This document shows, piece after piece, positions 1 to 64,000 of a stretch of 64,000 nt of DNA; within the stretch, counting starts at the first letter, position 1; every line of letters begins with the position of its first letter. The notes beneath the pieces are model-generated. The model saw only the letters and a program-made list of their open reading frames with translations. It was not told the origin of the DNA and ran no database searches. The position numbers were made by a program, and so were the translations under genes. Origin of the DNA: Chloroflexota bacterium (GTDB taxonomy: Bacteria > Chloroflexota > Limnocylindria > Limnocylindrales > CSP1-4); the NCBI GenBank assembly GCA_017853275.1, contig JAFMJV010000001.1:90286-154285 (forward strand). The letters are read 5' to 3'.

Positions 1-474
1 GGGCCAGGTCAGCCGCGCCGCCGGGATGCTCACCCGCCAGCGGAGGGCTCCCGCCCAGGGGACCGCTCCCTCCGTGCGCAGGAGCGCGACGATCCGCCAT
101 CCCCCGGGCGGCGGGTCCGCAAGGACGACCGTCTCCCGCTCCGTGCTCGGGTCCGCTCCCGCCGCGAGGAGCCGGCCGGGGAGGGGGTTCCCCGCCTCCG
201 GAAGGGCGATCACGAGCCAGCCTGCCAGGGAGACCCCGGGCCCCGTCGCGGCGAGCGCGAGCCGGGGCGCGCGCCCCCCGGTGGCGAGGATCTCCGGTGG
301 TGGCCCGGAGACGCCGGGGAGGCTCCCGGTGGGTCCGTGGAGGCGGATCTCGGGCGTGGCCGCCGGTGGTGGCCCGTCTCCGGTGGCGTCCACGGCGCTC
401 CCACCGGCCGCGAGGGCCGGCACGAGGATGACCAGCAGGGCGAGGGCTGCTCGCCCGCCGAGCGGTCCGCTCAT
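1..474 (-). CDS. Secreted protein of unknown function (3' end cut off by the window)
   Basis: Reading leftward from an ATG at 474 the frame stays open to the window edge (158 codons visible). The first residues form a plain signal peptide: an Arg near position 8, a hydrophobic core rich in Leu/Val/Ala (about residues 9-22) and an Ala-Gly-Gly-Ser-Ala type cleavage region. There is no lipobox Cys, so secretion rather than lipidation is expected. The remainder is rich in Pro and Gly with no domain I recognise. Its ATG overlaps the TGA of the metalloprotease upstream (ATGA, 4 nt), so the two are probably translationally coupled and may work together outside the cell. That functional link is inference. 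Confidence 0.6.
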   Translation of the reverse strand, partial: MSGPLGGRAALALLVILVPALAAGGSAVDATGDGPPPAATPEIRLHGPTGSLPGVSGPPPEILATGGRAPRLALAATGPGVSLAGWLVIALPEAGNPLPGRLLAAGADPSTERETVVLADPPPGGWRIVALLRTEGAVPWAGALRWRVSIPAARLTWP

Positions 475-2180
475 CGGCCGTCCTCTCCGCCGAGCGGACA
501 GGGGGCCGCTACGCAGCCGTCCGGACCGCGGACGACGACCCGATCCGAGGTCACCGGCCGGATCCCGTCCTCCGGGTCGCGACGGAGAACGGCCCGGTAC
601 TCGGCCGTGCGGTCCGGGACGAGCGCAAGGCTGTAGCGCCCGGCCGTCGGCTCCTCGCGCATCCAGAAGACGGACCAGCGGGCAGCGGGGTCGTCCAGGG
701 GGCGCCGCTGCAGCTCCACCTGCCGGCCGGCGAGCCGGTTCCCGGCCAGGCGGCCCCAGCGAGCGTCCTCCACGATCCGGAGCGAGGCCCGGAAGGTGAG
801 CGTCCCGGTCCGCGCGTCCGGGACCTCATCCACCGTCAGGGCGAGCTCGGTCTCCGGATCGTTGCAGGTCGAGACGAGGCCGGCTGCGGTCGGCAGGTCG
901 AAGCGCTCCTGGAGGGTGGCGACATCGCACGGCCCGAATGCGTGCATCGCGCTCCCCGGCGCCGGGCGCGCGGGCGTGATGTGCTGCATCACCGTCTCCC
1001 GGACCGGCAGGCTCCAGCCCTCGCTCTCCGGGTGGCCGAGCCCGATGATGTGCCCGAGCTCGTGGAGGATGACGCGCTCGACATCGAAGCAGCCGTCCGA
1101 GGGGTCCACCTGGCACCAGCGGAGGGTCCCCCAGCGGAAGGGGAAGCCGTGGGCGCGGATCCGGATCTGCCAGGTATCCGGCCAGGACCAGGTGGCGCAG
1201 GCGATCCCGTCCGCGCAGGGGCCCGCCGGGAAGATCGTCGTGTAGCGGAAGACCCCGTTCGCCTCCGGGTCGCGCCGGAAGACCGGCGCGCGCGAGCGAC
1301 GGCTCCGCGCGGCGTCCTCGACCGCCGCGTCGATCGCGGTCCGGAGCCAGGCCGGTGCCCCATCCGCAGCCGGCGGGCGGTAGCCGAGCGGCACGCCGGC
1401 GGGCGGCCGGAGCCCGTTCCACTCCGGGACGGGACGGAGCGCGACCACCGGGCTCCCCGGCTCCCCGGGCTCCGGGCCCGCGTCCGGCGCTGCGCCGGGG
1501 TCCGCGATCCCCCCGCCATCGATCGGCTCCGGCCCCCAGCCATCCAGGCAGCCGCTCCCTGCGCACCAGCCCGGGTCGCTCCCGCCCCCCGGGAGCTGGG
1601 CGCTGCGGGGCTCACCGCCGCCGGGGAAGCCTGCGGGGGGAGGCGCGATCCGGGAGAGCACGCCCGGACCGGCCGGATCGACCGACCAGATGCCGAGCTC
1701 GGCACGCGTCCCCGCTTCGACCGCGAGGTACTCGATCCGGGTCCCGCCCCCCGCGGCTCGGACGCCGTGGACGAGGTGGGGGACGGAGACGCCGCCGACC
1801 CGGCAGCGCCGGACCCGATCCAGCAGATGGAGCGTGGTCCCATCCGGGCGGCGCACGCCCACGAGGGAGCGCCCCCGGGGGAGGGAGGCGGTGAAGGCAT
1901 CCGGACCGACCCGGACCGTCCGGCTCCCGAGCCGGAAGGAGTAGCCGAGGAGGACGCCGTTCCGGTCCAGCCGCTCGGACCAGGGAAGGGCCGCGGGGTC
2001 GACCGGCCGGGGCTGCTCGATGCGACCGGCGCATGGGGGGACCGCCTCCAGCGGCCCGGGCGGACGCGCAGCGCCGGGTGCCGATGCCACGAACGACAGC
2101 ACGGCGAGGAGGGCCGCCGGGACGGCGCGCCGAGGGATGGGGAAGGTGCGCGGGGTGATGGATCGTCTCGCTCCGGGCAT
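471..2180 (-). CDS. Secreted matrixin-like zinc metalloprotease
   Basis: A 569-residue protein. The start is the ATG at 2180, preceded by GGAGGA ten bases upstream; an in-frame GTG further out (2291) would run into the cobalamin riboswitch and is rejected. Residues about 18-35 make a signal peptide. The zinc site HELGHIIGLGH begins near residue 373 and is followed by a downstream Met-turn-like VMQ, the metzincin/matrixin (M10) pattern HExxHxxGxxH. Regions on either side are Pro/Gly/Arg-rich; the C-terminal about 130 residues look like a beta-rich domain. Expected role: calcium- or zinc-dependent extracellular proteolysis, substrate unknown. The stop overlaps the start of the next secreted gene, suggesting one transcript. 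Confidence 0.75.
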   Translation of the reverse strand: MPGARRSITPRTFPIPRRAVPAALLAVLSFVASAPGAARPPGPLEAVPPCAGRIEQPRPVDPAALPWSERLDRNGVLLGYSFRLGSRTVRVGPDAFTASLPRGRSLVGVRRPDGTTLHLLDRVRRCRVGGVSVPHLVHGVRAAGGGTRIEYLAVEAGTRAELGIWSVDPAGPGVLSRIAPPPAGFPGGGEPRSAQLPGGGSDPGWCAGSGCLDGWGPEPIDGGGIADPGAAPDAGPEPGEPGSPVVALRPVPEWNGLRPPAGVPLGYRPPAADGAPAWLRTAIDAAVEDAARSRRSRAPVFRRDPEANGVFRYTTIFPAGPCADGIACATWSWPDTWQIRIRAHGFPFRWGTLRWCQVDPSDGCFDVERVILHELGHIIGLGHPESEGWSLPVRETVMQHITPARPAPGSAMHAFGPCDVATLQERFDLPTAAGLVSTCNDPETELALTVDEVPDARTGTLTFRASLRIVEDARWGRLAGNRLAGRQVELQRRPLDDPAARWSVFWMREEPTAGRYSLALVPDRTAEYRAVLRRDPEDGIRPVTSDRVVVRGPDGCVAAPCPLGGEDGR

Positions 2181-2270
2181 CCGGGTGCGCTCCTCCGGCG
2201 GGAGGGCGGCGGGGTCGATGGCGGTCTGCCGATGGTGGCCGGAGCGACTCTCCGGGGACTTCCCGGGTGG

Positions 2271-2276
2271 TAGACT
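2271..2276 (+). promoter_or_regulatory. Putative -10 box of the cobalamin-uptake operon
   Basis: TAGACT lies about 7 bases before the likely 5' end of the cobalamin riboswitch and matches the TAnnnT boxes found before other genes in the window. No convincing -35 is visible. Confidence 0.5.
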
Positions 2277-2282
2277 CGTGTG

Positions 2283-2402
2283 GACAACCACAGACAGGAC
2301 TCGGGATCCCGCGAAGCCGGTGTGAATCCGGCACAGTGCCGCTACGGTGACCCATCCTCCGGGATGGGAAGTCCGGTCGCCGGGCCCGGGTCGTGCCGCA
2401 AC
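2283..2402 (+). promoter_or_regulatory. Cobalamin (B12) riboswitch
   Basis: The segment contains the conserved core of adenosylcobalamin riboswitches: GAAGCCGGTGTGAATCCGGC (2313-2332), followed by CAGTGCCGCTACGGTGA and then GGGAAGTCCGGTCGCC (from about 2366). The paired GCCGG/CCGGC arms flanking TGTGAAT are the P5 helix. It ends about 25 bases before the start of btuF, the usual arrangement for translational or terminator control of B12 uptake. High B12 should switch the operon off. End points are approximate. Confidence 0.9.
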
Positions 2403-2425
2403 CTTCGAGCGAAAGGGAGTGCACC

Positions 2426-3487
2426 ATGACCCGCATCCGTCTCCGTCCGACCCCGTCCGCCCAGAGCGTGCCGGGGTCGCATCATCTCCGCCGGAGCCTC
2501 CTCGTGGGGCTCCTCGCGGTCGCCGCGATCGCCCCGGCCGCCGTCGCCCAGGAGAGCGAGGTCATCGAGTCCCCGGTCCCCGGCGCGGTCGCGGCGCCGG
2601 TCTACCCGGTCACGTTCATCGACGACGAGGGGACGACGGTCGTCATCCCCGCCTTCCCGGAGCGCCTCATCAGCCTCTCGCCCGCGATCACCGAATCGGT
2701 CTTCGCGCTCGGCGCCGGGGACCGGCTCGTGGGCGGGACGGACTACGACGACTTCCCCGCCGCCGCCGTCGAGCTGCCGGATGTGGCGACCTTCTCCGGC
2801 GTCCTCATGGAGCAGGTCGTCGCCCAGCAGCCGGACCTCATCCTCGCCGCAGGGAACGGCTTCACGCCGGCGGACGACATCGCCCGGCTGCGCGAGCTCG
2901 GCTTCAACGTCGCCGTCTTCTACGCCGAGACCCACGAAGAGGTCCTCGGGGCGCTCCGCCGCCTCGGCGTGGCGATCGGAGCCTCGCAGGAGGCCTACCT
3001 CCTCACCGACCGGATCGCGGCGGACCTGGACCGGGTCGCGGATGCCCTGACCATGGTCACCACCCGCCCGCGGACCTTCTACCAGATCGGCTCGGAGCCC
3101 GAGATCTACGCTCCCGCTCCGGGATCGTTCCTCGCCGACCTCATCGACCTCGCGGGTGGCGACCCGATCGTGACCGAGGACCCCGCGGTCTACTCGATCT
3201 CCGAGGAGCGGATCCTCGCGGCCGACCCCGAGGTGATCATCGTGGCCGACGCCGTCTGGGGTGTCTGCCCCGCCGACGTCGCCGCGCGTCCCGGCTGGGG
3301 TGGCCTGAGCGCCGTCGTGAACGGTGCGGTCCGCCCGGTGGATGACACGACGATCACCCGGCCCGGGCCGCGGATCGCGGAGGGCTTCGCGCAGCTCGCC
3401 CGCGCGATCCACCCCGACCTTGCCATCTCCGGCTTCCGGCCCGACCCGGTGCTGTGTGCCACGGCGGGCACCGTGCGGGCCGGGTGA
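2426..3487 (+). CDS. btuF: Cobalamin ABC transporter, substrate-binding protein
   Basis: A 353-residue extracellular binding protein of the BtuF/FhuD fold (PF01497). The ATG at 2426 follows AAGGGAG with 6-8 bases spacing. Residues about 22-45 form a signal peptide ending in Ala-Val-Ala-Gln with no lipobox Cys, unusual for a monoderm-type solute-binding protein. After it come the family signatures: PERLISLSPAITESVFALGA, GGTDYDDFP, QQPDLILA and GFNVAVFYAETHEE. The B12 riboswitch immediately upstream makes corrinoid the best-supported ligand; without it, siderophore or heme would be open. First gene of btuF-btuC-btuD, coupled to btuC by a GTGA overlap. Confidence 0.88.
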   Translation: MTRIRLRPTPSAQSVPGSHHLRRSLLVGLLAVAAIAPAAVAQESEVIESPVPGAVAAPVYPVTFIDDEGTTVVIPAFPERLISLSPAITESVFALGAGDRLVGGTDYDDFPAAAVELPDVATFSGVLMEQVVAQQPDLILAAGNGFTPADDIARLRELGFNVAVFYAETHEEVLGALRRLGVAIGASQEAYLLTDRIAADLDRVADALTMVTTRPRTFYQIGSEPEIYAPAPGSFLADLIDLAGGDPIVTEDPAVYSISEERILAADPEVIIVADAVWGVCPADVAARPGWGGLSAVVNGAVRPVDDTTITRPGPRIAEGFAQLARAIHPDLAISGFRPDPVLCATAGTVRAG

Positions 3488-4563
3488 GCACGACCGCGAT
3501 CGGCGCGGCGGGCGCAGCGAAGGTGGCTCGCCGCGCCCAGCACCGGAACCGCCCGCTCCTCCTGGGAGCGGGCGGCCTCGTCCTCCTGCTCGTCGCGGTC
3601 GCGGTGGGGATCGTCTTCGGCAACGTCCCGCTTCCGCTCGCGGATTCGGTCGCGATCATCGCCCATCGGGTCCTCGGGCTCGAGGTGCTTGCGACGTGGC
3701 CCGCCTCCACCGAGGCGATCGTCATGGAGCTGCGCCTGCCGCGCGTCCTCACGGCGCTCGTCGTGGGGACCGGGCTCGCGGTCGCCGGTGCCACCTTCCA
3801 GGGGATCCTGCGCAACCCGCTCGCCGACCCCTACGTGCTCGGTACGGCGAGCGGGGCCGCGCTCGGGGCTGCGATCGGGATCCTCATCCCCGTCCAGGTC
3901 GCGATCGTCGGCTTCGGCCTCGCGAACATCCTCGCCTTCGCGGGAGCGCTCCTCGCCGTCGCGGTCGTCTACCGCGTGGCCGGGGGTGCCGGCCCCGGCG
4001 CGATGACCACGATCCTGCTCACCGGCTACGCGGTCGGCTCGCTCCTCGCCGCCGGCCTCGCGATCGCGATGGTCCTCGCCGGCAACAACCTGCGCCAGAT
4101 CTTCTTCTACCTCCTCGGGAGCCTCGCGGATGCCTCGTGGGCGCAGCTCCTCATCGGCGGTCCGGTCATCCTCATCGGCTCGCTCCTCATCCTCCTCCGC
4201 GGGCGCGCCCTCAACGGGCTCCTCCTCGGCGATGAGGCGGCGCACCACCTGGGGATGGATGTCCGGCGCGAGCGGGCGATCCTCCTGGCGCTCGCGACGC
4301 TCGTCACGGCCGGTGCGGTCGCGCTCGCCGGGCTGATCGGGTTCGTGGGCCTGGTGGTGCCCCACATCGTCCGGCTCCTCGTGGGCCCGAATGCCCGGCT
4401 CGTCCTGCCGCTCTCCGCGATCTATGGAGCCGCCTTCCTCATCGCGGCGGACCTCGTGGCGCGCATCCCCGGCGAGCTCCCGGTGGGCGTGATGACCGCG
4501 CTCGCCGGCGCCCCGCTCTTCATCCTCCTCCTCCGGCGCGCACGCGGCGGGTACGCGCTGTGA
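3484..4563 (+). CDS. btuC: Cobalamin ABC transporter, FecCD-family permease
   Basis: A 359-residue integral membrane protein starting at GTG 3484, which overlaps the btuF stop (GTGA). It has roughly ten hydrophobic segments and the FecCD signatures: RLPRVLTALVVGTGLAVAGA near residue 80, the loop GILRNPLADPYVLG, and a C-terminal RIPGELPVGVMTALAGAPLF. As a homodimer with two BtuD subunits it would carry corrinoid delivered by BtuF across the cytoplasmic membrane. Length and motifs are normal for the family. Controlled with btuF by the riboswitch. Confidence 0.9.
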   Translation: MSTTAIGAAGAAKVARRAQHRNRPLLLGAGGLVLLLVAVAVGIVFGNVPLPLADSVAIIAHRVLGLEVLATWPASTEAIVMELRLPRVLTALVVGTGLAVAGATFQGILRNPLADPYVLGTASGAALGAAIGILIPVQVAIVGFGLANILAFAGALLAVAVVYRVAGGAGPGAMTTILLTGYAVGSLLAAGLAIAMVLAGNNLRQIFFYLLGSLADASWAQLLIGGPVILIGSLLILLRGRALNGLLLGDEAAHHLGMDVRRERAILLALATLVTAGAVALAGLIGFVGLVVPHIVRLLVGPNARLVLPLSAIYGAAFLIAADLVARIPGELPVGVMTALAGAPLFILLLRRARGGYAL

Positions 4564-5333
4564 GCGGCGTCGCGGTCCGGACCGACGGCCTCGTCCTCGA
4601 GCACGGGACGCGACGCGTCCTGGACGGCGTCTCCATCGCGATCGGCGCGGGGGAGCGGGTCGCCCTCGTCGGTCCGAACGGTGCCGGGAAGACCTCCGTC
4701 CTGCGTTGCCTGACCGGCCTCGCGACCCCGACCGCGGGGTCGGTCGAGGTCGATGGCTCCCCCCTTCCGCGGATCCCTCGCGAGCGGCTGGCGCGCCTCA
4801 TGGCCGTCGTGCCCGCCGAGGTGACGATCCCCTTCGCGATGCGCGTGGAGGAGCTCGTCGCGATCGGCCGGATCCCCCACGAGCACCGTCTCTCCGGGCT
4901 GCGTCCCGCGGACCACGCTGCGATCGAGCGGGCGATCGAGCGGGCGGGGATCGGGCACCTGCGGGGGCGCGATGTGCGGACCCTCTCGCTCGGTGAGCGC
5001 CAGCTCGTCCTCATCGCCACGGCGCTCGCCCAGGAGGGCCGGCTCCTCCTGCTGGACGAGCCGACCGTCCACCTCGACCTCCGCCACCAGGTCGGCGTCC
5101 TCCGGCTGCTCGCCGACCTCTCGGAGCAGGACGGGCTCACGGTGATCGCCGTCCTCCACGATCTCGCGCTCGTGGCCGAGCTCTTCCCGCGGGTCGTCCT
5201 CCTCGACCACGGACGGGTGATCGCGGATGGGACCCCGGCCGATGCCCTCGGGGCCGATCGGCTCCATTCCGTCTACGGCGTCGACCCGCGCTACCTGCCG
5301 CGGATCGCCGACCCCGTCTCCCTGGCCGGATGA
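4560..5333 (+). CDS. btuD: Cobalamin ABC transporter, ATP-binding protein
   Basis: A 257-residue ABC ATPase starting at GTG 4560 and overlapping the btuC stop. Walker A is GPNGAGKT (residues 38-45); the ABC signature is LSLGERQ, a normal variant of LSGGQ; Walker B is LLLLDEPT with the D-loop Leu-Asp close behind, and a switch His sits in AVLHDLALVAE. It energises BtuC. Its own stop overlaps the start of the YbaK-like gene, so all four genes are one transcription unit. Confidence 0.9.
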   Translation: MSGVAVRTDGLVLEHGTRRVLDGVSIAIGAGERVALVGPNGAGKTSVLRCLTGLATPTAGSVEVDGSPLPRIPRERLARLMAVVPAEVTIPFAMRVEELVAIGRIPHEHRLSGLRPADHAAIERAIERAGIGHLRGRDVRTLSLGERQLVLIATALAQEGRLLLLDEPTVHLDLRHQVGVLRLLADLSEQDGLTVIAVLHDLALVAELFPRVVLLDHGRVIADGTPADALGADRLHSVYGVDPRYLPRIADPVSLAG

Positions 5334-5836
5334 GCGATCCCGTCCGCGACCGTCTCGCCGCGCTCCTGGCGCCCCTCGGCGAGGGCTGGGAGATCCTCCC
5401 CTGCGACCCGGAGCTCGCGGATACCGCCGCCTTCTGCGCCGCCTACGGGGTGGCGCCGGAGGATGCCGCGAACACGCTCCTCGTGGCGGGACGGGCGGAC
5501 CCGCCGCCGTTGGCCGCGTGCCTCGTCCTTGCCACGACGCGCCTCGATGTGAACCGGGCCGTACGCGACCGCCTGGGGACGCGGAAGGCCTCCTTCGCCC
5601 CGCCCGAGCTGACGCGCGCGCTCACCGGGATGGAGCTCGGCGGGGTCACCGTCCTCGGCCTGCCGGCCGGCCTGCCGCTCTGGATCGACGCCGCGGTCAT
5701 GGGCCGCGAGCGCGTCATCATCGGCGGGGGATCGCGCAGCTGGAAGGTCCGTCTCCCGCCGGCGCTCCTGCTCCGGATCGAGGGCGCGGAGGTCGTCGAG
5801 GGGCTGGCGAACGTGTCTCCGCCCCGGGAGCCCTAG
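5330..5836 (+). CDS. YbaK/ProX-like aminoacyl-tRNA deacylase domain protein
   Basis: A 168-residue single-domain protein of the YbaK/EbsC fold, starting at ATG 5330 inside the btuD stop (ATGA). Visible family features are RLGTRKASFAPPELTRALTGM, GGVTVLGLP and the Gly-rich stretch RVIIGGGSRSWKV. YbaK-type enzymes hydrolyse mischarged tRNAs. The Lys that usually follows the first strand appears here as Asn (AANTLLVAG), so activity needs testing. Why it sits in a B12-uptake operon is unclear. Its TAG stop shares the tetranucleotide CTAG (5833-5836) with the stop of the opposing sulfatase-like gene. Confidence 0.72.
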   Translation: MSDPVRDRLAALLAPLGEGWEILPCDPELADTAAFCAAYGVAPEDAANTLLVAGRADPPPLAACLVLATTRLDVNRAVRDRLGTRKASFAPPELTRALTGMELGGVTVLGLPAGLPLWIDAAVMGRERVIIGGGSRSWKVRLPPALLLRIEGAEVVEGLANVSPPREP

Positions 5837-7302
5837 CCCGCGGGTGAGGGGAAGGGCCGGGTCGCGTCGATCGCGTCGAGCCGCTCGGTGATCTCGTCCT
5901 GGTCGTAGGGGTGGGATCCGTCGCGCGAGCGGAAGGTCCGGTCGGGAAGGAGGCCGAGCTCGGTCCCGAAGGCGCGGTCGAAGACGAGACGGAAGATGTT
6001 CACCGGCGTCATCCGCTCCCCCACGACGGGCTCGCCGGGGGTCGGGAGGTGGATCGCGAGGAGCGTCCCGAACTTGATGAGCAGCTCCTCGTCCGTCGCG
6101 CCACGCCAGTCGAAGGCACCCATCTCGTCCTCGAGGCGCTTCGGATACGGACCCTCATCCGCGGCCACGATGACGATCGGACGCTCGGCCGCGGGGACCG
6201 CGAGCAGACGGTCGAGGAAGCCGGTCAGCTGCGTCTCCGTGAAGCGGAGCTGATCCTCGTACTGCTCGGGCCCGGGCCGCTTCCGTTCCTCCTCCGTGGG
6301 ATAGGCCCCGTCCGCGCGGAAGACGTAGGGCGGGTGGGGGAGGAGGAGGTGGGCGAAGATGAAGCGCGGCCGCGCCGCGCGCTCCGTGCGCAGGTCCTCC
6401 AGGGTCGCGAGCTGGTGGAGCGCCGTCTCGCGGTGCTGCCGGTCGTTGTGGAAGATCTCGGTCTCGAGGACCGTCTCCGTGAGGGCGAGGATCGTCGTCT
6501 CCTGGAAGAGGCGCTCGAAGTCGGGCTGGGTCGTCGCTCCCTCGACGCGGTCGGCGATCGCGCTGCTCGCGGTGGGCAGGAACCACGACCCGAGCTGGAT
6601 CAGCTCGTAGCCGCGCTCGCGGAGGCGGCGGCCGACCGCGTGGTCACGGATCGCATCCACGAGCGGCGATTCGTCCGAGGACTGCGGGCCCATCCGCTCC
6701 ACGATCGGATCCAGGTAGTCCATGCCCAGCAGCGAGGCGAGGGCGAGGGTCGTCCGGTCGTAGTTCGCCCGGGCATCCGCTGCCACCGCGAAGCCCCGCT
6801 CCGCGAGGAGCCCGGGGAGGCGCGGCTCGATCCCGCCGAGCGTGGCGAGCGACCGGGTGGAGCCGTGCCGGTCGAGGACGAGCAGCCAGATATCCCGGTC
6901 GCCCGCCACCGGTGCCGGGCGGTCCGCGAGCGGGGGCGGGGAGCGGAAGAGGAGCTCCATGCTCCGCGGGCCCACGTTGATAAGGGCCAGCGCCACGAGG
7001 ATCGCGGCCACGATGTCCAGCCCGCGCGTGATCGCGTCGATCCGTCCGCGGCCCGCCCGCCACGCGACGAGGAGCGCGACGAGGACGAGGAGGGCGCCCC
7101 CGCCGAGGACCGCCGGCTCCGGCGGGATCCCCGCGGGCAGGAGCGCGACCGCGTGCCCGTAGCCGAGCCCCACGAGGAGGAGGGCGCTTGCCGGGAGCGC
7201 GCCACGCCGGCGGTCGCGGAAGACGAGCGCGCACAGGGCGCTCACCCCGAGCGCCACGAGGAGGGCCCGCACGAGCACCGGGGCGACGTCCCGTGGCGTC
7301 AC
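5833..7302 (-). CDS. Membrane-anchored sulfatase/alkaline-phosphatase-fold protein (start uncertain)
   Basis: At least 489 residues. The N-terminal part holds four or five membrane segments (to about residue 115), followed by an extracellular sulfatase-like domain: DIWLLVLDRHGST, RANYDRTTLALASLLGMDYL, FAHLLLPHPPYVF and VIVAADEGPYP. It resembles LTA-synthase/phosphoglycerol-transferase-like enzymes acting on surface glycans or lipids; the exact reaction is unknown. The nearest canonical start is the GTG at 7302, but the same frame upstream encodes another good membrane segment (AIHPLLLATWLVLFLFGANL) up to an in-frame TGA at 7420-7422 with no ATG, GTG or TTG between. The true start may be an ATC at 7395 behind AGGAG, or a frameshift is present. 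Diverges from the small DPGSGS gene. Confidence 0.78.
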   Translation of the reverse strand: MTPRDVAPVLVRALLVALGVSALCALVFRDRRRGALPASALLLVGLGYGHAVALLPAGIPPEPAVLGGGALLVLVALLVAWRAGRGRIDAITRGLDIVAAILVALALINVGPRSMELLFRSPPPLADRPAPVAGDRDIWLLVLDRHGSTRSLATLGGIEPRLPGLLAERGFAVAADARANYDRTTLALASLLGMDYLDPIVERMGPQSSDESPLVDAIRDHAVGRRLRERGYELIQLGSWFLPTASSAIADRVEGATTQPDFERLFQETTILALTETVLETEIFHNDRQHRETALHQLATLEDLRTERAARPRFIFAHLLLPHPPYVFRADGAYPTEEERKRPGPEQYEDQLRFTETQLTGFLDRLLAVPAAERPIVIVAADEGPYPKRLEDEMGAFDWRGATDEELLIKFGTLLAIHLPTPGEPVVGERMTPVNIFRLVFDRAFGTELGLLPDRTFRSRDGSHPYDQDEITERLDAIDATRPFPSPAG

Positions 7303-7506
7303 CTCGGCGAGGTTCGCCCCGAAGAGGAAGAGGACGAGCCATGTCGCGAGAAGGAGCGGATGGATGGCGGGTGGGCGTCGGCCGGAGGCGGCGATCGTCG
7401 GGGGCTCCTGGTGCTCGGATCACGGGCGCGACGGGCCCCGGGGACCCGCGCAGCACGCGCATCGTAGACGGTCGGTGCCCGCCAGCGTTCCCCTGCGCGG
7501 CGGCGC

Positions 7507-7512
7507 TATCCT
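7507..7512 (+). promoter_or_regulatory. Putative -10 box for a leaderless transcript
   Basis: TATCCT ends 7 bases before the ATG at 7520, so transcription would begin at or next to the start codon. Confidence 0.45.
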
Positions 7513-7519
7513 CCCTCCC

Positions 7520-7711
7520 ATGGATCTCGTCTTCGCCTATCTCGACCCGGGCTCGGGGAGCATCATCATCCAGGCCGTGATCGCCGGGATCGTCGCGCTC
7601 CCCATCCTCTTCCGCAACCGGATCTCCGCGGTCGTGCGCACCCTGCGCGGCGGGCGCGCCGCCACCCCGCCGCCGCCCTCGGCGCCGCCGACGGACGACC
7701 GCCCCCGTTGA
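7520..7711 (+). CDS. Small membrane protein with YLDPGSGS motif
   Basis: A 63-residue protein: a short N-terminus, the motif YLDPGSGSIIIQ (residues 7-18), one hydrophobic helix (about 14-32) and a basic then Pro-rich tail. Short proteins with a D-P-G-(S/T)-G-S motif before one helix recur in bacteria, often close to surface-glycan genes; their function is not established. There is no Shine-Dalgarno sequence, and a TATCCT box 7 bases upstream suggests leaderless translation. Its stop overlaps the TTG start of the methyltransferase, and the sulfatase-like gene diverges from it, pointing to a shared envelope role. Confidence 0.7.
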   Translation: MDLVFAYLDPGSGSIIIQAVIAGIVALPILFRNRISAVVRTLRGGRAATPPPPSAPPTDDRPR

Positions 7712-9150
7712 GCGCGCCCCGCCCCGGGCAGGGGCTCGTCCGCGAACCCGGGTCGTGGCGGGATCCGGCCGGCTTCGTCTACCGCCGGGACGGCGCGATC
7801 CACCGGCAGATCGCCCCGGTCTTCGCCGCGGAATGGGAGGCCTACCTCGCGAGCGGCCTCCACGACCGGCTCGTCACCCGGGGTGCCGTCCTCCCCTTCG
7901 AGGATGCGCCGATCGCGGACGCGCTCGACCCGGCCACCGCGTGGCGGGTGATCCGGCCGGAGATGCTCCCGGTCATCTCGTGGCCCTGGGAGTGGTGCCC
8001 CGGCCAGCTGCGCGACGCCGCCCTCCTCACGCTCGACCTCGCCCTCGAGGCGCTCGATGCCGGGTTCACCCTTCGGGACGCGACGCCCTACAACGTCCAG
8101 CTGCGCGGGACCCGCCCGGTCCACCTCGATGCGCTCTCCTTCGAGCGCCGCGCGCCGGATGCCCCGTGGGGACCCTACCGCCAGTTCTGCCGCACCTTCC
8201 TCGCCCCGCTCGCCCTGATGACGGAGCGTGACCCCCGTCTCGGGCTCCTCCTCCGCTCCTTCCTCGAGGGGATCCCGCTCGACCTCGCGGTCCGCCTCCT
8301 GCCACGGCGGACCCTCCTTCGGCTCGGCCTCGCCACCCACCTCCATCTCCACGCCCGGGCGATCGGCCGCAACGCGGACGGGAAGGGGGCGGAGGCACGC
8401 GCCGTCCGACTCTCCGAGACCCGGCTGCGCGCGCTCCTCGGGAACCTGCGGGGCACGGTCGCGGGCCTGCGCTGGGAGCCCGAGGGGACGGAATGGGCGG
8501 ACTACGCCGACCGGACGAGCTACTCGGATGCGGCGACCGCCGCGAAGGAGCGGATCGTCCGGGGGATGGCGGAGGCGGTCGCCCCCACGGTCGCCTGGGA
8601 CCTCGGCGCGAACACGGGACGCTACAGCGCGATCGTCGCGGAGACGGGCGCCCACGTCGTCGCCTGGGATATCGACCCCGGGGCGGTGGAGCGCCACCAC
8701 CGCGCGCTGATGGCCTCCGGACGGGAGCGGATCACGCCCCTCCTCCTCGACCTCACGGACCCCAGCCCGGCGCTCGGATGGGGGCTCACCGAGCGCGCCT
8801 CCTTCCTCGAGCGCGCGAACGCGGAGCTCATCCTGGCGCTCGCTCTCGTCCACCATCTCGCGATCGGCCGGGGCGTCCCGGTGGAGATGATCGCGACCTT
8901 CCTCGCCGGCCTCGCGCCGAACCTCGTCATCGAGTGGCTCCCGCACGAGGACCCGATGGTCCGGCGCCTGCTTGCCGGCCGGCACGACATGGCCGGCGGG
9001 ATCCGGGGGAACGTCGCCGGCTGGCCCCTCTTCCGCGAGGAGGCCTTCCGCGGGATCTTCGCGGACGCCGGCTGGGAGATCGTGGAACGGGCCCCCATCG
9101 AGGGGAGCGGTCGCGTCCTCTACCGGATGCGCCGCTCCGGGCGCGCCTGA
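7708..9150 (+). CDS. Fusion of a kinase-like N-terminal region and a class I SAM methyltransferase
   Basis: A 480-residue protein starting at TTG 7708 (TTGA overlap with the small membrane gene). The N-terminal half carries motifs reminiscent of protein-kinase-like folds: LRDATPYNVQLRG (about 120-132) resembles a catalytic loop, followed by VHLDALSFERR as a possible metal-binding segment. The C-terminal half has a Rossmann methyltransferase: AWDLGANTGRYSAI (motif I, about residue 295), VVAWDIDP, and NAELILALALVHHLAI. Both domains occur together in a family found near sulfatase-like and DPGSGS genes, so a surface polysaccharide modification is a reasonable guess. Substrate unknown. Confidence 0.72.
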   Translation: MSAPRPGQGLVREPGSWRDPAGFVYRRDGAIHRQIAPVFAAEWEAYLASGLHDRLVTRGAVLPFEDAPIADALDPATAWRVIRPEMLPVISWPWEWCPGQLRDAALLTLDLALEALDAGFTLRDATPYNVQLRGTRPVHLDALSFERRAPDAPWGPYRQFCRTFLAPLALMTERDPRLGLLLRSFLEGIPLDLAVRLLPRRTLLRLGLATHLHLHARAIGRNADGKGAEARAVRLSETRLRALLGNLRGTVAGLRWEPEGTEWADYADRTSYSDAATAAKERIVRGMAEAVAPTVAWDLGANTGRYSAIVAETGAHVVAWDIDPGAVERHHRALMASGRERITPLLLDLTDPSPALGWGLTERASFLERANAELILALALVHHLAIGRGVPVEMIATFLAGLAPNLVIEWLPHEDPMVRRLLAGRHDMAGGIRGNVAGWPLFREEAFRGIFADAGWEIVERAPIEGSGRVLYRMRRSGRA

Positions 9151-10034
9151 TGCGCGGGATCCGGCCGGCCCTCCTGCTCGCGACCCTCACCCTCCTCGGG
9201 GCGGTCACCACGGGCTGCGCGGTGAACGGAACGGTGGTGGCCACGGAGCAGGAGCGCCGGGCCCTGGAGATCGCGCCGGGGACGCTCGTCATCGTGGAGA
9301 CCTTCAACGGCCGCGTCTCGGTCCAGGGGACGATCGATCCGGAGACGGAGGTGCGGATCACCCGCCGGGGTTCCGGGACGACACAGGCGGACGCCGCCCG
9401 CGATCTCGCGAACGTGCTCGTGGAGGTGGCCGCGGAGCCCGGCCGCCTGACGATCACCGCCCGCCGAGCGGACCCCACGCGCGGGCTGGGGAACAGCGGG
9501 GCGGACCTCGAGATCCTCGTCCCCACGGACGTCTCGCTCGAGCTGCGCAGCTCGAACGGCCGGGTCGAGGCGGCGAACGTCACCGGGAGCATCGTCGTGC
9601 GCACCTCGAACGGCGCGATCACCACGCGTGGCGGGACGGACCTGGACCTGGACACGACGAACGACGACATCTCCGTCAGCGGCCCCGCCGGCCGGCTCTT
9701 CCTGCGCACGAGCAACGGGGCGATCGATGTCCGCTCCGCGGTCCTCGTCACGCTCTCGGCGCGGACCTCGAACGCGCGGGTGACGGTCAGCGGCAGCCTT
9801 GCCCCCGGCCGTCACCTCGTGGCTACCACGAACGGCGACCTCGGCCTCACGCTGCCGGGTGATGCGGTCTTCTCGATCGCCGGATCGACGACGAACGGGA
9901 CGGTGCGCACGGACTTCCCCGGCCTCGTGGTCACCGAGACGACGATCGATGGGGAGACGGCACCGGAGCCCGCGATCGCGATCGGGGCGACCACGACGAA
10001 CGGCAGCCTCGAGGTGATGATCCAGCGACCCTAG
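9150..10034 (+). CDS. DUF4097-family lipoprotein, beta-helix-like
   Basis: A 294-residue protein whose ATG at 9150 overlaps the preceding TGA by one base. An N-terminal signal ends in a lipobox (TTGC, Cys near residue 25), so it should be lipid-anchored outside the membrane. The rest is a series of repeats with the pattern SNGxI/V and T-(S/T)-N-(G/A) roughly every 20 residues (SSNGRVEA, TSNGAITT, TSNGAIDV, TTNGDLGL), typical of the DUF4097 adhesin-like beta-helix. Function is unknown; adhesion or envelope stress sensing has been proposed for relatives. Its TAG shares CTAG (10031-10034) with the opposing gene. Confidence 0.78.
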   Translation: MRGIRPALLLATLTLLGAVTTGCAVNGTVVATEQERRALEIAPGTLVIVETFNGRVSVQGTIDPETEVRITRRGSGTTQADAARDLANVLVEVAAEPGRLTITARRADPTRGLGNSGADLEILVPTDVSLELRSSNGRVEAANVTGSIVVRTSNGAITTRGGTDLDLDTTNDDISVSGPAGRLFLRTSNGAIDVRSAVLVTLSARTSNARVTVSGSLAPGRHLVATTNGDLGLTLPGDAVFSIAGSTTNGTVRTDFPGLVVTETTIDGETAPEPAIAIGATTTNGSLEVMIQRP

Positions 10035-11275
10035 CGGCCGCCTCCGCTCCCTCCGGGCCGGCCCGGCCCGCCGAGCTCGGAGGCGCCGGGCGGCGCATCC
10101 GGTGGGACGGGCACGCGGACCCGGTGCCCTGCCCGCTCCTCCACCCGCCGTGCCGCCCGGGACGCGACATCCCGCGTGCCGGTCGCGGACCGCGACAGGT
10201 AGTGGAAGAAGAAGGCGGAGACCACCGCGGCGACCGGGATCGCGAAGATCGCCCCCACGACGCCGTAGATCTTCAGCCCGAGGAGGACGGAGACGAGGAC
10301 CATGACGGGGTGGATCCCCACCGAGGTCGCCATCACGCGCGGCTGGACGATGTTCATCGTGATGAACCAGCCGAGGGCCATGACGACGGCGATCCAGAGC
10401 GTGGCGTTCGGGGTCGCGGTCGCGTCCGAGCTGGTGAGGATCGCCACGATCACCGGCGGCGCCCAGGAGAGGAAGGGTCCGAAGAAGGGGATGATCTGGA
10501 AGATGATCACGAGCGCCGTGGTGGCCGGCCAGTAGGGGAGGTTGAGCCAGATCGAGCCCGCCGCGGCGAAGGCGCCGTAGACGAGCCCCTGGACGACCTG
10601 CCCGCGCAGGAAGCCGCCGAAGGAGGAGGCGACGCTCGTCTCGAAGAGCTTCGCCTCGTCCGCCCAGCGCGGCGGCACGAGCCGGTTGAGGAAGGCGACG
10701 ATCCGCTCCTTGTCGATGACGATGAAGAGCGAGAGGAAGACGACGAGGAGGAGGTTCCCCACGACGCCCACGCTCGCGACCGCGATGTCGGCGAGGGCTC
10801 GCGCCACCTGCTCCTGGCGGATGAACTCGTTGAAGGCATCCGCCCCCCGGTTCGCCACCTCCACGAGGTCGATCCCCGAGAGGCCCACCCGGTCGAGCTG
10901 CTCCTGCCACGGGGCGAGGGTCGTGGGCAGGTCGCGCAGGAGCCCGGGCAGCTCGGCGATGAAGATCGAGACGTTGTTCGCCGCCGCGGTCCCGAAGGCG
11001 AGGACGAGCCCGGAGAGGACGACGACGAGGATCCCGTAGACGAAGACGACGACCGCGACGCGGGGGAGCGCGGGCGCCCGCCGGAGGATCGCGCTCACCA
11101 CCGGCGAGAGGATGAAGGCGAAGAGCCAGGCGCAGAAGAGCTGGAAGATGACGTCGCTGAAGAACTGGAGATAGCCGGAGACGAGCCCGAGGAGAACGAG
11201 CCCGAGGCAGGCGGTCCCGAGGACCAGGATCGCGTGGATCCAGCGTCCCTCCGCCTCGAGCAGCCGGCGCACCAT
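10031..11275 (-). CDS. AI-2E family (PerM/YhhT-like) transporter
   Basis: A 414-residue membrane protein with the family layout: two early helices, a helix pair around residues 30-95, a long amphipathic region (about 100-200), then several helices with FLRGQVVQGLVYG, WLNLPYWPATTALVIIFQIIPFFGPFLSW-type residues and LGLKIYGVVGAIFAIPVAAV. Such proteins export small molecules or Na+; autoinducer-2 export is proven for only a few, so the substrate here is open. The C-terminal tail is hydrophilic and Pro/Gly-rich. A TAGACT box ends 6 bases before the ATG, consistent with leaderless expression. Confidence 0.82.
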   Translation of the reverse strand: MVRRLLEAEGRWIHAILVLGTACLGLVLLGLVSGYLQFFSDVIFQLFCAWLFAFILSPVVSAILRRAPALPRVAVVVFVYGILVVVLSGLVLAFGTAAANNVSIFIAELPGLLRDLPTTLAPWQEQLDRVGLSGIDLVEVANRGADAFNEFIRQEQVARALADIAVASVGVVGNLLLVVFLSLFIVIDKERIVAFLNRLVPPRWADEAKLFETSVASSFGGFLRGQVVQGLVYGAFAAAGSIWLNLPYWPATTALVIIFQIIPFFGPFLSWAPPVIVAILTSSDATATPNATLWIAVVMALGWFITMNIVQPRVMATSVGIHPVMVLVSVLLGLKIYGVVGAIFAIPVAAVVSAFFFHYLSRSATGTRDVASRAARRVEERAGHRVRVPVPPDAPPGASELGGPGRPGGSGGGR

Positions 11276-11281
11276 GCGCGG

Positions 11282-11287
11282 AGTCTA
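11282..11287 (-). promoter_or_regulatory. Putative -10 box, AI-2E family gene
   Basis: On the minus strand this reads TAGACT and is followed by 6 bases and then the ATG at 11275. No Shine-Dalgarno sequence intervenes. Confidence 0.45.
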
Positions 11288-11322
11288 GCGTCCGGCGCGG
11301 GGGGCGCCCGCGTGCGGGAGGG

Positions 11323-12327
11323 TCAGCGCGGCCCCAGGCCCATCCGCTCGTGACACTCGCGGAGCGTCTCGCGCGCGATCGGGGCGAGCCGCTCGGCCCC
11401 GGCGCGCAGGATCTCCTCCACGTAGCCGGGGCGCTCGGAGAGCTCCCGGTGCCGCTCCCGTGCCTCGGCGAAGGTGGTCAGCATCCGCTCCGCGAGGAGC
11501 CGCTTGGTATCCACGCAGCCGGTGGCCGCGCTCCGCTCGCCCTCCCAGATCGCCTCGTGATCCGTGCCGAACTGGCGGTGGAGCTGGCAGACGTTGCACG
11601 CCTGCGGCCGGCCGGGGTCCGTGCGCCGGATCCGCTCCGTGTCCGTCACCATGCTCATCACCTGGCGCCGGATCGTCTCCTCCTCGCCGAAGATCTCGAC
11701 CACGTTGCCGAGCGACTTGGACATCTTGTTCGCCCCGTCCGTCCCCTTGACGATCGGGGAATCGGTGAAGACCGCCTCGGGCTCCGGGAAGACCGCGCCG
11801 TAGCGCGCGTTCCACGCGCGGACGATCTCCCGCGCGAGCTCGAGATGGGCGGCCTGGTCCTTCCCCACCGGGACGTAGCGCGCCTTGTAGATCGCGATAT
11901 CCGCGGCCTGGAGGACGGGGTAGGAGAGGAGCGCGAAGTTCACGTCCTCCGGCTGGTTCCGCTTCTTCTCCTTGAACGAGGGCGTCCGCTCCACCCAGGT
12001 CACGGGCGTCACGGACGCGAGCAGCCAGGTCAGCTCGAGGTGCTCCGGCCGGTCCGACTGGCGGAAGAGGATCGCCTTCTCCGGGTCGAGGCCGAGGGCG
12101 AGGAGCCCGAGGGCCATCTCCGTCGTGTTCCGCCGGATCCGCTCCGCGTCATGGGTCGAGGTGAGCGCGTGGTAGTCCACGATGCAGTAGATCGCGTCGT
12201 AGCCGTCCTGCATCGCGACGTAGTTCCGGAAGGCCCCGAGCCAGTTCCCCACGTGGGGGAGGCCGGACGGCTGGACCCCGGAGAAGACACGCGGTCGGGT
12301 GGCGGTGGCGGCGGTGTTCTGGCTCAC
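11323..12327 (-). CDS. trpS: Tryptophanyl-tRNA synthetase
   Basis: A 334-residue class I aminoacyl-tRNA synthetase, the normal TrpRS size. It carries the HIGH-like motif SGLPHVGN near residue 18 and KMSKSLGN near 205, plus family segments YCIVDYHALT, VTWVERTPSFKEKK and PVGKDQAAHLELAREI. It charges tRNA-Trp with tryptophan in the cytoplasm. The start is taken as the GTG at 12327: the frame is open upstream but conserved sequence begins just after it, and a TATGCT box lies 8 bases upstream. Diverges from hom; the two start codons are 81 bases apart. Confidence 0.93.
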   Translation of the reverse strand: MSQNTAATATRPRVFSGVQPSGLPHVGNWLGAFRNYVAMQDGYDAIYCIVDYHALTSTHDAERIRRNTTEMALGLLALGLDPEKAILFRQSDRPEHLELTWLLASVTPVTWVERTPSFKEKKRNQPEDVNFALLSYPVLQAADIAIYKARYVPVGKDQAAHLELAREIVRAWNARYGAVFPEPEAVFTDSPIVKGTDGANKMSKSLGNVVEIFGEEETIRRQVMSMVTDTERIRRTDPGRPQACNVCQLHRQFGTDHEAIWEGERSAATGCVDTKRLLAERMLTTFAEARERHRELSERPGYVEEILRAGAERLAPIARETLRECHERMGLGPR

Positions 12328-12335
12328 GGTGGCGG

Positions 12336-12341
12336 AGCATA
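12336..12341 (-). promoter_or_regulatory. Putative -10 box of trpS
   Basis: Minus-strand TATGCT followed by 8 bases and the trpS GTG; predicts a leaderless or nearly leaderless mRNA. Confidence 0.4.
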
Positions 12342-12395
12342 GCAGCGCCCACGCTGCCGCCCGGGCCCGCGAGCGCCCGGCGCGCCGCTCCCGCC

Positions 12396-12401
12396 TACAA
12401 T
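12396..12401 (+). promoter_or_regulatory. Putative -10 box of hom
   Basis: TACAAT followed by 7 bases and the hom ATG. A start point at the A of the ATG would make the first gene of the long threonine operon leaderless. Confidence 0.5.
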
Positions 12402-12408
12402 CCGCCCG

Positions 12409-13686
12409 ATGACCCGCCCCGCCCCCGCTCCTGCCCGCCCCCTGCGCATCGCCGTGCTCGGCCTCGGAACGGTCGGCCGCTCGGTCGTCGGCGCCCTCAT
12501 CGACCCGGCCTGGCAGGTAGGGGTCCGCGCGCGCGGTCTCGTTCCCCCGGAGCTCGTGGCGGTCGGCGTCCGGGACCCGGAGCGTCCGCGCGGGATCGTC
12601 CTCCCGGAGCGGGTCCGCCGGAGCGCGGACCTCCTGGAGATCGTCGCCGATCCCACGATCGACGCGATCGTCGAGGTGATCGGCGGCACGGACGACGCCG
12701 GGATCGTCGTCCGGCGGGCGATGGCGTCCGGGAAGTCCGTGGTCACCGCGAACAAGGCGCTCCTCGCCGAGCGCGGTCCTGCGCTCGAGCAGGCGGCCCG
12801 CGATGCGGATGTCGCCCTCCGCTTCGAGGCTGCCGTGGCGGGCGGGATCCCGGTCCTCGGGCCGCTCGTCTCGGACCTCGCCGCGAACCGGATCGATGCC
12901 GTGCGCGGGATCGTCAACGGCACGACGAACCACATCCTCTCGGCGATGGCCCAGGACGGGCGGGACTACGCCGATGTCCTCCGCGAGGCACAGGAGCGCG
13001 GCTACGCGGAGGCCGATCCGAGCGGCGACGTGGAGGGCCACGATGCCGCGAACAAGCTCGCGGTCCTCGTCCGTCTCGCCTTCGGGGCGTGGCCCACGGT
13101 GAGCCGGATCCGCGTCACGCCGCCCGCGGTCGCCGGTGACGGCGCACCGGGGATCACCGGTGTCCGGACGGAGGATCTCGCCGGGGCCCACGCGCTGGGG
13201 ATGATGATCCGGCTCGTCGCCCGTGCCGAGCCCGGAGCGGACGGTGCGGTCCGCGCGGCCGTCACCCCGGTCGCGGTCCGTGAGAGCTCCCCGCTCGGTG
13301 CCACCGGCGGCGTGACGAACCTCGTCGAGGTGGTCGCGGAGCCGGTCGGCCGCGTCTCCTTCCGGGGCCCCGGCGCCGGCGGTCCCGCCACTGCCTCCGC
13401 GGTCCTCGGCGACCTCCTTGCGCTCGGCCGTGGCGCGGGCTCCACGTGGGGCGCGCTGCCGCCCGCCGGCTGGGCGGGCGCGGTCACGGATGACCTGGAC
13501 GGTGAGCGATCGTGGCTCCTCGTGCCGCCCGATCCCGATCCGGCCGCGGCGGCGCTCGGGCCGCTTCTCCTCGCCCGCGCGGACGGGGCGGTCGTCACCC
13601 GTCCCTGCGGCCTCGCGGACCTCCGCGCGCGGTGCGCCGGACTGCCCCCCGATCTCGCCCTCTACCCCGTCATCCCGGAGGTCTGA
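12409..13686 (+). CDS. hom: Homoserine dehydrogenase
   Basis: A 425-residue NAD(P)-dependent enzyme converting aspartate semialdehyde to homoserine. The nucleotide-binding motif [10 protein letters not shown] begins near residue 14; [20 protein letters not shown] and [11 protein letters not shown] are the family's substrate and cofactor loops, and the catalytic region [20 protein letters not shown] is intact. The C-terminal part (about 345-425) is weakly conserved and may be an ACT-like regulatory region. First gene of a tight series hom-thrC-thrB, followed by lysC, giving most of the aspartate-to-threonine route in one place. Confidence 0.93.
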
Positions 13687-13690
13687 CACC

Positions 13691-14806
13691 GTGCGCATGA
13701 GCGATCTTCTGCTGCGCCTCAACGGGGAGGAGGCGCGCGGGGGTCCCCGCCCCACGCTCGCCACGCGCTACCGCTCCTTCCTGCCGGTCACGGACGCCAC
13801 GCCGGCGCTCACCCTCGGCGAGGGCTTCACGCCGCTCATCCACGCGCGGCGGCTCGGTGCGCAGATCGGCGTCCCCAACCTTCACCTGAAGTTCGAGGGG
13901 ATGAACCCCACCGGCTCCTTCAAGGACCGCGGGATGGTCATCGCGGTCGCCAAGGCGGTGGAGGAGGGGGCGCGCGCGATCATCTGCGCCTCCACCGGGA
14001 ACACCTCCGCCTCCGCCGCCGCCTACGGTGCCGCGGCCGGCCTCGAGGTCGTCGTCATCCTCCCCGCGGGGAAGATCGCGATGGGCAAGCTCCTCCAGGC
14101 GCAGGCTGCGGGTGCCCGGGTCGTCTCCCTGGAGGGGAACTTCGACCAGGCGCTCGATGTCGTCCGCGAGCTTGGCGAGGATCCCGCACCCGAGCACCCG
14201 GTCACCGTGGTGAACTCGATCAACCCCTACCGGCTCCAGGGCCAGAAGACGGCCGCCTTCGAGATCTGCGAGGACCTCGCCGGCGCGCCGGACATCCTCG
14301 CCATCCCGGTCGGCAACGCCGGGAACATCAGCGCCTACTGGATGGGCTTCACCGAGTACCGCGCCGCGGGCCTCATCCCCACGCTCCCCCGGATGCACGG
14401 CTTCCAGGCGGCAGGCGCGGCGCCGCTCGTCCTCGGGCACCGGGTGGAGAAGCCGGAGACCTTCGCGACCGCGATCCGCATCGGGGACCCGGCGAGCGCG
14501 GAGCTCGCCCTCCGGGCCCGCGATGAGTCGGGCGGCGGGATCGACAGCGTGACGGACGACGAGATCTATGACGCCTACCGGGATCTCGCGCGGACGGAGG
14601 GCGTCTTCTGCGAGCCTGCGAGCGCCGCCTCCGTGGCGGGCGTGCGGAAGCTCGCCGCGGCGGGCCGGATCGAGCCCGGGGCGACCGTCGTCGCGGTCCT
14701 CACCGGGCACGGGCTGAAGGACCCGGACAGCGCCGCCTGTCTCGCGAAGCCCCCGATCGTCGCCCCTGCCTCGGCGAGCGCGGTCCGGCTGGCCCTCGGC
14801 TGGTGA
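13691..14806 (+). CDS. thrC: Threonine synthase
   Basis: A 371-residue PLP enzyme that turns O-phosphohomoserine into threonine. The GTG at 13691 is favoured because GGAGGT sits 8 bases upstream; the ATG at 13697 is the alternative. The PLP lysine is K78 in [16 protein letters not shown] and [16 protein letters not shown] bind the cofactor phosphate and substrate. The length matches the short bacterial/archaeal class of ThrC. Only four bases separate it from hom and its stop overlaps thrB. Confidence 0.92.
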
Positions 14807-15768
14807 CCGCGCTCGTCCCCGGCCTGCGGGTCGTCGTCGACGCGCCCGCGACGACCGCGAACCTCGGGCCGGGCTTCGATGTCCTCGCCCTCGCGCTCGA
14901 CCTCGCGAACGTCGTCGAGGTCGAGACGCTGGAGCGCAGCGCCGGCCCGCGCGTGACGCTCGTCGTGGAAGGGGAGGGAGCCGGGAAGCTCCGCTCCGGC
15001 CGGAAGAACCGCTTCGTCGCCTCGCTCGAGACCGGGCTGCGCGAGGCCGGCGCGGATCCCGGCGCGGTCGCCCTGCGGGTCCGGATGACGAACCGCATCC
15101 CCTTCTCCCGGGGGATGGGCTCCTCGGCCTCGGTGACCGTGGCGGGGCTGATCGCGGCGGACGCGCTCCTCGGCGGCGGACGGCTCGCCCCGGAGCGGAT
15201 CCTCGCCCTCGCCTCCGCCGCGGAGGGGCACCCGGACAACGCCGCTGCCGTCCTCCACGGGGGCTTCTGCGTGGTGGCCACGATCGACGGCGTCCCCCAG
15301 GCTGCCCGCTTCGACCCGCCCGCGGAGCTCCGCTGCGCGCTCTTCATCCCGGACCGGCCCCTCGCCACGCGGGAGATGCGCGCAGCGCTCCCGGCGAGCG
15401 TCCCCTTCCGCGACGCGGTCCACAACGTGGGCGCGGCATCGCTCGTCGTGGCCGCCTTCGCCTCCGGCCGGCTCGAGCTCCTCCGGGCAGGGACCGTGGA
15501 CCGCCTCCACGAGCCCTACCGCGCCACGCCCTACCCCGAGCTCCCCCGGCTCGTCGCCGCAGCCCGCGACGCCGGCGCTCTCGGGGCCGCGCTCTCCGGC
15601 GCGGGCTCCACGGTGATCGCCTTCGCCGCGGATGACCGCTCCGCGGAGACCGCCGCGGCGGCGATGGCCTCCGAGGCGGCCCGGCTCGGGCTCGGGGGAC
15701 GGCCGCTCGTCCTGCCGCCGCGTGCGGACGGTGCGCGTGTCCTTGCCGCGCCCGCCGGCGACGCGTGA
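14803..15768 (+). CDS. thrB: Homoserine kinase
   Basis: A 321-residue GHMP-family kinase that phosphorylates homoserine for ThrC. The ATP loop is [12 protein letters not shown] (about residues 101-112). The N-terminal [21 protein letters not shown] and the C-terminal [14 protein letters not shown] are the other two GHMP motifs. It starts at GTG 14803, overlapping the thrC stop (GTGA), so translation is coupled. About 78 bases follow before lysC, which has its own candidate promoter. Confidence 0.92.
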
Positions 15769-15833
15769 CCCGCCGCCACCTCCCCGTCACCGCCTCGCCA
15801 CCCTTCCGACACCTTCGTTCCGGGACCGCAGGG

Positions 15834-15839
15834 TAGATT
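15834..15839 (+). promoter_or_regulatory. Putative -10 box of lysC
   Basis: TAGATT followed by 7 bases and the lysC ATG, with no Shine-Dalgarno sequence between. Confidence 0.45.
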
Positions 15840-15846
15840 CCGCGTC

Positions 15847-17109
15847 ATGGCTGCACTCGTCGTCCAGAAGTACGGTGGCTCGTCCGTCGCGGACGCCACG
15901 AAGATCAAGCACGTCGCCCGGCGGGTCGCGCGGGAGCGTGACGCCGGATCCGACCTCGTCGTCGTCGTCTCCGCGATGGGGGATACGACGGACCACCTCC
16001 TCGACCTCGCCGCCTCGATCACGGACGAGCCGGACGCGCGGGAGATGGACCTCCTCCTCGCCACCGGCGAGCACATCAGCGGGACGCTCGTGGCGATGGC
16101 GCTCCAGGCGATCGGCGTCCCGGCGATCAGCCTCACCGGCGCTCAGGCGGGGATCCGCACGGACACCACCCACGGCAAGGCGCGCATCGCGAACGTCGAC
16201 CCCTCCCGCGTCCGCGAGGAGATCGCCCGCGGCAAGGTCGTGATCGTGGCCGGCTTCCAGGGCTCCACCGGGGACGAGCACCGCACCGGCGAGGTCACCA
16301 CGCTCGGCCGGGGTGGATCGGACACCACGGCGGTCGCCCTCGCCGCGCGCCTCCAGGCGGACCGCTGCGAGATCTACACGGATGTCGAGGGGATCTACAC
16401 CACGGACCCGCGCGTCGTCCCGGACGCCCGCCTCCTCCCCGTCATCGGCTACGAGGAGATGCTCGAGATGGCCCAGCAGGGCGCGCAGGTGATGCAGACC
16501 CGCGCGGTCGAGCTCGGCTGGGTGAACGGGGTCGTCATCGCCGTCCGCTCCACCTTCTCGGACCATCCCGGCACGCTCATCAAGGAGGTCTCCGCCATGG
16601 AGCTGCGCGACAAGGTCCGCGGCGTCGCCCTCGACCGGAAGGTCGCCAAGGTCACCCTCGTGGGGGTCCCGGACCGGCCCGGCATCGCGCGCGGCATCTT
16701 CGACCCGCTCGCGGCCGCCGGCATCAGCGTGGACATGATCGTCCAGAACGTGGGCCACGCCGGGACCACGGACCTCTCCTTCACCGTCCCGGCCGTGGAG
16801 CTCCCGCGCACCCGGAAGATCATCGAGCCGATCGTGAAGGCGGAGGGCTTCCGGGACCTCGTCACCGCGGATGACGTGGCGAAGATCTCGATCGTCGGCG
16901 CGGGGATCCAGAACGCGCCGGGCTATGCGGCGCGGATGTTCGGTGCGCTCGCGGATGCGGGCGTGAACATCGGGATGATCTCCACCTCGGATATCCGGAT
17001 CACCTGCATCATCCCGTCGGCGGATCTCGACCGGGCGGCCCGCGCGCTCCACGCCGCCTTCCGGCTCGAGGCACCGGAGGCCGTGGAGGGCGGCGTCGGC
17101 CGCGTCTAG
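15847..17109 (+). CDS. lysC: Aspartate kinase
   Basis: A 420-residue aspartokinase, the entry step to lysine, methionine and threonine. K8YGGSS is the family start; VSAMGDTTDHLL, FQGSTGDEHRTGEVTTLGRG and the Ser/Thr-rich loop GRGGSDTTAV form the catalytic site. The C-terminal third (about 265-410) contains two ACT domains (VTLVGVPDRPGIARGIF and ISIVGAGIQNAPGYAARMF), so feedback control by lysine and/or threonine is expected. With hom, thrC and thrB it gives a local threonine route; aspartate-semialdehyde dehydrogenase is not here. Confidence 0.94.
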   Translation: MAALVVQKYGGSSVADATKIKHVARRVARERDAGSDLVVVVSAMGDTTDHLLDLAASITDEPDAREMDLLLATGEHISGTLVAMALQAIGVPAISLTGAQAGIRTDTTHGKARIANVDPSRVREEIARGKVVIVAGFQGSTGDEHRTGEVTTLGRGGSDTTAVALAARLQADRCEIYTDVEGIYTTDPRVVPDARLLPVIGYEEMLEMAQQGAQVMQTRAVELGWVNGVVIAVRSTFSDHPGTLIKEVSAMELRDKVRGVALDRKVAKVTLVGVPDRPGIARGIFDPLAAAGISVDMIVQNVGHAGTTDLSFTVPAVELPRTRKIIEPIVKAEGFRDLVTADDVAKISIVGAGIQNAPGYAARMFGALADAGVNIGMISTSDIRITCIIPSADLDRAARALHAAFRLEAPEAVEGGVGRV

Positions 17110-17127
17110 CCCCGGGCGCGCCGCGAC

Positions 17128-17949
17128 ATGACCCGGGTGCCCGCCCGAGTCGAGCGGCTCGCCTCCGTCGATTCCACGCAGCGCGTCGTCCGGGAGCTCC
17201 TCGACGCCGGGGAGCCGGAGGTCGTCCTCGCCGTCGCGGACCACCAGACCGCCGGCCGCGGCCGCCACGGGCGGACCTGGGTCGCGCCCCCGGGATCGGC
17301 GCTCCTCGTCTCCGCCGGGTTCCGCCCCGACGGGCTCGCGCCCCGGCACGGCTGGCGGCTCGGCGCGATCGTCGCGCTGGCGATGCTCGACGCGGCGGAG
17401 GAGGTCGCGGGCCTGCGGGACGGGACGCTCGCGCTGAAGTGGCCGAACGACCTCGTCGCGGACGGTCCGGACGGACGGCTCCTCAAGGTGGCGGGCGTCC
17501 TCGGCGAGAGCATCCTGGACGGCGACCGGCTGTCGGCCGCGGTCGTGGGGATCGGCGTCAACGGGAGCTGGCGCGAGGCGGAGATCCCCGCCGACCTCGC
17601 GGGCTCCGTGACCAGCCTCCATCTCCTCTCCGGTGGCCGCCCGTTCGAGCGCGACGCCCTCCTCGAGGCCTGGCTCGCGCGCCTCGAGCCGCGCTACCTG
17701 GCTCTCCGCTCGGGACGCTTCGATGCGGGTGGCTGGAGCGCCCGCCAGCGGACGACCGGACGCCGGGTCGAGGTCGCCACGGCGAGCGGCACGGTCGCCG
17801 GGATCGCCCGCGGGGTCGACCCCGAGAGCGGCGACCTGCTCCTCATCGACGAGACGGACGGGGCGGCGCGGGCGATCGGATCGGGCGAGGTGGTCCGCTG
17901 CAGGCTCGTGGAGCTCCCCGGTCGCCGGGGCGGGGTGGCCGGCGCGTAA
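17128..17949 (+). CDS. birA: Biotin-[acetyl-CoA-carboxylase] ligase
   Basis: A 273-residue biotin protein ligase. The biotinyl-AMP loop GRGRHGRTW (about 47-55), LKWPNDLV and KVAGVLGE are the catalytic motifs; a C-terminal SH3-like cap follows (about 225-270). There is no N-terminal helix-turn-helix, so it is the monofunctional type and not a bio-operon repressor. It lies 18 bases after lysC and shortly before the acetyl-CoA carboxylase genes. Its expected substrate is AccB (biotin Lys in EAMK, gene at 25148), not the BCCP-like paralogue at 20823, which lacks that lysine. Confidence 0.9.
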   Translation: MTRVPARVERLASVDSTQRVVRELLDAGEPEVVLAVADHQTAGRGRHGRTWVAPPGSALLVSAGFRPDGLAPRHGWRLGAIVALAMLDAAEEVAGLRDGTLALKWPNDLVADGPDGRLLKVAGVLGESILDGDRLSAAVVGIGVNGSWREAEIPADLAGSVTSLHLLSGGRPFERDALLEAWLARLEPRYLALRSGRFDAGGWSARQRTTGRRVEVATASGTVAGIARGVDPESGDLLLIDETDGAARAIGSGEVVRCRLVELPGRRGGVAGA

Positions 17950-17953
17950 CGGA

Positions 17954-17959
17954 TAGACT
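17954..17959 (+). promoter_or_regulatory. Putative -10 box of the sigma-factor gene
   Basis: TAGACT followed by 6 bases and the GTG at 17966; predicts a leaderless start for the sigma factor within the larger gene series. Confidence 0.45.
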
Positions 17960-17965
17960 GCCCCG

Positions 17966-18592
17966 GTGTTGGAGGAACGGGAGGCGGACGATCCGGGATC
18001 GGCCGTCTCCGTGGCGGATCCCGATCATGCCCTCGTCGCGGCGGCGCGCCGTGACCCGCTCGCCTTCGAGGCCCTCTACCGGAAGTACGTGACGCGCATC
18101 TACAGCTTCGCCCTCTACGCCACGCGTGACCCGCACCTTGCGGAGGACGTGACCGAGCAGGTCTTCCTGCGCGCGCTTGCCGCGCTGCCGCGCTTCCGGA
18201 CCGGAGGCGCGGACGGCACGGGGACCTTCCGGGCATGGCTCTTCCGGATCGCCCGGACCACGATCGCGAACGAGGAGCGGCGGATCCGCCGCCGGCCCGT
18301 GGCCCCCCTCGAGCTCGCCCATGACGTCGCCGCACCGGATGACCCCGCGGCCGCCGTGGAGGCCCGGGACGAGGCCGCGCGCGCCTGGGCCGCGATCGAG
18401 CGGCTCCCCGAGGACCGCCGCCGCGCCCTCGTCCTGCGCATCGTCGAGGAGCTCAGCCCGCGCGAGATCGGGGAGATCCTCGGCCGCTCGGAGGGGGCGG
18501 TCCGCGTCCTCGTCCACCGTGCGCTCCGCTCCGTGGCGGACGAGCTCGCCCCGGGTCGCCCGGCGCCCCGTACCCGCTGGTGGCGCCGGTGA
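17966..18592 (+). CDS. ECF-type RNA polymerase sigma factor
   Basis: A 208-residue sigma-70 family protein of region 2 plus region 4 only. Region 2 spans about residues 30-105 (FEALYRKYVTRIYSFALYAT, HLAEDVTEQVFLRAL, RAWLFRIARTTIANEER) and region 4 about 140-195 (RLPEDRRRALVLRIVEELSP, EIGEILGRSEGAVRVLVHRAL). It would direct polymerase to a stress or envelope regulon. The following small membrane protein, whose start overlaps this stop, may be its partner, although it lacks a recognisable anti-sigma zinc motif. Confidence 0.88.
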   Translation: MLEEREADDPGSAVSVADPDHALVAAARRDPLAFEALYRKYVTRIYSFALYATRDPHLAEDVTEQVFLRALAALPRFRTGGADGTGTFRAWLFRIARTTIANEERRIRRRPVAPLELAHDVAAPDDPAAAVEARDEAARAWAAIERLPEDRRRALVLRIVEELSPREIGEILGRSEGAVRVLVHRALRSVADELAPGRPAPRTRWWRR

Positions 18593-19001
18593 TCCCCGCG
18601 GACGAGGAGCTGATCGCGGGCGACCTCTACCTCGAGCGTCTTCTCGCGGCGCGCAGCGCGGCGATCGCCGCGCTCGCCGTCCCTCCCGGCCTCCCGGCGG
18701 AGATCGCCGCTGCGGCACGTGCCGTCCGCCGCTCGCTGCCGCGCTTCCATCCGCCCTTCCGGTTCGAGGAGGAGCTCGCGCTCCGGATCCGCTCCGCCGC
18801 CGGTGGCGCCCTGCCGCCCGCTCCCGCCGGCGCGGCAGCCGCCCCGATCCCCTTCCCCGGAGCGGTCGCCGTCGTGGCCTCCCGGCGCCCGGGACGCGGT
18901 CCGCTCCTCGCGGGCGGGGCGATCGCCTCCCTCCTCTCCGTCGCCGGCGCGGCCCTCCTTGCCCGGCGTCGCGGGCGTGACCGCTCTCCCGGAGCCGCCT
19001 G

Positions 19002-19002
<1 letters not shown>
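18589..19002 (+). CDS. Small membrane protein, possible sigma-factor partner
   Basis: About 137 residues from GTG 18589 (overlapping the sigma stop as GTGA); an earlier in-frame GTG at 18580 is possible. The N-terminal 65 residues are helical and mixed-charge, followed by an Ala/Pro-rich linker and one C-terminal membrane helix (LLAGGAIASLLSVAGAALLA) with an Arg-rich end. No HxxxCxxC zinc motif of the common anti-sigma domain is present. Position and topology suggest an anti-sigma or anchoring role; this is inference. Its stop overlaps accD by one base. Confidence 0.6.
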
Positions 19003-19854
<852 letters not shown>

Positions 19855-19862
<8 letters not shown>

Positions 19863-20826
19863 TCGCGCGCTCCCGCCCGTGGATGAGCAGGCCCTCGCGG
19901 AGGCGGTCTGGTCGCGGGTCCAGACCGCCCGCAACGTCCGCCGGCCCCACACCCTCGAGCTCCTCGGCACCTTCGCCACGGAGGTCCGCGAGCTCCACGG
20001 CGACCGTTTCTTCGGTGACGACCCCGCGCTCGTCTGCGGCTTCGCGACGATCGACGGGATCCGCGTCGTCTTCGTCGGCCACCAGAAGGGCTCGGAGGTC
20101 CAGGAGAACATCCGCCGGAACTTCGGGATGCCGCACCCGGAGGGCTACCGGAAGGCGATGCGCCTCTTCCGGATGGCGGAGCGCTTCGGCCTCCCCGTGG
20201 TCACCTTCGTGGATACCCCCGGAGCCTCGCCGGACGCCGCCTCGGAGGAGCGTGGCCAGGCGGAGGCGATCGCGAGCTCGATCGCGCTCATGACCACCCT
20301 GCGCACCCCCGTCGTCACCGTGATCACCGGCGAGGGCGGGTCCGGCGGGGCGCTCGCGATCGCCGTCGGGGATGTCGTCCTCGCGCTCGAGAACGCCGTC
20401 TACTCCGTCATCTCGCCGGAGGGCTGCGCGAGCATCCTGTGGCGGACCCCGGAGGCCGCCCGGCAGGCCGCGGTCGCGATGCGCCTCACGGCCGGCGAGC
20501 AGCAGGCGCTCGGCGTCGTCGACCGGGTCGTGGCGGAGCCCGCCGGCGGCGCCCACGCGGACCCGGAGACCGCCGCCCGTCTCCTCGGAGCGGCGATCGC
20601 CGAGGAGCTGCGCCGTCTCACCGCCATCGATCCGGACGCGCTCGTCACGGCCCGCTACGCTCGCTATCGCGCGATCGGCGCGTACACCACGACCGCCGAG
20701 CCTGCCCGCGGCCCCGCCCCGGACCGGCGGCGGATGACGGAGCGGATCCGCGACCTGCTCCGCTCCGGGCGCACGGTCGTGGGCCAGGCGGAACCGGTGG
20801 CGCGCAGCGAGGAGGTGGACGGGTGA
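19855..20826 (+). CDS. accA: Acetyl-CoA carboxylase carboxyltransferase, alpha subunit
   Basis: A 323-residue partner of AccD. Characteristic segments are ELHGDRFFGDDPALVCG, GHQKGSEVQENIRRNFGMPH, PEGYRKAMRLFRMAERFGLP, FVDTPGASPDAASEERGQAEAI and ITGEGGSGGALAI (acyl-CoA oxyanion hole), all normal. It begins inside accD (8-base overlap) and ends in a GTGA overlap with the BCCP-like gene, so stoichiometric coupled translation is likely. Confidence 0.94.
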
Positions 20827-21289
20827 GCGACGGGACGACGGGACGGCCGGACGAGACGAGCCACGTCCTCGCGCGCGTCGCGGACGAGGTCGTCCCCGCG
20901 CTCGCGGCGCGGCTCGAGGCGAGCGGCCTCGGCGAGCTCGAGATCCGCCACGATGGCTGGCGGGTCCGCCTCCGCCGATCCGCCCTGCCGGCCGCCCCGG
21001 AGCCGGTGGCCGGTCGCACCGCCGATCCCGCCCCGGGGTCGCCGGCCGCTCCGGCACGCCGCCATGCCCTCTCCCCCGGGGTCGGCTACTTCACGCCGTC
21101 CGAGAAGACCCCCGTCGGGCGCGCCGTGCGCAACGGGGACGCCCTCGGCTGGGTGGATGTGCTCGGCGTCCGCCAGGAGGTCGTGGCGCCCCACGACGGC
21201 ACCGTGGCACGGATCCTCGCGGAGCCCGGCCAGGCGGTCGAGTACGGCCAGGAGCTCGTCGTCGTCGATCCCGCCCGGGGGAACGCCTG

Positions 21290-21290
<1 letters not shown>
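20823..21290 (+). CDS. BCCP-like protein lacking the biotin-attachment lysine
   Basis: A 155-residue protein with the architecture of biotin carboxyl carrier protein: helical N-terminus (to about 35), linker, and a biotinyl/lipoyl-like fold (about 85-150). In the canonical AccB of this window the biotin hairpin reads GLIEAMKLFNEI; here the aligned stretch is GWVDVLGVRQEV (109-120), so Met-Lys has become Leu-Gly (Gly115) and biotinylation is impossible. The surrounding fold is kept (VVAPHDGTVARILAEPGQAV). It sits between accA and accC with overlapping starts and stops, the position where accB might be expected. A regulatory or structural subunit, like plant BADC proteins, is the leading idea. 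Confidence 0.8.
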
Positions 21291-22657
<1,367 letters not shown>

Positions 22658-22675
22658 GCGAGACCCGAGGAGCGC

Positions 22676-23149
22676 ATGTCCGATCCCGCCGCCCCCGGTC
22701 GCGTCCTCCTGACGACGGCCGAGATCGCCCAGCTCATCCCGCACCGCTGGCCCTTCCTCCTCGTCGACCGGATCGTCGAGGAGGACCGGGAGCGCGGCTA
22801 TATCCGCGGGGAGAAGGGGGTCACTGCCTCCGAGTGGTTCTTCCAGGGCCACTTCCCGCAGCTCCCGGTCATGCCCGGCGTCCTCCAGGTGGAGGCGCTC
22901 GCCCAGACGATGGCCGTCTACGTGGCGCGCGAGGAGGGGATGGGCGACCGGATCGGCCTCTTCGCCGCGATCGACGAGTGCCGCTTCAAGCGGATCGTCC
23001 AGCCGGGTGACCGGCTCGTCCTCGAGGTGACGATGGAGAAGCTCGGCCGGCGGATGGGCCGCGGGCGTGCCGTCGCCTCCGTGGACGGTGAGGTCGCCTG
23101 CGAGGCGCTCCTCTCCTTCATCATCCCCCCGGAAGGAGCGCTCCGATGA
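22676..23149 (+). CDS. fabZ: 3-hydroxyacyl-[acyl-carrier-protein] dehydratase
   Basis: A 157-residue hot-dog-fold dehydratase of the fatty-acid elongation cycle. It contains PHRWPFLLVDRI, the catalytic His in GHFPQLPVMPG (about residue 59), the catalytic Glu in QVEALAQ, and FKRIVQPGDRL. An AGGAG lies 6 bases before the ATG. A short gap separates it from accC; the following phosphoesterase start overlaps its stop. Confidence 0.94.
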   Translation: MSDPAAPGRVLLTTAEIAQLIPHRWPFLLVDRIVEEDRERGYIRGEKGVTASEWFFQGHFPQLPVMPGVLQVEALAQTMAVYVAREEGMGDRIGLFAAIDECRFKRIVQPGDRLVLEVTMEKLGRRMGRGRAVASVDGEVACEALLSFIIPPEGALR

Positions 23150-23895
23150 GCCCCACGCGGATCGCGATCCTCGGTGACATCCACGGCAACGTCGCCGCGC
23201 TCGACGCCGCCCTCATGGCGATCGAGGCGGAGAAGCCGGACCGGCTGATGGTCACCGGCGACCTCCTCATGAACGGCCCCGCCCCCGAGGCGGTCGTCGC
23301 CCGCATCGCCGCCCTCGAGCGCGCGGGCGCTCTCGTCATCGCGGGGAACACGGATATCGCCGTGGCGGACGCGGACTATGCCGCGGCCTTCCCGTGGCTG
23401 GACGAGGTCTCCGCCGCCCAGCAGGCCATGGCCGAATGGGCGCGCGACCGGCTCTCGGACAGCGAGCTCGACTTCGTCCGCCGCCTTCCGGCCGAGCGCC
23501 GGATGTGGGTGGGCGAGACGCTCATCCTCCTCTGCCACGCGTCGCCCGGGAGCCAGACCGCGGGCCTCCCCGCCGATCTCGATCCGTCCACCACGGTGGA
23601 GCGTGTGACGCGCACGGATGCCCGGGTGATCGCCTGCGGCCATACCCACCTCGCGGAGGTCCGGGAGCTCGGCCGGCGCCTGATCGTCAACCCGGGTTCC
23701 TGCGGCTACGCCTTCGACGGCGACCCCGCGGCCGCCTGGGCGATGCTCACGATCGGCGATGGGGACGAGCCGTCGGCCACCCTCCACCGCACCGCCTACG
23801 ATGCGCAGAAGGTCGCGGACGAGGTCAGCGCGCGCGGGCTCCCCGGTGACGCGTACCGGGCCGCGACGATCCGGACGGGGAGGTTCGTGCGATGA
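23146..23895 (+). CDS. Calcineurin-like metallophosphoesterase
   Basis: A 249-residue protein of the YfcE/MJ0936-like branch. Metal motifs are in order: GDIHGN (9-14), GDLLMNG, GNTD, a His in LLCHASPG and CGHTH near residue 165, followed by NPGSCG. This predicts a two-metal phosphodiesterase or phosphatase; the substrate is unknown. It is embedded in the fatty-acid operon between fabZ and fabF with ATGA overlaps on both sides, so co-expression with lipid synthesis is built in although its role there is unclear. Confidence 0.82.
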   Translation: MSPTRIAILGDIHGNVAALDAALMAIEAEKPDRLMVTGDLLMNGPAPEAVVARIAALERAGALVIAGNTDIAVADADYAAAFPWLDEVSAAQQAMAEWARDRLSDSELDFVRRLPAERRMWVGETLILLCHASPGSQTAGLPADLDPSTTVERVTRTDARVIACGHTHLAEVRELGRRLIVNPGSCGYAFDGDPAAAWAMLTIGDGDEPSATLHRTAYDAQKVADEVSARGLPGDAYRAATIRTGRFVR

Positions 23896-25151
23896 GCGAG
23901 GGGCGGCGGGTCGTCGTCACCGGCACCGGGGCGGTCACACCGCTCGGCCTGACGGCGCCGGAGACGTGGGAGGCGCTCCTTGCGGGGCGCTCCGGCATCG
24001 GCCCGATCACCGCCTTCGACCCTGCCCGCCTGGAGAGCCGGATCGCCGGAGAGGTGAAGGGCTTCGATGCCTCCGGCGTCATGGACCGGAAGGAGATCCG
24101 GCGCAACGACCGCACGACCCAGATGGCCCTCGTGGCGATCGCCGAGGCGCTCGCGGACGCGGGGCTCCCGGACACCCTCCCGGAGGAGCTCGCGCTCGAG
24201 ACGGGGATCGTCATCGGGAGCGGCCTCGGCGGGGCCGGGACGCTCATCGAGCAGATCTCGCTGAACGCCACGCGCGGCCCGGAGCGGCTGAGCCCCTTCT
24301 TCATCCCGGCCGCGATCGGGAATATCGCGTCGGGCGTGGCGGCGATGCGCTTCAACGCCAAGGGCCCGAACTTCGCGGCGGTGAGCGCCTGCGCGAGCGG
24401 CGGCCACGCGATCGGCGAGGCGGCGGAGATGATCCTCCGCGGGGACGCCACGATGATGCTCGCCGGTGGTGCCGAGGCGACCGTCTACGAGGCGACCGTC
24501 GGCGGCTTCGCCGCGATGCGCGCGCTCTCCACCCGGAACGATGACCCGACCGCTGCCTCGCGCCCCTGGGACCGCGGCCGGGACGGCTTCGTCCTCGCGG
24601 AAGGCTCGGCGATGCTCGTCCTCGAGGAGGCGGCGGCGGCGGAGGCGCGCGGAGCCCGGATCCTCGGCGAGATCGCGGGCTATGGGGCGAGCGCGGATGC
24701 GAGCCACATCACCCTCCCCGCCCCGGGTGGCGCGGGTGCCCTCCGCGCAGCGCGCCGCGCCCTCCAGAAGGCGGGGGTCGCGGCGGACGCGATCGACCTC
24801 GTCCTCGCCCACGCCACGAGCACTCCCGGCGGCGACATGGAGGAGCTCGCGGCGATCCGGACCCTCCTCGGGGACCATGGACCGGCCACGTCGATCAGCG
24901 CGCTCAAGAGCGCGGTCGGGCACACCCTCGGCGCGGCCGGCGCGATCGCCGCCGTGGCGGCCCTCCACGCGATCCGCGACGGCCGGATCCCCCCGACGCT
25001 CAACCTGACCGACCCGGAGCCGGAGGTCGGCGATCTCGACCTCACGCCCCTCGTGGCGCGCAGCCGCACGGTGGATGTCGCCCTCGTCAACGCCTTCGGC
25101 TTCGGTGGGCAGAACTCCGCGATCGTCATCCGCCGCTGGGCCGGGCGATGA
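23892..25151 (+). CDS. fabF: 3-oxoacyl-[acyl-carrier-protein] synthase II
   Basis: A 419-residue condensing enzyme that extends acyl-ACP with malonyl-ACP. The active-site Cys is C167 in AVSACASGGHA; the two catalytic His are in HATSTPGGD (most relatives have HGTSTP) and KSAVGHTLGAAGAI. GFGGQNSAIV closes the C-terminus. Normal KAS II length. It overlaps the phosphoesterase upstream and accB downstream (ATGA). Confidence 0.93.
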   Translation: MSEGRRVVVTGTGAVTPLGLTAPETWEALLAGRSGIGPITAFDPARLESRIAGEVKGFDASGVMDRKEIRRNDRTTQMALVAIAEALADAGLPDTLPEELALETGIVIGSGLGGAGTLIEQISLNATRGPERLSPFFIPAAIGNIASGVAAMRFNAKGPNFAAVSACASGGHAIGEAAEMILRGDATMMLAGGAEATVYEATVGGFAAMRALSTRNDDPTAASRPWDRGRDGFVLAEGSAMLVLEEAAAAEARGARILGEIAGYGASADASHITLPAPGGAGALRAARRALQKAGVAADAIDLVLAHATSTPGGDMEELAAIRTLLGDHGPATSISALKSAVGHTLGAAGAIAAVAALHAIRDGRIPPTLNLTDPEPEVGDLDLTPLVARSRTVDVALVNAFGFGGQNSAIVIRRWAGR

Positions 25152-25624
25152 GCGAGCCCGCGCCGGAGCTCGTCCGCCTCATCGCCCTCGTCGATCGTCT
25201 CGAGGGCCTCCTCGACGCCTCCTCCCTCGCGGAGATCGAGATCGAGGCGGGCGGGACGACCCTCACCCTGCGCCGTCCCTCCGCCCTCGCCCCCGCCGCT
25301 CCGGCGCCGGTGGCCGTGGCGCCGGCCGGTGCCGCGGCCCCCTCCCGCGCCCCCACGCCCCCCGCTGCCCCGGCACCCACCGGCTTCCATGCCGTCACGG
25401 CACCGCTCACGGGCGTCTACTACGGCGCCCCGTCACCCGGCGCCGCCCCGTACGTCACCGTCGGCGGCCACGTGAGCGCCGGGCAGGTGATCGGGCTCAT
25501 CGAGGCGATGAAGCTCTTCAACGAGATCAAGAGCGACGTGAGCGGGACCGTGCGCCGGATCGCGGTGGAGAACGGGGCGCTCGTCAAGGGGAAGCAGACG
25601 CTCATCGAGGTCGAGCCCTCGTGA
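25148..25624 (+). CDS. accB: Biotin carboxyl carrier protein of acetyl-CoA carboxylase
   Basis: A 158-residue BCCP. The helical N-terminus (about 1-40) is followed by an Ala/Pro-rich linker (45-80) and the biotinyl domain, with the biotin lysine K122 in LIEAMKLFNEIKS. A BCCP-typical thumb region is present around TGVYYGAPSPGAAPYVTVG. BirA at 17128 should biotinylate it; AccC then carboxylates it and AccA/AccD use it. Placed between fabF and fabH rather than next to accC, whose neighbour is the lysine-less paralogue. Confidence 0.93.
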   Translation: MSEPAPELVRLIALVDRLEGLLDASSLAEIEIEAGGTTLTLRRPSALAPAAPAPVAVAPAGAAAPSRAPTPPAAPAPTGFHAVTAPLTGVYYGAPSPGAAPYVTVGGHVSAGQVIGLIEAMKLFNEIKSDVSGTVRRIAVENGALVKGKQTLIEVEPS

Positions 25625-26754
25625 CGATGCCGCGCAGCGTCCGGGTGACGGGCTGGGGTGCGCACGCCCCGGAGACCGTCCTCACGAACGCGGACCTGGA
25701 GCGGATCGTGGAGACCTCGGACGAGTGGATCGCGAGCCGGACGGGGATCCGGGAGCGCCGGATCGCCGGGCGCGACGAGACGACCGCGACGCTCGCCGCC
25801 ACGGCCGGCCTGCGGGCGATCGCCACCGCCGGCCTGGATCCGGACGAGATCGACCTCATCATCGTCGCGACCCTCACCCCGGACTACCCGATGCCCGCCA
25901 CGGCGATCCTCGTGAAGGAGCTGATCGGGAACCGGCGCGCCGCCGCCTTCGACGTGGCGGCCGCCTGCTCCGGCTTCGCCTACGGCTACGCCACGGCCGA
26001 TTCCTTCGTCCGCGCGGGCGCGGCGCGCCACGCCCTCGTCGTGGGGGCGGAGACGCTCAGCCGCGTGACCGACTTCACGGACCGGAACACGTGCGTCCTC
26101 TTCGGGGATGGCGCGGGCGCGGTCGTCCTCTCCGCCTCGGATGCAGAGGGTGGCGGGATGGCCGGCCTCGAGCTGACCGCGGACCCCGGGGGCTGCGAGC
26201 TCCTCTGGATCCCGTCAGGCGGCTCGCGGCGGCCGGTCTCGCCGGGGACCCTCGCGCGGGGCGAGCACACGATCCGGATGGACGGCCGGGAGACCTACCG
26301 CTACGCCACGCGGACCCTCGCCGCGTCCGCCGAGGCGGCGATCGCGCGTGCCGGCTGGACGACCGCGGACGTCGACCTCGTCATCCCCCACCAGGCGAAC
26401 ATCCGGATCATCGATTCCGTCGCCCGGTCGCTCGGCTACCCGATGGAGCGGGTCTTCGTGAACCTGGACCGCTACGGGAACACCTCGGCGGCCTCGGTCG
26501 GGATCGCCCTCGCCGAGGCGGTCGGCACGGGCCGCGTCCAGGTGGGCGACCGGATCGTCATCGTCGCCTTCGGCGCGGGCTACACGAGCGGGGCGATCGC
26601 CCTGGAGTGGACCGCCGACCCGGCCGCCTCCGCGCGCGCCGCCGCCATCCCCCCGGTCCGCTTCGCTCATCCCGGGGATGGCGGCACGGACGAGGATCCG
26701 GTGCCGGCGGTCCTCCGCCCGATCCTCGCGGCCGCCGCCGCCGCAGCCACCTGA
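25621..26754 (+). CDS. fabH: 3-oxoacyl-[acyl-carrier-protein] synthase III
   Basis: A 377-residue initiating condensing enzyme (acyl-CoA plus malonyl-ACP). It starts at GTG 25621 overlapping the accB stop; ATG 25627 is an alternative. The triad is C116 (AAACSGFAYG), H257 (PHQANIRI) and N287 (RYGNTSAAS). SDEWIASRTGIRERR and LFGDGAGAVVL are family signatures. It carries an Ala/Pro-rich C-terminal extension of about 45 residues beyond the usual end of FabH. Confidence 0.92.
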   Translation: MTMPRSVRVTGWGAHAPETVLTNADLERIVETSDEWIASRTGIRERRIAGRDETTATLAATAGLRAIATAGLDPDEIDLIIVATLTPDYPMPATAILVKELIGNRRAAAFDVAAACSGFAYGYATADSFVRAGAARHALVVGAETLSRVTDFTDRNTCVLFGDGAGAVVLSASDAEGGGMAGLELTADPGGCELLWIPSGGSRRPVSPGTLARGEHTIRMDGRETYRYATRTLAASAEAAIARAGWTTADVDLVIPHQANIRIIDSVARSLGYPMERVFVNLDRYGNTSAASVGIALAEAVGTGRVQVGDRIVIVAFGAGYTSGAIALEWTADPAASARAAAIPPVRFAHPGDGGTDEDPVPAVLRPILAAAAAAAT

Positions 26755-26790
26755 GACCATGAGCGAGCCGAGCCTCGGAAGGAGAGAGCG

Positions 26791-27540
26791 ATGATCGACC
26801 TCAGCGGGAAGAGCGCCGTCGTCACCGGCGGGTCGCGCGGGATCGGACGGGCGATCGCCCTCCGCCTCGCGCGCCAGGGTGCGGACATCTGCCTCAGCTA
26901 CAAGGGGAGCCCGGCGGCCGCGGAAGAGGTCCGGGCGGCCGTGGAGGCGCTCGGCCGCCGGGCGGTCGTCGTGCGTGCGGATGTCGCGAGCGCGGAGGAC
27001 GCCGACACCCTCGTGAAGGCCGCGCTGGACGCCTTCGGCAAGGTGGACATCCTCGTGAACAACGCGGGGATCACCCGGGACGACCTGATCATGCGCATGT
27101 CGCTCGACGCGTGGCGGGAGGTCATCGACACGAACCTCTCCGGCGCCTTCTACGCCACGAAGGCGGTGACGCGGCCGATGCTCAAGGCGCGTGCGGGCCG
27201 GATCATCAACATCACGAGCGTCTCCGGCCAGGCCGGCCAGACGGGGCAGGCGAACTACTCGTCGGCCAAGGCGGGTCTGATCGGCCTCACCAAGGCGGCC
27301 GCGCGGGAGCTCGCCAGCCGCGGCATCACGGTGAACGCGGTGGCCCCGGGGTTCATCCTCACCGAGCTCACGAAGGACCTTGCCCCCGAGCTCCTCTCGG
27401 AGATCGAGAAGCGGACACCGCTCGGGCGCTTCGGGTCCGTGGAGGAGATCGCAGATGCGGTCGCCTTCCTCGCCTCGGACGAGGCCGCGTACATCACCGG
27501 ACAGGTGCTCGCCGTCGACGGCGGCCTGGTGATGATGTGA
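26791..27540 (+). CDS. fabG: 3-oxoacyl-[acyl-carrier-protein] reductase
   Basis: A 249-residue short-chain dehydrogenase reducing 3-oxoacyl-ACP with NADPH. TGGSRGIG (12-19) binds the cofactor; NNAGI, the catalytic Ser in ITSVSG and the YxxxK pair in YSSAKAG are intact, as is VAPGFILTEL. A strong GGAAGGAGA precedes the ATG. Its neighbours make the fatty-acid role more likely than another SDR function. Confidence 0.92.
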   Translation: MIDLSGKSAVVTGGSRGIGRAIALRLARQGADICLSYKGSPAAAEEVRAAVEALGRRAVVVRADVASAEDADTLVKAALDAFGKVDILVNNAGITRDDLIMRMSLDAWREVIDTNLSGAFYATKAVTRPMLKARAGRIINITSVSGQAGQTGQANYSSAKAGLIGLTKAAARELASRGITVNAVAPGFILTELTKDLAPELLSEIEKRTPLGRFGSVEEIADAVAFLASDEAAYITGQVLAVDGGLVMM

Positions 27541-28820
27541 GCCGCTCCCCGCGCCTCGCGGCTCTCCTGGCGCTCCTCCTCGTCCTGCCGGCCCCGGTCG
27601 TCCGCGGCCAGGAGGCGTCCCCCGCACCCGAGCCGATCCCCTGCGACCCCGCGACCGGCCTCCCCGCGGCCTCGCCGGACCCGCTCGCCTCGCCGGACCC
27701 GCTCGCCTCCGCCCTGCCGGTGGCCTCGGCGGATCCCTTCGCGTCGCCGGCTCCCTCGGTCCTCCCGTCTCCGGATCCGCTCGCCTCTCCGGACCCCCTG
27801 GCGTCACCGGCCGCCTCGGCCGACCCCCTGGCCTCTCCGGACCCGCTGGCGTCGCCGGCGGCCTCCCCGGACCCGCTCGCGTCGCCGGCACCCGCCGCGG
27901 ACCCCTGCCTTCCCGCCACCGGGCTGATCGACCTCGGGAAGGACGGGCGGCTCACCGTCCTCCTCCTCGGCTCGGACTACCGGAAGGGGCTGGCCGGAGA
28001 GCGGACGGACATCATGCTCGTGATGAGCCTGGACCCGGTGAGCGGGCGCGTCGTCTCCGGGAGCATCCCGCGCGACGCGATCGCCTTCCCCCTCGCCAGG
28101 GAGAACGGTGGCGGCACCACCGGGCAGCTCCGGGTGAGCGCGATGTACGAGATCTACCGGAACTCCGCCAAGCCCCAGGAGCGCGTGGACCGCAAGGCGA
28201 TCCGCAAGTTCACGGACGATGTGGCGAGCGCCTTCCGGATCGAGATCGACCACTGGGCCTTCATCCGCTTCAAGGGCTTCTCCGGGATGATGCGCCAGCT
28301 GAAGTTCGTGACCGTCCCCGTGGAGGAGACGGTGAGCGACCCCACCTACCGGAACAAGGGCGCGGTCTTCCCCGCCTCGGACGCCTACAAGCTGACCGGG
28401 AAGCGGGGCTGCGACGCCCCCAAGCCCTGTCGTGACGCGCTCGTCTACGTCCGCTCCCGGAAGGGCTCGGTCGGCAACGGCGCGAACAGCGACTTCGAGC
28501 GGGCACGCCGCCAGCAGCTCCTCGTCATGGCCGCCGCGGAGCGCGGCGTCAACGCCGGCTGGGCGCCGGACAAGCTCACCGACCTGCTCGCCGCAACCAA
28601 GGCGAAGCTGACCACGAGCCTCCCCCTGACGGTGGAGTCGGCGACGGAGCTCCTCGGGCTCGTCGCGGGCGCGAAGCTCGCCCCGCGCGACTCTGCGGTC
28701 TTCGGACCCTCCCAGTGGGCCTACACGGAGAAGGGCGACGCGATCTACACCTTCCGGCTCCGGATCCCCGAGATCCGGGACTGGTTCCGCGAGCGCTTCG
28801 AACGCGACCGGGCGGGCTGA
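27537..28820 (+). CDS. LytR-CpsA-Psr (LCP) family protein with proline-rich repeat
   Basis: A 427-residue protein starting at GTG 27537 over the fabG stop. After a signal peptide (about residues 1-24) comes an 85-residue low-complexity stretch built on the unit ASPDPL, then the LCP catalytic domain: LTVLLLGSDYRKGLAGERTD, SGSIPRDAIAFPL, and a DALVYVRSRK-like segment carrying an Arg pair. LCP enzymes transfer polyprenyl-linked glycans to the cell wall. Here the repeat probably holds the domain away from the membrane; instead of a retained N-terminal helix the signal looks cleavable. Confidence 0.82.
   Translation: MSRSPRLAALLALLLVLPAPVVRGQEASPAPEPIPCDPATGLPAASPDPLASPDPLASALPVASADPFASPAPSVLPSPDPLASPDPLASPAASADPLASPDPLASPAASPDPLASPAPAADPCLPATGLIDLGKDGRLTVLLLGSDYRKGLAGERTDIMLVMSLDPVSGRVVSGSIPRDAIAFPLARENGGGTTGQLRVSAMYEIYRNSAKPQERVDRKAIRKFTDDVASAFRIEIDHWAFIRFKGFSGMMRQLKFVTVPVEETVSDPTYRNKGAVFPASDAYKLTGKRGCDAPKPCRDALVYVRSRKGSVGNGANSDFERARRQQLLVMAAAERGVNAGWAPDKLTDLLAATKAKLTTSLPLTVESATELLGLVAGAKLAPRDSAVFGPSQWAYTEKGDAIYTFRLRIPEIRDWFRERFERDRAG
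27662..27900 (+). repeat. In-gene repeat encoding ASPDPL-like hexapeptides
   Basis: Degenerate tandem copies of an 18-base unit close to GCCTCGCCGGACCCGCTC, interrupted by variants giving DPFASP and PAASAD. They encode the Pro/Ser/Asp-rich linker of the LCP protein. The array stays in frame throughout. Confidence 0.75.
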
Positions 28821-28845
28821 CCCCCGTCCTTCCGGACGCCCCGCG

Positions 28846-30096
28846 GTGCACGGCGGGATCTCCTCCGGCGCCCACGCGCCGGCGGACCTCGGTACCGCCG
28901 ACCCGGCGGCAGCTCCGTCCCGCGCGGGCGGGGAGCTGCTCGTCCGTGTGCGCCGCGGGCTCGTCGTCCTTCTCGCCGTCTCCCTCGTCGCGGGCACCCT
29001 CATCGGCGGCACGGAGCCGCTGGAGATCGTGGCGCTCCTCCTCGCGGGCGGCCTCGGCGGGGTCGTCCTTCTCCACGGACGGGTGGAGCGGCGCGATGCC
29101 GCGGCCCGGGCCGAACGGGATGCGGGACGGGAGCGGATCCTCCAGGGACTCTCCCGGTCCCTCTCCCCGGATGCGATCGTCGAGGCGGTGGTCGCCGAGC
29201 TGGCCGCCACGACCCGTGCGGACCACGTCGTCCTCGCCCACCTCCGACGTCCGGACGAGGTCGTCGAGGTGACCCTCTCGAGCGCGCGCCCCGGCGTGGC
29301 CCCGTCACGGACCTGGCTCCGCCCGGAGGTCCCGGGGGTGGCCGAGCCGGCCGCTCCCGTCCCCGCCGACCCCGCGACCGCCCTCCGCGATGCCGCCGAG
29401 GAGATCGCGCGCCGCGTCCGCTCGGCCTACGGCCTCCGCCGGACGCTCGCCGAGCCGCTCCTCGCCGGGCGGCGCTTCGAGGGGGCGCTCCTCCTCTCGC
29501 GCCGCACCGACGAGCCCTGGACACCCGAGGAGGAGCGACTCCTCCGCTGGGCGGCCGTCGAGGTCGGGGATGCCTACGCGCGCGCCGCCCAGCTCGCCGC
29601 CGCCGAGCGCGGCGCGACGACCGACCCCCTCACCGGGCTGCCGAACCGGCGGGCGCTCGATGCCCTCCTCGCGGGCCTCCCCGCCCGGCGGCGGGCCGAG
29701 GATGGCCTGGCGATCGTGATGGTCGACCTCGACCGCTTCAAGGATCTGAACGACCGGCACGGGCACCCGGCGGGGGATGGGGTGCTGCGCGCCGTGGCCG
29801 GGGTCCTCGCCCGCGGGCTCCGGACCGGGGACCTCGCGGCGCGCTACGGAGGGGAGGAGTTCGCGATCGTCCTCCGCGGCGCATCCGTCCCGCGTGCCGT
29901 GGAGGTCGCGCAGCGGATCCGCTCCGCCGTGGCCGAGCTCCCGCCCGCCGCGCTCGGCGTGCCGGAGGGAGTGACGATCTCCGCCGGCGTGGCGATCGCG
30001 GCACCGGACGAGCCTGCCGGGGAGCTCCTCCGGCGCGCCGACCAGGCCCTCTACGCCGCGAAGCGCGGAGGACGTGACCGGGTGGAGATCGGCTGA
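28846..30096 (+). CDS. Diguanylate cyclase with GAF-like sensor
   Basis: A 416-residue protein from GTG 28846: two membrane helices (about 35-80), a GAF-like sensor region (about 95-250), then a GGDEF domain (about 255-415). The active site is YGGEEF, and an RxxD product-inhibition site (RTGD) lies five residues before it, so feedback by c-di-GMP is expected. DPLTGLPNRRALD and VDLDRFKDLNDRHGH are standard. It would make c-di-GMP from GTP in response to an unknown signal. Last gene of the long rightward series. Confidence 0.88.
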   Translation: MHGGISSGAHAPADLGTADPAAAPSRAGGELLVRVRRGLVVLLAVSLVAGTLIGGTEPLEIVALLLAGGLGGVVLLHGRVERRDAAARAERDAGRERILQGLSRSLSPDAIVEAVVAELAATTRADHVVLAHLRRPDEVVEVTLSSARPGVAPSRTWLRPEVPGVAEPAAPVPADPATALRDAAEEIARRVRSAYGLRRTLAEPLLAGRRFEGALLLSRRTDEPWTPEEERLLRWAAVEVGDAYARAAQLAAAERGATTDPLTGLPNRRALDALLAGLPARRRAEDGLAIVMVDLDRFKDLNDRHGHPAGDGVLRAVAGVLARGLRTGDLAARYGGEEFAIVLRGASVPRAVEVAQRIRSAVAELPPAALGVPEGVTISAGVAIAAPDEPAGELLRRADQALYAAKRGGRDRVEIG

Positions 30097-30111
30097 GCCG
30101 ACGCGGACCCC

Positions 30112-30141
30112 TTGAGGGCGCCCGCGGGGGAGTGCTACAAT
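30112..30141 (+). promoter_or_regulatory. Putative promoter TTGAGG-N18-TACAAT
   Basis: A -35-like TTGAGG (30112-30117) and a -10 TACAAT (30136-30141) are separated by 18 bases, giving an untranslated leader of about 70 bases before the TPR gene. One of only two places in the window where both boxes are plausible. Confidence 0.5.
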
Positions 30142-30218
30142 CGACCTTCGCCCACGAGACCGGCGGCTATCTCCGCGCGCCGGACGTACCGGATCCCGAT
30201 CCGGATCCTGAGGAGTCC

Positions 30219-31085
30219 ATGAGCTTCAATAGCCTCTCCGACGGCCCTGCGCCCGCGAACGCCCTGACCACCACCCGCCTCAAGCGCCAGCTCGTGGAGC
30301 AGGCGATCGACGCCGCCACGGCGGCCGAGTGGGCGGAGGCCGTGAAGGTCAACGAGCGCATCCTGGAGCTCGGGCCGGACAGCGAGGCGGAGAACCGCCT
30401 CGCCAAGGCGTGCTGGGAGCTCGGTGAGCTCGCCTCCGCCCGTGAGCACTACCAGGCGGCGCTCGCCCTCGACCCCACGAACCGGATCGCGGAGCGGAAC
30501 ATCGCCCGCCTGCGCGTCCTCCTCGCCGAGGCGGGGAAGCGGACCGCTGCCGCGGGACCGGGCGCCAAGGCGCCGGTCTCGATCTTCGTGGAGGAGACCG
30601 GCAAGACCGGCTTCGCGCACCTCGTCGACCTCGCCACGCCCCGCGACCTCGCCCAGGTGAACCCCGGCGACTCCGTGGAGCTCGTCCCGGACGGTCGCCG
30701 CCTCAAGGCGATCGCGAACGGCGTCGAGATCGGCTTCGTCGAGCCGCGCGTCGCGGCCCGCCTCGTGAAGCTCATCGCCGAGGGGAACAAGTACGCGGCC
30801 GGCGTGACCAGCCTTGGCGACAAGGACGTCCGGATCATCATCCGCGAGACCTACCAGGACCCCCGGAACTACGGGAAGGTCTCGTTCCCCACCGCCGCCC
30901 GCGTCTCCGACCTCCGCCCCTACACCAAGGGGACCCTCGTCCGCGAGGAGATGGAGCTCGAGGAGGAGCTGGAGCTGGACGAGGAGGACGAGGAGATCGA
31001 GGACATCGCGTCCGTCCTCCCGTCCGAGACCACGGACGAAGAGGCGTTCGTCGCCGAGGAAGAGGACGACCTCGACGAGGCCTGA
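30219..31085 (+). CDS. TPR protein with HIRAN-like middle and acidic tail
   Basis: A 288-residue protein; ATG 30219 follows TGAGGAG. Residues about 18-110 form two or three TPR-like helical hairpins (AAEWAEAVKVNERILELGPD, ASAREHYQAALALDPTN). Residues about 125-215 (FVEPRVAARLVKLIAEGNKY, VRIIIRETY) resemble a HIRAN-type small beta domain, a tentative match. The last 50 residues are almost all Glu/Asp, a tail seen in DNA-mimic or chaperone-like proteins. It is 60 bases upstream of the 962-residue methyltransferase-like gene and probably forms a pair with it. Function unknown. Confidence 0.68.
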   Translation: MSFNSLSDGPAPANALTTTRLKRQLVEQAIDAATAAEWAEAVKVNERILELGPDSEAENRLAKACWELGELASAREHYQAALALDPTNRIAERNIARLRVLLAEAGKRTAAAGPGAKAPVSIFVEETGKTGFAHLVDLATPRDLAQVNPGDSVELVPDGRRLKAIANGVEIGFVEPRVAARLVKLIAEGNKYAAGVTSLGDKDVRIIIRETYQDPRNYGKVSFPTAARVSDLRPYTKGTLVREEMELEEELELDEEDEEIEDIASVLPSETTDEEAFVAEEEDDLDEA

Positions 31086-31145
31086 CCTCACCGGCCCTGA
31101 GCCGGAGAGGATCGGGCGCCGGACGGGTCGCCCGGAGGGAGTCCG

Positions 31146-34034
31146 ATGGCCGTCCCCCTCTCATCCCTGATCCGTCCCCGGAAGGGGCCGTCGCTCGCCG
31201 TCCTGGAACGGCTCGCCCCGCCGCCCGCCGCCGACCTCGTGGCGGCCGAGATCGAGGCGCACACCGGCCCCGGTGATCTGATCCTCGAGCTCCATGGCCG
31301 GGGTGGCTGGGTCGCCCGGAGCGCCGTGGACCGGCTCCGGCGCGCCTACACGCTGGAATCGACCGCGCTCACGGGGCTCCTCGCGGAGCTCGTCCTGCGG
31401 CCACCCGACCTGCGTCACCTCGACGCCACGATGGCGGCCCTCTCGAGCGCCTCGCGGGGTGCGGTCGGCCTCCGCGATTCGATCGAGCAGGGCTTCATCA
31501 CCTCCTGCCCCGACTGCGGGAACCCGGCCCGGGTGGAGGAGTACATCTGGGACGCGGATGACGAGCTTCCCGTCCGGCGGCTGATCCGCTGTGCGCACTG
31601 CCGGGTGCCACGCTCCGAGGCGCGCCCCGTCCCCCTCGCCGCGGAGGATCGAGCCCGGGCGCGCGCCTTCGCCGAGAGCTCCACCGCGCGCGACCAGCTC
31701 CTCGGCCGCTTCCCGGTCCCGGGCCCGGACCACCCCCTCCCGGGGGAGCTCCTCGACCTCTACCCGCCGCGCGCCCTGGATGCCATCGCCGCGCTCATCG
31801 AGCGCATCGAGGGTGACCTCCGCGCGCCCTCGATCCAGGCTGCCCTCCGCCTCGCGCTCGTCCACCTCGTCCTTCCTGCCGGCCGGCTCAACGCCTATCC
31901 GGGGCGGGTCGGCACGCTCAAGGTCTCCGGCGGCCAGCTGCGGAGCACGGGGAGCCGGCAGTACCGGGAGCGCGACCCCTGGGCGCTCTTCGAGGAAGGC
32001 TTCCGTGCCGTCCGCGCCTTCGTCCAGCGGATCGAGAGCACCTCCGGGGGCCCGCACCACGCACGCTATGGCCGGGACCTCGCCTCCCTGCTCGACGGGA
32101 GCGCGAACGTCGTGCTCGGGCACGGGAACGTGACCGACCCGCGCGTCGCGCCGCGCCTCCCTGCGGGCGCCACGGGTCGCGCGGAGAGCCGGCTCCGTCT
32201 CGTCCTCACCCAGCCACCGCTCCAGTGGAGCTCCGAGACGCTCGGCTTCGCCTACCTGGCCACGGCGCTCGCGCTCGGCTATGACGCGGCGGCGACCCTC
32301 CCCCTCGAGGCGCTCTTCGGGACGATGCCGCGGAGCGAGCACGCCTGGGATGCGGTCGCGCTGCGCCGCTCCCTCGGTGCCGTGCGCGACATCCTCGCCC
32401 CGGACGGGCGGGTCGTCCTCCTGCTCGATCCGACCGGCCCCGCGGGCCTCCTCGCCGGGGTCCTGGGCGGAGTCGGCGCGGGCTTCCGGCTCAGCGACGC
32501 GCTCCTCGCGGAGGCGGGTGAGGACCGGATCACGGGGACGATCGAGCTCCGCCCACCGGATGCGCCCGCGGACGAGACGCGCCCCTATCCGGACCTCCCC
32601 GCGGACGATCCGGACGCGCCCCTCACGACCCGGACCTTCCAGCGTGCCGTGACCGAGGCGGCGGTCGGCGCGCTCCAGGCCCGTGGCGAGCCGGCGCGCG
32701 AGGAGCGGCTCCTCGGCGAGATCCTCGTGGGGCTCGACCGGAGCGGGCATCTCCCCCGGCTCCTCGGCATGGACGAGGAGGACGGGACGCGGACGGTCCC
32801 GGCCGTGGAGCCTCCGCTCGCGGTCGCCGATCCGGTGGGCGCGGCGGCGTCCTCCCCGCAGGAGGGCAGCGCGGCGCCCCGATCCTGGCGTGACCCGGGA
32901 CGGAGCATCCGCGGGAGCATCCCCGCCGTGGCTCCCGCACCTGCATCCGCCGGCCGCACCGGAGCGCGCACGGACGGCGATGCCGGGGACGAGCCGTTCG
33001 CGGGCGTCCTCCCGCCGCCCCGCGCCCGGGAGCTGGCGGGCGCCGGCCGTCCGGAGGGGGCCGCGCCGGCGGTCGACACGGCGGCGGTCACGGGGCGTCA
33101 TCCGACCGCCCGCCGCGAGGAGGGATGGGGTCCGCTCGCCCGCGGCGCCGATCCCGTCCGCGTCGTCCAGAAGCTGATCATGGACGAGCTGCGCCGCCCG
33201 GACCATCCGCGCCTCGTGGAGCTGGAGCCGGGGCGCTGGTGGCTCCGGGACGATGCCGAGATCGCGGCTGCCCGCCCACCCCTCTCGGACCGGCTCGAGT
33301 GGGCGGTCTTCAGCCTCCTCTCCACGACGGACGGGATCACCGAGGCCGCCTTCTACGATCGTGTCGCGGGGATGTTCCGTGGCTACGACGCGCCGGACGA
33401 GGAGATCGTCCGCGCCTGCCTCGAGAGCCACGCGATCCAGGATGCGGGACCGGACGGGCTCCTGCGGGCGCTCGATCTGCTGCGCGCCCGCCACGAGGAG
33501 CATGGCGTCCTCGTGGGCCGGATCGCGGAGCTCGGGATGCGCCTCGGGATGGGGGTCTGGATCGCCCGCCGCGAGCAGCGCCGCCAGTTCCGCGGGCGGC
33601 CGCTCGGCGAGCTCCTCTCCGAGACCGAGCGGCGCGCCTATCTCCCGCTCATCCATCCCGGACCCCCGGACGTCCTCGATGCGATCGACTGCATCTGGTA
33701 CGTCCGCGGCCACGCCACCTACCTCTTCGAGGTGGAGTGGACCGCGATGCTCGATGAGCCGATCGTGCGCCGCGGTGCCCGGATCCCCACCACGCCGTCC
33801 CTCGTCCGCTTCCTCGTCATCCCGCCGGAACGGACCGAGCTCGTGCGACTCAAGCTGGAGCGGTCTCCCGTCCTCCGGCGGCGGATGGCGGAGGACAACT
33901 GGCACATCCTGAAGTCGGACCACCTTGGCCGGCTCTTCGACCTCCCCGACCCGCACCTTGCGGACCTCGAGCCGCTCCTCGGCCTGGACCCGGAGATCGA
34001 GCGCACCCAGGGCCAGCTCGCGCTCTTCGGCTGA
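31146..34034 (+). CDS. Giant degenerate DNA-methyltransferase-like / nuclease-like protein
   Basis: A 962-residue protein; a GGAGGGAG precedes the ATG. In order: a Rossmann-like segment PGDLILELHGRGGW (42-55) like the SAM motif of N-type DNA methylases; a zinc ribbon C121-x2-C124 ... C149-x2-C152; a second half-domain where the expected catalytic (D/N)PPY reads LTQPPLQ (354-360), followed by an APDGRVVLLLDP strand; a long Pro/Ala linker (about 560-660); a winged-helix-like region (about 670-780); and a C-terminal segment with D848-x13-E862-V-E864 resembling PD-(D/E)xK nuclease cores. This matches the plan of DUF1156/COG1743-like adenine methylases but with methylation motifs eroded. Function not known. 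Confidence 0.62.
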   Translation: MAVPLSSLIRPRKGPSLAVLERLAPPPAADLVAAEIEAHTGPGDLILELHGRGGWVARSAVDRLRRAYTLESTALTGLLAELVLRPPDLRHLDATMAALSSASRGAVGLRDSIEQGFITSCPDCGNPARVEEYIWDADDELPVRRLIRCAHCRVPRSEARPVPLAAEDRARARAFAESSTARDQLLGRFPVPGPDHPLPGELLDLYPPRALDAIAALIERIEGDLRAPSIQAALRLALVHLVLPAGRLNAYPGRVGTLKVSGGQLRSTGSRQYRERDPWALFEEGFRAVRAFVQRIESTSGGPHHARYGRDLASLLDGSANVVLGHGNVTDPRVAPRLPAGATGRAESRLRLVLTQPPLQWSSETLGFAYLATALALGYDAAATLPLEALFGTMPRSEHAWDAVALRRSLGAVRDILAPDGRVVLLLDPTGPAGLLAGVLGGVGAGFRLSDALLAEAGEDRITGTIELRPPDAPADETRPYPDLPADDPDAPLTTRTFQRAVTEAAVGALQARGEPAREERLLGEILVGLDRSGHLPRLLGMDEEDGTRTVPAVEPPLAVADPVGAAASSPQEGSAAPRSWRDPGRSIRGSIPAVAPAPASAGRTGARTDGDAGDEPFAGVLPPPRARELAGAGRPEGAAPAVDTAAVTGRHPTARREEGWGPLARGADPVRVVQKLIMDELRRPDHPRLVELEPGRWWLRDDAEIAAARPPLSDRLEWAVFSLLSTTDGITEAAFYDRVAGMFRGYDAPDEEIVRACLESHAIQDAGPDGLLRALDLLRARHEEHGVLVGRIAELGMRLGMGVWIARREQRRQFRGRPLGELLSETERRAYLPLIHPGPPDVLDAIDCIWYVRGHATYLFEVEWTAMLDEPIVRRGARIPTTPSLVRFLVIPPERTELVRLKLERSPVLRRRMAEDNWHILKSDHLGRLFDLPDPHLADLEPLLGLDPEIERTQGQLALFG

Positions 34035-34061
34035 CGCCCCGGGTCCACGGGCCCGGTGATC

Positions 34062-34067
34062 TATCCT
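34062..34067 (+). promoter_or_regulatory. Putative -10 box before the DUF885 gene
   Basis: TATCCT about 60 bases before the ATG at 34128; allows a short leader. Confidence 0.35.
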
Positions 34068-34127
34068 CCCTCGAGGGGCGCGCGCCCCGAAGCCCCCGGG
34101 CGGCCCGCCCGGCGTGGGAGACCGGCC

Positions 34128-35795
34128 ATGTCCCTCTCGCCCGTCGATGCGCTCGCCGACCGTCTCTGGACCGGGATCCTCGAGCTGAGCCCGCTGTGGG
34201 CCACGCTCCTCGGGGACGAATCGAGCGCGGACCGCTGGGATGACCCGGGTCCGGCCGGCCGGGAGCGCGAGGCGGCGCTCGTCGCCCGGACGCTGCGGGA
34301 GGCGGACGCGATCGATCCCTCCGGCCTGCCGACCGAGGAGCGCGTGACGCTCGACCTCATCCGGATCGTCTGCCGGATGCGCGCGGGCGCCCAGGAGGTC
34401 CGGCTCTGGCACTTCGACGGGGTCGACCAGATGGGTGGCGTGCAGTCGCTCCCGAGCGAGCTCGCCCGGTTCCAGCGGGTCGACGGCCCCGAGCGGATCG
34501 AGCGACTCCTCGCGCGGCTGGCTGCCTACCCGGCGGTCGTGGATGCGACGATCGCGAACCTCGAGGAGGGGGTGCGCGCAGGGCGGACCGCCGCCCCGGT
34601 CGTGATGGACCGGACGATCGCCCAGGTCGGGCGGATGCTCGCCGGCCCGGTGGAGGAGGAGGCCCTCCTCGTGGCCCATCCCGAGCTCCCGGACGCGGAC
34701 CGCGAGCGGATCCGGGCTGCGCTCGTGGCGCACGTCCGGCCCGCGCTCGCCCGGTATCACGCCGCGCTCGAGGCCGCCCGCCCGGCCGCCCGGGCAGGGG
34801 AGGGGGTCGCGTGGCTCCCGGACGGGGAAGCCGTCTACCGTCATGCGATCTTCGCCTGGACCTCGCTGCCGGAGGACCCTCGCGCGCTCCACGGCTACGG
34901 CCTGGAGCAGATCGCCGCGATCCGCGCCGAGATGGACGCGATCGCCCGCCGGATGGGCCACCCGGATGTCGCGGCCCTCCGGGCTGCGCTCGACGCCGAC
35001 CCCACGAACCACGCCACCGACCCGGCGGAGCTCGTGCGTCTCGCCGAGGGCCAGGTCGCGCGCACCGTGGCGGTCGCCCCGCGCTGGTTCGGACGCCTCC
35101 CGGTGGCCGGGGTGGAGGTCCGCGCCGTGGAGCCCCACCAGGAGCAGGACGCGCCGCCGGCCTTCTACTTCCCGCCCGCGGCGGACGGCTCGCGGCCCGG
35201 CTTCTACTACCTCAACACGTACGACCCGGCCTCCCGCCCGATCCACCGGATCGCCTCCACCACCTTCCACGAGGCGGTCCCGGGGCATCACTTCCAGATC
35301 GCCCTCGAGGCCGAGCACGAGGGCCTTCCTGCCTTCCGCCGCTACGGGGCACGGATCGCCGGGAGCGCCTTCGCGGAGGGCTGGGGCCTCTACAGCGAGC
35401 GCCTTGCGGACGAGATGGGCCTCTATGCGGACGACCGGGAGCGGCTCGGGATGCTCGAAGCCCAGGCGTGGCGTGCGGCGCGGCTCGTCGTGGATACGGG
35501 GATCCATGCCTTCCGCTGGGACCGCGAGCGGAGCATCGCGCTCCTGCGGGATGCAGCCGGCCTCTCGCAGCTGGAGGCGGAGACGGAGACGGACCGCTAC
35601 ATCACGTGGCCGGGGCAGGCCCTCTCGTACATGACCGGCCAGCGCGAGATCGAGGCGCTCCGCCGGACGATCGCGGCGCGGGATGGGGAGCGCTTCGACC
35701 TGCGCGCCTTCCACGACGCGGTCCTCGGCCACGGATCGCTCCCGCTCGCGACGTTGCGCGCCGAGCTGCCCGGCTGGGTGACGCCCCGCAGCTGA
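34128..35795 (+). CDS. DUF885-family metallohydrolase
   Basis: A 555-residue protein. The ATG at 34128 is chosen because GGGAGA lies 6 bases upstream and homologous sequence begins with LADRLW soon after. The zinc motif FHEAVPGHH (about residue 380) and the downstream Glu in FAEGWGLYSERLADEMG are the DUF885 hallmark, a thermolysin-like HExxxGHH variant; QAWRAARLVVDTGIHAFRW and TWPGQALSYMTGQ follow. No signal peptide is evident, so it is probably a cytoplasmic peptidase-like enzyme. The substrate is unproven for the family. Confidence 0.85.
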   Translation: MSLSPVDALADRLWTGILELSPLWATLLGDESSADRWDDPGPAGREREAALVARTLREADAIDPSGLPTEERVTLDLIRIVCRMRAGAQEVRLWHFDGVDQMGGVQSLPSELARFQRVDGPERIERLLARLAAYPAVVDATIANLEEGVRAGRTAAPVVMDRTIAQVGRMLAGPVEEEALLVAHPELPDADRERIRAALVAHVRPALARYHAALEAARPAARAGEGVAWLPDGEAVYRHAIFAWTSLPEDPRALHGYGLEQIAAIRAEMDAIARRMGHPDVAALRAALDADPTNHATDPAELVRLAEGQVARTVAVAPRWFGRLPVAGVEVRAVEPHQEQDAPPAFYFPPAADGSRPGFYYLNTYDPASRPIHRIASTTFHEAVPGHHFQIALEAEHEGLPAFRRYGARIAGSAFAEGWGLYSERLADEMGLYADDRERLGMLEAQAWRAARLVVDTGIHAFRWDRERSIALLRDAAGLSQLEAETETDRYITWPGQALSYMTGQREIEALRRTIAARDGERFDLRAFHDAVLGHGSLPLATLRAELPGWVTPRS

Positions 35796-35839
35796 CCCCC
35801 CGGCCGGACCTCCGCCGGGCCTCGTGTCGCCCGCCGGGG

Positions 35840-35869
35840 TTGCGGTCCTCCCTGCGGTTCGCCTATGAT
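35840..35869 (+). promoter_or_regulatory. Putative promoter TTGCGG-N18-TATGAT
   Basis: TTGCGG (35840-35845) and TATGAT (35864-35869) are spaced 18 bases apart, upstream of the aminotransferase gene. The leader of about 66 bases contains the inverted repeat GGTGCG/CGCACC (about 35882-35908). Confidence 0.5.
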
Positions 35870-35941
35870 GTGGGCGTCAGGGGTGCGAAAAACGCAGCCG
35901 TACGCACCTCGAGGCGCGGAATCCGCAGCAGAGGCGCCATC

Positions 35942-37303
35942 GTGTCGATCTCGTACCCCACCCGGCCCACCGTGACCCGCGACCGACAGGTCGAGATGTG
36001 GAGGAGGGCCACCAGGTCGCTCCCCGGAGGTGCGAGCTCCAACTTCCGCGCCTGGGGGGAGGAGACGGTCTACGTGGACCGCGGCGAGGGCGCCCGGATC
36101 TGGGACCTGGACGGGAACGAGTACATCGACCTGCGGATGGGCTACGGCACCACGATCCTCGGGCACGGCGACCCCGGCATCGACGACTACGTCTCGGAGC
36201 GGATGCGCCGCGGCGTCAGCTTCAGCCTCACCTCGGAGGACGAGGTGCGGGTCGCGGAGCTGATCTGCGAGATGACCTTCTGCGAGATGGCCCGGATGAC
36301 CGTCTCCGGAACGGAAGCCACGATGCACGCGATCCGCGTGGCGCGCGGCTACACCGGCCGGGACCGGATCGTGAAGTTCGAGGGCCAGTACCACGGCGTC
36401 CACGACTACGCGCTGATCAGCGTCTACCCCAACGACGTCTCCGAGCTCGGCGACCGGAGCAACCCCCTGAAGGTGGCCTGGGGCCGCGGGATCCCGCAGG
36501 CGATCGCGGAGACGGTCATCCCCGTCCCGTACAACGACCTCGAGACCCTGCGCAACGTCTTCGAGCAGCAGGGCGAGGAGATCGCGGCCGTCCTCATCGA
36601 GCCGCTCCTCGGCAACGCGCAGGGGATCCTCCCCCAGCCCGGGTTCCTCCAGGCCGTCCGGGAGATGACCCGCGAGTTCGGCGCGCTCCTCATCTTCGAC
36701 GAGGTCAAGACCGGCTTCCGCGTCGCGCGGGGCGGCGCGGCGGAGCTCTTCGGCGTCGTCCCGGACCTCGCCACCTACGCCAAGGCGATGGGGAACGGCT
36801 ACCCGGCGGCGGCCTTCGGCGGCACGCGCGAGGTGATGTCCGTCCTCCCGGACAAGGTGAGCCACGGCGGAACGTACGCCGGCAACCGGGTCGCGGCGGC
36901 GGCGGCCACGGCCGTCCTCCGGCGCGTCCGGGATACGGATGCGCTGGAGCGGATGGACGCCGCGGGCCGGGCGATCCAGGCCGGGATCGGCGAGGCGATC
37001 GCACGGCGCGGCCTGCCCTACGTCTTCACCGGTGTCCCCGCGATCTTCGGGGTCGTCTTCCAGGAGGAGCTCCCCGCGGACTACCGCGCATGGGCGGATT
37101 CGGACCACCACCTCTACGACGACATCGCCGTCCGGATGCGCGACCACGGCTGCTTCCCGGAGCCCGATTCGCGGGAGCCGCTCTTCGTCTCCGTCGCCCA
37201 CGACGACCCCGAGATCATCGCGGGCGTCGTGGAGGGCTTCACCGTCGCGCTGGACGAGGCCCTGGACGCGCGCGCCCGGAGCCTTGCCTCGGCGCGCTCC
37301 TGA
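35942..37303 (+). CDS. Class III PLP aminotransferase, glutamate-1-semialdehyde aminomutase-like
   Basis: A 453-residue protein starting at GTG 35942 with GAGG 7 bases upstream. It resembles HemL: LPGGASSNFRAWGEE, WDLDGNEYIDLRMGYG, SGTEATMHAIRVARGYTGRD, the Asp in LIFDEVKTGFR and the PLP lysine K281 in YAKAMGNGYP. True HemL would convert glutamate-1-semialdehyde to 5-aminolevulinate, but no other heme genes are near and many GSA-like aminotransferases act on other substrates. Specific substrate unresolved. Confidence 0.82.
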   Translation: MSISYPTRPTVTRDRQVEMWRRATRSLPGGASSNFRAWGEETVYVDRGEGARIWDLDGNEYIDLRMGYGTTILGHGDPGIDDYVSERMRRGVSFSLTSEDEVRVAELICEMTFCEMARMTVSGTEATMHAIRVARGYTGRDRIVKFEGQYHGVHDYALISVYPNDVSELGDRSNPLKVAWGRGIPQAIAETVIPVPYNDLETLRNVFEQQGEEIAAVLIEPLLGNAQGILPQPGFLQAVREMTREFGALLIFDEVKTGFRVARGGAAELFGVVPDLATYAKAMGNGYPAAAFGGTREVMSVLPDKVSHGGTYAGNRVAAAAATAVLRRVRDTDALERMDAAGRAIQAGIGEAIARRGLPYVFTGVPAIFGVVFQEELPADYRAWADSDHHLYDDIAVRMRDHGCFPEPDSREPLFVSVAHDDPEIIAGVVEGFTVALDEALDARARSLASARS

Positions 37304-37310
37304 GCCGGGG

Positions 37311-37328
37311 CCCGGCCGGTGGGCCGGG
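37311..37328 (+). terminator. Inverted repeat after the aminotransferase gene
   Basis: CCCGGCC/GGCCGGG arms (7 bp) around a 4-base loop, starting 8 bases after the stop. No T-run follows, and it abuts the next promoter box, so termination is only possible. Confidence 0.3.
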
Positions 37329-37335
37329 TGCGGTG

Positions 37336-37341
37336 TAGGCT
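37336..37341 (+). promoter_or_regulatory. Putative -10 box of the MscS-like gene
   Basis: TAGGCT followed by 6 bases and the ATG at 37348; another leaderless-type arrangement. Confidence 0.4.
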
Positions 37342-37347
37342 CCCGGG

Positions 37348-38196
37348 ATGCCGTCCGTGGGTGATCTTCTCGGCGATCCCGTCGCCTGGCTCCAGGGCGA
37401 CTGGCCCGTCCTGCTTGCCGGCGCGATCCTCTTCTGGCTCGCGTGGCGCTTCAGCCGTCCGCTCCTCCACCGGCTCGTCTCGGGGACGATCCGGGCGCAT
37501 GGCGTCGCCTTCGGCGGTGCGATCCCGGATGACGAGCTCGCCAAGCGCGCCGCGACCGTCGAGCAGCTCCTCGCGGGGCTCGTCCGGGCTGCGCTCCTCC
37601 TCGCGCTCGTCTTCGCGATCCTCGGCGCGCTCGACCTGTGGTCCGCGGTCGCCGGTCTCGGGCTGCTCGGGGCGGCGCTCACCGTGGCCGGCCAGTCGAT
37701 CGTCCTCGACTACCTGATGGGGATGCTCATCATCCTCGAGAGCCAGTACTACGCCGGGGACACGATCGCGGTCGCCGGCGTCGAAGGGGAGGTCGAGGAG
37801 ATCGGGCTCCGGCGCACGGTGATCCGCGATCCCTCCGGGACCGTCCATTCGATCTCCAACGGCCTCATCCGCAGCTCGTCGAACCTCACCCGGGTCCACG
37901 CGATGGCGATCGTCGATCTGCCGGGGATCCCGGACGAGCGGCTGGAAGCGGTGATCGAGCGCATCGACCGGGTGGGCGAGGCGCTCGCCGCGGACCCCGC
38001 CTGGGCGGACCGGATCATCGAGGCGCCCCGCTACCTCGCGACGATCGCCCTCACGGACCTGGGGGTGACGCTCCGGGCGGGCGGGCGCGTCCGTGCCGCG
38101 GAGCGCTGGGCGGTGGCGGCCGAGCTGCGCCGCCGGCTCGCCCCGGAGCTGCGGGCGTCGGGGATCGACCCGGCCTCGCGCGGGATGGGCGGCTGA
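37348..38196 (+). CDS. Small-conductance mechanosensitive channel (MscS family)
   Basis: A 282-residue protein with three membrane helices (about 20-38, 70-95, 97-120) and then the MscS beta domain. The pore-lining third helix is Gly/Ala-rich (VAGLGLLGAALTVAGQSIVLD), followed by YYAGDTIAVAGVEGEVEEIGLRR-type residues, the diagnostic family loop. It opens under membrane tension to release solutes on osmotic downshock. No added sensor domains. Confidence 0.86.
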   Translation: MPSVGDLLGDPVAWLQGDWPVLLAGAILFWLAWRFSRPLLHRLVSGTIRAHGVAFGGAIPDDELAKRAATVEQLLAGLVRAALLLALVFAILGALDLWSAVAGLGLLGAALTVAGQSIVLDYLMGMLIILESQYYAGDTIAVAGVEGEVEEIGLRRTVIRDPSGTVHSISNGLIRSSSNLTRVHAMAIVDLPGIPDERLEAVIERIDRVGEALAADPAWADRIIEAPRYLATIALTDLGVTLRAGGRVRAAERWAVAAELRRRLAPELRASGIDPASRGMGG

Positions 38197-38221
38197 TCGC
38201 GGCCGCGTCGCCGCTCGCCGG

Positions 38222-38227
38222 TAGAAT
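38222..38227 (+). promoter_or_regulatory. Putative -10 box of acs
   Basis: TAGAAT about 50 bases upstream of the acetyl-CoA synthetase start. Confidence 0.35.
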
Positions 38228-38275
38228 GGGAGGCCGCAGCGCTCGCACGAGCGCCCCCGAGGAGTGAGCAGGAAC

Positions 38276-40255
38276 GTGACCGCCGAGCAGCCCGCCGGTT
38301 CGGGCGCCGAGATCGAGAACCTGATGGCCGAGGGGCGGAGCTTCCCGCCCGACCCCGGCTTCGCCGCGCGGGCGAACGCCACGAAGGAGCTCTACGCCGA
38401 GGCCGCGGCGGACCCCGAGGCCTTCTGGGCGAAGCTCGCCCGCGAGCGGATCACCTGGCAGGAGCCCTTCCACACGACCCTCGAGTGGGACCTCCCCTTC
38501 GCGAAGTGGTTCCTCGGCGGGAAGCTGAACATCACCGAGAACTGCATCGACCGGCACGTGGCGGCGGGGCTCGGCGACAAGGTCGCCTACCACTGGATCG
38601 GTGAGCCGGGCGATACCCGCACGATCACCTACGCGGATCTCCTCCGCGAGGTCCAGAAGACGGCGAACGCGCTGAAGGAGCTCGGCGTCGGCACCGGGGA
38701 TCGCGTCGCGATCTACATGCCGATGATCCCGGAGCTTCCGATCGCGATGCTCGCCTGCGCCCGGATCGGCGCGCCGCACACCGTGGTCTTCGGCGGCTTC
38801 TCCGCCGAATCGCTCGTGGACCGGATCAACGACGCCCAGGCGAAGCTCGTCATCACCGCGGACGGCGGCTGGCGGCGCGGCAAGCCGGTCGACCTGAAGT
38901 CGGCGGTGGACGAGGCGCTCACCCGGACCCCGTCCGTCGAGCACACCCTCGTCGTCCGGCGCGTCGGGGATGCGCAGCCCGGGACGGCGATGACCGCCGG
39001 CCGGGACCTCTGGTGGCACGAGATCGTCGATCGCCAGGCGGCGGACTGCCCGGCGATCCCGCTGGACAGCGAGCACATGCTCTATCTCCTCTACACGAGC
39101 GGGACGACGGCGAAGCCCAAGGGGATCATCCACACCACCGCGGGCTACCTCCTCGGCACGAGCCTCACCCACTCCTGGGTCTTCGACGTCAAGCCGGACG
39201 ACGTCTACTGGTGCGCCGCGGATATCGGCTGGGTCACCGGTCACAGCTACATCGTCTACGGCCCCCTCGCGAACGCGACCACCGGGCTCCTCTACGAGGG
39301 CGCCCCGGACACGCCGAGCTGGGAGCGCTGGTGGCAGATCATCGAGGACTACAAGGTCACGATCCTGTACACCGCGCCGACCGCGATCCGCGCCTTCATG
39401 AAGCAGGGCGAGGCGCTTCCCCGGAAGCACGATCTCTCCTCGCTCCGCCTCCTCGGCTCGGTGGGCGAGCCGATCAACCCGGAAGCGTGGCTCTGGTACC
39501 ACGAGAACATCGGCGGCGGCAGCGCCCCGATCGTGGACACCTGGTGGCAGACCGAGACCGGCTCGATCCTCATCACGCCGCTCCCCGGCGTGACCACGAC
39601 GAAGCCCGGATCGGCGACCTTCCCCTTCCCGGGGATCGAGGCGGACGTCGTGGATGCCAACGGGGCGAGCGTGCCGCTCGGCTCGGGCGGCTATCTCGTC
39701 CTGAAGCGGCCGTGGCCCTCGATGCTGCGGGGCATCTACGGGGACCCGGAGCGCTACCGCGCCACCTACTGGGGCCGCTTCCCCGGGATGTACTTCGCGG
39801 GCGATGGCGCCAAGCGCGACAGCGAGGGCTACCTCTGGCTCCTCGGCCGGGTGGATGACGTGATGAACGTCTCCGGCCACCGGATCAGCACGATCGAGGT
39901 CGAGTCGGCCCTCGTGGACCACCCGTCCGTCGCCGAGGCGGCGGTCGTGGGCAAGGAGGATCCGCTCACCGGCCAGGCGATCTTCGCCTTCGTGACCACG
40001 AAGGCCGGGATCGAGACCGGCGATGCGCTCGCCGCGCAGCTGCGCGACCACGTCGCCAAGGTGATCGGCGGGATCGCGAAGCCGAAGTACCTGATCTTCA
40101 CGCCGGACCTGCCCAAGACCCGCTCCGGGAAGATCATGCGCCGTCTCCTCCGCGATGTGGCCGAGGGCCGCCCGCTCGGGGATACGACGACCCTGGCGGA
40201 TGCCGGGGTGGTGGAGACGATCCGCGCCGGTGCCGGGGGCGCCGACGACGAGTGA
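38276..40255 (+). CDS. acs: Acetyl-CoA synthetase
   Basis: A 659-residue AMP-forming enzyme activating acetate to acetyl-CoA. GTG 38276 is preferred since GAGGAG (38259-38264) is 11 bases upstream; GTG 38264 would sit directly on that sequence. It carries the P-loop-like [12 protein letters not shown], the Trp-containing acetate pocket region [18 protein letters not shown], the hinge Asp in [13 protein letters not shown], and the C-terminal catalytic Lys in [12 protein letters not shown], often controlled by acetylation. Its stop overlaps the DUF4383 gene. Confidence 0.93.
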
Positions 40256-40707
40256 GCGAGGCACGCCGGCGCGTCCCCACGGCGGACGAACCCCTCGTCC
40301 GCCGCTACGCCCTTCTCGTCGGGGTCGTCCTCGTCGTGGCGGGGGTGGCCGGCTTCCTGCCGAACCCGATCATCGGTGACCCGCTCGGGGGACCCTTCAT
40401 CGTCACCGGTCCGGCGCACGACACGATCCATCTCGCCGCCGGCCTCGTCGCGATCTGGATCGCCCTCGCCCTCACCGGTGCCGGGCAGGGAAGTGCCCTC
40501 GTCGCGTTCGGGGCGATCTGGCTCGTCTTCGTCGTCCTCACCTTCCTCTCGCCGACCCTCTTCGGGATCCTCGGTCCCACCGGCTGGTATGCGGTCAACC
40601 TTCCCGGGCAGCTCCTCCACCTCGCGCTCGGGCTCGTGAGCATCGCGATCGGCCTGATGGCGCGCTCCGCAGCGCCGGCGCGGCTGGATCGGGAGCCGCT
40701 CGCCTGA
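40252..40707 (+). CDS. Four-helix membrane protein, DUF4383-like
   Basis: A 151-residue protein from GTG 40252 (GTGA over the acs stop). It has four hydrophobic helices (about 20-37, 60-78, 83-100, 115-137). The loop [20 protein letters not shown] resembles the H-x-x-H-(L/I)-x-x-G element of DUF4383 proteins. Function unknown. It lies between acs and moaA with tight spacing on both sides. Confidence 0.65.
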
Positions 40708-40718
40708 GCCACCCCTCC

Positions 40719-41750
<1,032 letters not shown>

Positions 41751-41787
41751 TCCGGCCGGCGCCCGGGAGCGCCGCCCTCCCGTTCGC

Positions 41788-41793
41788 TATCCT
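41788..41793 (+). promoter_or_regulatory. Putative -10 box before the RDD gene
   Basis: TATCCT about 60 bases upstream of the ATG at 41853. Confidence 0.35.
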
Positions 41794-41852
41794 GTCCCTG
41801 CCGGGACCGCCCGGCCCGTCGCCCCCGTGGGCTCACGAGGAGACCCGAGCGC

Positions 41853-42605
41853 ATGACCCAGCCTGCCGACCCGTCCGGCCCCGCGCCCCGGGTCCGCCCA
41901 TCCCTCGCGACGCGCCGCCCGGCTCGTCCCGCCGAGGAGGGGGGCGTGGCGGCAGGCTCCTCGCGTCCGGCCGCAGCGCCCGACGAGCGAGCGGCAGGGA
42001 CCCTGCGGGGCCCCCGGATCGGTGGATCGCGGGCTTCGCTCACCGAGCGCTTCGGAGCGGCACCACCGGTCCCCGGGATCGAGCGGCTCGTCTTCGCCGA
42101 CCCGTCCTCCCGCCTGATCGCCCACCTCCTCGACCTCGTCGTCCTCGGGCTGATCGGCCTCGTCCTGGCGGGCACGATCGGCGCTCTCCTCGGCGGGATC
42201 GTCCGGAACACGATCACCGCGCTCGACCAGGTCGACCTCCTCGCCCTCGTCATCGTCTTCCTCCTCCACCTCCTGCTCTCGGCGGCCTACCTCATCGGGA
42301 GCTGGTCGCGCGGAGGGAGGAGCCTCGGGATGGCGATCCTCGCGCTGCGCGTCGTGGACGAGCGGGAGGCCGAGGAGATCACCCTCACCGAGGCGGCCCA
42401 GCGGTTCGTCCTCCTCGGCATCCCCTCCGTCCTCGTCGTCGTCTGGTGGTACCTCCCGGTCGCGATCGGGTGGCTCGCCCTCATCGGCGGTGGCATCCTC
42501 CTCGGCCTGCTCGCCGCCACCGTCCTGCGGGACCCGGTGGGGCAGGGCTACCACGACCGGATCGCCGGCACGGTCGTCGTCAAGCCGGCACGCCGCGCCC
42601 GCTGA
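41853..42605 (+). CDS. RDD-family membrane protein
   Basis: A 250-residue protein: a disordered Pro/Ala/Arg-rich N-terminus of about 80 residues, then an RDD domain with three or four helices. The name-giving residues are seen as Arg and Asp in SRLIAHLLDLVVL and the Asp of GYHDRIAGTVVV; SWSRGGRSLGMAILALRVVD is the middle signature. RDD proteins are small membrane proteins of mixed or unknown function (some are Na+/H+ antiporters). GAGGAG-type sequence precedes the ATG. Confidence 0.82.
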   Translation: MTQPADPSGPAPRVRPSLATRRPARPAEEGGVAAGSSRPAAAPDERAAGTLRGPRIGGSRASLTERFGAAPPVPGIERLVFADPSSRLIAHLLDLVVLGLIGLVLAGTIGALLGGIVRNTITALDQVDLLALVIVFLLHLLLSAAYLIGSWSRGGRSLGMAILALRVVDEREAEEITLTEAAQRFVLLGIPSVLVVVWWYLPVAIGWLALIGGGILLGLLAATVLRDPVGQGYHDRIAGTVVVKPARRAR

Positions 42606-42933
42606 CACGGGCTCCATCCACCGTTCATCCACGTCCTCGCGAACGCGTGGATAACCGGAGGCCGGACGGCCGGATCCGTGGAGAACCTCCGTTGACCCGG
42701 CCGGCTCGACCCGGCATCGTTCTCCCAGCCCGGAGGGGCAGCCCGGTGGCGCGAACGGACGGCGACTCGCTCGTGGTCCTGGCGCCGGCGGCACGATGGT
42801 CCGAGAGCGGTGCGATGGCGCCGGATCCCAGCGGGTCCGGAGCCGGGTCCCGCCTCCGGGCGGCGGGCCGGCGTGGCGGTCTCTCCGGGCCTTTCCCTGC
42901 CCGGCCGGTCCTGCCCGCCGTACCGGAGTCCTC
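42606..42933 (+). other. Gene-free interval with one inverted repeat
   Basis: No convincing reading frame or RNA gene is visible in these 328 bases. The only structure is an inverted repeat ATCCACG (42627-42633) / CGTGGAT (42646-42652) just after the RDD stop. The minus-strand reading of 42646-42654, TTATCCACG, is one base off a DnaA box. The remainder is ordinary GC-rich sequence. Confidence 0.5.
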
Positions 42934-43782
42934 ATGACCGCGATCCCCGGGCCGCGCGCCCTCGCTCCCCGCCTCGACCAGCTCGCCGCCGCCGTCCGGG
43001 CGCGCAGCGCCCTCGTCCCGAGGATCGGGATCGTCCTCGGCTCCGGGCTCGGCCGGCTCGGCGAGCGGATCGAGGATCCCGTGGCGATCCCCTACGCGGA
43101 GCTCCCCGGCTGGCCCGCGCCCACCGCCCAGGGCCATGCCGGGCGCCTCATCCTCGGCCGGCTGGACGGGATCCCCGTCGCCTGCCTCCAGGGGCGCTTC
43201 CACTGCTACGAGGGCCACGACGTCCTCACCGTCGTCGAGCCGGCCCTCCTCCTCGGCCGCCTCGGCGCCCCGGAGATCCTCCTCACGAACGCCGCGGGCG
43301 GCGTGGACCCCACCTTCACGGCGGGGACGCTGATGCTCATCACGGACCACCTGAACCTGACCGGGCGCTCGCCGCTCCTCGGCCCGAACGACGACGCCGT
43401 CGGTCCGCGCTTCCTCGACCTCACCGCGGCCTGGGACCGCGATCTCGCCGAGCGCCTGCGGGTGGCGGCGCGGAGCGAGGGCATCCCTCTTGCGGAAGGG
43501 ACCTACGCAGGCCTCCTCGGCCCGACCTACGAGACCCCGGCGGAGGTGCGCATGCTCCGGACGCTCGGAGCCCACGCGGTCGGGATGTCCACGGTCCTCG
43601 AGGCGATCGCGGCGCGCTGGGCGGGGATGCGCGTGTGCGGGATCTCGCTCGTCACGAACCCGGGCGCCGGGATCTCGCCGACCCCGCTCTCCCACGCCGA
43701 GGTGATCGCCGCGGCGGATGCAGCGGGGCCCCGTCTCGAGGCCGTGGTCCGCGCCTTCCTCCGCGAGCTCCCGGCTCCCTGA
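42934..43782 (+). CDS. punA: Purine nucleoside phosphorylase
   Basis: A 282-residue trimeric-type PNP that splits purine nucleosides with phosphate. ATG 42934 has GGAG 6 bases upstream. Motifs: IGIVLGSGLG near residue 28 (phosphate site), GRFHCYEGHD, TNAAGGVDPTFTAGTLMLI, GPTYETPAEVRMLR, AVGMSTVLEAIAA and the base-binding Asn in SLVTNPGAG. Length and motifs are standard for bacterial PunA. Convergent with thyX, with 18 bases between stops. Confidence 0.9.
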   Translation: MTAIPGPRALAPRLDQLAAAVRARSALVPRIGIVLGSGLGRLGERIEDPVAIPYAELPGWPAPTAQGHAGRLILGRLDGIPVACLQGRFHCYEGHDVLTVVEPALLLGRLGAPEILLTNAAGGVDPTFTAGTLMLITDHLNLTGRSPLLGPNDDAVGPRFLDLTAAWDRDLAERLRVAARSEGIPLAEGTYAGLLGPTYETPAEVRMLRTLGAHAVGMSTVLEAIAARWAGMRVCGISLVTNPGAGISPTPLSHAEVIAAADAAGPRLEAVVRAFLRELPAP

Positions 43783-43800
43783 CCGGCCGGCGGGCCGGGC

Positions 43801-44649
43801 TCAGCGGACGGGGAGGTCCCGTCCGGCGGCCTTCGCCGCCGCGCGCTTCTCGGACCACGCACCGAGGACGGAGTCCTTGTGCGGCCGGATCGGGCAGTGC
43901 TCGTCCCGGTTCCGGTCCTCGTCGCAGTAGCCGAGCGGGACGCACTTCGGGGCGAGGAAGGCGCCGAGGAAGGGGCTCACCGTGAAGACCTCGTGGCGGA
44001 TCAGCTGGAAGAGCCGCCGGATCTCCCACTGGGCCATCGTGCACAGGCGCAGCCCTGACATGTGGATGAGCGCGCGCAGGTTCGCGGTCATCACGAGGTT
44101 CGTGCGCGTCGCGTTGGGCATCACGAAGCGCGCGTCCTCGCCCGGGATCCCCGCCTCCAGCAGCTCCCCGTAGAAGGCGAGCGAGTCGTCCAGGGCATCC
44201 GTGAAGCGCTCGCGCAGCTCCGGGTCGGCATCCGCGATCGAGCCCGGCACCATGTAGGCGGGCTCCCGGTACTTCAGGTAGCGCTGCGACTGCTGGTCGA
44301 AGGCGAGCCCGGCCCGATGGCGTACGAGCTGGTGGGAGAGGGTGCGCGTGACGCCCGAGATCGCGAAGGTGAAGACGATGTGCTCGATCGTGGAGCCGTG
44401 CCCCGATTCGATGACCTTCCGGACCAGCTCCTGCTGCTTCTCCGGCGTGACGCGGCCATCCGTGGCCCGGTCGAAGATCTCCTGGGGGTCGAGCTCGGAG
44501 TAGCAGGTCCGGCAGGCGGTGTAGATGAGCGGCAGGTACGCCTGGGCCGCCACCTCCGGGGTGGGGAAGAGGAGGCGGACGCGCATCCCGAGATCGCGCA
44601 CCGCGGGGCTGCGCGGGGTCGCCGAGACGGGCCGGGACGGTTCGCTCAC
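43801..44649 (-). CDS. thyX: Flavin-dependent thymidylate synthase
   Basis: A 282-residue FAD enzyme making dTMP from dUMP with methylene-tetrahydrofolate. The ThyX signature region reads RHRAGLAFDQQSQRY, a variant of RHRxxSxNxxSxR in which the first Ser and Asn are replaced, while the second Ser and Arg remain; it is preceded by GHGSTIEHIVFTFAISGV. Cys-bearing CDEDRNRDEHCPIRPH lies near the C-terminus. Starts at GTG 44649 within the MFS stop (GTGA). Confidence 0.9.
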   Translation of the reverse strand: MSEPSRPVSATPRSPAVRDLGMRVRLLFPTPEVAAQAYLPLIYTACRTCYSELDPQEIFDRATDGRVTPEKQQELVRKVIESGHGSTIEHIVFTFAISGVTRTLSHQLVRHRAGLAFDQQSQRYLKYREPAYMVPGSIADADPELRERFTDALDDSLAFYGELLEAGIPGEDARFVMPNATRTNLVMTANLRALIHMSGLRLCTMAQWEIRRLFQLIRHEVFTVSPFLGAFLAPKCVPLGYCDEDRNRDEHCPIRPHKDSVLGAWSEKRAAAKAAGRDLPVR

Positions 44650-45938
44650 GGTGCGAGTGTAGTCGCTCCTCCGGACGGGCCGGGTGGGCGCGGCTCGCGG
44701 CGCCGGAGCGGGCGGGTCCAGGCGATCCACGCCGCACCGGCGAGGCCGAGGAGCGCGCACATCGTCCACAGCGCGGGGACCTCGCCGAGGACGGTGGAGA
44801 GCCCGGCGGCCACGAGCTGGGAGATCGCGATCGAGGCGGTGGCGAGCGCGTAGTCCACGGAGAGGACACGGCCGCGCACCTCGTCCCGGACCGAGCGCTG
44901 GAGCCCGTAGGAGGAGAGCGTCCATTCCGCACCGCCCCCGAGATGGGCCACGACGACGAACACGAAGGCGACGAGGAGGGCGGGGGCGAGCGGCAGGAGC
45001 GCATAGGCCACGGGATAGAGGACGAGGGCGATCGCGATCGCGGTGAGCGCACGGCGGTCGTCCGTCCCGGCCCAGCGGACCGCGAGGATCGGGCCGAGGA
45101 GCGCGCCCACCCCGCGGGCCGCGAAGAGGACCCCGATCCCCGCCTCGTCCGCCCCCAGGCGCGAGCCACCGAAGACGGCGAGGAAGATGAGGACGCCGGT
45201 CCCCACTCCGAAGGTGACCTTCGTCGTCAGGTAGGCGGCGACCGTCCGGGAGGAGCGGGCGAGGGCGAGCGTGACGGAGATCGAGCTGCGGGCCCCCGCG
45301 AAGCCCCCGGGGGCACCCTCCGCCCCACCGCGCCCACGCCCCCGTGCCCCCTGGAAGGGGAGGCGGATCGAGGCGACGAGGAGCGCCGAGGCGAGGAAGG
45401 TGAGCGCGTTCACGAGGAAGGCGACGTCGCGCCCGAAGGTGGCCGCGATCAGCCCGCCGACCGCCGCACCGATCGCCAGCATCGTCCCCCACGCCGCGCC
45501 TCCGAGCGCGACCGCCTTGCCCAGGTCACCGGGTGCCACGAGGTTGGGCATCGCCGCGGACGAGGCGGGCTCGAAGAAGGCCGCCCCGACCGCGAGGAGC
45601 GCGGCGCACAGGAAGGCGATCCAGAGGGTCCCTCCGTCCCGGGCGAGAAGGAAGCCGAAGCAGACGCCGACGCGGGCCAGGTCCGCGACGATCATCACCG
45701 TCCGCCGGTCGAAGCGGTCCGCGACCGCGCCGGCGAAGGGGGCGACGAGGAAGAAGGGTCCGTTCTGGAGGACGAGGACGAGCGAGGTGACCGCCGCCGA
45801 CCCGGTCAGCTCGAGGGCGAGCCCGAGGAGCGCGACGGTCGCCAGCCAGTCCCCGGCGAAGCTGATGATCTGGGCGAGGTAGAGCCGGGTGAAGGCCGGG
45901 TTGTCCCGCAGGACCCGGAGGAACGGGCGGGGATCCAC
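44646..45938 (-). CDS. MFS transporter (MFS_3-like efflux protein)
   Basis: A 430-residue protein with twelve hydrophobic segments. The first loop, FAGAVADRFDRRTVMIVADLAR, is the conserved MFS motif between helices 2 and 3, and FLRVLRDNPAFTRLYLAQIISFAGDWL is the typical start of the MFS_3 branch, so it is probably a drug or metabolite exporter. GTG 45938 follows the stop of the Cys-rich gene by a few bases. Substrate unknown. Confidence 0.84.
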   Translation of the reverse strand: MDPRPFLRVLRDNPAFTRLYLAQIISFAGDWLATVALLGLALELTGSAAVTSLVLVLQNGPFFLVAPFAGAVADRFDRRTVMIVADLARVGVCFGFLLARDGGTLWIAFLCAALLAVGAAFFEPASSAAMPNLVAPGDLGKAVALGGAAWGTMLAIGAAVGGLIAATFGRDVAFLVNALTFLASALLVASIRLPFQGARGRGRGGAEGAPGGFAGARSSISVTLALARSSRTVAAYLTTKVTFGVGTGVLIFLAVFGGSRLGADEAGIGVLFAARGVGALLGPILAVRWAGTDDRRALTAIAIALVLYPVAYALLPLAPALLVAFVFVVVAHLGGGAEWTLSSYGLQRSVRDEVRGRVLSVDYALATASIAISQLVAAGLSTVLGEVPALWTMCALLGLAGAAWIAWTRPLRRREPRPPGPSGGATTLAP

Positions 45939-45945
45939 GCGCGGG

Positions 45946-46149
45946 TCAGTAGTAGTCCGAGCAGGAGAGGTAGTACCCGCAGCGGCAGATCAGCTTGCAC
46001 TTCCGCTCCTCCATCCGCGCCCCGCACTGGGCACAGACGAGCATGAGATCCCCGGGGTCGTCCGGGGCGTGCCCGCCGGGGGCCGTCGCGACGGTCTCCT
46101 CCTCCGGCAGGATCTCGATCCGCGGCAGCGGGGTCCCCTCGCTCCTCAC
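45946..46149 (-). CDS. Small Cys-rich protein, probable zinc ribbon
   Basis: A 67-residue protein. Its C-terminal half contains six Cys: CAQC (about 39-42), then CKLICRCGYYLSC (about 51-63), ending in SDYY. The spacing suggests one zinc ribbon plus extra Cys. Small proteins with a very similar CKLICxxCGYxLSCSD ending are familiar from diverse bacteria but have no assigned function. It lies between the channel gene and the MFS gene with overlapping ends, so it is co-expressed with them. Confidence 0.75.
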   Translation of the reverse strand: MRSEGTPLPRIEILPEEETVATAPGGHAPDDPGDLMLVCAQCGARMEERKCKLICRCGYYLSCSDYY

Positions 46150-47195
46150 CGGCTGCCGAGGACCTCGCGCAGGTGGTCCGTGAGGCCGGAGACGACGAGC
46201 TCGTCGCCGGTCCCGATCCGCCGGTCCGGATCGGGGTGGGGCTCCAGCGCCCCGTCCGTCACGACCGCGAGGGTGACCACGCCCTCCGCGGCGAGCTCGC
46301 CGACCGTCCGGCCCCCGGCGGGGCTACCGGCCACGACCCGGTGCTGCTCGATCCCGAAGGTGACCGCACCACCCGAGAGCGCCGCGTCGATGAAATCGAC
46401 GACCGCGGGCCGGACCGCGAGCTCCGCGATCCTCCGTCCCGCCATCGTGTAGGGGGAGACGATCCGGTCCGCGCCCGCGCGCAGGAGCTTCGCCTCCGCC
46501 GAGGGGGCCGCCGCGCGCGCCACGATGAAGAGGTCCGGGTTCCGGGTCCGCGCCGTGAGGACGACGTAGACGTTGTTGGCGTCCGAATCGATCGAGGCCA
46601 CGAGCCCGGCCGCCCGCGCCAGCCCCGCCCGGTCGAGGATCGCATCCTCCGTGGCGTCACCGTCCACGATGAGGTAGCCGTCCGCCCGCGCGCGATCCAG
46701 GGAGGCGGGATGGACGTCCAGGATGACGACCTCGCGCCCTGCACGCCGCAGCTCGTGGGCGACGGTCGAGCCGACGCGCCCATAGCCGCACACGATCGTG
46801 TGCCCGACCAGCCGGTCGATCCGTTCCTGCATCCGCCTTCGCTCCCGTCGGCCGCTCGCAAGGTCTGCCACGAGCAGCTCCGCCATGATGCCGACTCCAC
46901 CGAAGAGGAGCGCGGCGCCCGCGAACGCGGCGGCCACGGTGATCAGCCTCCCCACGTCATCGAGCTCCCGGACCTCGCGGAATCCCACGGTCGTGAGCGT
47001 GATCGCGGTCATGTAGAGCGCGTCCGAGAGGGACCAGCCGTCCCACAGGACGTAGAGCGCGGTGAAGAGGACGAGCGCGAGGCCCATGAGGAGGAGCCAG
47101 ACCTGGAGGTGGCGCGCGCGTGGGATGAACCGATGGCGCCACGCGGGCAGGTGAAGGCCGGGGCTCCGGTGCGGGTTCGGGCGCTCGCTCGTCAC
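46146..47195 (-). CDS. Potassium channel-like protein with RCK domains
   Basis: A 349-residue protein: two membrane helices (about 30-48 and 85-108) flanking a pore loop TLTTVGFREV, then an RCK/TrkA-N domain (IVCGYGRVGSTVAHEL, about 133-148; LDVHPASLDRARADG) and a TrkA-C domain at the end. It resembles MthK-type ligand-gated K+ channels, but the usual TVGYGD filter is TVGFRE, so K+ selectivity is uncertain. NAD(H) or a nucleotide probably gates it. GTG 47195 has TAGATT 6 bases upstream (leaderless type). Confidence 0.85.
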   Translation of the reverse strand: MTSERPNPHRSPGLHLPAWRHRFIPRARHLQVWLLLMGLALVLFTALYVLWDGWSLSDALYMTAITLTTVGFREVRELDDVGRLITVAAAFAGAALLFGGVGIMAELLVADLASGRRERRRMQERIDRLVGHTIVCGYGRVGSTVAHELRRAGREVVILDVHPASLDRARADGYLIVDGDATEDAILDRAGLARAAGLVASIDSDANNVYVVLTARTRNPDLFIVARAAAPSAEAKLLRAGADRIVSPYTMAGRRIAELAVRPAVVDFIDAALSGGAVTFGIEQHRVVAGSPAGGRTVGELAAEGVVTLAVVTDGALEPHPDPDRRIGTGDELVVSGLTDHLREVLGSR

Positions 47196-47201
47196 CCGCG
47201 G

Positions 47202-47207
47202 AATCTA
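47202..47207 (-). promoter_or_regulatory. Putative -10 box of the channel-MFS-thyX operon
   Basis: Minus-strand TAGATT followed by 6 bases and the GTG at 47195. The same box precedes lysC at almost the same distance. Confidence 0.45.
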
Positions 47208-47260
47208 CGGCCTCCGTCGCGCGGACGAGCGGGGCGGAGGCCATCCCTGCCCGCTCGTGC

Positions 47261-47266
47261 TAGGGT
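47261..47266 (+). promoter_or_regulatory. Putative -10 box of the TerB-like gene
   Basis: TAGGGT about 50 bases before ATG 47316, divergent from the channel promoter. Confidence 0.3.
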
Positions 47267-47315
47267 CCCCCCGCCAGCCCGGCACGCAGCGTCGCCGGCC
47301 GATCGGGAGCAGAGC

Positions 47316-47903
47316 ATGGTCCTCCGGCGCCTCCTCGGCGGCTCCGCCGCCCCCCACGATGCGGACGCCCCGTCCACGCCCGCCGCCGCGGGTCCGTCCG
47401 GTGAGACCGCGACCGTCCGCCGGATCGTCGCCTCGCTCGAGGCGCTCCCCGTGGACGAGCGGCGCCGGATCGCCGCCTTCGCCTATGTCCTCGGACGGGC
47501 CGCCCACGCGGACCTCGATGTGACGCCCGAGGAGACCGCGCTCATCGAGCGTGCGGTGGTGGAGCGGGGTGGCCTGACGGAGGCGCAGGCGGTCCTCGTC
47601 GTGGAGATCGCCCGCAGCCAGGCCGAGCTCTACGGGGCGACGGAGGACTACCTCGTGACCCGCGAGTTCGCGCGCCTCTCCTCCCGGGAGGACCGCGAGC
47701 GGCTGCTCCGCACGGCCTTCGCGGTCGCCGGGGCGGATGCCTCGATCAGCGCCGTGGAGAGCGCGGAGCTGGAGCAGATCGGGCGCGAGCTCGGCTTCGC
47801 CGCGCCGGAGATCGCCGCCCTCCGCGCCGAGCACCGCGAGCTCCTCTCGTCCGTCCAGGCGCTCCGCCGGATGCGACCGGACGGGGAGGGGAGCGGCCGC
47901 TAG
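47316..47903 (+). CDS. TerB-like domain protein
   Basis: A 195-residue mostly helical protein; ATG 47316 has GGGAG 6 bases upstream. The core (about 45-165) has the TerB/DjlA-type pattern: AAFAYVLGRAAHADLDVTPE and later FAVAGADASISAVESAELEQ, each an acidic, metal-binding-like helix pair, spaced about 75 residues apart. TerB domains are linked to tellurite resistance and membrane stress complexes. No other ter genes are near, so a general stress role is all that can be said. Confidence 0.7.
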   Translation: MVLRRLLGGSAAPHDADAPSTPAAAGPSGETATVRRIVASLEALPVDERRRIAAFAYVLGRAAHADLDVTPEETALIERAVVERGGLTEAQAVLVVEIARSQAELYGATEDYLVTREFARLSSREDRERLLRTAFAVAGADASISAVESAELEQIGRELGFAAPEIAALRAEHRELLSSVQALRRMRPDGEGSGR

Positions 47904-47940
47904 GAGCGGCGTCCCCCGGGGGGCATGGCATCATCGGTGG

Positions 47941-48927
47941 ATGCGCGCCCCGCTCCCTGCCGCTCGTCCCGCGCCGCGGCGGCGTGTCCGCCGCTGGCTC
48001 CACGGGCCGGAGCTCCCGCTCGCCGATCCCGGGCCGACCGCCCGCACCGTGCGGCTCCCGGACGGCCGCCTCCTCGGCTGGGACGACCTGGGCGATCCGG
48101 ACGGCGTGCCGGTCCTCTGGTTCCACGGCTTCGGCAGCACGCGGATCATCCGCCACCCCGATGACGGGATCGCCCGCCGCCTCGGGGTCCGGCTCCTCGC
48201 CGTCGATCGCCCGGGGATCGGGCTCTCCTCTCCGCGTCCCGGCCGCGCCCTCGCCGACTTCCCCGGCGATCTGGCGCGGATGGCGGATGCCGCCGGGCTC
48301 GGCCGCTTCGCGATCCTCGCCTGGTCCGGTGGCGGACCCTATGCGCTCGCCTGCGCCTCGGCGCTCGGCGAGCGTGTCCTCCAGGTGGGCCTGGTCTCCG
48401 CGGCGGCCCCGATCGCCGGGCCGGACACGGGGCCCTACGCCACGGGCTTCCACCATGCGGCCCGGGGGGCGGCGGGCGTGGCGCCGTGGATCGTCCGGCT
48501 CGCGATGTGGCGCTGGGCGCGTGGGCAGCGCCGGGATCCGGCGGCGCAGCTGGATGATGCGATCGCGGGGATGGTGGCGGCGGACCAGGCGATCCTCGCC
48601 GATCCCCGCTTCCGGGACGTGATGATCCGCAACGCCGCCGAGCTCTACCGCCAGGGGGGCCGCGGGCTCTACGACGAGGCGCTCGTGATGGCGCGCGACT
48701 GGGGCTTCCGCTTCTCCAGCGTCCGGGTCCCGGTCCGGATCTGGCACGGCGAGCTGGACCAGGCGGTCCCGGTCGCGATGGGCCGCCATCTTGCCGGGAC
48801 GCTTCCCGAGGCCGAGGCGACCTTCCTCCCCGGCGAGGCGCACCACATCTTCCTCGACCGCTGGGAGGAGATCCTCGGCGAGGTCGCGGAGCGCAGCCGT
48901 GCCCGGCTCGCGGCCGGGGCAGCCTGA
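47941..48927 (+). CDS. Alpha/beta hydrolase
   Basis: A 328-residue alpha/beta-hydrolase-fold protein. The oxyanion region is LWFHGFGST; the nucleophile Ser lies in LAWSGGGPYA (about 140), the acid Asp in GELDQAVPVAMG and the catalytic His in GEAHHIFLDRW. DRPGIGLSS is the typical strand-4 loop. No signal peptide is evident. Substrate unknown; esterase or epoxide-type chemistry is possible. Only two bases separate it from the next gene. Confidence 0.83.
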   Translation: MRAPLPAARPAPRRRVRRWLHGPELPLADPGPTARTVRLPDGRLLGWDDLGDPDGVPVLWFHGFGSTRIIRHPDDGIARRLGVRLLAVDRPGIGLSSPRPGRALADFPGDLARMADAAGLGRFAILAWSGGGPYALACASALGERVLQVGLVSAAAPIAGPDTGPYATGFHHAARGAAGVAPWIVRLAMWRWARGQRRDPAAQLDDAIAGMVAADQAILADPRFRDVMIRNAAELYRQGGRGLYDEALVMARDWGFRFSSVRVPVRIWHGELDQAVPVAMGRHLAGTLPEAEATFLPGEAHHIFLDRWEEILGEVAERSRARLAAGAA

Positions 48928-48929
48928 GC

Positions 48930-50480
48930 GTGCGTGCGATCGGGCGCCGCCGGCCGGCCCTTCTCGCGGCGCTCCTTGTGCTCCTCGTCGCCCTGCCCGC
49001 TCCGATCTCCGCGGCGGAGCCCGCGGGGCGTCGCGCCGCGCTCGGCACGAACCTCGCCCCGGTCGCGAGCTGGTCCACCCAGACCCCCTTCGTGGACGCC
49101 TTCCACACCGCTCGGCCGTGGATCTCGAACGCGGAGGGTGCCCCGTGGGGGGAGGGCCCGCCGCTCGACCTGACCCCGCAGGGATGGGTCGCATCGCTCG
49201 CCCCCGGCCAGCGCGCGGACACGATCCTGCTCGATGGTGGCGGCTACCCGCCGGGCGAGTACACGATCCGCTGGACGGGGACGGGTCGGATCGCCTTCCC
49301 GATCGAGCCGCCGGAGATCGTGAGCGAGGGGGATCACCGGATCGTCGTCCGCCCGGACGTGCGCGCCGGCCTTTGGCTCTCCATCGTGGAGACCGACCCG
49401 GCCGATCCGGTGCGCGGGATCGAGGTCCTCCTTCCCGGCTTCGGCGAGATGCCCGACCCGCCCCTCTACCACCCGCGCTTCCTCGCCCAGCTGCGCGGCT
49501 TCCGGGTCCTCCGCTTCATGGACTGGATGCAGACGAACGATCCGGTCGTGGGGAGCGGCGTGGCGGGGCGGGCGCGGATGGACGACGCCACGTGGATGCG
49601 CCGCGGAGTCCCGATGGAGGCGATCGGCGCGCTCGCCACGCTCCTGGACGCCGAGCCCTGGATCACGATCCCGCACGGCGCCACGGATGCGCAGGCGCGG
49701 GCGCTCATCACGACGCTCGCGGATGCGCTCGACCCGGGGCTCCGGATCTGGATCGAGTGGTCGAACGAGACGTGGAACCCGGTCTTCCCCCAGGCGGCGT
49801 ACGCGATCGAGCGCGGAACCGCGCTCGCCCTCTCCACGGACGCCTTCCAGGCCGGGCTCTTCTTCCACGCGCGGCGCGCATCGGAGATCTTCGTCATCGC
49901 CGCGGATGCGATCGGGAGGGCGCGTTTCGTGGGGGTCCTTGCGGCGCAGTCGGCGAACCCCTGGACCGGCGAGCAGGTGAGCGGCTTCGAGAACGCCGCT
50001 GCCGGGGCGGACGTCCTGGCGGTGGCGCCCTATATCGACGGCTATGGCAGCCCGCAGGCGGCGCCCCGGATCCGGCGCCTGAGCGTGGCCCAGCTCATCG
50101 CCCGGATGCGCCGCCAGGTGGATGGCCCGCTTCGGCAGGTGACGGAGGAGAACCGGGCGGTCGCCGAGGCGGCGGGCCTCGAGCTCGTCGCCTACGAGGG
50201 CGGCCAGCACCTCGTGGGCGTGAATGGCGCCGAGAACGACCGGCGGCTCACCCGGCTCTTCGTGAGCACGAACCGCTCGCCCCTGATCGGCGCTCTCTAC
50301 CGGCGCTACCTCGCGATGTGGTCCGCGGCGTCCGGCGGCGGTCTCTTCGTCCACTACACGGACGTGAGCCCGTATGGGAAGTGGGGGAGCTGGGGTGCCC
50401 GGGAGGACCAGCGCCAGGGGCTCCGGCGGGCACCCAAGGCGGACGCGCTCCACGACTGGATCGCCGACGCCCCGGGCTGA
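48930..50480 (+). CDS. Secreted glycosidase-like protein
   Basis: A 516-residue protein from GTG 48930 with a clear signal peptide (residues about 8-28, Ala-x-Ala end). The N-terminal half looks like a beta-sandwich (GGGYPPGEYTIRWTGTGRIA). The C-terminal half contains RFMDWMQTN and IWIEWSNETWN (about residue 275), a Glu-containing motif reminiscent of clan-A glycoside hydrolases, and AYEGGQH near residue 420 as a possible second acid. A polysaccharide-degrading role is plausible, family unassigned. A strong hairpin covers its stop codon. Confidence 0.62.
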   Translation: MRAIGRRRPALLAALLVLLVALPAPISAAEPAGRRAALGTNLAPVASWSTQTPFVDAFHTARPWISNAEGAPWGEGPPLDLTPQGWVASLAPGQRADTILLDGGGYPPGEYTIRWTGTGRIAFPIEPPEIVSEGDHRIVVRPDVRAGLWLSIVETDPADPVRGIEVLLPGFGEMPDPPLYHPRFLAQLRGFRVLRFMDWMQTNDPVVGSGVAGRARMDDATWMRRGVPMEAIGALATLLDAEPWITIPHGATDAQARALITTLADALDPGLRIWIEWSNETWNPVFPQAAYAIERGTALALSTDAFQAGLFFHARRASEIFVIAADAIGRARFVGVLAAQSANPWTGEQVSGFENAAAGADVLAVAPYIDGYGSPQAAPRIRRLSVAQLIARMRRQVDGPLRQVTEENRAVAEAAGLELVAYEGGQHLVGVNGAENDRRLTRLFVSTNRSPLIGALYRRYLAMWSAASGGGLFVHYTDVSPYGKWGSWGAREDQRQGLRRAPKADALHDWIADAPG

Positions 50481-50491
50481 TCGCCCGGGGC
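50469..50491 (+). terminator. Perfect hairpin over the stop codon
   Basis: GCCCCGGGC (50469-50477), loop TGATC, GCCCGGGGC (50483-50491): a perfect 9-bp GC stem whose loop contains the TGA stop. No T-run follows; it may act on both strands, between convergent genes. Confidence 0.6.
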
Positions 50492-50537
50492 GTGGTGCGG
50501 GGTGCGTGGCGCGGGCCGGAGGGACCGGCCCGGGGGC

Positions 50538-51692
50538 TCAGATCCGGCCGCGCGGGACCGTGTGCCAGTAGGTCTTGTTGAAGACGATCTTCCCCAGGTG
50601 CCAGACCCGGTTCGGCTTCGGTGGCTGGGGCGGGTGGTCGTAGTCGAAGCGGAGGAGCGTCCCCTTCCCGTCCCCGATCTCGAAGAAGCACATCACCTTG
50701 CCGGTGTAGACCCCCTCCTTCGCCGCGGGCTCCCGGCCGAGGACCCGTGCCGCGATCCGCTCGGCCACGACCGGCGCCTCGAAGTGTGCCGTGGAGCCGG
50801 CCTTGGAGAGGGGGAGGTCGGTCGCGTCGCCGATCGCCCAGATGTCGTCCCGCCCGCGGACGTTGAGGGTCTGCGGGTCGGTGGGCAGCCAGCCCGCCGC
50901 CGGGGCGAGGCCGCTCTCGATGACGACCCGGGCCCCCTTGTGGGGCGGCACGAGGATGAGGAGGTCGTAGGGGAGCTCTTCCCCCTCGAGGCTCTGGACG
51001 ACCTTCCGCTCCGGGTCGATCGCCTCCACGTTGAAGAAGGTGTGGAGCTCTACGCCCTTCTCCGCGAGGATCGGGGTCGCCATCTCGCTCACGCTCTCGA
51101 TCGTGAAGGCGCGCCCGATCGGCGAGCAGTAGTGGATCTCCGTCCCGTCGCGCAGGCCGCGCTCGCGCAGCTCCGCCTCGATGAGGAAGGTGACCTCGAG
51201 GGGCGCCGGCGGGCACTTGTAGGGCATCCCGGCGATGCCCACCACGATCCGCCCGCCGGTGAAGGCGTCGAGCGCCTGGCGGAGCCGTGCGGCCCCCTCG
51301 GCGCTGTAGAAGTGGTGCGCCTCGGTCGCGAAGTGCGGGATCGCCTCCGGCAGGATCCGGGCGCCGGTCGCCACCACGAGCTCGTCCCAGGCGAGCTCCT
51401 GCCCGTCCGCGAGCCGGACGACCTTCGCCGCCGGGTCGATCCGCTCGATCCGGCCGACGACGAGCTCGATCCGCGCGTCGAGGAGGGAGCGCTCCGGGCG
51501 GACGAGGGAGGAGGCCGGCTCGCCGCCCATCGCGATGTACATGAAGCCGGGCTGATAGACGTGGTCGCCGGTCTCGTCCACGACCCGCACCCGGGCGCGG
51601 CCCGCGGCGATCTCCGCCTTCAGCTTCCGGCCCACGAGGTTCGCGACGAGCGTCCCCCCGACGCCGCCACCCAGGACGAGGATCTCACGCAT
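50538..51692 (-). CDS. Sulfide:quinone oxidoreductase family flavoprotein
   Basis: A 384-residue FAD enzyme of the two-Rossmann type. ILVLGGGVGGTLVAN (residues 4-18) binds FAD; YQPGFMYIAMG, VVATGARILPE and the second FAD contact AIGDATDLPLSK are intact. Cys occur in GMPYKCPPAPLE (about 160), a position used by SQR-like enzymes, in HYCSPIGRAF, and near the C-terminus (MCFFEIG). It should oxidise sulfide or a related sulfane-sulfur donor and pass electrons to quinone. Last gene of the ArsR-DsrE-TusA-DsrE2-TusA-SQR operon, supporting a sulfide role. Confidence 0.83.
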   Translation of the reverse strand: MREILVLGGGVGGTLVANLVGRKLKAEIAAGRARVRVVDETGDHVYQPGFMYIAMGGEPASSLVRPERSLLDARIELVVGRIERIDPAAKVVRLADGQELAWDELVVATGARILPEAIPHFATEAHHFYSAEGAARLRQALDAFTGGRIVVGIAGMPYKCPPAPLEVTFLIEAELRERGLRDGTEIHYCSPIGRAFTIESVSEMATPILAEKGVELHTFFNVEAIDPERKVVQSLEGEELPYDLLILVPPHKGARVVIESGLAPAAGWLPTDPQTLNVRGRDDIWAIGDATDLPLSKAGSTAHFEAPVVAERIAARVLGREPAAKEGVYTGKVMCFFEIGDGKGTLLRFDYDHPPQPPKPNRVWHLGKIVFNKTYWHTVPRGRI

Positions 51693-51699
51693 CACGCAC

Positions 51700-51939
51700 C
51701 TACCGCAGCTTCTCGACGACGATCTCGTCGTAGCCGTCCCGGTCCTCGAGGGCGACGAGCCGGTGGCCCGCCTTCTCGATCCACTTCGGGATATCCACCT
51801 TGCTCCCCTTGTCCGTGGAGTAGACGGAGATGACATCCCCGACCGCGCCCTCGCGGATCGCGCGGATGAGCTCCATCAGGGGGCCGGGGCAGTAGCTCCC
51901 CCGGGCGTCGACGACGCGGGTGATCGTGGTTGTGGTCAT
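51700..51939 (-). CDS. TusA-family sulfur carrier (second copy)
   Basis: A 79-residue protein with the TusA motif [13 protein letters not shown]; the persulfide-carrying Cys is C17. GGAAGGAG lies 6 bases before the ATG. It likely shuttles sulfane sulfur between the DsrE2-type protein and SQR, on either side of it. The stop is 7 bases from the SQR start. Confidence 0.85.
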
Positions 51940-51974
51940 GGAAGGCTCCTTCCCGGCCCCATCGGGCCGCAGGC

Positions 51975-52559
51975 TCAGATGAAGAGGGAGGCGGTCCCCG
52001 GCCGGGTCATCAGCTCGATCACGGTGGCGGCGCCTGCCGGCTCGCCCAGCCCGTCGATCATCTCGTCGTGGGTGAGGCCGAACATGTCCATCGTCATCTG
52101 GCAGGGGATGAACTCGACGCCCATCGCGAGGGCCGCCTCGAGGAGCTCGGCGGGCTTCGCCACGTGGTGCTCGTCGCTCAGCTTCCCGATCATCCACGGG
52201 CCCATCCCCGCGAAGTTCATCTTCGACATCTTCAGGTGGTGGATCCCGGGCCGCTGCATGAGGGAGAGCATCTTCTGCATCCATCCCTCGCCGGTGATCC
52301 GGTGCTCGTCCTTCACGAAGGGGAGGAGGCCCCAGAAGGTGATGAAGACCTTCGTGGGGATCCCGCTCGCGGCCGCGGTGGAGGCGAGGATCAGGGTGGG
52401 CATGATCCGGTCGTACTCGCTGCTCCAGGCCACGATGACGAGGCCCTTCGCATCCACCGGCATCCCGGCGGCCGGCTCGGGGGCCGGGCTCGCCATCGGC
52501 GGGATGAAGGTCTCGGCGGGGGTGACGACCGTCTCGGGGGTCGGCGCGATCATCGTCAT
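51975..52559 (-). CDS. DsrE2-like sulfurtransferase (DsrE/DsrF-like family)
   Basis: A 194-residue protein: a Pro/Ala-rich N-terminal extension (to about 37), then the DsrE fold [32 protein letters not shown], a middle loop rich in Met/His ([17 protein letters not shown]) and the conserved Cys C153 in [14 protein letters not shown]. Proteins of this type are partners of TusA in cytoplasmic sulfane-sulfur transfer. The hydrophobic, Met-rich loop suggests membrane association. Confidence 0.83.
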
Positions 52560-52579
52560 GGCTCGTTCCCTTCCGGCCG

Positions 52580-52810
52580 TCAGGCCTTGCGGATGAGGAA
52601 GCGGTAGACGCCGTCCGCCTGCGTCTGCTCCACGAGGGCGTTCCCGGTGGTGCGCGTCCAGGCGGTGAAGTCCTTGAGCGATCCCGGGTCGGTCGCGAGG
52701 ACCTCCACGAGGGCGCCCGAGGTGAGCGTCCGGATCTGCTGCGCGGTCTTCACGATCGGCATCGGGCAGGAGAGGCCGCGGGCATCCACGGTCGCGTTCG
52801 GTGCGGTCAT
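52580..52810 (-). CDS. TusA-family sulfur carrier (first copy)
   Basis: A 76-residue protein with [14 protein letters not shown]; the acceptor Cys is C15 and the CPxP motif is intact. It differs clearly from the second copy (CPGP), so the two are not a recent duplication. Between DsrE-like and DsrE2-like genes in one operon. Confidence 0.88.
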
Positions 52811-52825
52811 CGTTCCGTCCTCCGG

Positions 52826-53242
52826 CTAGATGAAGAGGATCTGACCCTCGCCCGCGGCGAGGTAGAAGGAAGTGACGCCCTCGACCCCGTCCACGAGGGG
52901 GTCGAGCTCCGCCTCCGTGATCCGGAGGAGGTCCATGGAGAGCGAGCAGGCCTGGATCTCCACCCCGCCGAGCTCCTTCGCCTGGCGCAGGGTCTCCGCC
53001 CAGCTCGCCTGGCCCGCGGCCCGGAGGGCATCGACTGCTTCCCGTCCCGCCGCGCCGGCCTCGGGGGCGAGCCCGTGGTCGGCGTCGATCCGGTCCTTCC
53101 GGAAGGCATCGAGCGCCCAGTACTGGAGGAAGAGGTGGACCGGCCGGCCGAGCGCCGCGGCGCCCGCCGTGAGGACCGCGACGGCCTGGAGCCGGTCGTC
53201 GGTCCCGGAGAAGCAGACGATGGAAAGGGTGGGGTCGCTCAT
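52826..53242 (-). CDS. DsrE-family protein
   Basis: A 138-residue protein with the DsrE/DsrF fold: LSIVCFSGTDDRLQAVAVLT, PVHLFLQYWALDAF, and a conserved Cys in VEIQACSLSMDLL. ATG 53242 overlaps the ArsR stop by one base; a GTG three bases earlier is possible. Expected to receive or pass sulfane sulfur with TusA. The N-terminal Cys in SIVCFSG is an additional candidate redox residue. Confidence 0.82.
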   Translation of the reverse strand: MSDPTLSIVCFSGTDDRLQAVAVLTAGAAALGRPVHLFLQYWALDAFRKDRIDADHGLAPEAGAAGREAVDALRAAGQASWAETLRQAKELGGVEIQACSLSMDLLRITEAELDPLVDGVEGVTSFYLAAGEGQILFI

Positions 53243-53631
53243 CACGCGCTCCTCGGCAGGGGAGCTCCGGGTCCCCGTCCGTCGGCGGGACCGCCGCCAC
53301 GCGGCTCCGCGTCGCCGGCGAGGCGCGCGGAGAGGTCCGCGATCCGGGCGAGGCGGCGGCGCATCACGGCGGCCATCGCGTCGCAGGCGTCCAGGACGCC
53401 CGGATCGCTCAACCGGTAGAAGACCTCGCGGCCATCGCGGCCGGCCTCCACGAGGCCCGCCCCGCGGAGGACCGCGAGATGCTGCGAGGCGTTCGGCTGG
53501 CTCACCCCGAGGGCGAGCGCGATCGTGCCGACCTCGCAGGGTCCGGAGGCGAGCAGATGGAGGATCCGGATCCGCGCCGGGTGGGCGAGGATCCTGCAGG
53601 TCTCGGCCATCAGCTCGTGCAGGGTCTCCAT
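53242..53631 (-). CDS. ArsR-family transcriptional repressor, probable sulfide/redox sensor
   Basis: A 129-residue winged-helix protein: METLHELMAETCRILAHPAR, then the recognition helix VSQPNASQHLAVLRGAGLV and the wing GREVFYRLSD. Three Cys (C12, C32, C83) could form a thiol switch, and no CxC metal site of classical ArsR is present. First gene of the sulfur-relay operon, so it probably represses its own operon until sulfide or persulfide modifies the Cys, like SqrR/BigR. A 16-bp palindrome lies 17 bases before its start. Confidence 0.84.
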   Translation of the reverse strand: METLHELMAETCRILAHPARIRILHLLASGPCEVGTIALALGVSQPNASQHLAVLRGAGLVEAGRDGREVFYRLSDPGVLDACDAMAAVMRRRLARIADLSARLAGDAEPRGGGPADGRGPGAPLPRSA

Positions 53632-53648
53632 GCGCCGATCATCGATGG

Positions 53649-53664
53649 ATGCGCACGTGCGCAT
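53649..53664 (-). promoter_or_regulatory. Candidate ArsR operator
   Basis: ATGCGCACGTGCGCAT is a perfect 16-bp palindrome directly upstream of the arsR gene. Its length and position fit autoregulation of the sulfur-relay operon. Confidence 0.55.
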
Positions 53665-53668
53665 GAGT

Positions 53669-53689
53669 GGCCGAGGTCCCGAAGTGGCG
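53669..53689 (-). promoter_or_regulatory. Candidate DosR-type box upstream of the sulfur operon
   Basis: The minus strand reads CTTCGGGACCTCGGCC around 53669-53684. The GGGAC half-site resembles mycobacterial DosR sites; the second half is imperfect. Listed because a DosR-like regulator is encoded at the window end. Confidence 0.2.
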
Positions 53690-53743
53690 GTCCGTTCCGA
53701 CCGGGCCGTCCGGCAGGCCCGGGCGCTGCCGCCGGGCCGTTCG

Positions 53744-54640
53744 TCACGCGGGGCGGCGGCCCGGGGCGACGAGGACGGAGCTGCGGGCGTGGGCGAGGAC
53801 GCTCCGCGCGACGCTGCCGAGGACGAGCCGGTCCAGCCCGGTCCGCCCGTGGCTCCCGATCGCGATGAGGTCGGCGTTGCGCGCATCCGCCTCCTCGATG
53901 ATCGTCCGCGCGGGGTCGCCGGCGCGGACGGTCCAGCCCACCGTGCGGCCGTCCCCGGAGAGCCGCTCCGCGGCATCCCGGGCGATCTGCTCGTGGTGGA
54001 GGCGGCCCTCCTGCTCGGCCGCCTCGCGCGCCGCCCAGGCGGTCGCCGCTCCCACCGGGAGAAGCTCGCGCGCCGCGGTCTCCCCGGATCCCACGACGCT
54101 GAGGATCTCCACGGGGAGGTGGTCGAGCGGGTGGATCCGGACGAGCGCCTCCTCGGCAGCGCGCGACGGGTCCGAGCCATCCGTGGCGAGGAGGATCCGG
54201 CGGAGATGGTCGCGCCGGCTCACGAGGACGGGAACCGGGCAGGCGTCGATGAGCTCCGCGGCGACCGACCCGAGGAGCGCCGTGCGGATCGCCCCGTGCC
54301 CGCGGCTCCCCACGATGACCAGGTCGGCCCCGAAGGCGGCAGCCTCGGCACACAGGATGCTCGAGGGCCGTCCGGCGATCACGGCGCTCTCCACGCTCCG
54401 TCCCGGACCCGCGAGGCGGCGGGCTTCCTCCGCGACGACGGCCTCGAGCTGGGCGCGGAGCGCGTGCTCCATCTCGGCGGCGGCGCTCGTGCCGCCGATC
54501 ATCCAGGGGCCTGCGATCCGGGCCACGTCCAGCCCGAGGATGATCCGGAAGGCGGTCCCGGCCGGCCATGCCAACCCCGCCGTGAGCGCGAGCGCCGTCC
54601 CGGCGCCCGCCGATCCATCGGTTCCCACGAGGATGCGCAT
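53744..54640 (-). CDS. Tandem universal stress protein (two UspA domains)
   Basis: A 298-residue protein with two Usp domains: the first begins MRILVGTDGSAGAG and ends with the ATP-binding pattern GSRGHGAIRTALLGSVA; the second begins RILLATDGSDPSRA and ends with GSHGRTGLDRLVLGSVA. Both G-x2-G-x9-G-(S/T) motifs are intact, so ATP binding is expected. AGGAGGGAG precedes ATG 54640. Tandem Usps like this are typical of DosR-type hypoxia regulons. Lies between the DsbA/PFOR genes and the sulfur operon. Confidence 0.88.
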   Translation of the reverse strand: MRILVGTDGSAGAGTALALTAGLAWPAGTAFRIILGLDVARIAGPWMIGGTSAAAEMEHALRAQLEAVVAEEARRLAGPGRSVESAVIAGRPSSILCAEAAAFGADLVIVGSRGHGAIRTALLGSVAAELIDACPVPVLVSRRDHLRRILLATDGSDPSRAAEEALVRIHPLDHLPVEILSVVGSGETAARELLPVGAATAWAAREAAEQEGRLHHEQIARDAAERLSGDGRTVGWTVRAGDPARTIIEEADARNADLIAIGSHGRTGLDRLVLGSVARSVLAHARSSVLVAPGRRPA

Positions 54641-54677
54641 CGTCTCCCTCCTGGCGGGATGAGGATGCGCCACCGCG

Positions 54678-54712
54678 GGTCCCCGGGTCATCTGCCGGAT
54701 GGCCCGGGGACC
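54678..54712 (-). terminator. Inverted repeat between the DsbA-like and tandem Usp genes
   Basis: Arms GGTCCCCGGG (54678-54687) and CCCGGGGACC (54703-54712) pair perfectly over 10 bp around a 15-base loop, just downstream of the DsbA-like stop. It could end the PFOR transcript; the GGGGACC arms could alternatively be protein-binding half-sites. Confidence 0.45.
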
Positions 54713-54722
54713 GGCCCGTTCG

Positions 54723-55502
54723 TCAGGGGGCCGGCGATCCGGCGGCGGCGATCCGGGCATCGATGAGGGCGAGGAGCTCCACGGCGTCGGGGACGCCCGG
54801 GAAGAGCTCCCCGTCGATGACGAGGGTCGGCGTCTGGGTGACACCGAGCGCCCGCCCCCGCTCCACGTCGGCCTTCACCGCGGCGATCAGCGTCTCGTCG
54901 TCGAGGAGGGCACGGAAGGCGGCCTCGTCCAGCCCGAGAAGACCGGCCATCGCGACGAGCCGGTCCCGCGAGAAGGCGCCCTTGTTCTCGCCGTCCTGGT
55001 TCTCGAAGACGAGGGCGTGCATCTCCCAGAACTTCCCGTCCAGCTGCTCGGCGGCGCGCATCGCGACGGACGCGTCGAGCGACTCGGGGCCGAGGAAGGC
55101 GTAATCGTTGTAGGTGAGGCGGACACGGCCGTCCTTCACGGCGCTCGCCACGATGAGCGGCTCCACATCCCGGCTCCACATCCCGCAGGCGGGGCACTGG
55201 GGGTCCTCGAAGAGGTCGATCGTGACCGGTGCATCGGCGGCACCCAGGGTCCGCCCATCGCGCGCGATCCCGTCCGGCAGGGCGGCCATCGGCGTCCGGA
55301 GCGGCTCACCACCCGAGGGGGGTGCGGTGAGCATCCCGCCGAGGACGATGACCACGCCGACGACGAACGCGGCGAACGTGGCGAGGACGACCGGGCTGCG
55401 CAGGGCCGAGCCCCCGCCTCCCGTGGACGGTGCATGGGCGGCGCTGCGCTCGGCGGCGCGCCGCTCCTTCCGCGTGGGCCGGGGCTGGGGGCTTGTGCTC
55501 AT
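54723..55502 (-). CDS. Membrane-anchored DsbA-like thioredoxin
   Basis: A 259-residue protein: a basic, Ser/Thr/Pro-rich cytoplasmic N-terminus (1-35), one membrane helix (about 37-58), then an extracellular thioredoxin fold with active site C103-P-A-C106 and the cis-Pro loop GVTQTPT. It matches the DSBA/BdbD-like (thioredoxin_4) group that forms disulfides in exported proteins. Its ATG overlaps the PFOR beta stop (ATGA), an odd partner for an oxygen-sensitive cytoplasmic enzyme. Confidence 0.86.
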   Translation of the reverse strand: MSTSPQPRPTRKERRAAERSAAHAPSTGGGGSALRSPVVLATFAAFVVGVVIVLGGMLTAPPSGGEPLRTPMAALPDGIARDGRTLGAADAPVTIDLFEDPQCPACGMWSRDVEPLIVASAVKDGRVRLTYNDYAFLGPESLDASVAMRAAEQLDGKFWEMHALVFENQDGENKGAFSRDRLVAMAGLLGLDEAAFRALLDDETLIAAVKADVERGRALGVTQTPTLVIDGELFPGVPDAVELLALIDARIAAAGSPAP

Positions 55503-57250
55503 CGGATCCCTGAGACCTCCTGCAACCAATGCCAGCTTTCCAGGCGCTCCGCCTGGGTGGCGACGAGCTCCGCGCTCGGCGTGCCGTCGGGCGTGAAGTG
55601 TGGCGCGAAGCGCCCCTCCGTCCGGGCGAAGGCGAGGAAGTCGACCGGCGTCCCGTCCGGGAGCGCCGCCCAGTCCTCCTTCAGGGCCGGGTTCCCCTGG
55701 AGCGAGAGCCGCTCCCGGAGCGTGGGCCCGCGCCGCGGATCGTAGGTGAAGAGCGGGAAGGTGCGGGATTCCACCGCGAGGCGTGCCTGGCGGTTCGCCG
55801 CGTCGTCCGCGATCCCGTGCTCCGGCTGGCACGGCGTATAGGCCACGATGACCGCCGGGCCCGGGTAGGCGTTCGCCTCGAGGATCGCCCGGTAGAAGTG
55901 GTTGATGTGCGCCGGCGTCGTCTGGGCCACGTAGACCTCACCGTGGGCGAGGATGATCCGGCCCAGCTCCTTGCGCCGCTCCGAGCGCCCGTGGAGCTCC
56001 TTCCCGTACGCGGAGAGCTTCGTGATCTGGCCCCCGAAGCTCGCCGTGGAGGCCTGGCCGCCGGTGTTCGAGTAGGCCTGGGTGTCGAGGACGAGGACCT
56101 TGATATCCGCCCCCGAGGCGACCATCCGGGAGAGGGACTGGAAGCCGATGTCGTACATCCCGCCGTCCCCACCGAGGACCCACAGCCGGCGCTCGGCGTG
56201 GCCCGCCTGGTCCCAGCGGGCCCGGATGCCGAGGGCATCGGCGGGCGCGTTCTCGAAGAGCGAGTTCGTCCACGGGACGAGGTAGGGGTTGAAGGGGTAG
56301 GTGCTCCCGTAGACGGTGTTGCAGCCGGTCGCGGCCACGATCCCCATCGAGCGGGGCCCATGGACCTGGAGGGTCGCCGCGACGAGCATCCGGATCGCGC
56401 TCGCCTCGCCGCAGCCGGAGCACGAGCCCGCCCCGCCCACATAGCCGAGCGCGTGCTCGCCGAGCATGAGATCCGCGAGGACCTTCTCGTTGCGGTAGAT
56501 CGGCGGCGTCGGCGGGAGCGCGCGGAAGAGGCGCATATCGCGGAGGAGCCGCGCGAGGACCGTCTCGCCCGAGGCATCCGTCGCCGACTTCCCGGTCATC
56601 GCCAGGGCCTCGTGGCCGAGCGCGGCACAGACCTCGACGCACTCCGCGCAGCCCTTGCAGTGGACCGGGTCGACGAAGATCCCGAAGGCAGCCGGCGTCT
56701 CGCCGCGCCGCTCCGGGACCTCCGCGAACTTCGCGGTCCGCGTGAAGTGGGCGCGTGCGGTGACCGCCGCGCGCGCAGGGTCGGGCTCGCCGTCCGCGAA
56801 GGCCGCGATCCGCGGGCCGAGCTCGGGCTCCGGGACCGCGATGCCGAGGATCGCCGTATCCGGGCAGGCGGTGACGCAGGCCATGCAGCCCACGCAGCGC
56901 TCGGCGAGGAGATCCGGGATCCGCGGGGCGAGCCCCGAGAAGTCCCGGATCGCCGCCGTCCCCGGGGGGATCAGGCTGCGGGCGACACCGGTATCGGCGG
57001 GGAGCTCGCGGTCCGCGATCCCGCGCCGGTACGCGGGGATGACGGATGCCGCGAAGGCCTCCACGTACGCGCTCACGTCGAGGAGCTCCTCCACGTGGGC
57101 CTGGAGCCGCGCCTCGTGATGCTCCTTGGGCTCCCCCGCCGCCTTCGCGAGGGGGTCGAGGGGGGCGGCGCCGGCGCCGGCCGGAAGGTGGGTCACGGGG
57201 GGCGCCCCATGGCCGTCGTGGGCGGTGGCGGGATCGTGCCGCGTGGTCAT
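55499..57250 (-). CDS. Pyruvate:ferredoxin oxidoreductase, ferredoxin plus TPP (beta) subunit
   Basis: A 583-residue protein. After a variable N-terminus (about 1-110) come two 4Fe-4S sites: CVGCMACVTACP (about 119-130) and CKGCAECVEVC (about 198-208). Then follows the thiamine-pyrophosphate domain: CSGCGEASAIR, ATGCNTVYG, GGDGGMYDIGFQSLSRM, the diphosphate loop TQAYSNTGGQAS and a last Cys in YTPCQPEHG. These four Cys hold the proximal cluster. With the alpha/gamma subunit it oxidises pyruvate to acetyl-CoA, reducing ferredoxin. No canonical ferredoxin gene is next to it. Overlaps the CBS gene upstream. Confidence 0.9.
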   Translation of the reverse strand: MTTRHDPATAHDGHGAPPVTHLPAGAGAAPLDPLAKAAGEPKEHHEARLQAHVEELLDVSAYVEAFAASVIPAYRRGIADRELPADTGVARSLIPPGTAAIRDFSGLAPRIPDLLAERCVGCMACVTACPDTAILGIAVPEPELGPRIAAFADGEPDPARAAVTARAHFTRTAKFAEVPERRGETPAAFGIFVDPVHCKGCAECVEVCAALGHEALAMTGKSATDASGETVLARLLRDMRLFRALPPTPPIYRNEKVLADLMLGEHALGYVGGAGSCSGCGEASAIRMLVAATLQVHGPRSMGIVAATGCNTVYGSTYPFNPYLVPWTNSLFENAPADALGIRARWDQAGHAERRLWVLGGDGGMYDIGFQSLSRMVASGADIKVLVLDTQAYSNTGGQASTASFGGQITKLSAYGKELHGRSERRKELGRIILAHGEVYVAQTTPAHINHFYRAILEANAYPGPAVIVAYTPCQPEHGIADDAANRQARLAVESRTFPLFTYDPRRGPTLRERLSLQGNPALKEDWAALPDGTPVDFLAFARTEGRFAPHFTPDGTPSAELVATQAERLESWHWLQEVSGIR

Positions 57251-57663
57251 CCCCGTTCTCCCACGATCGCCCGGACGATATCGCTCGTGGAGATGACCCC
57301 GATCGGCGTCCGCTGGTCCGGTCCCACCACGATCAGCCGGTGGACGTGGGCGCGCTCCATGAGCGTCGCCGCCTCCTCCAGGCTCATCGTGGGATCCGCG
57401 GTGAGCGCGGGGGCATGCATCAGGTGGCGGACGGCGAGACCCGGCCAGCGGCTCCAGAGGTGCTCCGTGGCCCGCGCGCGAACGAGGTCGCTCTCCGCGA
57501 GGACGCCCACGAGGAGGCCGTCGCGGTCCACCACCGGGAGGCCGCCGATCTCCTGCTCCTCCAGGACGCGGGCCGCATCGGTCAGCGGTGCGTCCGCGTG
57601 GATCGTCACCGGCTCCGGCGTCATCACCTCACCCACCGTGGGGCCGTCCTGTCGCGTCGTCAT
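57247..57663 (-). CDS. Two-CBS-domain protein
   Basis: A 138-residue protein consisting of a CBS pair: VGEVMTPEPVTIHADAPLTDAARVLEEQ-type start, GLPVVDRDGLLVGVLAESDLVRA, then HLMHAPALTADPTMSLEEAA and a closing GVISTSDIVRA. CBS pairs sense adenine nucleotides and control enzymes or channels; mycobacterial Hrp1 in the DosR regulon is a stand-alone CBS pair of this size. Here it lies between the two PFOR subunit genes with ATGA overlaps on both sides, suggesting it senses energy state for that enzyme. Confidence 0.87.
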   Translation of the reverse strand: MTTRQDGPTVGEVMTPEPVTIHADAPLTDAARVLEEQEIGGLPVVDRDGLLVGVLAESDLVRARATEHLWSRWPGLAVRHLMHAPALTADPTMSLEEAATLMERAHVHRLIVVGPDQRTPIGVISTSDIVRAIVGERG

Positions 57664-59648
57664 CGCGTTCCCTCCGATCCGGTCCTCGCCGCGCCGAGAG
57701 CGGCCGTCACGTCGATGAGCCCGTCGTACGCCGCCCGGATGAGGGCGAGGTTCGCGTCCACGACGCTCCCGCCCCGCTTCCCGAAGTAGCGGGCGAGGAC
57801 CCCGCGCAGCGCCCCGAAGAGCGCCTCGCCGGTGAGCCCGGTCCGCTCCGCGAAGGGGGCGAGCCGGAGGAAGACGCCGACGAGCGCGACCCCCTGCATC
57901 CGGACGACGAGGTCCGGCCGCGGCGCGTAGCGGCGGGCGAGGGCCGCCGTGTCGAGGGCGGTGAGCCGGATGCCTCGGGCGAGGATCTCGCCGCGTGCTG
58001 CGGCCGGCAGGCTCGCCCAGACCGCCTCGGGGTCGGCGAGGGGGCTGGCGAGGAAGACGGTCCCGCCGTCCACGAGCCCCGCGAGCGGAGCGCCATGGTG
58101 GAAGGCGGCGACATCGTGGACCGGGACGAGCTCGACCTCGTGGAGCTCCGCGTGGCCGCGGATCGGGGCATCCGCGATCGTCAGGTAGTAGGTCGTGGGG
58201 AGCCCCTTCTTCTCCGACCCGTAGCGCGGGTAGGCCTGGACCCGCAGGCCGAAGAGGTCGCCGCACAGGGTCGCCACGAGCTTGTTCGTGGTCACCGACC
58301 CGAACCCGCCGATCGAGTGGCCGCGGACGCTCCAGGCGCCCGCGGGGCGGAGCTCGAGCCGCTCGGCGGGGAGGGCGAGCGGATGGCGGATGCCGAGCGC
58401 GAAGTAGGGGCGGCTCGCCATCGCCTCCGGATCGGCGAGATGCGCGTAGACCGCCGCGAGATCCCCCGCGGTGACGTCCCGCGAGCCGAGCCCGGCTGCC
58501 CCGGAGACGACCCGGGGGACCGGCCGGCCGGCGAACGCGCGCTCGAGAAGGGCGCTCCGGACCTCCCGGGTCAGGGGGTTCCAGGCGGCCATCGGTTCGT
58601 CCGTCCGCTCGAGGACCGCGACCGCTCGGGCCTCCCCGAGCGCGTCCGCGATCGCGGCGGCCGGGAAGGGCCGGAAGGCGGTGATCGCGAGGGAGCCCAC
58701 CCGCTCGCCACGGGCGCGCAGGTGGTCCACCACGGCGGGGAGGGTATCGGCGATCGTGCCCATCGCGACGACGATCCGTTCCGCATCCTCGCAGCGGTCG
58801 GCGGTGACGGGCGCCACCGTCCGGCCGGTCAGGCCGCTCCACTCGGCCATCGCCGCACCGAGGTCGCCGAGGATCGGGTCGGTGTAGGCACGCTGGCCGA
58901 GCCGCCCCTTCATGTAGCTGTCCTGGTTCTGGACGACGCCGCTCATCAGCGCCTCCGCGGGATCGAAGAGGTCCCGGATCCGGTCCCGGGGGTCGCCCAC
59001 GAAGGAGCGCAGGAGCTCGTCCTCGGGGAGGAGCGCGTTCTCCAGGGTGTGCGTGGTGAGGAAGCCGTCCTGGGCCACGATGAACGGGGTCTGGGCCTCC
59101 TCGGCGACCCGCCGCGCGATCGCCGCGAGATCCGCCGCCTCCTGGACGTTCCGGGCGAAGAGGATCCCCCAGCCGGTATCGGCCACGGCGTAGACGTCGT
59201 CGTGCCCGGCGTGGATGTTCAGCGCCTGGCTCGTGAGCGCCCGCGCGCCCACGTGGAAGACGACCGGGAGCCGCTTCCCGGCGATGACGAAGAGGACCTC
59301 CTTCATGAGCACGAGGCCCTGGCCGGCGGTGAAGTTCGTCACCCGTCCGCCGGCGAGCGCGAAGCCCTCCGCCGCGGTCGCGGACGAGTGCTCCGATTCC
59401 GGCTCGAGGAAGCGGAGCGGGGTCCCCCAGAGGTCGGTCCGGCCATCCGCCACCGCGGCCTGGTAGATCGCGGCCATCGTCGTCGAGGGGGTGATCGGGT
59501 AGGCGCAGCAGCCCTCGCTCAGGCGGGTCTCCACGTGGGCGACCGCCTCGGAGCCATCCACGATCGCGGGGATCCCCGGCCAGCGGGGGGAGGCGGGGCT
59601 CGGCGCCGCTGCCGGCGCGGGTCGCTCGGGGGCTGCTGCTCTGCTCAT
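57660..59648 (-). CDS. Pyruvate:ferredoxin oxidoreductase, fused alpha-gamma subunit
   Basis: A 662-residue protein. The alpha part holds DGSEAVAHVETRLSEGCCAYPITPSTTM-type residues near the start, LEPESEHSSATAAEGFALAGGRVTNFTAGQGLVLM-type core, QNQDSYMKGRLGQRAYTDPI and domain II around ERIVVAMGTIADTLPAVV. The gamma part (about 440-640) begins GGFGSVTTNKLVATLCGDLFG, with VRMQGVALVGVFLRL later. The order alpha-gamma then beta in a second gene matches two-gene PFOR systems. Functions in acetyl-CoA production under low oxygen. Confidence 0.9.
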   Translation of the reverse strand: MSRAAAPERPAPAAAPSPASPRWPGIPAIVDGSEAVAHVETRLSEGCCAYPITPSTTMAAIYQAAVADGRTDLWGTPLRFLEPESEHSSATAAEGFALAGGRVTNFTAGQGLVLMKEVLFVIAGKRLPVVFHVGARALTSQALNIHAGHDDVYAVADTGWGILFARNVQEAADLAAIARRVAEEAQTPFIVAQDGFLTTHTLENALLPEDELLRSFVGDPRDRIRDLFDPAEALMSGVVQNQDSYMKGRLGQRAYTDPILGDLGAAMAEWSGLTGRTVAPVTADRCEDAERIVVAMGTIADTLPAVVDHLRARGERVGSLAITAFRPFPAAAIADALGEARAVAVLERTDEPMAAWNPLTREVRSALLERAFAGRPVPRVVSGAAGLGSRDVTAGDLAAVYAHLADPEAMASRPYFALGIRHPLALPAERLELRPAGAWSVRGHSIGGFGSVTTNKLVATLCGDLFGLRVQAYPRYGSEKKGLPTTYYLTIADAPIRGHAELHEVELVPVHDVAAFHHGAPLAGLVDGGTVFLASPLADPEAVWASLPAAARGEILARGIRLTALDTAALARRYAPRPDLVVRMQGVALVGVFLRLAPFAERTGLTGEALFGALRGVLARYFGKRGGSVVDANLALIRAAYDGLIDVTAALGAARTGSEGTR

Positions 59649-59694
59649 CGTGCCCCGAGGATGGCGGGCGCCCCCCGGCCCCGGGATGGGACGC

Positions 59695-59717
59695 CCGGCC
59701 CGAAGGTCCCGGGCCGG
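59695..59717 (-). terminator. Inverted repeat between the CoA-transferase and PFOR genes
   Basis: CCGGCCCG (59695-59702) and CGGGCCGG (59710-59717) form a perfect 8-bp stem with a 7-base loop in the 81-base gap. No T-run follows. It overlaps the candidate DosR-type box. Confidence 0.35.
59697..59710 (-). promoter_or_regulatory. Candidate DosR-type box upstream of PFOR
   Basis: The minus strand reads GGGACCTTCGGGCC: a perfect GGGAC half-site, four spacer bases and an imperfect second half, in the spacing of the mycobacterial consensus GGGACTWWAGTCCC. It lies about 50 bases before the PFOR start. Confidence 0.25.
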
Positions 59718-59729
59718 ACGGCCCCCGCG

Positions 59730-61004
59730 TCAGGGAAGGAAGTGGGAGCTCCGGGCGGCGGCGGTCAGGCGCTCCCGGAAGTCGGGGTGCGCGATCGCGA
59801 TGAGGGCCCGTGCGCGCTCCGCGATGCTCCGGCCGTGGAGCTCGGCGACGCCCCACTCGGTGACGACCGTCTGGACATGGCCGCGGGTCGTCACCACGCC
59901 AGCCCCCTCGTGGAGGAAAGGGACGATCCGGCTCTCCCTGCCGTCCAGGGCGGTGGAGGGGAGGGCGATGATCGCGCGGCCCTCCTCGGCGAGCGCGGCA
60001 CCCCGGACGAAGTCCATCTGCCCGCCGATGCCCGAGTAGAAGCGGGAGCCGATCGAGTCGGCACAGACCTGGCCGGTGAGGTCGATCTCGATCGCGGAGT
60101 TGATCGCGGTCATCCGCCGGAAGCGCCGGATCACCGCGGTGTCGTTCGTGTAGTCCACCGGGCGCATCTCGACCATCGGGTTGTCATGGACGAAGTCGTA
60201 GAGGCGGCGCGTCCCCATCATGAAGGCGCTCACGACCTTGCCGCGGTTGATCTCCTTCCGGGCGCCGGTCACCGCCCCGGCCTCCACGAGATCGACCATC
60301 ACGTCCGTGAACATCTCCGTGTGCACGCCGAGGTCGCGCTTCCCCGTGAGCATCCCGCCCACGGCCGCCGGGATCGCCCCGATCCCCATCTGGATGACCG
60401 CCCCGTCCGGCACGAGCTCCGCCACGTGCGCCCCGATCCGGCGCTCCAGGTCGCCGATCTCGGGCGGCCGGTGCTCGTGGGGCGGCTCATCCACCTCGAC
60501 CGCGAGGTCGATCGCATCCCGGTGGACGAAGGCATCGCCGAGCGTGCGCGGCAGGGCCGGGTTCAGCTGGGCGATGACGAGGTCGGCCGCCTCCACCGCC
60601 GCGAGCGTCGCGTCGATCGAGGTCCCCAGCGAGCAGAAGCCGTGCGCATCCGGCGGGGTGACGTTGATGAAGGCGATATCGAGCGGGACGATCCGCCGTC
60701 GGAAGAGGCGCGGCAGGTCGGAGAGGAAGGCGGGCACGTACTCCGCCCGCCCCTCCGCGATCGCGCGCCGCGCGTTCGGCCCGATGAACATCGCAAGGTG
60801 GCGGAAGTGCCCGGCCATCTCCGGCGCGAGATGCGGCCCCGGCCCCTCGATGTGGAGGTGGACGAGCTTCACGTCGCTCAGCTCCGGGGCGCGCTCCACG
60901 AGGGCGGCGAGGAGGCGTTCCGGGGTGGCGCTTGCGCCGTGGACCCAGATCGACTGGCCGGACCGGATCCCTGCCACCGCTTCCGCGGCGCTCACGATGC
61001 GCAT
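59730..61004 (-). CDS. Acetyl-CoA hydrolase / 4-hydroxybutyrate CoA-transferase family protein
   Basis: A 424-residue family I-type CoA transferase. The start is ATG 61004 with GGGAGG 7 bases upstream. Landmarks: EGPGPHLAPEMAGHFRH near the start, INVTPPDAHGFCSLGTS, IQMGIGAIPAAVGGML, the catalytic Glu region LGVHTEMFTDVMVDLV, and SGIGGQMDFVRGA near the end. It would move CoA between acetyl-CoA and another acid, or hydrolyse acetyl-CoA. Next to PFOR, release of acetate from acetyl-CoA is the natural reading. Substrates need testing. Confidence 0.85.
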   Translation of the reverse strand: MRIVSAAEAVAGIRSGQSIWVHGASATPERLLAALVERAPELSDVKLVHLHIEGPGPHLAPEMAGHFRHLAMFIGPNARRAIAEGRAEYVPAFLSDLPRLFRRRIVPLDIAFINVTPPDAHGFCSLGTSIDATLAAVEAADLVIAQLNPALPRTLGDAFVHRDAIDLAVEVDEPPHEHRPPEIGDLERRIGAHVAELVPDGAVIQMGIGAIPAAVGGMLTGKRDLGVHTEMFTDVMVDLVEAGAVTGARKEINRGKVVSAFMMGTRRLYDFVHDNPMVEMRPVDYTNDTAVIRRFRRMTAINSAIEIDLTGQVCADSIGSRFYSGIGGQMDFVRGAALAEEGRAIIALPSTALDGRESRIVPFLHEGAGVVTTRGHVQTVVTEWGVAELHGRSIAERARALIAIAHPDFRERLTAAARSSHFLP

Positions 61005-61038
61005 CGCCGACCTCCCGTGCTCCTTTGCTCCGCCCGCC

Positions 61039-61431
61039 TCAGCGGGCGACGATGACGGTCGTCGCCGCGTGGGCGGCGAGATGGGCTGCGACCCCGTGGC
61101 CCTCCCCATCGGGGGGCCCGTCCGCGCCGACGATCAGGGTGTCATACCCGCCCTCGCCGGCGAGGCGTGCGATCGTCGCGGCCGGGTCGCCCGCCGGTTC
61201 GATGAGCCCGGCGTCGATCCCCTCCGCCCGGAGAAGGTCGCGGGCTTCCACGAGCATCCGGGCGTGGACGATCGCGGGCTCCACGTCCGCGCGCCCACCG
61301 GTGCCGAAGCCCTCCGGCACCACCGAGACGACATCGACCCGGGCACCGAAGGTCCGGCCGAGCCGGCCGGCGAGGAGGAGAGCGCAACGGCCGCGCTCCC
61401 CACCGTCGTATCCCACGAGGATCTTCTCCAT
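61039..61431 (-). CDS. Single-domain universal stress protein
   Basis: A 130-residue Usp fold protein beginning KILVGYDGGERGR and ending with VGADGPPDGEGHGVAAHLAAHAATTVIVAR-type residues. The usual ATP motif G-x2-G-x9-G-(S/T) is poorly kept (GADGPPDGEGHG), so it may be a non-ATP-binding Usp. GGAGG precedes ATG 61431. First gene of the Usp-CoA transferase-PFOR-CBS-PFOR-DsbA series. Confidence 0.8.
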   Translation of the reverse strand: MEKILVGYDGGERGRCALLLAGRLGRTFGARVDVVSVVPEGFGTGGRADVEPAIVHARMLVEARDLLRAEGIDAGLIEPAGDPAATIARLAGEGGYDTLIVGADGPPDGEGHGVAAHLAAHAATTVIVAR

Positions 61432-61528
61432 GACCCGCCCTCCACGGCCGGGAACATCCCGTTGCCGCGTGATGGGTCGAGAGTCGCCCGCGGTGGGGTG
61501 AAGCCGGGAGGGCCGGGGGGCCCGCGGT

Positions 61529-61548
61529 GTGGTGCCGGTCGGCACCAC
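61529..61548. repeat. Perfect inverted repeat in the nirK-usp gap
   Basis: GTGGTGCC (61529-61536), GGTC, GGCACCAC (61541-61548): a perfect 8-bp stem with a 4-base loop (or a 9-bp palindrome around GT). It may be an operator upstream of the usp gene or part of a terminator pair. Confidence 0.45.
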
Positions 61549-61586
61549 GGGGGCGTGCCGTGCGGCGGGGGCGGCCCGGACGAGCC

Positions 61587-61615
61587 GGACGGCCGCCCTG
61601 GAAGGGCGGCCGTCC
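61587..61615 (-). terminator. Strong hairpin downstream of nirK
   Basis: GGACGGCCGCCCT (61587-61599) and AGGGCGGCCGTCC (61603-61615) form a perfect 13-bp stem with a 3-base loop, 27 bases after the nirK stop. No T-run follows, as is common in very GC-rich genomes. Confidence 0.7.
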
Positions 61616-61642
61616 CATCTGCGCCGCGGAAGACCAGAGGCG

Positions 61643-62971
61643 TCAGTCGAGCGGGTCGCCATCCCCGGCCTGGATCAGCCCGAGCGCGCCGCGGCCGACG
61701 AAGTTGAAGGCGTGGGTGACGATCGGGTAGAGGCCGTCCTCGGAGGTCGTGAGCTCGACGATCGCCCCCTGGGCCGGGGAGAGGTCGACGGCCTGCGCGC
61801 CCCATCCTCCCGTGTTGCCGCGTGCCAGGACCACGCCCTCCTTGATGACCGTGTCGAAGATCGTCCCGACCACGTGGAAGGAGCTGTCGATCGACGGCCC
61901 CGCGTCCAGGATGAAGATGCGCACGCGTCCGCCCGTGGGGACCGCGATCGGATGGTCCGCGTACTGGTTCGCGACCCCGTTGAAGACGACCCAGTCCGGT
62001 GCCGGCGCAGCAGCAGCCGCGTCGAGGAGGCCGGCCGGCTTCCCCTGCCCATCGAAGTACCACTCGGACTGGACGAGCGCGATCTCGGCATCCACGGGCG
62101 GCAGGCCCTCCGCAGGCTCGACGATGACCATCCCGAACATCCCGTTCGCGATGTGGTGGAGCGCGGGAGCCGTCCCGCAGTGGTACATCCAGACCCCGGC
62201 ATAGTCCGCAGTCCAGGTGTAGAGCTTCTCCTCGCCGGGGGAGATCGAGGTCATCTCGTCGTTCCAGGCGACCTGGCTGGCATGGAAGTCCACCGAGTGG
62301 GGGAGGCTGTTCGTCGCCGGGTTCTTCAGGTGGACGCGGATCGTGTCGCCCACCTTCACCCGGATCGTCGGTCCGGGGACCTGGCCGCCGAAGGTCCAGA
62401 CATCCATCACGTAGCCGGCGGCCACCGTCATCGGCTTCTCCTCCACGATGAGGTCGATCTCGTGGACCGTTCCCGTCAGGAGTGCCGGGGCGGCGGCATC
62501 GAAGGGGAGGTAGGCGGGAGCGGCCGGGTCGGGATCGGGGAGCACCGCCCCCGGACCGCCGTGGTCGCCACCCGGGTTCGGGGTGGCCGCAGGTCCGGTG
62601 CCCGCGACGTGGACCTCGCCGCTCATCCCGCCCTCCCGATGGCCCGGGATCGAGCAGATGAAGGTCGTACCTTCCGCGGGGATCAGCACCTCGATCGGAG
62701 AGGAGGCGGCACCCGGCTCGATCGTCCCGGTCGTCGTCCCGTCCGCGAACGTGAGATCGTGGATGACCGCCCCGTCGTTGCGCAGGATGAAGCGGTAGCT
62801 GCCGGGCGCCGGGACCTCGATCGCCAGGGGCGCGTAGCCCAGCTCGAAGGCGCTGATGACGATCGGCTCGCCCGGCACCGGGTCCGCTCCGGCCGCGGGG
62901 ATCGGCGCTCCACCCCCGAGGAGCGCGATGGTCGCGAGGAGCACCCCCGCCAGCCGTCGGTTCGGTCGCAT
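61643..62971 (-). CDS. nirK: Copper nitrite reductase with extra N-terminal cupredoxin domain
   Basis: A 442-residue exported protein; AAGGAGATC precedes ATG 62971 and residues 1-29 form a signal peptide. An extra cupredoxin (about 35-123) has a complete blue-copper site: H71, C106, H111, M116. The NirK part follows with type 1 ligands H225, C265, H273 and M278, type 2 ligands H230, H264 and H420, and catalytic D228 and H366. It should reduce nitrite to NO outside the membrane, with the extra domain acting as built-in electron donor. The segment CGTAPALHHIANGM has a one-residue shorter loop than classical NirK. Confidence 0.9.
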   Translation of the reverse strand: MRPNRRLAGVLLATIALLGGGAPIPAAGADPVPGEPIVISAFELGYAPLAIEVPAPGSYRFILRNDGAVIHDLTFADGTTTGTIEPGAASSPIEVLIPAEGTTFICSIPGHREGGMSGEVHVAGTGPAATPNPGGDHGGPGAVLPDPDPAAPAYLPFDAAAPALLTGTVHEIDLIVEEKPMTVAAGYVMDVWTFGGQVPGPTIRVKVGDTIRVHLKNPATNSLPHSVDFHASQVAWNDEMTSISPGEEKLYTWTADYAGVWMYHCGTAPALHHIANGMFGMVIVEPAEGLPPVDAEIALVQSEWYFDGQGKPAGLLDAAAAAPAPDWVVFNGVANQYADHPIAVPTGGRVRIFILDAGPSIDSSFHVVGTIFDTVIKEGVVLARGNTGGWGAQAVDLSPAQGAIVELTTSEDGLYPIVTHAFNFVGRGALGLIQAGDGDPLD

Positions 62972-63016
62972 GATCGATCTCCTTCCCCCGGTGGTCCGGG
63001 TGGTCTAATATGTAGC

Positions 63017-63034
63017 AAGAAAGTTATAGTTCTT
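63017..63034. promoter_or_regulatory. AT-rich imperfect palindrome between nirK and the Rrf2 gene
   Basis: AAGAAAGTTATAGTTCTT has perfect 5-bp outer arms (AAGAA/TTCTT). It sits in the only clearly AT-rich patch of the window, which also contains TATAGT and TAATAT as possible -10 boxes. The AAGA...TCTT ends recall NsrR-type sites, but the length differs. Confidence 0.45.
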
Positions 63035-63040
63035 CACAGG

Positions 63041-63055
63041 GGGCCGGACCGGCCC
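63041..63055. promoter_or_regulatory. GC-rich palindrome between nirK and the Rrf2 gene
   Basis: GGGCCGGACCGGCCC is a perfect 7-1-7 palindrome just beyond the AT-rich one. A second operator is possible. Confidence 0.4.
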
Positions 63056-63096
63056 GGAGGTCACAAGGGGAGGGGCCGGATGGCACGGGAGTCACG

Positions 63097-63525
63097 ATGC
63101 GTCTCGAGGTGACCCGGCGGGGTGCGTACGCGGTGCGCGCGATGATCGATCTCGCTCGGGCGCCGCATGGGACGGTGGTGAGCGCAACGGAGATCGCCCG
63201 CCGCATGGGGGTCCCGCGCGGGTTCCTTCCCCAGGTGATGGGCGACCTCGTCCGCGCGGGGATGGTCGTCCCGCAGCTGGGCAGGGGCGGTGGCTACCGC
63301 CTGGCGGCCGACCCCGCCACGATCACCCTCCTCGCGATCATCGAGGCAGTGGAGGGCGACACGCGCCGCCGCGAGTGCGTCTTGCGTGGCACGGGATGCG
63401 GGAGCGGACCTCTCCCCTGTGACGTCCATGCGACGTTCGCGGCCGCGGAGGAGGCCTTTCGGGCGGAGCTCGGCGGGGAGACCCTCGCCGCCGCCGCAGG
63501 CCGCGGAGCGGGAGGGGAGGGCTAG
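63097..63525 (+). CDS. Rrf2-family iron-sulfur regulator
   Basis: A 142-residue winged-helix regulator: RRGAYAVRAMIDLARAP, VSATEIARRMGVPRGFLPQV (recognition helix), GRGGGYRLA (wing), and three Cys, C94, C101 and C108 (C-x6-C-x6-C), able to hold an Fe-S cluster. Divergence from nirK makes an NO-sensing NsrR-like role likely, although the Cys spacing is one residue longer than in NsrR/IscR types I know. GGGAG precedes the ATG. Its stop shares CTAG (63522-63525) with the response-regulator gene. Confidence 0.83.
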   Translation: MRLEVTRRGAYAVRAMIDLARAPHGTVVSATEIARRMGVPRGFLPQVMGDLVRAGMVVPQLGRGGGYRLAADPATITLLAIIEAVEGDTRRRECVLRGTGCGSGPLPCDVHATFAAAEEAFRAELGGETLAAAAGRGAGGEG

Positions 63526-64000
63526 TAGCTCCCGCCGGGCTTGTGCTTGGCGACGAAGGCGGCCGCCTGCGCACGCCGCTGGAGGTTGAGCTTGGAGAGG
63601 ATCGAGCTCACGTAGTTCTTCACGGTCTTGTCCGAGAGGAAGACCTCCGCCGCGATCTCCTTGTTCGTCTTCCCCTCCGCGACGAGGAGGAGGATCTTCT
63701 GCTCCTGCGCGGTGAGCTGGGCGAGCTCGTCCGTGTAGGCACCCGTGGCGATCCGGCGCACGCGCTCGAGGACCTTCTCGGTCACCGCCGGGTCGAGGAG
63801 CGATTCCCCGCGACCCACCGCCTCCAGGGCGCTCACGAGATCGCGCGCCCGGACCTGCTTCAGGAGATAGCCGCTCGCGCCGGCGACGATCGCGGAGAGG
63901 ACCGCCTCCTCGTCCGGGTAGCTGGTGAGCATCACGACGCGCGTGCCGGGGTGCTCTGCGCGGATCTCCCGGCAGGCCTCGATCCCCGACCCGTCCGGCA
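63522..64000 (-). CDS. DosR/DevR-like response regulator (N-terminus beyond the window)
   Basis: The C-terminal 159 residues of a NarL/FixJ regulator are visible. The receiver end includes PDGSGIEACREIR, VVMLTSYPDEEAV and the signalling Lys in GYLLKQVRARDLV. The LuxR-type domain reads LTAQEQKILLLVAEGKTNKE and then VFLSDKTVKNYVSSILSKLN. The recognition helix KTVKNYVS equals that of mycobacterial DosR as I remember it, where these residues bind GGGAC sites. It probably controls anaerobic genes nearby. The sensor kinase is not in view. Confidence 0.85.
   Translation of the reverse strand, partial: PDGSGIEACREIRAEHPGTRVVMLTSYPDEEAVLSAIVAGASGYLLKQVRARDLVSALEAVGRGESLLDPAVTEKVLERVRRIATGAYTDELAQLTAQEQKILLLVAEGKTNKEIAAEVFLSDKTVKNYVSSILSKLNLQRRAQAAAFVAKHKPGGSY

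Follow-up and report, generated by a model that had tools for sequence, protein, structure and literature searches.

Two co-directional genes at the locus

The window analysed here is a 64,000-nucleotide stretch of a Chloroflexota genome. Two genes lie on one strand (+) within positions 30219-34034, at the sites given in an earlier note on this DNA, and are separated by a gap of ~60 bp. The upstream gene (30219..31085, +) encodes a 288-residue TPR-HIRAN protein, referred to below as the partner. Its ATG start is conserved, and the start context MSF/MTF is kept in a 32-member alignment (identity 67-82% within the family). The downstream gene (31146..34034, +) encodes a 962-residue protein, made up of a methylase-like part, a nuclease-like part and a C-terminal clamp motif. 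The residues previously singled out in this protein (C121, C124, C149, C152, D848, E862, E864 and the string TQPPL) were all located in its sequence. The 962-residue protein has no significant match in Pfam (above cut-offs), NCBIfam or PADLOC, and a related-loci search queried with it returned no loci. A PDB search from the single sequence was uninformative. The families compared are labelled f1, f2, f3 and so on.

The partner combines TPRs, a HIRAN fold and an acidic tail

The N-terminal part of the partner is helical (residues 13-105; 30255..30533, +) and carries two TPRs (Pfam TPR_2, 5.3e-07; AlphaFold2 helices 13-105). It is followed by a HIRAN fold at residues 128-212 (30600..30854, +), modelled by AlphaFold2 with pLDDT ~83-94. 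The top solved match is the human HLTF HIRAN domain 4s0n (Foldseek probability 1.00, E 1.4e-3, target TM 0.60), and the HLTF HIRAN structures 4s0n, 4xzg and 4xzf all match with probability 1.00 and target TM 0.56-0.63. Among 25 of the 39 Pfam families listed for 32 partner members (E up to 5), TPR models dominate and the HIRAN signature does not appear. At the level of the predicted structure, the HIRAN fold is confirmed. The protein ends in a tail (residues 240-288; 30936..31082, +) predicted to be disordered (pLDDT 38-49), in which 53% of residues are Asp or Glu and only one in 49 is basic. Thus, all three parts proposed earlier for this protein, namely TPR repeats, a HIRAN-like domain and a Glu/Asp tail, hold. 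The HIRAN domain of HLTF binds DNA ends at forks. It is fused to a helicase, whereas that of the partner, similar in predicted fold, is joined to TPRs and an acidic tail and is without a Pfam HIRAN match.

A methylase-like region that has lost its catalytic motif

Residues ~20-543 of the 962-residue protein (31203..32774, +) constitute a degenerate DNA-methylase-like region. Profile A1 matched the DNA methylases RsrI (1nw8, E 2.6e-4) and 2zie (E 6.4e-4) over positions 25-76, corresponding to the motif I/X region, and more weakly PvuII, MboIIA and CcrM. PF01555 was detected in 5/50 members, that of the study genome not being one of them, and the PADLOC models MTase_II and PglX matched distant members of the family. 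Between motifs I and IV lies a zinc ribbon, C121-x2-C124...C149-x2-C152 (31506..31601, +), the four cysteines of which are invariant in 50 homologues with identity down to ~20%; in a second set they are present in 67-69 of 70 rows, the rest being mostly gaps. The proposed methylase layout with a zinc ribbon is supported.

The remnant of the SAM-site motif I, ELHGRGGWV (residues 48-56; 31287..31313, +), aligns with DPFxGxG of relatives. Its GRGG is kept in the study genome's family; f4 has GTG, and the motif is lost in f2, f3, f5, f10 and others. At the position of the catalytic motif IV, (D/N/S)PP(Y/F/W), the protein reads LTQPPLQ (residues 354-360; 32205..32225, +). Other members have GQPP, QAP or P-RPN, and the catalytic motif is lost family-wide. 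The earlier note had described both motifs as altered: for motif IV this is correct, while for the SAM motif it is so only in part, GRGG being conserved in the class. Judging from the missing motif IV residues, the methylase part is catalytically dead; the GRGG retained across the class could allow it to bind SAM all the same. The family resembles PglX-like and type II amino-methyltransferases (motif I before IV) in its methylase remnants, its motif order and the zinc ribbon lying between the motifs. It differs from them in lacking the catalytic (D/N/S)PP(Y/F/W) and in being fused to a winged helix and a nuclease-like domain. Our literature search on pseudo-methyltransferases found nothing relevant.

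A winged helix and a predicted PD-(D/E)xK-like domain

A linker rich in Pro, Ala and Gly (residues 545-668; 32778..33149, +) follows, recognised by its composition and by its separating two matched segments in relatives. Beyond it, a winged-helix domain is predicted at residues 713-776 (33282..33473, +). AlphaFold2 places helices at 42-56, 62-72 and 81-91 (model numbering) together with strands, and Foldseek matched cullin and ORC2 winged helices (7oni, probability 0.91). In the model of the C-terminal part (pLDDT 93), the winged helix is followed by elements in the order alpha-beta-beta-beta-alpha-beta. The latter belong to a PD-(D/E)xK-like nuclease domain, residues 779-931 (33480..33938, +). 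By phmmer, this domain matches EVE proteins, whose same domain is recognised by PADLOC REase_II at 3.4e-15. Foldseek matches to solved structures are weak: the best of all has E 0.011, and FokI, Nt.BspD6I, Can2, Card1 and SfsA are all at E 0.1 or worse. Taken as a model, residues 779-931 are confidently predicted to adopt a PD-(D/E)xK-type fold.

The acidic site (33687..33737, +) comprises D848 (33687-33689), E862 (33729-33731) and E864 (33735-33737). In BamHI, a Glu replaces the Lys of the PD-(D/E)xK motif. All three residues are present in 58-59 of 59 complete class rows and, counting one Asp-for-Glu, in 34/50 rows of the tree set. In the study genome's family they are near-perfectly kept despite ~50% overall identity, which suggests that the site is in use. 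The triad is lost in the clade formed by f10, f40, f66 and f72 and in the 1.1-Mb genomes of f2, and f3, f5 and f7 have Q or K instead of E862; cleavage can therefore not be the whole function everywhere. The idea of a winged-helix-like part followed by a D...ExE patch agrees with the predicted topology and the conserved residues, and that of an inactive methylase layout and a PD-(D/E)xK-like domain in one protein is supported; conservation of the acidic residues extends through the class and breaks down in some other families. The EVE proteins (~370 aa, from other Chloroflexota) share the homologous nuclease-like domain with a D...FEIE motif, but carry an EVE modified-base reader in place of the pseudo-methylase and have no C-terminal clamp motif.

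A family-wide C-terminal clamp motif

The 962-residue protein ends in QLALF (residues 957-961; 34014..34028, +), a predicted beta-sliding-clamp-binding pentapeptide. This is the strongest clue to function and had been overlooked in the first reading. The C-terminal consensus of such motifs is QL(S/D)LF (PMC9690074). By a strict pattern applied to the last 14 residues, the motif is found in 49/73 rows across the family, and many of the other rows have a variant (QTTLF, QLDL, QLxFxW) or a motif slightly further in; in a second sampling, Q[LMI]x[LM]F stands at the C-terminus of all 56 complete rows. Among 488 neighbouring genes, which form the background here rather than a whole proteome, none has the motif in its last 15 residues. 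The study genome's own DinB has QLGLF, which QLALF resembles, and its DnaE has QVSLF. AlphaFold2 gives residues 952-961 a pLDDT of ~61, placing the motif in a flexible terminus. We infer from this motif that the 962-residue protein binds the beta sliding clamp via QLALF.

Distribution and genomic context

Homologues of the 962-residue protein are found in 58/61 relatives and in 26 of 28 good genomes, and the partner in 27 of the latter. Among 80 loci fetched by alignment to the partner alone, 77 have it followed by the large gene, read in the same direction; in the remaining three, less than 500 bp of contig is left. Almost every genome of this Limnocylindria-type Chloroflexota class has the pair, with both genes in one direction; there it is chromosomal and vertically inherited. 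A protein without a known family match is nearly universal in a whole bacterial class. Outside the class, the large gene stands without the partner in f10 and f7, and the reverse holds for most Chloroflexota families. Since each gene occurs there without the other, an obligate two-gene system is rejected outside the class; the pairing is constant within it.

Housekeeping genes neighbour the pair. Loci of f1 and f4 have PolX (NF006375, 470 bits) two genes upstream, and the partner adjoins miaB in many loci and gyrA in some other Chloroflexota. In the distant family f33, the large gene is followed within ~10 bp by an MrfA-type helicase (MZB, DEAD) and an MrfB-type RNase_H_2+TPR protein. The MrfA-MrfB mitomycin-repair pair resembles the present one in that MrfB, too, couples a nuclease with TPRs. 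The enzymes are different, however, and in the study genome's class the MrfA-type helicase, though present, sits on other contigs with no linkage to the pair.

A candidate clamp-tethered repair nuclease

On balance, we favour, with somewhat better than even confidence, the view that the pair is an undescribed replication-coupled DNA-repair nuclease module, in which the large protein is held on the clamp. The C-terminal QLxLF would anchor the large protein to the beta sliding clamp in the wake of the fork. The zinc ribbon and the inactive methylase fold that carries it, together with the winged helix, would grip and inspect duplex DNA. The PD-(D/E)xK-like domain (D848, E862, E864, with Glu replacing Lys) would then incise the DNA in a metal-dependent manner. 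The partner, in complex with the large protein, would sense a 3' end or fork structure via its HIRAN fold and present or license the nuclease, with its acidic tail possibly acting as an electrostatic gate. A dead DNA methylase would thereby have been recycled as a probable DNA reader, with a nuclease-like domain, and apparently plugged into the replication clamp.

The earlier note had suggested a defence or DNA-repair device. Its repair half is supported by the clamp motif, the HIRAN fold and the PolX and MrfA-MrfB context. In the other half, the dead methylase would recognise DNA by the presence or lack of modification, leaving the nuclease to cut invaders, and both parts do resemble restriction-modification proteins, the nuclease domain having EVE-linked relatives as well. 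Against this, the pair occupies a single locus almost throughout the class, is inherited vertically among housekeeping genes and shows a strongly conserved clamp motif. No defence neighbours were seen at class loci, neither protein of the study genome's pair has a PADLOC match, and searches of plasmids, phages and viral contigs found no relatives. Near-universality and the absence of such matches argue against defence; we reject the phage-defence reading and consider an anti-phage or restriction device very unlikely. Less improbable, yet still unlikely in our judgement, is a mainly non-catalytic role, in which pseudo-methylase and pseudo-nuclease form a clamp-bound scaffold organising replication or repair proteins, with cleavage secondary or absent. 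The zinc ribbon and the clamp motif are indeed the features kept most widely, while residues of the methylase are eroding, as are those of the nuclease in several lineages, but the near-perfect retention of D848, E862 and E864 in the study genome's family points the other way. A function in nucleic-acid modification, SAM sensing or RNA processing unrelated to repair could be read from the retained GRGG and the proximity of the partner to miaB, but the clamp motif, the HIRAN fold and the PolX and MrfAB linkage leave it hardly any likelihood.

We also considered whether the pair is the class's alternative mismatch-repair endonuclease in place of MutS-MutL or NucS, with the clamp steering it towards the newly made strand and the partner, through its HIRAN part, telling the strands apart by nicks or 3' ends. 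By HMM cut-offs, on which absence from these draft MAGs rests, MutS1 and MutL are each found in 0/61 class genomes (controls: 11/14 each). NucS exceeds its cut-off in only four of the 61, one of them clear. Alternative pathways, so far unknown, cannot be discarded (PMC5290159). EndoMS/NucS provides a parallel, as its C-terminal sliding-clamp motif is required for activity (PMC8228993); repair endonuclease and clamp motif are both predicted for the 962-residue protein, which is, however, much larger, shows no sequence match to EndoMS/NucS and has a pseudo-methylase, a zinc ribbon, an ExE motif and a HIRAN partner. The pair may plausibly share with MutL/MutS the logic of strand-directed incision by a clamp-bound protein, but has no homology to them, and neither protein of the pair matches MutS, MutL or NucS models in Pfam or NCBIfam. 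The f2 genomes whose members have an eroded triad also lack MrfA and are probably those of the Limnocylindraceae, proposed as hypermutators (PMC13212565). On the other side, in f7, f10 and f40 a family member coexists with MutS1, and MutS1 matches also occur in f15, f23 and f33; the large gene is therefore no simple MutS replacement, and an exclusive one is weakened by these families outside the class. Altogether, we regard this role as quite unlikely. About as unlikely is its extended form: that these Chloroflexota correct replication errors by mismatch repair of a third, unrelated kind, in which a pseudo-methylase nuclease tethered to the clamp works alongside a TPR-HIRAN protein that senses strand ends. 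Decay of this system in the 1.1-Mb lineage would add to the high mutation pressure there. With canonical mismatch repair missing from the class, mutation control without MutS-MutL or NucS becomes directly testable.

The gene pair and its distribution

ORF calling on the window placed two reading frames exactly where an earlier note had reported them, the TPR-HIRAN partner at 30219-31085 and the 962-residue large protein at 31146-34034, both on the + strand, and every residue named for the large protein was correct in the translation. The pair lies in a chromosome segment of 74% GC and its neighbours are housekeeping genes, which encode LytR-CpsA-Psr and GGDEF proteins on the upstream side and a DUF885 protein on the downstream side; our reading of the window ORFs added fabH- and fabG-like frames farther upstream.

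The window comes from a member of the Limnocylindria-type Chloroflexota. In a genome search the large gene turned up in 58 of 61 relatives (26 of the 28 high-quality ones). Long members occur elsewhere in the phylum in families f7, f10, f15, f23, f33, f40, f66 and f72, while many weaker matches there, confined to profile positions ~20-100, probably represent ordinary methylases. Of 301 Chloroflexota genomes sampled, 222 contain the partner. When loci were retrieved via the partner alone, the large gene lay downstream on the same strand in 77 of 80, in some with one to a few genes between them and a distance of up to ~4.7 kb; in the other three the contig stops within 121, 493 and 201 bp. Outside the class the pair splits, f10 and f7 carrying the large gene alone and most other families the partner alone.

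Domains of the two proteins

A profile built from 50 large-protein members matches RsrI and related methylases in the motif X/I region; PF01555, type II methylases and PglX are matched by distant members. Within the window's family, motif I still reads GRGG. Almost every lineage has a destroyed motif IV, the nearest to intact being TRPP-Y (L085), and the four zinc-ribbon cysteines singled out earlier are invariant in 50/50 members. Judged from sequence, the N-terminal part is a pseudo-methylase whose zinc ribbon is conserved. At another locus, an N6/N4-methylase-like part shares a 1045-codon ORF (L080:4344-7481) with a dihydroorotate-dehydrogenase-B-type iron-sulfur and NAD-binding part, which could reflect either a genuine fusion or an error of assembly.

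The nuclease-like C-terminal part proposed in the earlier note was borne out by an AF2 model (pLDDT 93), in which a winged helix is followed by a PD-(D/E)xK-type core. D848 lies immediately ahead of strand 2, and E862/E864 lie where strand 3 ends. Matches from Foldseek included FokI, Nt.BspD6I, Can2, Card1 and SfsA, none significant. Kinship is clearer at the sequence level: by phmmer, the large protein matches a 375-aa EVE protein at 4.5e-10, and the matching part of the latter hits a PADLOC restriction-enzyme model at 3.4e-15. In a tree of the domain, D/E/E is retained in f1, f4 (one D replacing E), f15, f23 and f33, position 862 is Q or K in f3 and f5, and the triad is lost at two points, in the f10/f40/f66/f72 clade and in f2. 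In f7, too, position 862 is Q. In other Chloroflexota, ~370-aa proteins (L075:4308-5435 and L076:4995-6113) combine an EVE domain with a homologous nuclease-like domain and are candidate modified-base-dependent restriction enzymes; ORFs of similar size occur at L077-L079, the EVE domain being demonstrated for L075 and L076.

The large protein ends in QLALF in the window and in QLPLF, QLGLF, QLSLF, QMPLF, QLTMF or QMMMF in relatives; the published clamp-binding consensus is a C-terminal QL(S/D)LF (PMC9690074). The motif is present in 56/56 complete rows of a second sampling (70 rows), obtained by an independent route with genomes partly shared with the first set, and in the last 15 residues of none of 488 neighbouring genes. 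DinB and DnaE of the window's genome carry QLGLF and QVSLF, respectively. Clamp binding is the best-supported single functional prediction for the large protein.

The partner comprises two TPRs, a HIRAN fold (match to HLTF 4s0n, prob 1.00) and an acidic disordered tail. The literature calls the HIRAN domains of prokaryotes uncharacterised and describes ssDNA binding by eukaryotic homologues (PMC11090510). In Chloroflexota the partner often adjoins miaB and in some loci (L119, L136, L137) directly adjoins gyrA, hinting at a connection with DNA topology or replication.

A possible role in DNA repair

With moderate confidence, we read the pair as a DNA-repair nuclease that is coupled to replication, tethered to the clamp and equipped with a HIRAN-type end sensor. 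The domains, their conservation, the pairing and the motif are computed results. The two proteins would form a complex, the large one would be tethered to the clamp, and its nuclease-like domain would cleave DNA during replication-coupled repair. Repair genes occur nearby in relatives: f1 and f4 relatives encode PolX two genes upstream of either the partner or the large gene (not at the corresponding place in the window), and in the distant family f33 a tight same-strand cluster (L083:2202-8258) holds the large gene first, then an MrfA-type helicase and an MrfB-type nuclease. In Bacillus subtilis, mrfA-mrfB repair mitomycin damage (PMC11194089).

A specific role in mismatch repair was also considered. 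Since MutS1 and MutL are each over the cut-off in 0/61 class genomes and NucS in only 4/61, the whole class appears to be without known mismatch repair; residual MutS matches cover only model positions ~480-820, as expected of MutS2 and other MutS-like ATPases. Some families, however, carry both the large gene and MutS1, which weakens this role, and we regard it as improbable.

Among the 1.1-Mb f2 genomes (G037-G055), the MrfA zinc-binding domain is found in 0/19, and the f2 large proteins that were aligned have an eroded or lost triad. They are probably the Limnocylindraceae, for which loss of base-excision repair is reported, and the two losses are in line with that published repair-gene loss (PMC13212565). 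Separately, on the window's contig, a weak IMS-type polymerase match (G000:C11:1413-1802) inside a 465-codon frame and a nearby second DnaE (G000:C11:4056-7295) look like an ImuB/DnaE2 mutagenesis cassette.
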